Origin: a bacterium | GTDB taxonomy: Bacteria; T1Sed10-126 | NCBI GenBank assembly: GCA_003554945.1 | Contig: PWHN01000056.1 | Coordinates: 1 to 10,175 of the forward strand | Length of the DNA: 10,175 nt | Direction of reading: 5' to 3' | In this document: positions 1-10,175 of the stretch, one piece after another | How the letters are laid out: each line of letters opens with the position of its first letter | Position numbering within the stretch: the first letter of the stretch is position 1 | Notes under the pieces: generated by a model | The model's database searches: none | What the model was told of the DNA's origin: nothing | The model's input: only the letters and a program-made list of their open reading frames with translations | Translations under genes and position numbers: made by a program

Positions 1-34
1 CTTCTTCAATTTCGTCGTTTTTTATGTTGGCCAT
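1..34 (-). CDS. Possible start of a downstream gene, cut by the window edge
   Basis: An ATG on the minus strand at 34-32 opens a frame reading MANIKNDEIEE to the left edge. It begins 13 bp after the stop of the kinase gene at 48, a spacing typical of co-transcribed genes. The Shine-Dalgarno sequence is weak: AAGTGATAAG lies between the stop and the ATG. Eleven residues are too few to assign a family, so this is only a plausible next gene of the same transcript. Confidence 0.35.
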   Translation of the reverse strand, partial: MANIKNDEIEE

Positions 35-47
35 ATCTTATCACTTA

Positions 48-803
48 TCAGCAAAAATATTTATCAAATAGTGTATCCAGTAATTTATCCGCTTCCTCAA
101 ATTCTTTGTTGTTTAATCTTTTGCTTAAGGTTCTATACAAAACTTTTCTATCATGCCAACGCCACCAGGGCAGCCATTTTGTTTTTCTCTCGTCAAGATC
201 AAGCAGATAAATTTTAGACGTTTCCGGGTCCACCATGAAATTGTCAAAATTCTTCAAGTCTCCGTGGTGAACTCTATTATTATGCATTAAACTTACCGTT
301 TTTACCAGATTTTCAACTACTTTTCGCACCCCTTCAGACGTTTTCACTTCATTCAAATACTCGTTCAAATGCGGCGCTTTTAGCTCCTCTGTCACTAATA
401 AACTTTCAACTTTCACACCCCGGTAGCGCCTCTCCAGGACTAAAGCCGGTTGAACGGTCCTAACGCCTATCTTATTCAAAAAAATCATCTTCGCTAAAAG
501 ATGGTGGGCAACCGAGGGAAAGAAAAATAGCCCTCGAACGGGGGCAAATAAACGAGTTGAATAACGATAACTGAATTTTTTTACATAATACCCTGCATCA
601 GAGATCTCAGTATAAAACAACTTGCGCTTATGTTTTGATTTAAAAGGTTCTTTAGGCTCGTCCTCTTCTATAAACGGCAAGAAGTCTTCAATCTGAGGAA
701 TATCAACACTTTTCGGCCAGTAAGCTGTTATCCCGGGCTTAGCCTTTTCTTTTTCTATTTGGTCCCGCGTCTCACGAACATATCCGTTCAACCATCCAAG
801 CAC
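48..803 (-). CDS. WaaP/Kdo-kinase-like lipopolysaccharide kinase family protein
   Basis: Predicted cytoplasmic sugar kinase with the protein-kinase fold, resembling the lipopolysaccharide kinase family (WaaP/KdkA, PF06293-type), which phosphorylates sugars of the LPS core. Taken as 251 residues from a GTG at 803-801. Visible motifs: the ATP-binding lysine in GYYVKKF (K75), the catalytic loop HHGDLKNFDN (D182, N188) and the metal-binding LLDLDE (D202). The frame stays open to a TTG at 878 and has no ATG before the middle of the domain. The GTG is preferred because AAAGGAG lies upstream (spacing about 13, rather long) and because the length then matches the second kinase at 1404-2165. The two proteins align from FLPF/FVPF through the catalytic loop and are diverged paralogues. 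The substrate is unknown; phosphorylation of an envelope glycan is an inference from family and context. Confidence 0.8.
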   Translation of the reverse strand: MLGWLNGYVRETRDQIEKEKAKPGITAYWPKSVDIPQIEDFLPFIEEDEPKEPFKSKHKRKLFYTEISDAGYYVKKFSYRYSTRLFAPVRGLFFFPSVAHHLLAKMIFLNKIGVRTVQPALVLERRYRGVKVESLLVTEELKAPHLNEYLNEVKTSEGVRKVVENLVKTVSLMHNNRVHHGDLKNFDNFMVDPETSKIYLLDLDERKTKWLPWWRWHDRKVLYRTLSKRLNNKEFEEADKLLDTLFDKYFC

Positions 804-1031
804 GTTAAATCGCTGTCTCCTTTCGCTGATCGCCGGGCGCGGGGCGCATGGCGTTTGGCGTAAAACCCAACTTAACAACCAATCAGAGCTAATAAGGATA
901 ACAGGATAAACTTCAGTTGAAAATTGAATAGTTAGTTAACTGCTGGTTAACCGACAGAACAGCTCACGATAATCCCTTTCAACCTATCGCATCACGGACG
1001 GGCAAAACCATCCCAGCAAAATCAACACAAC
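804..1031. other. Non-coding stretch upstream of the first kinase
   Basis: No convincing gene or promoter is visible. It contains GGATAACAGGATAAAC (897-912), a short piece of the 9-nt-period GGATAACAG-type sequence that recurs in this window, and AGTTAGTTAACTGCTGGTTA near 935-954, a degenerate relative of the GGTTAGTT tracts at 2257 and 3762. Confidence 0.4.
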
Positions 1032-1175
1032 ATTGGACTGGATAAAAATCTGATTAACTGGATTGTAACCTGGTCCATTAGCTATTGACGTTGCTTCTAT
1101 CGATTTTTGGTATTTACATTCTTTTGCTCTTTCGCTGGCTCGCAGGATCACAAGCTCGCCTGCTCAAGTTTTTTT

Positions 1176-1227
1176 GATGGCTGCGCCAGCAGCAACTTTT
1201 TGATCACTCAAAAAGTAGGAGGCGCAG
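1176..1227. repeat. Nested hairpins inside element A
   Basis: Three inverted pairings overlap here. GCTGC-gcca-GCAGC (1180-1193) is a short hairpin. CTTTTTGA-tcac-TCAAAAAG (1196-1215) is a perfect 8-bp stem. CTGCGCC (1181-1187) pairs with GGCGCAG (1221-1227), enclosing the second hairpin. The first and third share bases and therefore exclude each other. The first hairpin corresponds by position, after T7G, to hairpins in the related elements at 2386, 3883 and 9964. Confidence 0.6.
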
Positions 1228-1238
1228 TAGATTGACAT

Positions 1239-1260
1239 AAAAATGAATTCATTCATTTTT
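1239..1260. repeat. AT-rich palindrome
   Basis: AAAAATGAAT and ATTCATTTTT flank a TC centre, a perfect 10-bp inverted repeat within element A. A T run follows, but the stem is too AT-rich to call a terminator. Confidence 0.5.
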
Positions 1261-1332
1261 TGCTCAATCTCAAGTCACCAATCAAAAAAATATACGGGTT
1301 CAATCCAGTTAATCCTGTAAATCCCGTCCAAT

Positions 1333-1403
1333 TGCCCTTGACCTTGACTTTGATTTTATGCCTCTCATCCGTATAATCCGTGTCCCAAAACTTCAACAAA
1401 AGG
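1333..1403. repeat. CTTGAC-type hexamer tract between element A and the second kinase
   Basis: CCTTGACCTTGACTTTGATT (1337-1356) is a short hexamer-like repeat. The same combination, the right arm of the element followed by CTTGACCTTGAC and GACTTTGACCTTGATTT, recurs at 4107-4197, so this tract travels with the element's right end. The rest, up to the kinase stop at 1404, shows nothing recognisable; no terminator is visible. Confidence 0.4.
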
Positions 1404-2165
1404 CTACAACTGTTTTCTCGCGCGGTGGACAATAAATTTTTTCACCAACATTGAGCGTGGATTTATGCAATGAAACCTCTCTATTAGCTCGGTTTCACAA
1501 ATATCCCTCTCCTCTTTCCGACTCAATTTTAGCCAGCTCTGCAGATAACGGCGCAGATCACGGAGCTTGCTCGGCAGCCAGCGATAATCTACCTTTAAAT
1601 CGTCGTAATCCGTCCAGGCAAGCTCCGCCTCTTCGTCCATCAGCAAATTATCCAGCTTCGTATCGCCGTAGGCAATATTCAGCGCGTGCATCCGCTGCAG
1701 AACTTTCAAGCCCCGTTCAAAGAAATCATAGGCTTCCTCAACCGAAGCCTCCTTCAAATAAGCAGACAACGAAGTCCCCTTGATCTGCTCAAGAACGACA
1801 AGACTGCTGCGCTTCAACCAGCTCTCCCGCCTCTCCAGGGCCAACAGCGGCCGGGCAACGTTAAATCCGTTCTCCTTCAGTTGAAGCAACCGCTCAAACT
1901 GCTGGTGGCCATATCGCTTCCAGTCAAACATTTCTCGAAGCCAGTCACCCCAGCGGTCGGACGCGGCGTAGGTAAACAGTTTCACATAGACCCTGCCGGC
2001 CGGACTCTGCCAGCGATAAGTCTTGCGCGAGTGCGAGTCCTTTACTGGCTCCACCGGCGGCCGACCGTCAAGGAAGGGGACAAACCACTCCGCCTCCAGC
2101 TCCGGATGTTCTCCGCGCCTCCAGATTTCTAAACTGTCTCTCTGCCAGTAATCAATATCTTCCAT
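1404..2165 (-). CDS. WaaP/Kdo-kinase-like lipopolysaccharide kinase family protein (second copy)
   Basis: A 253-residue predicted kinase-fold protein of the same family as the product at 48-803. Visible motifs: the ATP-binding lysine K62 in VYVKLF, the catalytic loop AYGDTKLDN (D168, N173) and the metal-binding TDYDD (D186). The usual HGD of the family is replaced by YGD, while the catalytic aspartate is kept. The ATG at 2165 is supported by GCGGAGAC eight to nine bases upstream. The N-terminal part resembles the first kinase (FVPF... EP... SRKTYRW against FLPF... EP... KRKLFYT), but the two are clearly diverged, so they may act on different sugars or positions. The role is inferred as phosphorylation of an envelope-glycan sugar in the cytoplasm; the substrate is not known. 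Confidence 0.8.
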   Translation of the reverse strand: MEDIDYWQRDSLEIWRRGEHPELEAEWFVPFLDGRPPVEPVKDSHSRKTYRWQSPAGRVYVKLFTYAASDRWGDWLREMFDWKRYGHQQFERLLQLKENGFNVARPLLALERRESWLKRSSLVVLEQIKGTSLSAYLKEASVEEAYDFFERGLKVLQRMHALNIAYGDTKLDNLLMDEEAELAWTDYDDLKVDYRWLPSKLRDLRRYLQSWLKLSRKEERDICETELIERFHCINPRSMLVKKFIVHRARKQL

Positions 2166-2256
2166 AATTTTGTCTCCGCTCTCCTGAATACAAAATCACT
2201 CGTCAGCACTAACCAACCCCACATTTCCCGCTTAATAATATAACACAAACACTAAT
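2166..2256. other. Leader of the second kinase gene
   Basis: It contains the Shine-Dalgarno region of the kinase gene and AT-rich sequence (TAATAATATAACAC, 2233-2246) that reads TATATT/TATTAT on the minus strand and could serve as a -10. I find no -35 at the right spacing, so no promoter is called. Confidence 0.3.
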
Positions 2257-2310
2257 AGTTGGTTAGTTGGTTGGTTAGTTGGTTGGTTAGTTGGTTGGTT
2301 GGCTAGTTGA
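2257..2310. repeat. 12-nt tandem repeat GGTTAGTTGGTT
   Basis: Three perfect contiguous copies of GGTTAGTTGGTT (2261-2296) are followed by a degenerate GGTTGGCTAGTTGA. A decayed version lies at 3762-3810. Both tracts run directly into the same 44-bp repeat, so they form one composite unit flanking the ATPase gene. Tracts of this kind are prone to slippage. Confidence 0.8.
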
Positions 2311-2316
2311 CGAGAA

Positions 2317-2403
2317 AAAACCTATCTATTGGACAGGATATAAATCTGATTAACTGGATTGTATCCTGGTTCATTATATTTTTTTGCGCGGCTTTAGCCG
2401 CGC
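2317..2403. repeat. Truncated element copy B: left arm, T7 and hairpin
   Basis: 2317-2360 is identical, base for base, to 3811-3854. It is followed by T7G (2379-2386) and a perfect 8-bp hairpin, GCGCGGCT-tt-AGCCGCGC (2386-2403). The ATPase stop codon begins two bases further on, at 2405-2407. No second hairpin and no right inverted arm follow, so the element is cut off where the gene begins. Confidence 0.7.
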
Positions 2404-2404
2404 C

Positions 2405-3688
2405 TTATCCGACATCCCCCAGAAACCACTTCCAGGCCGGGATTATCTCGATATGCAGACCAGACTTTGTCAAAGTCTCTTCCTCACGCATGGTTATTAT
2501 CTGACATTTATCCCCTCCCAGCTCTGCAGCGGCTTCAAGCAGTGCCTCAACTTCACGCCTCCTGGTTTCTCTCCCGGACAGATCCCAGCAGACCTGAATT
2601 AACCTCTGACCCTCGTTTTCTTTCCGCAGCAGAAAATCCACTTCTCGCCCGCTTTCTGTTTTGTAGTAATAGATTTCATAATTGCGGCGCTTCAATTCAA
2701 TGAAAACAGCATTCTCAAGGTAGTTACCCCTGGTTTCAGTAAATTTGAACGCCACATTCTCCACGATACCGTTATCAATACAGTAAATTTTCTTCGGATT
2801 AACCTGTTGTTTTTTTACGGAAGTTGAAAAAACAGGCACTGTAAATAACAACCAGGCTTCCTTAAGGTGCTGCACGTAATGGCGCAGGGTATCACCGCTC
2901 TCTACCCCGACCGGCTGCTTTAGCTTCCCCGGCGAAAACAACCCGCCAACATTACTTACCAGAAAATAACTCAACCGTTTTAAGGCATCCACTTTTGAAA
3001 CTCCATGCCGGGCCACCACGTCACGAAAAATTACGTCTTCATAAACACTTTTTAATAGTTCTCGATTCTCGTACTTCCAGTAGAGCGGCATCCCACCATA
3101 TTGTAAAAACTGCTTGAACAGCTTCAAATAATGAACCGTCCTCTCACTGGTCAACCGCTGACCCGGTTGCCAGACCGTCTCCTCTTTAAATCGCAAAAAT
3201 TCATCGAATGAGAAAGGAAATAAATGGTGGGAAAGGTGGCGACCGGTTAATTTGCTGCCCAGCTCCCGGTCAAGAAGTTGACTGTTTGAACCGGTAAGAA
3301 TAACTTTGAAACCGCCGTCCATGAGCCGGCGCACAAACCGCTCCCAGCCTGCGACGTTCTGCACCTCATCAAGAAAAAACACCCGGCGCTCGCCAAACTC
3401 TTCCAGTAAAACTTCGTAGATCAACTGAAAGTCACCGGCTTTTACTTCTATTAGCCTGTCATCATCAAAATTAATAGCATAATATTCCTCCGCTTCAAAA
3501 CAGCTTCCGGCAAGCTGCCGCAGCAGCGTCGTCTTCCCCACCCGTCTCAGCCCGGCTATATCAATCACATGTTCCAGCTCTATTTTCCCTTCCAACTCCT
3601 CCAGGAGGTTGCGATTTATTCCCCCGTCAATCTGATGAAACATCTCCCACTGATCATTAACCGCCCGAACTAATTTTTCTTTCTCCAT
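2405..3688 (-). CDS. AAA_14 / DUF4143 family ATPase
   Basis: A predicted cytoplasmic P-loop ATPase of 427 residues, the usual length for the AAA_14-DUF4143 family. Visible: Walker A GLRRVGKTT (about 46-54), Walker B VFFLDEVQ (D107, E108), a sensor-type ILTGSNS (about 130-136), and a C-terminal DUF4143 domain with the nuclease-like segment YLENAVF... GREVDFLL... LIQVCWD (about 323-370). That segment lacks the ExK of active PD-(D/E)XK enzymes, which is common in this family. The frame extends to a TTG at 3697, but AGGAG (3702-3698) abuts that TTG and sits nine bases from the ATG at 3688, so the ATG is the start. The family's role is poorly known. The gene stands alone between two identical direct repeats, which suggests acquisition as a unit. 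Confidence 0.85.
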   Translation of the reverse strand: MEKEKLVRAVNDQWEMFHQIDGGINRNLLEELEGKIELEHVIDIAGLRRVGKTTLLRQLAGSCFEAEEYYAINFDDDRLIEVKAGDFQLIYEVLLEEFGERRVFFLDEVQNVAGWERFVRRLMDGGFKVILTGSNSQLLDRELGSKLTGRHLSHHLFPFSFDEFLRFKEETVWQPGQRLTSERTVHYLKLFKQFLQYGGMPLYWKYENRELLKSVYEDVIFRDVVARHGVSKVDALKRLSYFLVSNVGGLFSPGKLKQPVGVESGDTLRHYVQHLKEAWLLFTVPVFSTSVKKQQVNPKKIYCIDNGIVENVAFKFTETRGNYLENAVFIELKRRNYEIYYYKTESGREVDFLLRKENEGQRLIQVCWDLSGRETRRREVEALLEAAAELGGDKCQIITMREEETLTKSGLHIEIIPAWKWFLGDVG

Positions 3689-3702
3689 ATTAACCAACTC
3701 CT

Positions 3703-3753
3703 ATTATGCTTTTGTGCCACTAAAAGCATAATGCCAATCGTCTAAAAGATCAA
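3703..3753 (-). promoter_or_regulatory. Promoter with operator-like inverted repeat for the ATPase gene
   Basis: On the minus strand TTGATC (3753-3748) and TATGCT (3730-3725) are 17 bp apart, each matching four of six consensus bases. A perfect 11-bp inverted repeat, ATTATGCTTTT at 3703-3713 and AAAAGCATAAT at 3722-3732, covers the -10 and the expected start of transcription and ends directly beside the AGGAG ribosome-binding site. It could be an operator or an mRNA hairpin controlling access to the Shine-Dalgarno sequence. Confidence 0.45.
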
Positions 3754-3761
3754 GTAACTTT

Positions 3762-3810
3762 TTGACTGACTGGCTGGTTTGTTAGTTGGCTGGTTAGCTG
3801 GTTGGCCAGG
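3762..3810. repeat. Degenerate GGTTAGTT tandem tract
   Basis: TTGACTGACTGGCTGG followed by TTTGTTAGTTGGCTGGTTAG and CTGGTTGGCCAGG is a decayed form of the 12-nt repeat at 2257-2310, again leading directly into the 44-bp repeat. Confidence 0.6.
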
Positions 3811-3854
3811 AAAACCTATCTATTGGACAGGATATAAATCTGATTAACTGGATT
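3811..3854. repeat. Second copy of the 44-bp direct repeat
   Basis: Identical to 2317-2360 and in the same orientation, 1494 bp away. From 3822 on it forms the left arm of element C. Recombination between the two copies would remove the ATPase gene and its promoter as one piece. Confidence 0.85.
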
Positions 3855-4106
3855 AAATACGGGCTTAAAGGCATTTTTTTGAGTGCTGTTTTAACAGCAC
3901 CCTGACGAAGCCATTCGCCAGGCACCGGTGGGGCGCTTTTAAATTCACGCCACGCGCCCTGCACCCTGCGCTCCTCGCCTATCGCACTTAAGTCATGCGG
4001 TTTTTCGCTTCTCGCCCTGTCGCTCATTCGCTCCTCGCCCTTTCCCCCACTCCCCCACCTCCCACTCGCGCCCTTTATCCTGTCTATCCCGTAAATCCCG
4101 TCCATT
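3822..4106. mobile_element. MITE-like ~285-bp element C with terminal inverted repeats
   Basis: The left arm at 3822-3855 (ATTGGACAGGATATAAATCT then GATTAACTGG) is matched by an inverted right arm at 4077-4106 (ATCCTGTCTATCCCG... CCCGTCCATT). The arms follow the same left/right pattern as in element A. The interior carries T7G (3874-3881), hairpin GTGCTGTT-tt-AACAGCAC (3883-3900) and hairpin CCTGACGAA-gcca-TTCGCCAGG (3901-3922, one mismatch). The remainder, 3923-4076, is C-rich low-complexity sequence (CGCCCTGCACCCTGCGCTCC and similar) without a gene. The right arm has a 9-nt period, which is why its translations read NPV/YPV repeats; those are not proteins. Confidence 0.6.
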
Positions 4107-4195
4107 TTCTCTTGAACTTGATCTGCGCTCTTGACCTTGACCTACCGCCCGTCATTCCGGCCCCTGAGCCGGAATCCAGTGACTTTGACCTTGAT
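4107..4195. repeat. CTTGAC hexamers and a REP-like hairpin after the dehydratase gene
   Basis: It holds CTTGAACTTGATCTGC, CTTGACCTTGACC and GACTTTGACCTTGATTT, shared with the tract at 1333-1403. Embedded in it is a perfect 8-bp hairpin, ATTCCGGC (4154-4161), loop CCCTGA, GCCGGAAT (4168-4175), with the GTCATTCCGG... CCGGAATCCAG context of a widespread dispersed repeat. On the minus strand the hairpin lies about 20 bp past the dehydratase stop. It has no following U run, so it is not called an intrinsic terminator. Confidence 0.5.
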
Positions 4196-6121
4196 TTAAT
4201 GAACTTCCGCCCGCTCGCCTTTCCGCAGTTCCTCCAGCAGTTCCCGCACCTCCTCTTCACCGATATCGCCACCATAAAACCGCTCACGCTGCGCCTCAAT
4301 CTCTTCAATTATCCCCCCCGCATCACCACCATCACCCTCATACCTGTATATCCGCTCCTGCACGTAAGCTTCTTCCCGCTCCTCCGGATAAAACAGCTCC
4401 TCACAGAGCTTCTCCCCCGGCCTCTGACCGACAATCTCAATCCCGATCTCTTCCTCCTCAAAACCACTCAACCGGATCATATCCCGGGCCAGCTCCGTAA
4501 TCTGCACCGGCTCGCCCATGTCGAGTATACAGATCTCACCACCCGCAGCCAGCGTCGCCGACTTCAAGACCAGGTAAACCGCTTCACCGACGGTCATAAA
4601 GTATCGCTTCATCCGCGGATCGGTCACCGTCACCGGCCCCCCCGCTTCAATCTGCTGCTCAAACAGCTCGACCACACTGCCGCTGCTGCCCAGCACATTA
4701 CCAAACCGGACGGAAAGAAACTTCGTCTCCCCCGCCTCCCCGTAACGCCGGTCAAACTCCCGCGTCAATAGCTCAGCAACCCGCTTGCTCATCCCCATCA
4801 CCGAGCTCGGTTTAACCGCCTTGTCGGTAGAGATCGAAAGAAACAACCCGGCACCACTCTCGCGGGCCGCACGGGCACAGTTATAAGTCCCATAAACGTT
4901 CGTCCGCAGCGCCGCAGCCGGATTCTTCTCCATCATCGGCACGTGTTTGTGGGCCGCCGCGTGCAGAACAATCTCCGGTTTATAGTCCGCAAACAGCTTC
5001 TTAATCCGCGGCACGTCACTGACGTCGGCGACCACCTCTTCAAATTCCAGCCCCGGCTCCTCGGCCGCCAGTTCGTGAGCAATACGAAACAGGTTGTTCT
5101 CACTGTTGTCCAGCAGCACCAGTCGCTCCGGCTCACAGAGCGCCACCTGGCGGCAGATCTCCGAGCCAATCGACCCCCCGGCCCCGGTAACCAGCACCCG
5201 CCGCCCTTCAAACCGAGGACGAATATCTTCAAGCTTCAGATCCAGCGGCTCCCGCGGCAGCAGATCCTTCATCTCCACTTCCTTAATCCGCGACCGCGAA
5301 AGGTCGCCGGTCAGCATCGGACGAATATCAGGCAGCGTCATCGTCTGCAAGCCGAGCTCCTTGGCCCAGAAGGTCAAATCTCGAATCAACGCGGAGCTGA
5401 CCGAGGGGAAGGCCATCAACAGCGCCTCAGCGTCACGCTCGCGACTAATTTTTTCCAGCTCCGCCAGACCGCCCAACACTTTGTGTCCCAGGAAACGCCG
5501 CCCCTGTTTCTCCGGGTCATCGTCCAGTAGGCCGATCACCCGGCCAATGTGCGGATTGCGTTTAATCTCCTGCAGCACCAGCCGGCCCGCCTCGCCGGCA
5601 CCGGCGATCAACAGCCGGCGGCGCGAACTCCTGGCGGCCGCACGGGCTCGACTGCGGTGCCTCCGGGTGCGAGCAAAGCGAACCCCCAGCCGCAATCCAC
5701 CACTACTGAGGAAGAGAAATATACCGTTCAGCAGGAGAATACGAGTCGAATATTGAAGCGGAAACAAAAAGTAGGTAAGTAGGCCATACAAAACAGCCCC
5801 GGCACAACCGCCGGCAATCACTACCCCCAGCTCGTCAAGGGTAAAGAAGCGCCACAACCGCTGGTAGAAGCCAAGCAGGTGAAAGAGCAGTAGACAACCG
5901 GCCATGTAAACAAAAAGGAACCAGCCACGGGCTGTTAATATCTCCACCGCCCCAGACCACCCATAAAGAAACAGATAAGCAGCCAGCAGGGAGAGCAGAA
6001 TAGCAAGCAGATCACCGGCCAGCAGCATAACCAGCTTCAGCCGGCGCGGCAGCGCAAATCCCCACTCCAACACCCGGTTGGGGGCAGAGGTTGAAAGTTG
6101 AAAGTTATCCACCCAGTTCAT
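4196..6121 (-). CDS. Membrane UDP-N-acetylhexosamine 4,6-dehydratase, PglF/CapD/FlaA1 family
   Basis: An inner-membrane dehydratase (641 residues, the full length of the long PglF/CapD type) that makes a UDP-4-keto-6-deoxy-HexNAc for surface glycans. Order of parts: four hydrophobic segments (about 31-53, 66-86, 97-119, 126-146), a first Rossmann domain (LLIAGAGEAG, 171-179), then the extended-SDR catalytic domain with NAD motif VTGAGGSIG (311-319), HAAAHKHVPMME and active site STDKAVKPSSVMGMSK. T432-D433-K434 plus M442 match the PglF pattern, in which Met replaces the usual SDR Tyr. GGGAGG abuts the ATG at 6121, while a GTG three codons later (6112) has ideal spacing, so the true start may be the GTG. 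The first codons (FQLSTS) arise from a TTGAAAGTTGAAAG repeat. It lies 260 bp downstream of the phosphoglycosyltransferase gene and is probably functionally coupled to it. Confidence 0.92.
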   Translation of the reverse strand: MNWVDNFQLSTSAPNRVLEWGFALPRRLKLVMLLAGDLLAILLSLLAAYLFLYGWSGAVEILTARGWFLFVYMAGCLLLFHLLGFYQRLWRFFTLDELGVVIAGGCAGAVLYGLLTYFLFPLQYSTRILLLNGIFLFLSSGGLRLGVRFARTRRHRSRARAAARSSRRRLLIAGAGEAGRLVLQEIKRNPHIGRVIGLLDDDPEKQGRRFLGHKVLGGLAELEKISRERDAEALLMAFPSVSSALIRDLTFWAKELGLQTMTLPDIRPMLTGDLSRSRIKEVEMKDLLPREPLDLKLEDIRPRFEGRRVLVTGAGGSIGSEICRQVALCEPERLVLLDNSENNLFRIAHELAAEEPGLEFEEVVADVSDVPRIKKLFADYKPEIVLHAAAHKHVPMMEKNPAAALRTNVYGTYNCARAARESGAGLFLSISTDKAVKPSSVMGMSKRVAELLTREFDRRYGEAGETKFLSVRFGNVLGSSGSVVELFEQQIEAGGPVTVTDPRMKRYFMTVGEAVYLVLKSATLAAGGEICILDMGEPVQITELARDMIRLSGFEEEEIGIEIVGQRPGEKLCEELFYPEEREEAYVQERIYRYEGDGGDAGGIIEEIEAQRERFYGGDIGEEEVRELLEELRKGERAEVH

Positions 6122-6381
6122 CCTCCCAGTGCTGTCTGAGCTTTGCTAACTTACACTTCAGACATTGTATCATGTTTGAAACCGCTGACGAAGACACCGC
6201 AGAACCCTCCAACGCTGCTTCATTGTCGCGCCTAACGCGCCAATCCATCTTGAAGATCCCCTGATTCAGGGCCTGCAGTATATATGTGGCTCACGAGCAC
6301 AACGGGCTTTTGATGTCCAAGGTTTTTAGGGCTTGACCTTTATCCCATGCCCCAGGCTGGTTTTAGCTCACTACTCCAGAT
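6122..6381. other. Spacer between the two glycan-initiation genes
   Basis: No gene seen. On the minus strand GATACAATG around 6172 contains a TACAAT that could serve as a -10, but no -35 fits, so it is unclear whether the dehydratase has its own promoter. A 6-bp perfect inverted repeat, CCCTGA-t-TCAGGG, lies at 6259-6271. No intrinsic terminator is recognisable after the stop at 6382. Confidence 0.35.
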
Positions 6382-7755
6382 CTAATATGCCCCTTTTCCG
6401 GTCAGAACAACAGGTATTGTCTTTAACAAAATCTTCAAATCAAGTCCCAGAGACCAGTTTTCGAGGTAGTAAATATCAAGCAGGCACATCTCATCAAAAT
6501 CCAGCTTGTTGCGTCCCGACACCTGCCAGAGCCCGGTCATGCCGGCGTAACCATCCAGACGTCTCTCCTGCCAGGGTTCGTATTCCTCAACTTCGGCCGG
6601 AGTCGGCGGCCGCGGACCAATTAATGACATATCTCCTTTGATGACGTTGAACAACTGCGGCAGTTCATCGAGAGAAAAGCGGCGCAGCCATTTACCCACC
6701 CGGGTAATCCTTGGATCGTCTTTGATTTTAAATATTGCCCCATCCATCTCGTTTTCGTCCATAAGCTCCTCTTTGATTTCATCAGCTCCTTCAATCATAG
6801 TCCGAAATTTAAGACAATCAAAGACCTCATCCCGGCTCTTCATCCGTCTCTGGGTAAAAAATACAGGACCTTTGGAGTCAATTTTTATCAGCAGCGCAAT
6901 GGTAAGAAAGACCGGACTGAAAAGTAAGACCAGAAGTCCCCCCACCAGAAGATCAAAGCTGCGCTTAACAAAAGCCTGCGCCTGTCGAACTGGAGTGTCC
7001 TGAATTTCAATTACCGGCCATTTCTCCATGCTTCCCCCTCTTACTTTCTGAGCCACAATGTCAAAAACATCGGAGATTATCTTTACCGGCAGGCCAACAC
7101 GCCGCGCCTGACGCATCAGCCACATCATCCGATCCTCCTCAATGTTAGAGATCGATATAAACAGGCTGTCTGGTCTGTTCTCCAGGTAAAAACTGGGGAA
7201 ATCTTTCAGACGTCCCAACACGGGATAGTCAAATCCCTGAACATTGTCGTCCAAAAAACCTAATAGCTCCACCTGTTCTCCAAATAGAGTTCCAAGTTGA
7301 TCCGCGACTCTTTTCCCCACTTCCCCGGCACCGGCAATCAGCACACGGTGAGGAGATTTTATTAAATAACTGGAAAAATAACGATTAAACAGGTACCGGT
7401 AGCCACCCATAGTCAATAGACCAAAAAGAAGAAAAAAAACAAGGACCTGCCGACTTGGGTGAGTTGGTATCAAAAAGATAATAGACATTAGTGCCAGCAG
7501 GTAGGAATAAACAAAAGTCTCCAGAAAGGCGAAGAAAGAATCAAGTGCATCACGGGGAATCTTCTGCATGTAGTCGCGCCGCAGAAAGCTCAACAGCCAG
7601 AATAACATTAAGAAGACAATTCCAAACCCCCACAGAACCCGGGTAACGCCGCCAAAACTGCCAAACCTGTGGTAAATAATCCCAGCATACAGTCCGGCAA
7701 TCAGCAATCCATCAAGACAAAATTTAAAAAAATAATAATAGCGCGGAGTTTTCAC
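6382..7755 (-). CDS. Polyprenyl-phosphate sugar-1-phosphate transferase (WbaP/CpsE-type, bacterial sugar transferase)
   Basis: An integral membrane enzyme that starts glycan assembly by moving a sugar-1-phosphate from a UDP-sugar to undecaprenyl phosphate. Length 457 residues from a GTG at 7755. Hydrophobic N-terminal segments are followed by a Rossmann-like domain (VLIAGAGEVG, about 138-146), then the catalytic bacterial-transferase domain. That domain has its membrane-inserted helix (FDLLVGGLLVLLFSP), KFRTM (316-320), the catalytic Asp-Glu dyad in SLDELPQL (D363, E364), IGPRPP and TGLWQVSGRN. The frame stays open to a TTG at 7788, but that TTG overlaps the -10 of a promoter, and AAAGGAG sits ten bases before the GTG; the GTG is the start. 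The sugar specificity cannot be read from the sequence. The dehydratase next to it suggests a 6-deoxy-HexNAc-derived sugar in the same glycan. Confidence 0.93.
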   Translation of the reverse strand: MKTPRYYYFFKFCLDGLLIAGLYAGIIYHRFGSFGGVTRVLWGFGIVFLMLFWLLSFLRRDYMQKIPRDALDSFFAFLETFVYSYLLALMSIIFLIPTHPSRQVLVFFLLFGLLTMGGYRYLFNRYFSSYLIKSPHRVLIAGAGEVGKRVADQLGTLFGEQVELLGFLDDNVQGFDYPVLGRLKDFPSFYLENRPDSLFISISNIEEDRMMWLMRQARRVGLPVKIISDVFDIVAQKVRGGSMEKWPVIEIQDTPVRQAQAFVKRSFDLLVGGLLVLLFSPVFLTIALLIKIDSKGPVFFTQRRMKSRDEVFDCLKFRTMIEGADEIKEELMDENEMDGAIFKIKDDPRITRVGKWLRRFSLDELPQLFNVIKGDMSLIGPRPPTPAEVEEYEPWQERRLDGYAGMTGLWQVSGRNKLDFDEMCLLDIYYLENWSLGLDLKILLKTIPVVLTGKGAY

Positions 7756-7787
7756 GTCAACCGGGCTCCTTTCTAAGGTAATAGACA

Positions 7788-7831
7788 ATTATAACTAATT
7801 TCCCCGGCAATGTTTACGTGAAATTATTCAC
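7788..7831 (-). promoter_or_regulatory. Promoter of the phosphoglycosyltransferase gene
   Basis: On the minus strand TAAACA (7816-7811, four of six) and a perfect TATAAT (7793-7788) are separated by 17 bp, placing transcription start near 7781 and the GTG about 26 bp downstream with a good AAAGGAG between. Directly upstream of the -35 is an inverted repeat GTGAA-atta-TTCAC (7818-7831), a possible operator. Confidence 0.55.
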
Positions 7832-7879
7832 ACTCACATACCAATCGTGCCAGTGAATAGCATACTTATTAAACTTGCC

Positions 7880-8038
7880 CTAGCTTCGCTCGTCAGCCTC
7901 AACCTTCCGTTTCGTACCTTTGATAATTGTTTGTCGGACCTGCGCTGTAGTAATAACACCGGCAGCAATGCGCTTAACATCATTCCAAACTTTTTCAAGA
8001 TTGTTTAAATTCTGCATCGATTCGGTCAGTTGTTTCAT
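7880..8038 (-). CDS. Small hypothetical protein directly downstream of the nucleotidyltransferase
   Basis: Fifty-two codons, beginning MKQLTESMQNLNNLEKVWND and ending KGTKRKVEADERS. No domain recognised. It is charged and probably helical in the first half, with a basic tail, and has no signal peptide or membrane segment. Its ATG lies six bases past the stop of the nucleotidyltransferase at 8045, and it is in the same frame as that gene, so a single stop codon (TGA) separates the two. The ribosome-binding site is weak (TTTGAG), which fits translational coupling. It could be a small partner protein or simply the tail of a once longer ORF. Confidence 0.45.
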   Translation of the reverse strand: MKQLTESMQNLNNLEKVWNDVKRIAAGVITTAQVRQTIIKGTKRKVEADERS

Positions 8039-8044
8039 CAGCAC

Positions 8045-8419
8045 TCAAAGCTCAATACCTTCCTTCTTAATTTTTTTCTTTAACGATTCTTCAGAAGAAT
8101 TCAGTGGGAAAATTTCCACAGGAATATGATCATCCAAGTAATCCAAACGTGCACTTGCCGTAAAAAATTGTTCGTCGGGCTGCCCTTTCACAGCAAGATC
8201 TACATCCGACCACCTGGCGAAAGGTTGATCATCCCTCGCTAGTGATCCAAAAACAAAAACTTTATCAACACCAAACTCCTCTTTTAATATTTTTTCAGCC
8301 TTGCTTGCTACCGTCCAAGCCTTTTCTTTTAATCTCTCATCATGAATCTTCTCGAGGTTGGCTCGAGGATTATATTTCTTGAGTTCCTCTTCAGACAAAT
8401 CCAGAGCTGTTTTTGCCAT
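8045..8419 (-). CDS. Minimal nucleotidyltransferase (MNT) domain protein
   Basis: A cytoplasmic protein of 124 residues with the pol-beta-like nucleotidyltransferase signature VFVFGSLARDDQPFARWSDV then DLAV: GS at 58-59 and the metal-binding D72-x-D74, with E102 in PVEIFPL as candidate third acidic residue. MNT proteins commonly pair with a HEPN protein in toxin-antitoxin modules, where the MNT member modifies or neutralises the HEPN RNase. No HEPN gene is visible on either side, only the 52-codon ORF downstream, so the target is unknown. The ATG at 8419 is supported by GAGGTG about eight bases upstream. The extra N-terminal 45 residues are charged and helical. Confidence 0.85.
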   Translation of the reverse strand: MAKTALDLSEEELKKYNPRANLEKIHDERLKEKAWTVASKAEKILKEEFGVDKVFVFGSLARDDQPFARWSDVDLAVKGQPDEQFFTASARLDYLDDHIPVEIFPLNSSEESLKKKIKKEGIEL

Positions 8420-8624
8420 AATCCAAACACCTCGCGAATAATTTTAATAAAAGGGACTATTAGCCTTCCTTTATAGTATACAACATTTCAGCAGTTTTTC
8501 AGCTAAGATAATCTGGTTTAGTCCAGGCGCGAGATAAAGCTGGTTCATTTCGTGGGAATTGAGAAATTTACATGGTTTGAAATAAGGTTTGCTGGTAATA
8601 TATTCAAGAAAGGAGGTGAACTTT
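8420..8624. other. Divergent intergenic region between MNT and ArsR genes
   Basis: It must contain promoters for both directions, but none is strong. For the MNT gene, TATACT (8480-8475, minus) is a reasonable -10 without a clear -35. For the ArsR gene, TTGAGA (8559-8564) could pair with TAAGGT, and TGGTAATAT (8593-8601) resembles an extended -10 very close to the ribosome-binding site. Two TTTCAGC copies 11 bp apart (TTTCAGCAGTTTTTCAGC, 8486-8503) are a possible operator. Confidence 0.35.
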
Positions 8625-8927
8625 ATGGAGATCGATGAAGAAGTGCATCGAGCGGCAAATGTTCTTCGAGCCGGAGGAAACGCAATTAGACTGCAAATTT
8701 TAGTGCATCTCTCTACTCGTAATGCTTACGTCAGTGAGCTTGCCGGACTACTTGACCGCAGCACGTCAAGCATCTCGGCGCATCTGAAAGATCTCAAAGC
8801 TGTTGATCTTGTGGAGGCTGAAACAGAAGGCCGTCACGCCAAATACTCTATCAAGCGACAGGATTTAGTTGATAAATTGCTGGATTTTATAGACCTGCTC
8901 AGCCGCGGCGAAGACGACAACGGGTAA
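8625..8927 (+). CDS. ArsR-family winged-helix transcriptional regulator lacking metal-binding cysteines
   Basis: A 100-residue DNA-binding protein with the ArsR/SmtB winged-helix fold: IRLQILVHLS, recognition helix-turn-helix YVSELAGLLDRSTSSISAHL (about 35-54) and wing VEAETEGRHAKYSI (about 63-76). It contains no cysteine, so the classic ELCVC metal site is absent; it may sense something else or be constitutive. The frame extends back to 8589, but a textbook AAGGAGGTGA (8610-8619) sits five bases before the ATG at 8625, fixing the start. It is divergent from the MNT gene, so it may control that gene and itself. It is followed at once by a tandem array carrying a palindrome in each unit. Confidence 0.9.
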   Translation: MEIDEEVHRAANVLRAGGNAIRLQILVHLSTRNAYVSELAGLLDRSTSSISAHLKDLKAVDLVEAETEGRHAKYSIKRQDLVDKLLDFIDLLSRGEDDNG

Positions 8928-8964
8928 AAACTAAAACCTTACACTCTCCCGCTTTCTCCAAACC

Positions 8965-9199
8965 TTTCGTCCATGGACAAAAAGATGGACGATTTTGGGA
9001 AACATTTCGTCCATGGATGAAAAGATGGAGGGTTTTGGAGAGACGTTTTGTCCATGGACGAAATGACGGACGGTTTTGGGGGAACATTTTGTCCATGGAT
9101 GGAAAGACGGAGGGTTTTGGGGAGACATTTTGTCCATGGATGAAAAGATGGAGGGTTTTGGGGTGACGTTTTGTCCATGGACGAAAAGATGGAGAGTTG
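8965..9199. repeat. Six-unit ~41-bp tandem repeat, each unit with a GTCCATGGAY palindrome
   Basis: Units begin at 8965, 9005, 9046, 9087, 9128 and 9169 (CCATGG at 8971, 9011, 9052, 9093, 9134 and 9175); the first is 40 bp, the others 41, the last partial. Each reads approximately TTTTGTCCATGGAYGAAAAG, then AYGGAGGGTTTTGGGGAGACA. Units 1, 3 and 6 have the perfect palindrome GTCCATGGAC; units 2, 4 and 5 have GTCCATGGAT. The whole unit is conserved, with no variable spacers, so this is a minisatellite and not CRISPR. The minus strand is free of stops in all frames, which creates artefactual ORFs. Confidence 0.9.
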
Positions 9200-9240
9200 T
9201 TGTTTAACTACTCTGTATTCTGTCTGGTTCGGGCGGGGCG

Positions 9241-9519
9241 TCAATTCGGGTTTTGGTTGTTGAACAGTTCATCGTATAGTTTTTTTAGTTCTTTTTTCTG
9301 GTTTTGCCAGCTTAGTTTTTCTTCCAGGCGGTTGCGGCCGGATTTGCCCATTTCTTCTCTCCTTTCGGGATTGTCGGCCAGGTCTAATATTTTATTGGCC
9401 ATGTCCTGGGGATCGTTATCGTCTGCGTAGAGGGAGGCGTCTTGGGCCGAGTAGCGGCCTTCGGTGAGGTCGAACTGGACTATTGGTTTTTCGAGAGCCA
9501 AAGAGGCATAAGCCTTCAC
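9241..9519 (-). pseudogene. 5'-truncated glycosyltransferase family 4 (C-terminal remnant)
   Basis: Ninety-two codons matching the C-terminal end of GT4/GT1-type glycosyltransferases: the ALEKPIVQFDLTEGRYSAQD segment corresponds to the nucleotide-sugar-binding MALGKPIV... region, followed by the typical helical tail AQDASLYADDNDPQDMANKI... NPERREEMGKSGRNRLEEK. A whole enzyme has about 350-400 residues. Here an in-frame TGA stands directly before the GTG at 9519, and the sequence upstream belongs to something else. The fragment keeps its natural end (TGA at 9241). It is most likely a remnant left by a deletion or insertion at about 9520. Translation from the GTG cannot be excluded, but it would lack the acceptor domain. 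Confidence 0.8.
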
Positions 9520-9585
9520 TCAGCCCGAAGGAAACCACCCGGGTGCAATACAAATTGATAAAACTTCTGAAGTCAAGTCATACAA
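9520..9585. other. Junction between two gene remnants
   Basis: A short non-coding stretch with two palindromes: CACCCGGGTG (9536-9545) and ACTTC-t-GAAGT (9562-9572). It joins the broken end of the glycosyltransferase to the end of the zinc-ribbon gene and is the likely site of rearrangement. Confidence 0.4.
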
Positions 9586-9833
9586 TCAGGCTGTCTTCTG
9601 ATGAATTACGGGGGCTTCATAAACTTCGTCCGGTTCTAATTCGCCCGAAAAATACTTTTCTATAAGTTCCATCGTCTCCGGGGGGTTCCTTCTTTTCCAC
9701 AAACAGAGCAGACATAAAAGGTTAAACCCTCCCCTATAACACGCTCTCCATTGGGCCCTGTAAATAAACGATCCCTTTTTACTGGTTCCATCGTTTTTCC
9801 ACAGCCATTAGGACATTCACTTTTTTCACTCAT
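9586..9833 (-). pseudogene. Frameshifted YgiT/MqsA-type zinc-ribbon protein
   Basis: Two overlapping minus-strand frames join into one sensible protein. The first, from ATG 9833 (GGGAGG ten bases upstream), reads MSEKSECPNGCGKTMEP... GLTFYVCSVCGKEGTP and then runs off as RRRWNL to a stop at 9660. The second continues as PETMELIEKYFSGELEPDEV then YEAPVIHQKTA, to the TGA at 9586. The shift lies in a six-base run (G6 at 9680-9685 on the plus strand); seven bases would give a continuous 82-residue protein. C7, C11, C42 and C45 form a zinc ribbon like the N-terminal domain of MqsA/YgiT antitoxins, without their HTH domain. No toxin partner is seen. The shift could be a mutation, a phase-variable tract or a sequencing error. 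Confidence 0.7.
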
Positions 9834-9896
9834 TTTAATCAAGCCTCCCGGCAGTTATTATAAACGGGAAAACAATTACATCAAAATCAAAAACAT

Positions 9897-10004
9897 ATTG
9901 GACTGGATAGTAATTCTGATTTGCTGGATTTAAAACACTTCAACGTCAATTGCATTTTTTTGAGTGCTGTGCCAACAGCGCCCTGGCGAAAACACTTCGC
10001 CAGG
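9897..10004. repeat. Left part of a third inverted-repeat element (copy D)
   Basis: The left arm ATTGGACTGGATAGTAATTC then TGATTTGCTGGATT (9897-9930) is followed by GCA-T7-GAGTGCTGT exactly as in element C. It then has hairpin GTGCTGT-gcca-ACAGCGC (9964-9981) and a perfect 9-bp hairpin CCTGGCGAA-aacac-TTCGCCAGG (9982-10004). The flank before the arm (CAAAATCAAAAACAT) resembles the one before element A. A right arm would be expected near 10190, outside the window. Confidence 0.6.
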
Positions 10005-10058
10005 TACAGGGCAACAATAGTGGCAAAAATAAAACCCCTTTTATTTTGACTCAAGAGA

Positions 10059-10064
10059 TATAAT
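10059..10064 (+). promoter_or_regulatory. Possible -10 box for the right-edge gene
   Basis: A perfect TATAAT that would start transcription near 10071, just before the structured leader. No -35 lies at 16-18 bp; TTGACT at 10046-10051 is too close to serve. Confidence 0.3.
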
Positions 10065-10076
10065 CAAAAGTTGTGG

Positions 10077-10172
10077 ATGAGTCATTTAAAAAAATGTGCT
10101 CATGACGTATCCTTGGGTATTCAAGATCAATTGAGTTACCCAATTTTTACTTTGGAGGGATACGCCATGAGC
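10077..10172 (+). promoter_or_regulatory. Structured leader with start-codon-sequestering stem and alternative hairpin
   Basis: GCTCATGACGTATCC (10098-10112) pairs with GGATACGCCATGAGC (10158-10172) in 14 of 15 positions; the second arm contains the ATG (10167) and the end of the GGAGGG ribosome-binding site. Inside the loop, TTGGGTA (10113-10119) pairs with TACCCAA (10137-10143), extended by TCAA/TTGA. Upstream, ATGAG and CATTT (10077-10087) can pair with AAATG and CTCAT (10092-10103), using part of the first arm and so competing with the sequestering stem. This resembles translational control by mutually exclusive hairpins, or the fold-back inhibition known for some transposase mRNAs. Confidence 0.55.
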
Positions 10173-10175
10173 AAC
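10167..10175 (+). CDS. Start of a gene cut by the window edge
   Basis: ATG AGC AAC (MSN) at the very end of the window, with GGAGGG (10154-10159) ending seven bases upstream. Nothing can be said about the product. The structured leader and the decayed, repeat-rich surroundings would fit a transposase, but this is a guess. Confidence 0.5.

Follow-up and report, generated by a model that had tools for sequence, protein, structure and literature searches.

A leader hairpin predicted to close the presumed transposase start codon of an IS256-family insertion sequence

What is the use of a leader that folds upon the very codon where its gene begins? This question is raised by the last bases of a stretch of bacterial DNA 10,175 nucleotides long (the window in what follows), which is one entire contig (G000:C109) of a draft genome with 121 contigs and ends nine bases into a gene. 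A first-pass annotation had seen there a hairpin hiding the start codon, together with an upstream segment able to compete with it, and had proposed that in an insertion sequence such a device would limit the production of transposase from read-through transcripts. The features on which the discussion turns are collected in Table 1.

Table 1. Features at the right end of the window, with the ground on which each was placed.
Feature	Position	Strand	Basis
Target-site duplication (9 bp), presumed left copy, TTGACTCAA	10046..10054	.	By analogy with the 8-9 bp duplications of relatives
Left terminal inverted repeat, IS256-family, GAGATATAATCAAAAGTTGTGGAT	10055..10078	+	Repeat profile; 23/24 identical to the repeats of L131 and of L133
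TATAAT of the terminal repeat; probable -10 of a promoter arising at the circle junction	10059..10064	+	No -35 upstream; relatives' right repeats with TTGACA
Local upstream hairpin ATGAGtCATTT / AAATGtgCTCAT, third segment of the first-pass annotation	10077..10103	+	p = 0.017 locally; relatives without it
Promoter-like pair TTTAAA-17-TATCCT, -10 (10108-10113) in the 5' arm, predicted start ~10120	10085..10113	+	Best-scoring pair of the leader; predicted
A-tract near the 5' arm; on the - strand, U-tract after the hairpin	10088..10094	.	A-tract counts in leaders vs shuffles
Outer stem, 5' arm	10097..10112	+	Fold and complementarity of the arms
Inner hairpin TTGGGTA..TACCCAA	10113..10143	+	Fold and complementarity
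Shine-Dalgarno GGAGG	10154..10158	+	Sequence; ATG 8 bases downstream
Outer stem, 3' arm, holding the start codon	10158..10173	+	Fold, complementarity, unpaired probabilities
First three codons (Met-Ser-Asn) of a presumed IS256-family transposase, continuing off the contig end	10167..10175	+	Inferred from terminal repeat and leader

By their sequence, bases 10055-10175 are identified as the left end, the first 121 bases, of an insertion sequence of the IS256 family, and the gene at the right edge is presumed, from the terminal repeat and the leader that precede it, to code for the transposase of that family. A terminal-repeat profile built from the repeats of 19 relatives, with the window's own excluded, gives its best score at 10055 (33.9, z 6.5), against 4.0 or less at every other position of the window. 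In the relatives the same terminal repeat leads to the same leader and then to a Transposase_mut gene; as a case in point, L133 encodes a Transposase_mut protein. Plasmid and viral relatives follow a common plan, with the repeat GAGnTATnnncgAAAnTnGTG, a stem ggCGTATCC / GGATACGcc, an inner hairpin and the ATG. A scan of genome-collection contigs with the pattern of the 3' arm gave 22 matches, two of which (L026 and L034) led to the family: the matches in Nitrosovibrio and Nitrosospira have the same layout before a gene resembling IS256-family transposases, and the relatives of this gene retrieved by tblastn are annotated as IS256 family, while the other matches of the scan appeared unrelated to it. 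Exact duplications of 8-9 bp abut the repeat ends GAG...CTC in five relatives, which places the tip of the element at 10055. The insertion-sequence origin that had been guessed at thus acquires a family name.

The relatives have matching right ends; that of the window's element was searched for in the assembly and not found. At the DNA level there is no second copy in the assembly itself, where the first-pass annotation had hoped for further copies of the leader to compare, nor in 97 other genomes, and searches of plasmids, phages and viral contigs with the leader DNA returned only itself or chance matches. Contigs of other drafts (L127, L135, L165, L166) likewise end just past an IS256-family leader, as is expected if repeated elements break assemblies; a contig that stops in this way can be recognised as the trace of an insertion sequence that was not assembled. 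Remains of other Transposase_mut elements also came to light. Contig C105, which begins in the end of an IS256-family transposase, was considered as a part of the window's element and set aside because its terminal repeat differs. This fragment (L045, G000:C105:1-260, starting inside the 3' end of the transposase gene), a Transposase_mut copy with broken frames in the same genome (L044, G000:C68) and, in genome G001, a related right end of a Transposase_mut element (L047, G001:C48) all have ends unlike those of the window's element. An IS200/IS605 identity was rejected, as the genome has no match to the IS200-type TnpA (NF033573). Five Y1_Tnp (PF01797) genes are found on contigs C103, C94, C16, C14 and C79; their open frames of 290-321 codons have the size of REP-associated tyrosine transposases, and the genome also carries dispersed palindromic repeats.

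The hairpin is real. The two arms of its outer stem, TGCTCATGACGTATCC and GGATACGCCATGAGCA, are complementary at 15 of 16 positions, the sole mismatch being A10105 x C10165, so that the 15-bp stem with 14 matches described in the first-pass annotation was correctly seen, as was the inner hairpin. Folding of 10059-10175 yields -36.3 kcal/mol, against a mean of -20.5 (sd 3.1) for shuffled sequences (z -5.1), none of 200 shuffles being equally stable. As had been claimed, the start codon (10167-10169) sits within the 3' arm together with a part of the ribosome-binding site: it is predicted to be buried in the leader fold, with a mean unpaired probability of 0.001 for the AUG and of 0.50 for the Shine-Dalgarno sequence, whose 3' end alone lies clearly within the stem. 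The outcome depends on where the RNA begins. For RNAs beginning at 10020, 10059 or 10071 the probability that the AUG is unpaired is again 0.001, whereas it rises to 0.89 for an RNA beginning at 10120. A brake on the translation of RNAs begun outside the arm is a strong prediction.

Covariance models of Rfam matched neither the window's leader nor any of 20 IS256-family loci. Leaders were gathered by protein family (NF033543) and by tblastn, with starts picked by their Shine-Dalgarno sequence. Of 50 leaders, 66% have a strong stem over the start region, meaning a score of 9 or more; of the 82 control genes, a small set, 4.9% do (p = 4.6e-12). About eight starts were corrected by hand after the leaders had been read, which somewhat favours structure; in sets without these corrections, broken copies included, stems appear in 35%, or in 44% under another score. 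Start regions joined to their own upstream sequence have the stem in 67% of cases, and in 11.9% when joined to the upstream sequence of another element. Subfamilies have arms without common sequence (GGCGTATCC/GGATACGCC, GCATGACCTC/GAGGTCATGC, AGGAATAAATC/GATTTATTCCT); most stem positions display several types of base pair, counted without regard to kinship, all types being represented across the family, and the 3' arm holds a constant place at the start of the gene, with its end on or beside the AUG. The outer stem is thus widespread in the IS256 family: the pairing recurs, the sequence does not. In IS256 itself the start region is paired in the fold, within a more irregular structure. The window's element resembles IS256, IS1542, IS905, ISAeme25, ISVa19 and ISCth4 in its terminal repeat, in how far the start codon lies from it, and in the leader stem that covers this codon. 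IS256-family relatives further have 8-9 bp duplications and the split halves of a junction promoter (PMC7780238 for the promoter); the transposase of the window's copy lies beyond the contig end.

Where, then, would transcription begin? The TATAAT noticed in the first-pass annotation does exist, 4 bases from the tip, at a place where relatives have TATAAC, TATGCT or TATGGT, and yet it makes a doubtful promoter on its own, with no correctly spaced -35-like hexamer upstream of it. TTGACA stands 7 bases from the tip in the right repeat of relatives, and TATnnn 4 bases from the tip in their left repeat; with a 6-base junction between joined ends, a 17-base spacer separates the two. Since TTGACA is thus found in the opposite terminal repeat of relatives, TATAAT probably supplies the -10 of a promoter that arises once the element circularises and its two ends meet, of the kind reported for ISCth4 and IS256 (PMC7780238). 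A further start site may lie inside the leader. The pair TTTAAA-17-TATCCT scores above shuffled upstream sequences with p = 0.027, and relatives have stronger ones: TTGACA-17-TATCCT (L083, L142), TTGACT-17-TATCCT (L165) and TTGATA-17-TAAACT (L089). Among 35 leaders, 10 have a -35, correctly spaced from the -10 of the 5' arm, that outscores shuffled upstream sequences (Fisher 1.4e-5 over the set); nine further leaders, which are not independent, give a smaller signal. An internal promoter with its -10 in the 5' arm, making a short RNA with an open start codon, is a plausible proposal. The first-pass annotation had taken a start downstream of 10112 as fatal to its reading; such a start is possible, as the promoter-like pair overlaps the 5' arm, and if used it would explain the read-through idea, not refute it.

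Taken together, we think it probable that the leader acts in cis to brake translation of the transposase at the left end of an IS256-family element, although a good measure of doubt remains. An RNA begun upstream of the 5' arm, by read-through from the host or at a circle-junction promoter, would carry both arms and fold, putting the start codon and the last part of the Shine-Dalgarno sequence out of reach, so that translation of the transposase would be repressed; an RNA begun at the internal promoter, with its -10 lying in the 5' arm, would come without that arm and be translated. Computation shows the terminal repeat, the predicted structure and its wide recurrence under different sequences in the family; from these we infer the gene, the repression of its translation and a start inside the leader. 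The limit on read-through transcripts foreseen in the first-pass annotation fits with a start codon predicted to be closed and with a pairing that recurs across the family. To be sure, several facts speak against a brake: the hairpin would also be part of the RNA from the circle junction, from which most transposase is expected to come, the window's element has a weak internal promoter, and the stems have no excess of G-U over A-C (5 to 5), which selection acting on the sense RNA would predict. If the brake is true, it would amount to a family-wide control of transposase level, with a structure that recurs while its sequence changes, and it predicts that outside transcription into the element does not raise transposition. 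The matter is of some consequence, as IS256-family elements are widespread bacterial insertion sequences that help spread resistance genes.

The same bases lend themselves to other readings. In the first-pass annotation the hairpin belonged to a three-segment translational switch, where an upstream segment would capture the 5' arm and free the start codon. The capture is feasible, for ATGAGtCATTT (10077-10087) can form 10 pairs with AAATGtgCTCAT (10092-10103; p = 0.017 locally), but no more than the outer part of the arm takes part in it, and CGTATCC/GGATACG is left untouched. When this pairing is enforced the fold becomes 3.6 kcal/mol weaker, the core stem is kept and the start region is still paired. 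Conservation among homologous leaders, which had been proposed as the touchstone, holds for the outer stem and fails for the third segment: its pairing is absent from 13 relatives, and the segment is missing in L131, L133, L121, L087, L083 and L142 despite nearly identical terminal repeats. The idea of mutually exclusive hairpins is not supported, as the segment is predicted to free neither the core stem nor the start codon, and a conserved switch of this design is most improbable. Following a different track, the palindrome could be a feature of the DNA, either a subterminal binding site of the transposase or a DNA hairpin, hiding the start codon by position alone. Its location within about 120 bases of the element's end and stems that lack a G-U excess would suit this view, which we nevertheless consider quite unlikely: the 3' arm is fixed relative to the start codon, yet the arms of the subfamilies are unrelated, and a protein-binding site would keep its sequence.

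The other strand deserves closer attention. The hairpin may act there, wholly or in part, as an intrinsic terminator of leftward transcripts, perhaps of an antisense RNA over the transposase start. RNA-OUT in IS10 and art200 in IS200 are antisense RNAs that cover the start of a transposase gene. Of 56 leaders, 30 have an A-tract adjoining the 5' arm, where shuffles lead one to expect 13.0, and only 2 have a T-tract there. In RNA of the - strand the stem of the window has no break, the mismatch becoming U-G (z -7.5), and CAUUUUUUU follows it; the layout that an intrinsic terminator would have, a stable hairpin directly before a U-tract, is there. Against this stand loops of 40-50 bases, long for a terminator, and the GC-rich members of the family, whose tracts are purine-rich rather than A-rich. 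The count of wobble pairs favours neither strand: a bias towards the antisense (20 A-C to 5 G-U) had appeared at first, and was dropped when a strict count gave 5 to 5. A terminator need not exclude a role of the sense strand; it stays a live rival or addition to the brake, if an unlikely one. Combining the two, a single palindrome might serve both strands in much of the IS256 family, the sense strand closing the transposase start in read-through RNA, the antisense strand making an intrinsic terminator (at which a small antisense RNA may end), and the 5' arm also holding the -10 of the element's own promoter. This composite is speculative and we would not bet on it; if true, the element would distinguish where a transcript began and exclude all but its own.

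A brake on translation would not be without precedent. In IS10 and IS50 a long RNA that reads in from outside folds over the start, while the shorter RNA of the element does not. The likeness lies in a start codon closed in a long RNA and open in a short one, as predicted here from the contrast in AUG accessibility; the difference is that for the window's element a start within the 5' arm is a prediction, and the families are unrelated. IS200 also has a start-hiding hairpin in its leader, where an internal hairpin occludes the ribosome-binding site of the transposase (summarised in PMC3196728), with an unrelated transposase of which the genome has no counterpart. In ISPpu9 a fold of the tnp 5'-UTR buries the ribosome-binding site, and weakening it increases expression 26-fold (PMC8450116); the fold over this site is what the two have in common, whereas that of ISPpu9 is relieved by an antisense RNA and its transposase differs. 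The pseudoknot of the leucine element, which lies close to an IS256-like transposase (PMC1262725), is something else. Start-hiding leaders are therefore known in other insertion sequences; for the IS256 family, as far as we found, they are undescribed in the open literature, and neither there nor in Rfam did we find a leader stem reported for IS256, while older remarks on single elements may exist.

The neighbourhood of the element displays further repeats. A dispersed repeat of the form GGACTGGATA..CTGATT..CTGGATT occurs in the window at 1017-1064, 3821-3928 and 9880-10010, as well as at G000:C117:78420-78490 and C14:9986-10056, and in two places it is followed by GAGTGCTG....AACAGC; the IS256-family element lies just downstream of one of these copies. 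Between 8960 and 9200 there are several direct repeats of about 60 bases, all containing a TTTCGTCCATGGACGAAA-type palindrome; they may form an array of repetitive extragenic elements. Among the genes on the - strand, two resembling Kdo/WaaP-type lipopolysaccharide kinases (48-878 and 1404-2165) stand near exopolysaccharide-type genes; 9241-9519 codes for the C-terminal part only of a glycosyltransferase (weak Pfam matches), probably a broken gene, and 8045-8419 for a small protein with a nucleotidyltransferase domain (Polbeta / NTP_transf_2), of the kind found in HEPN-MNT pairs.
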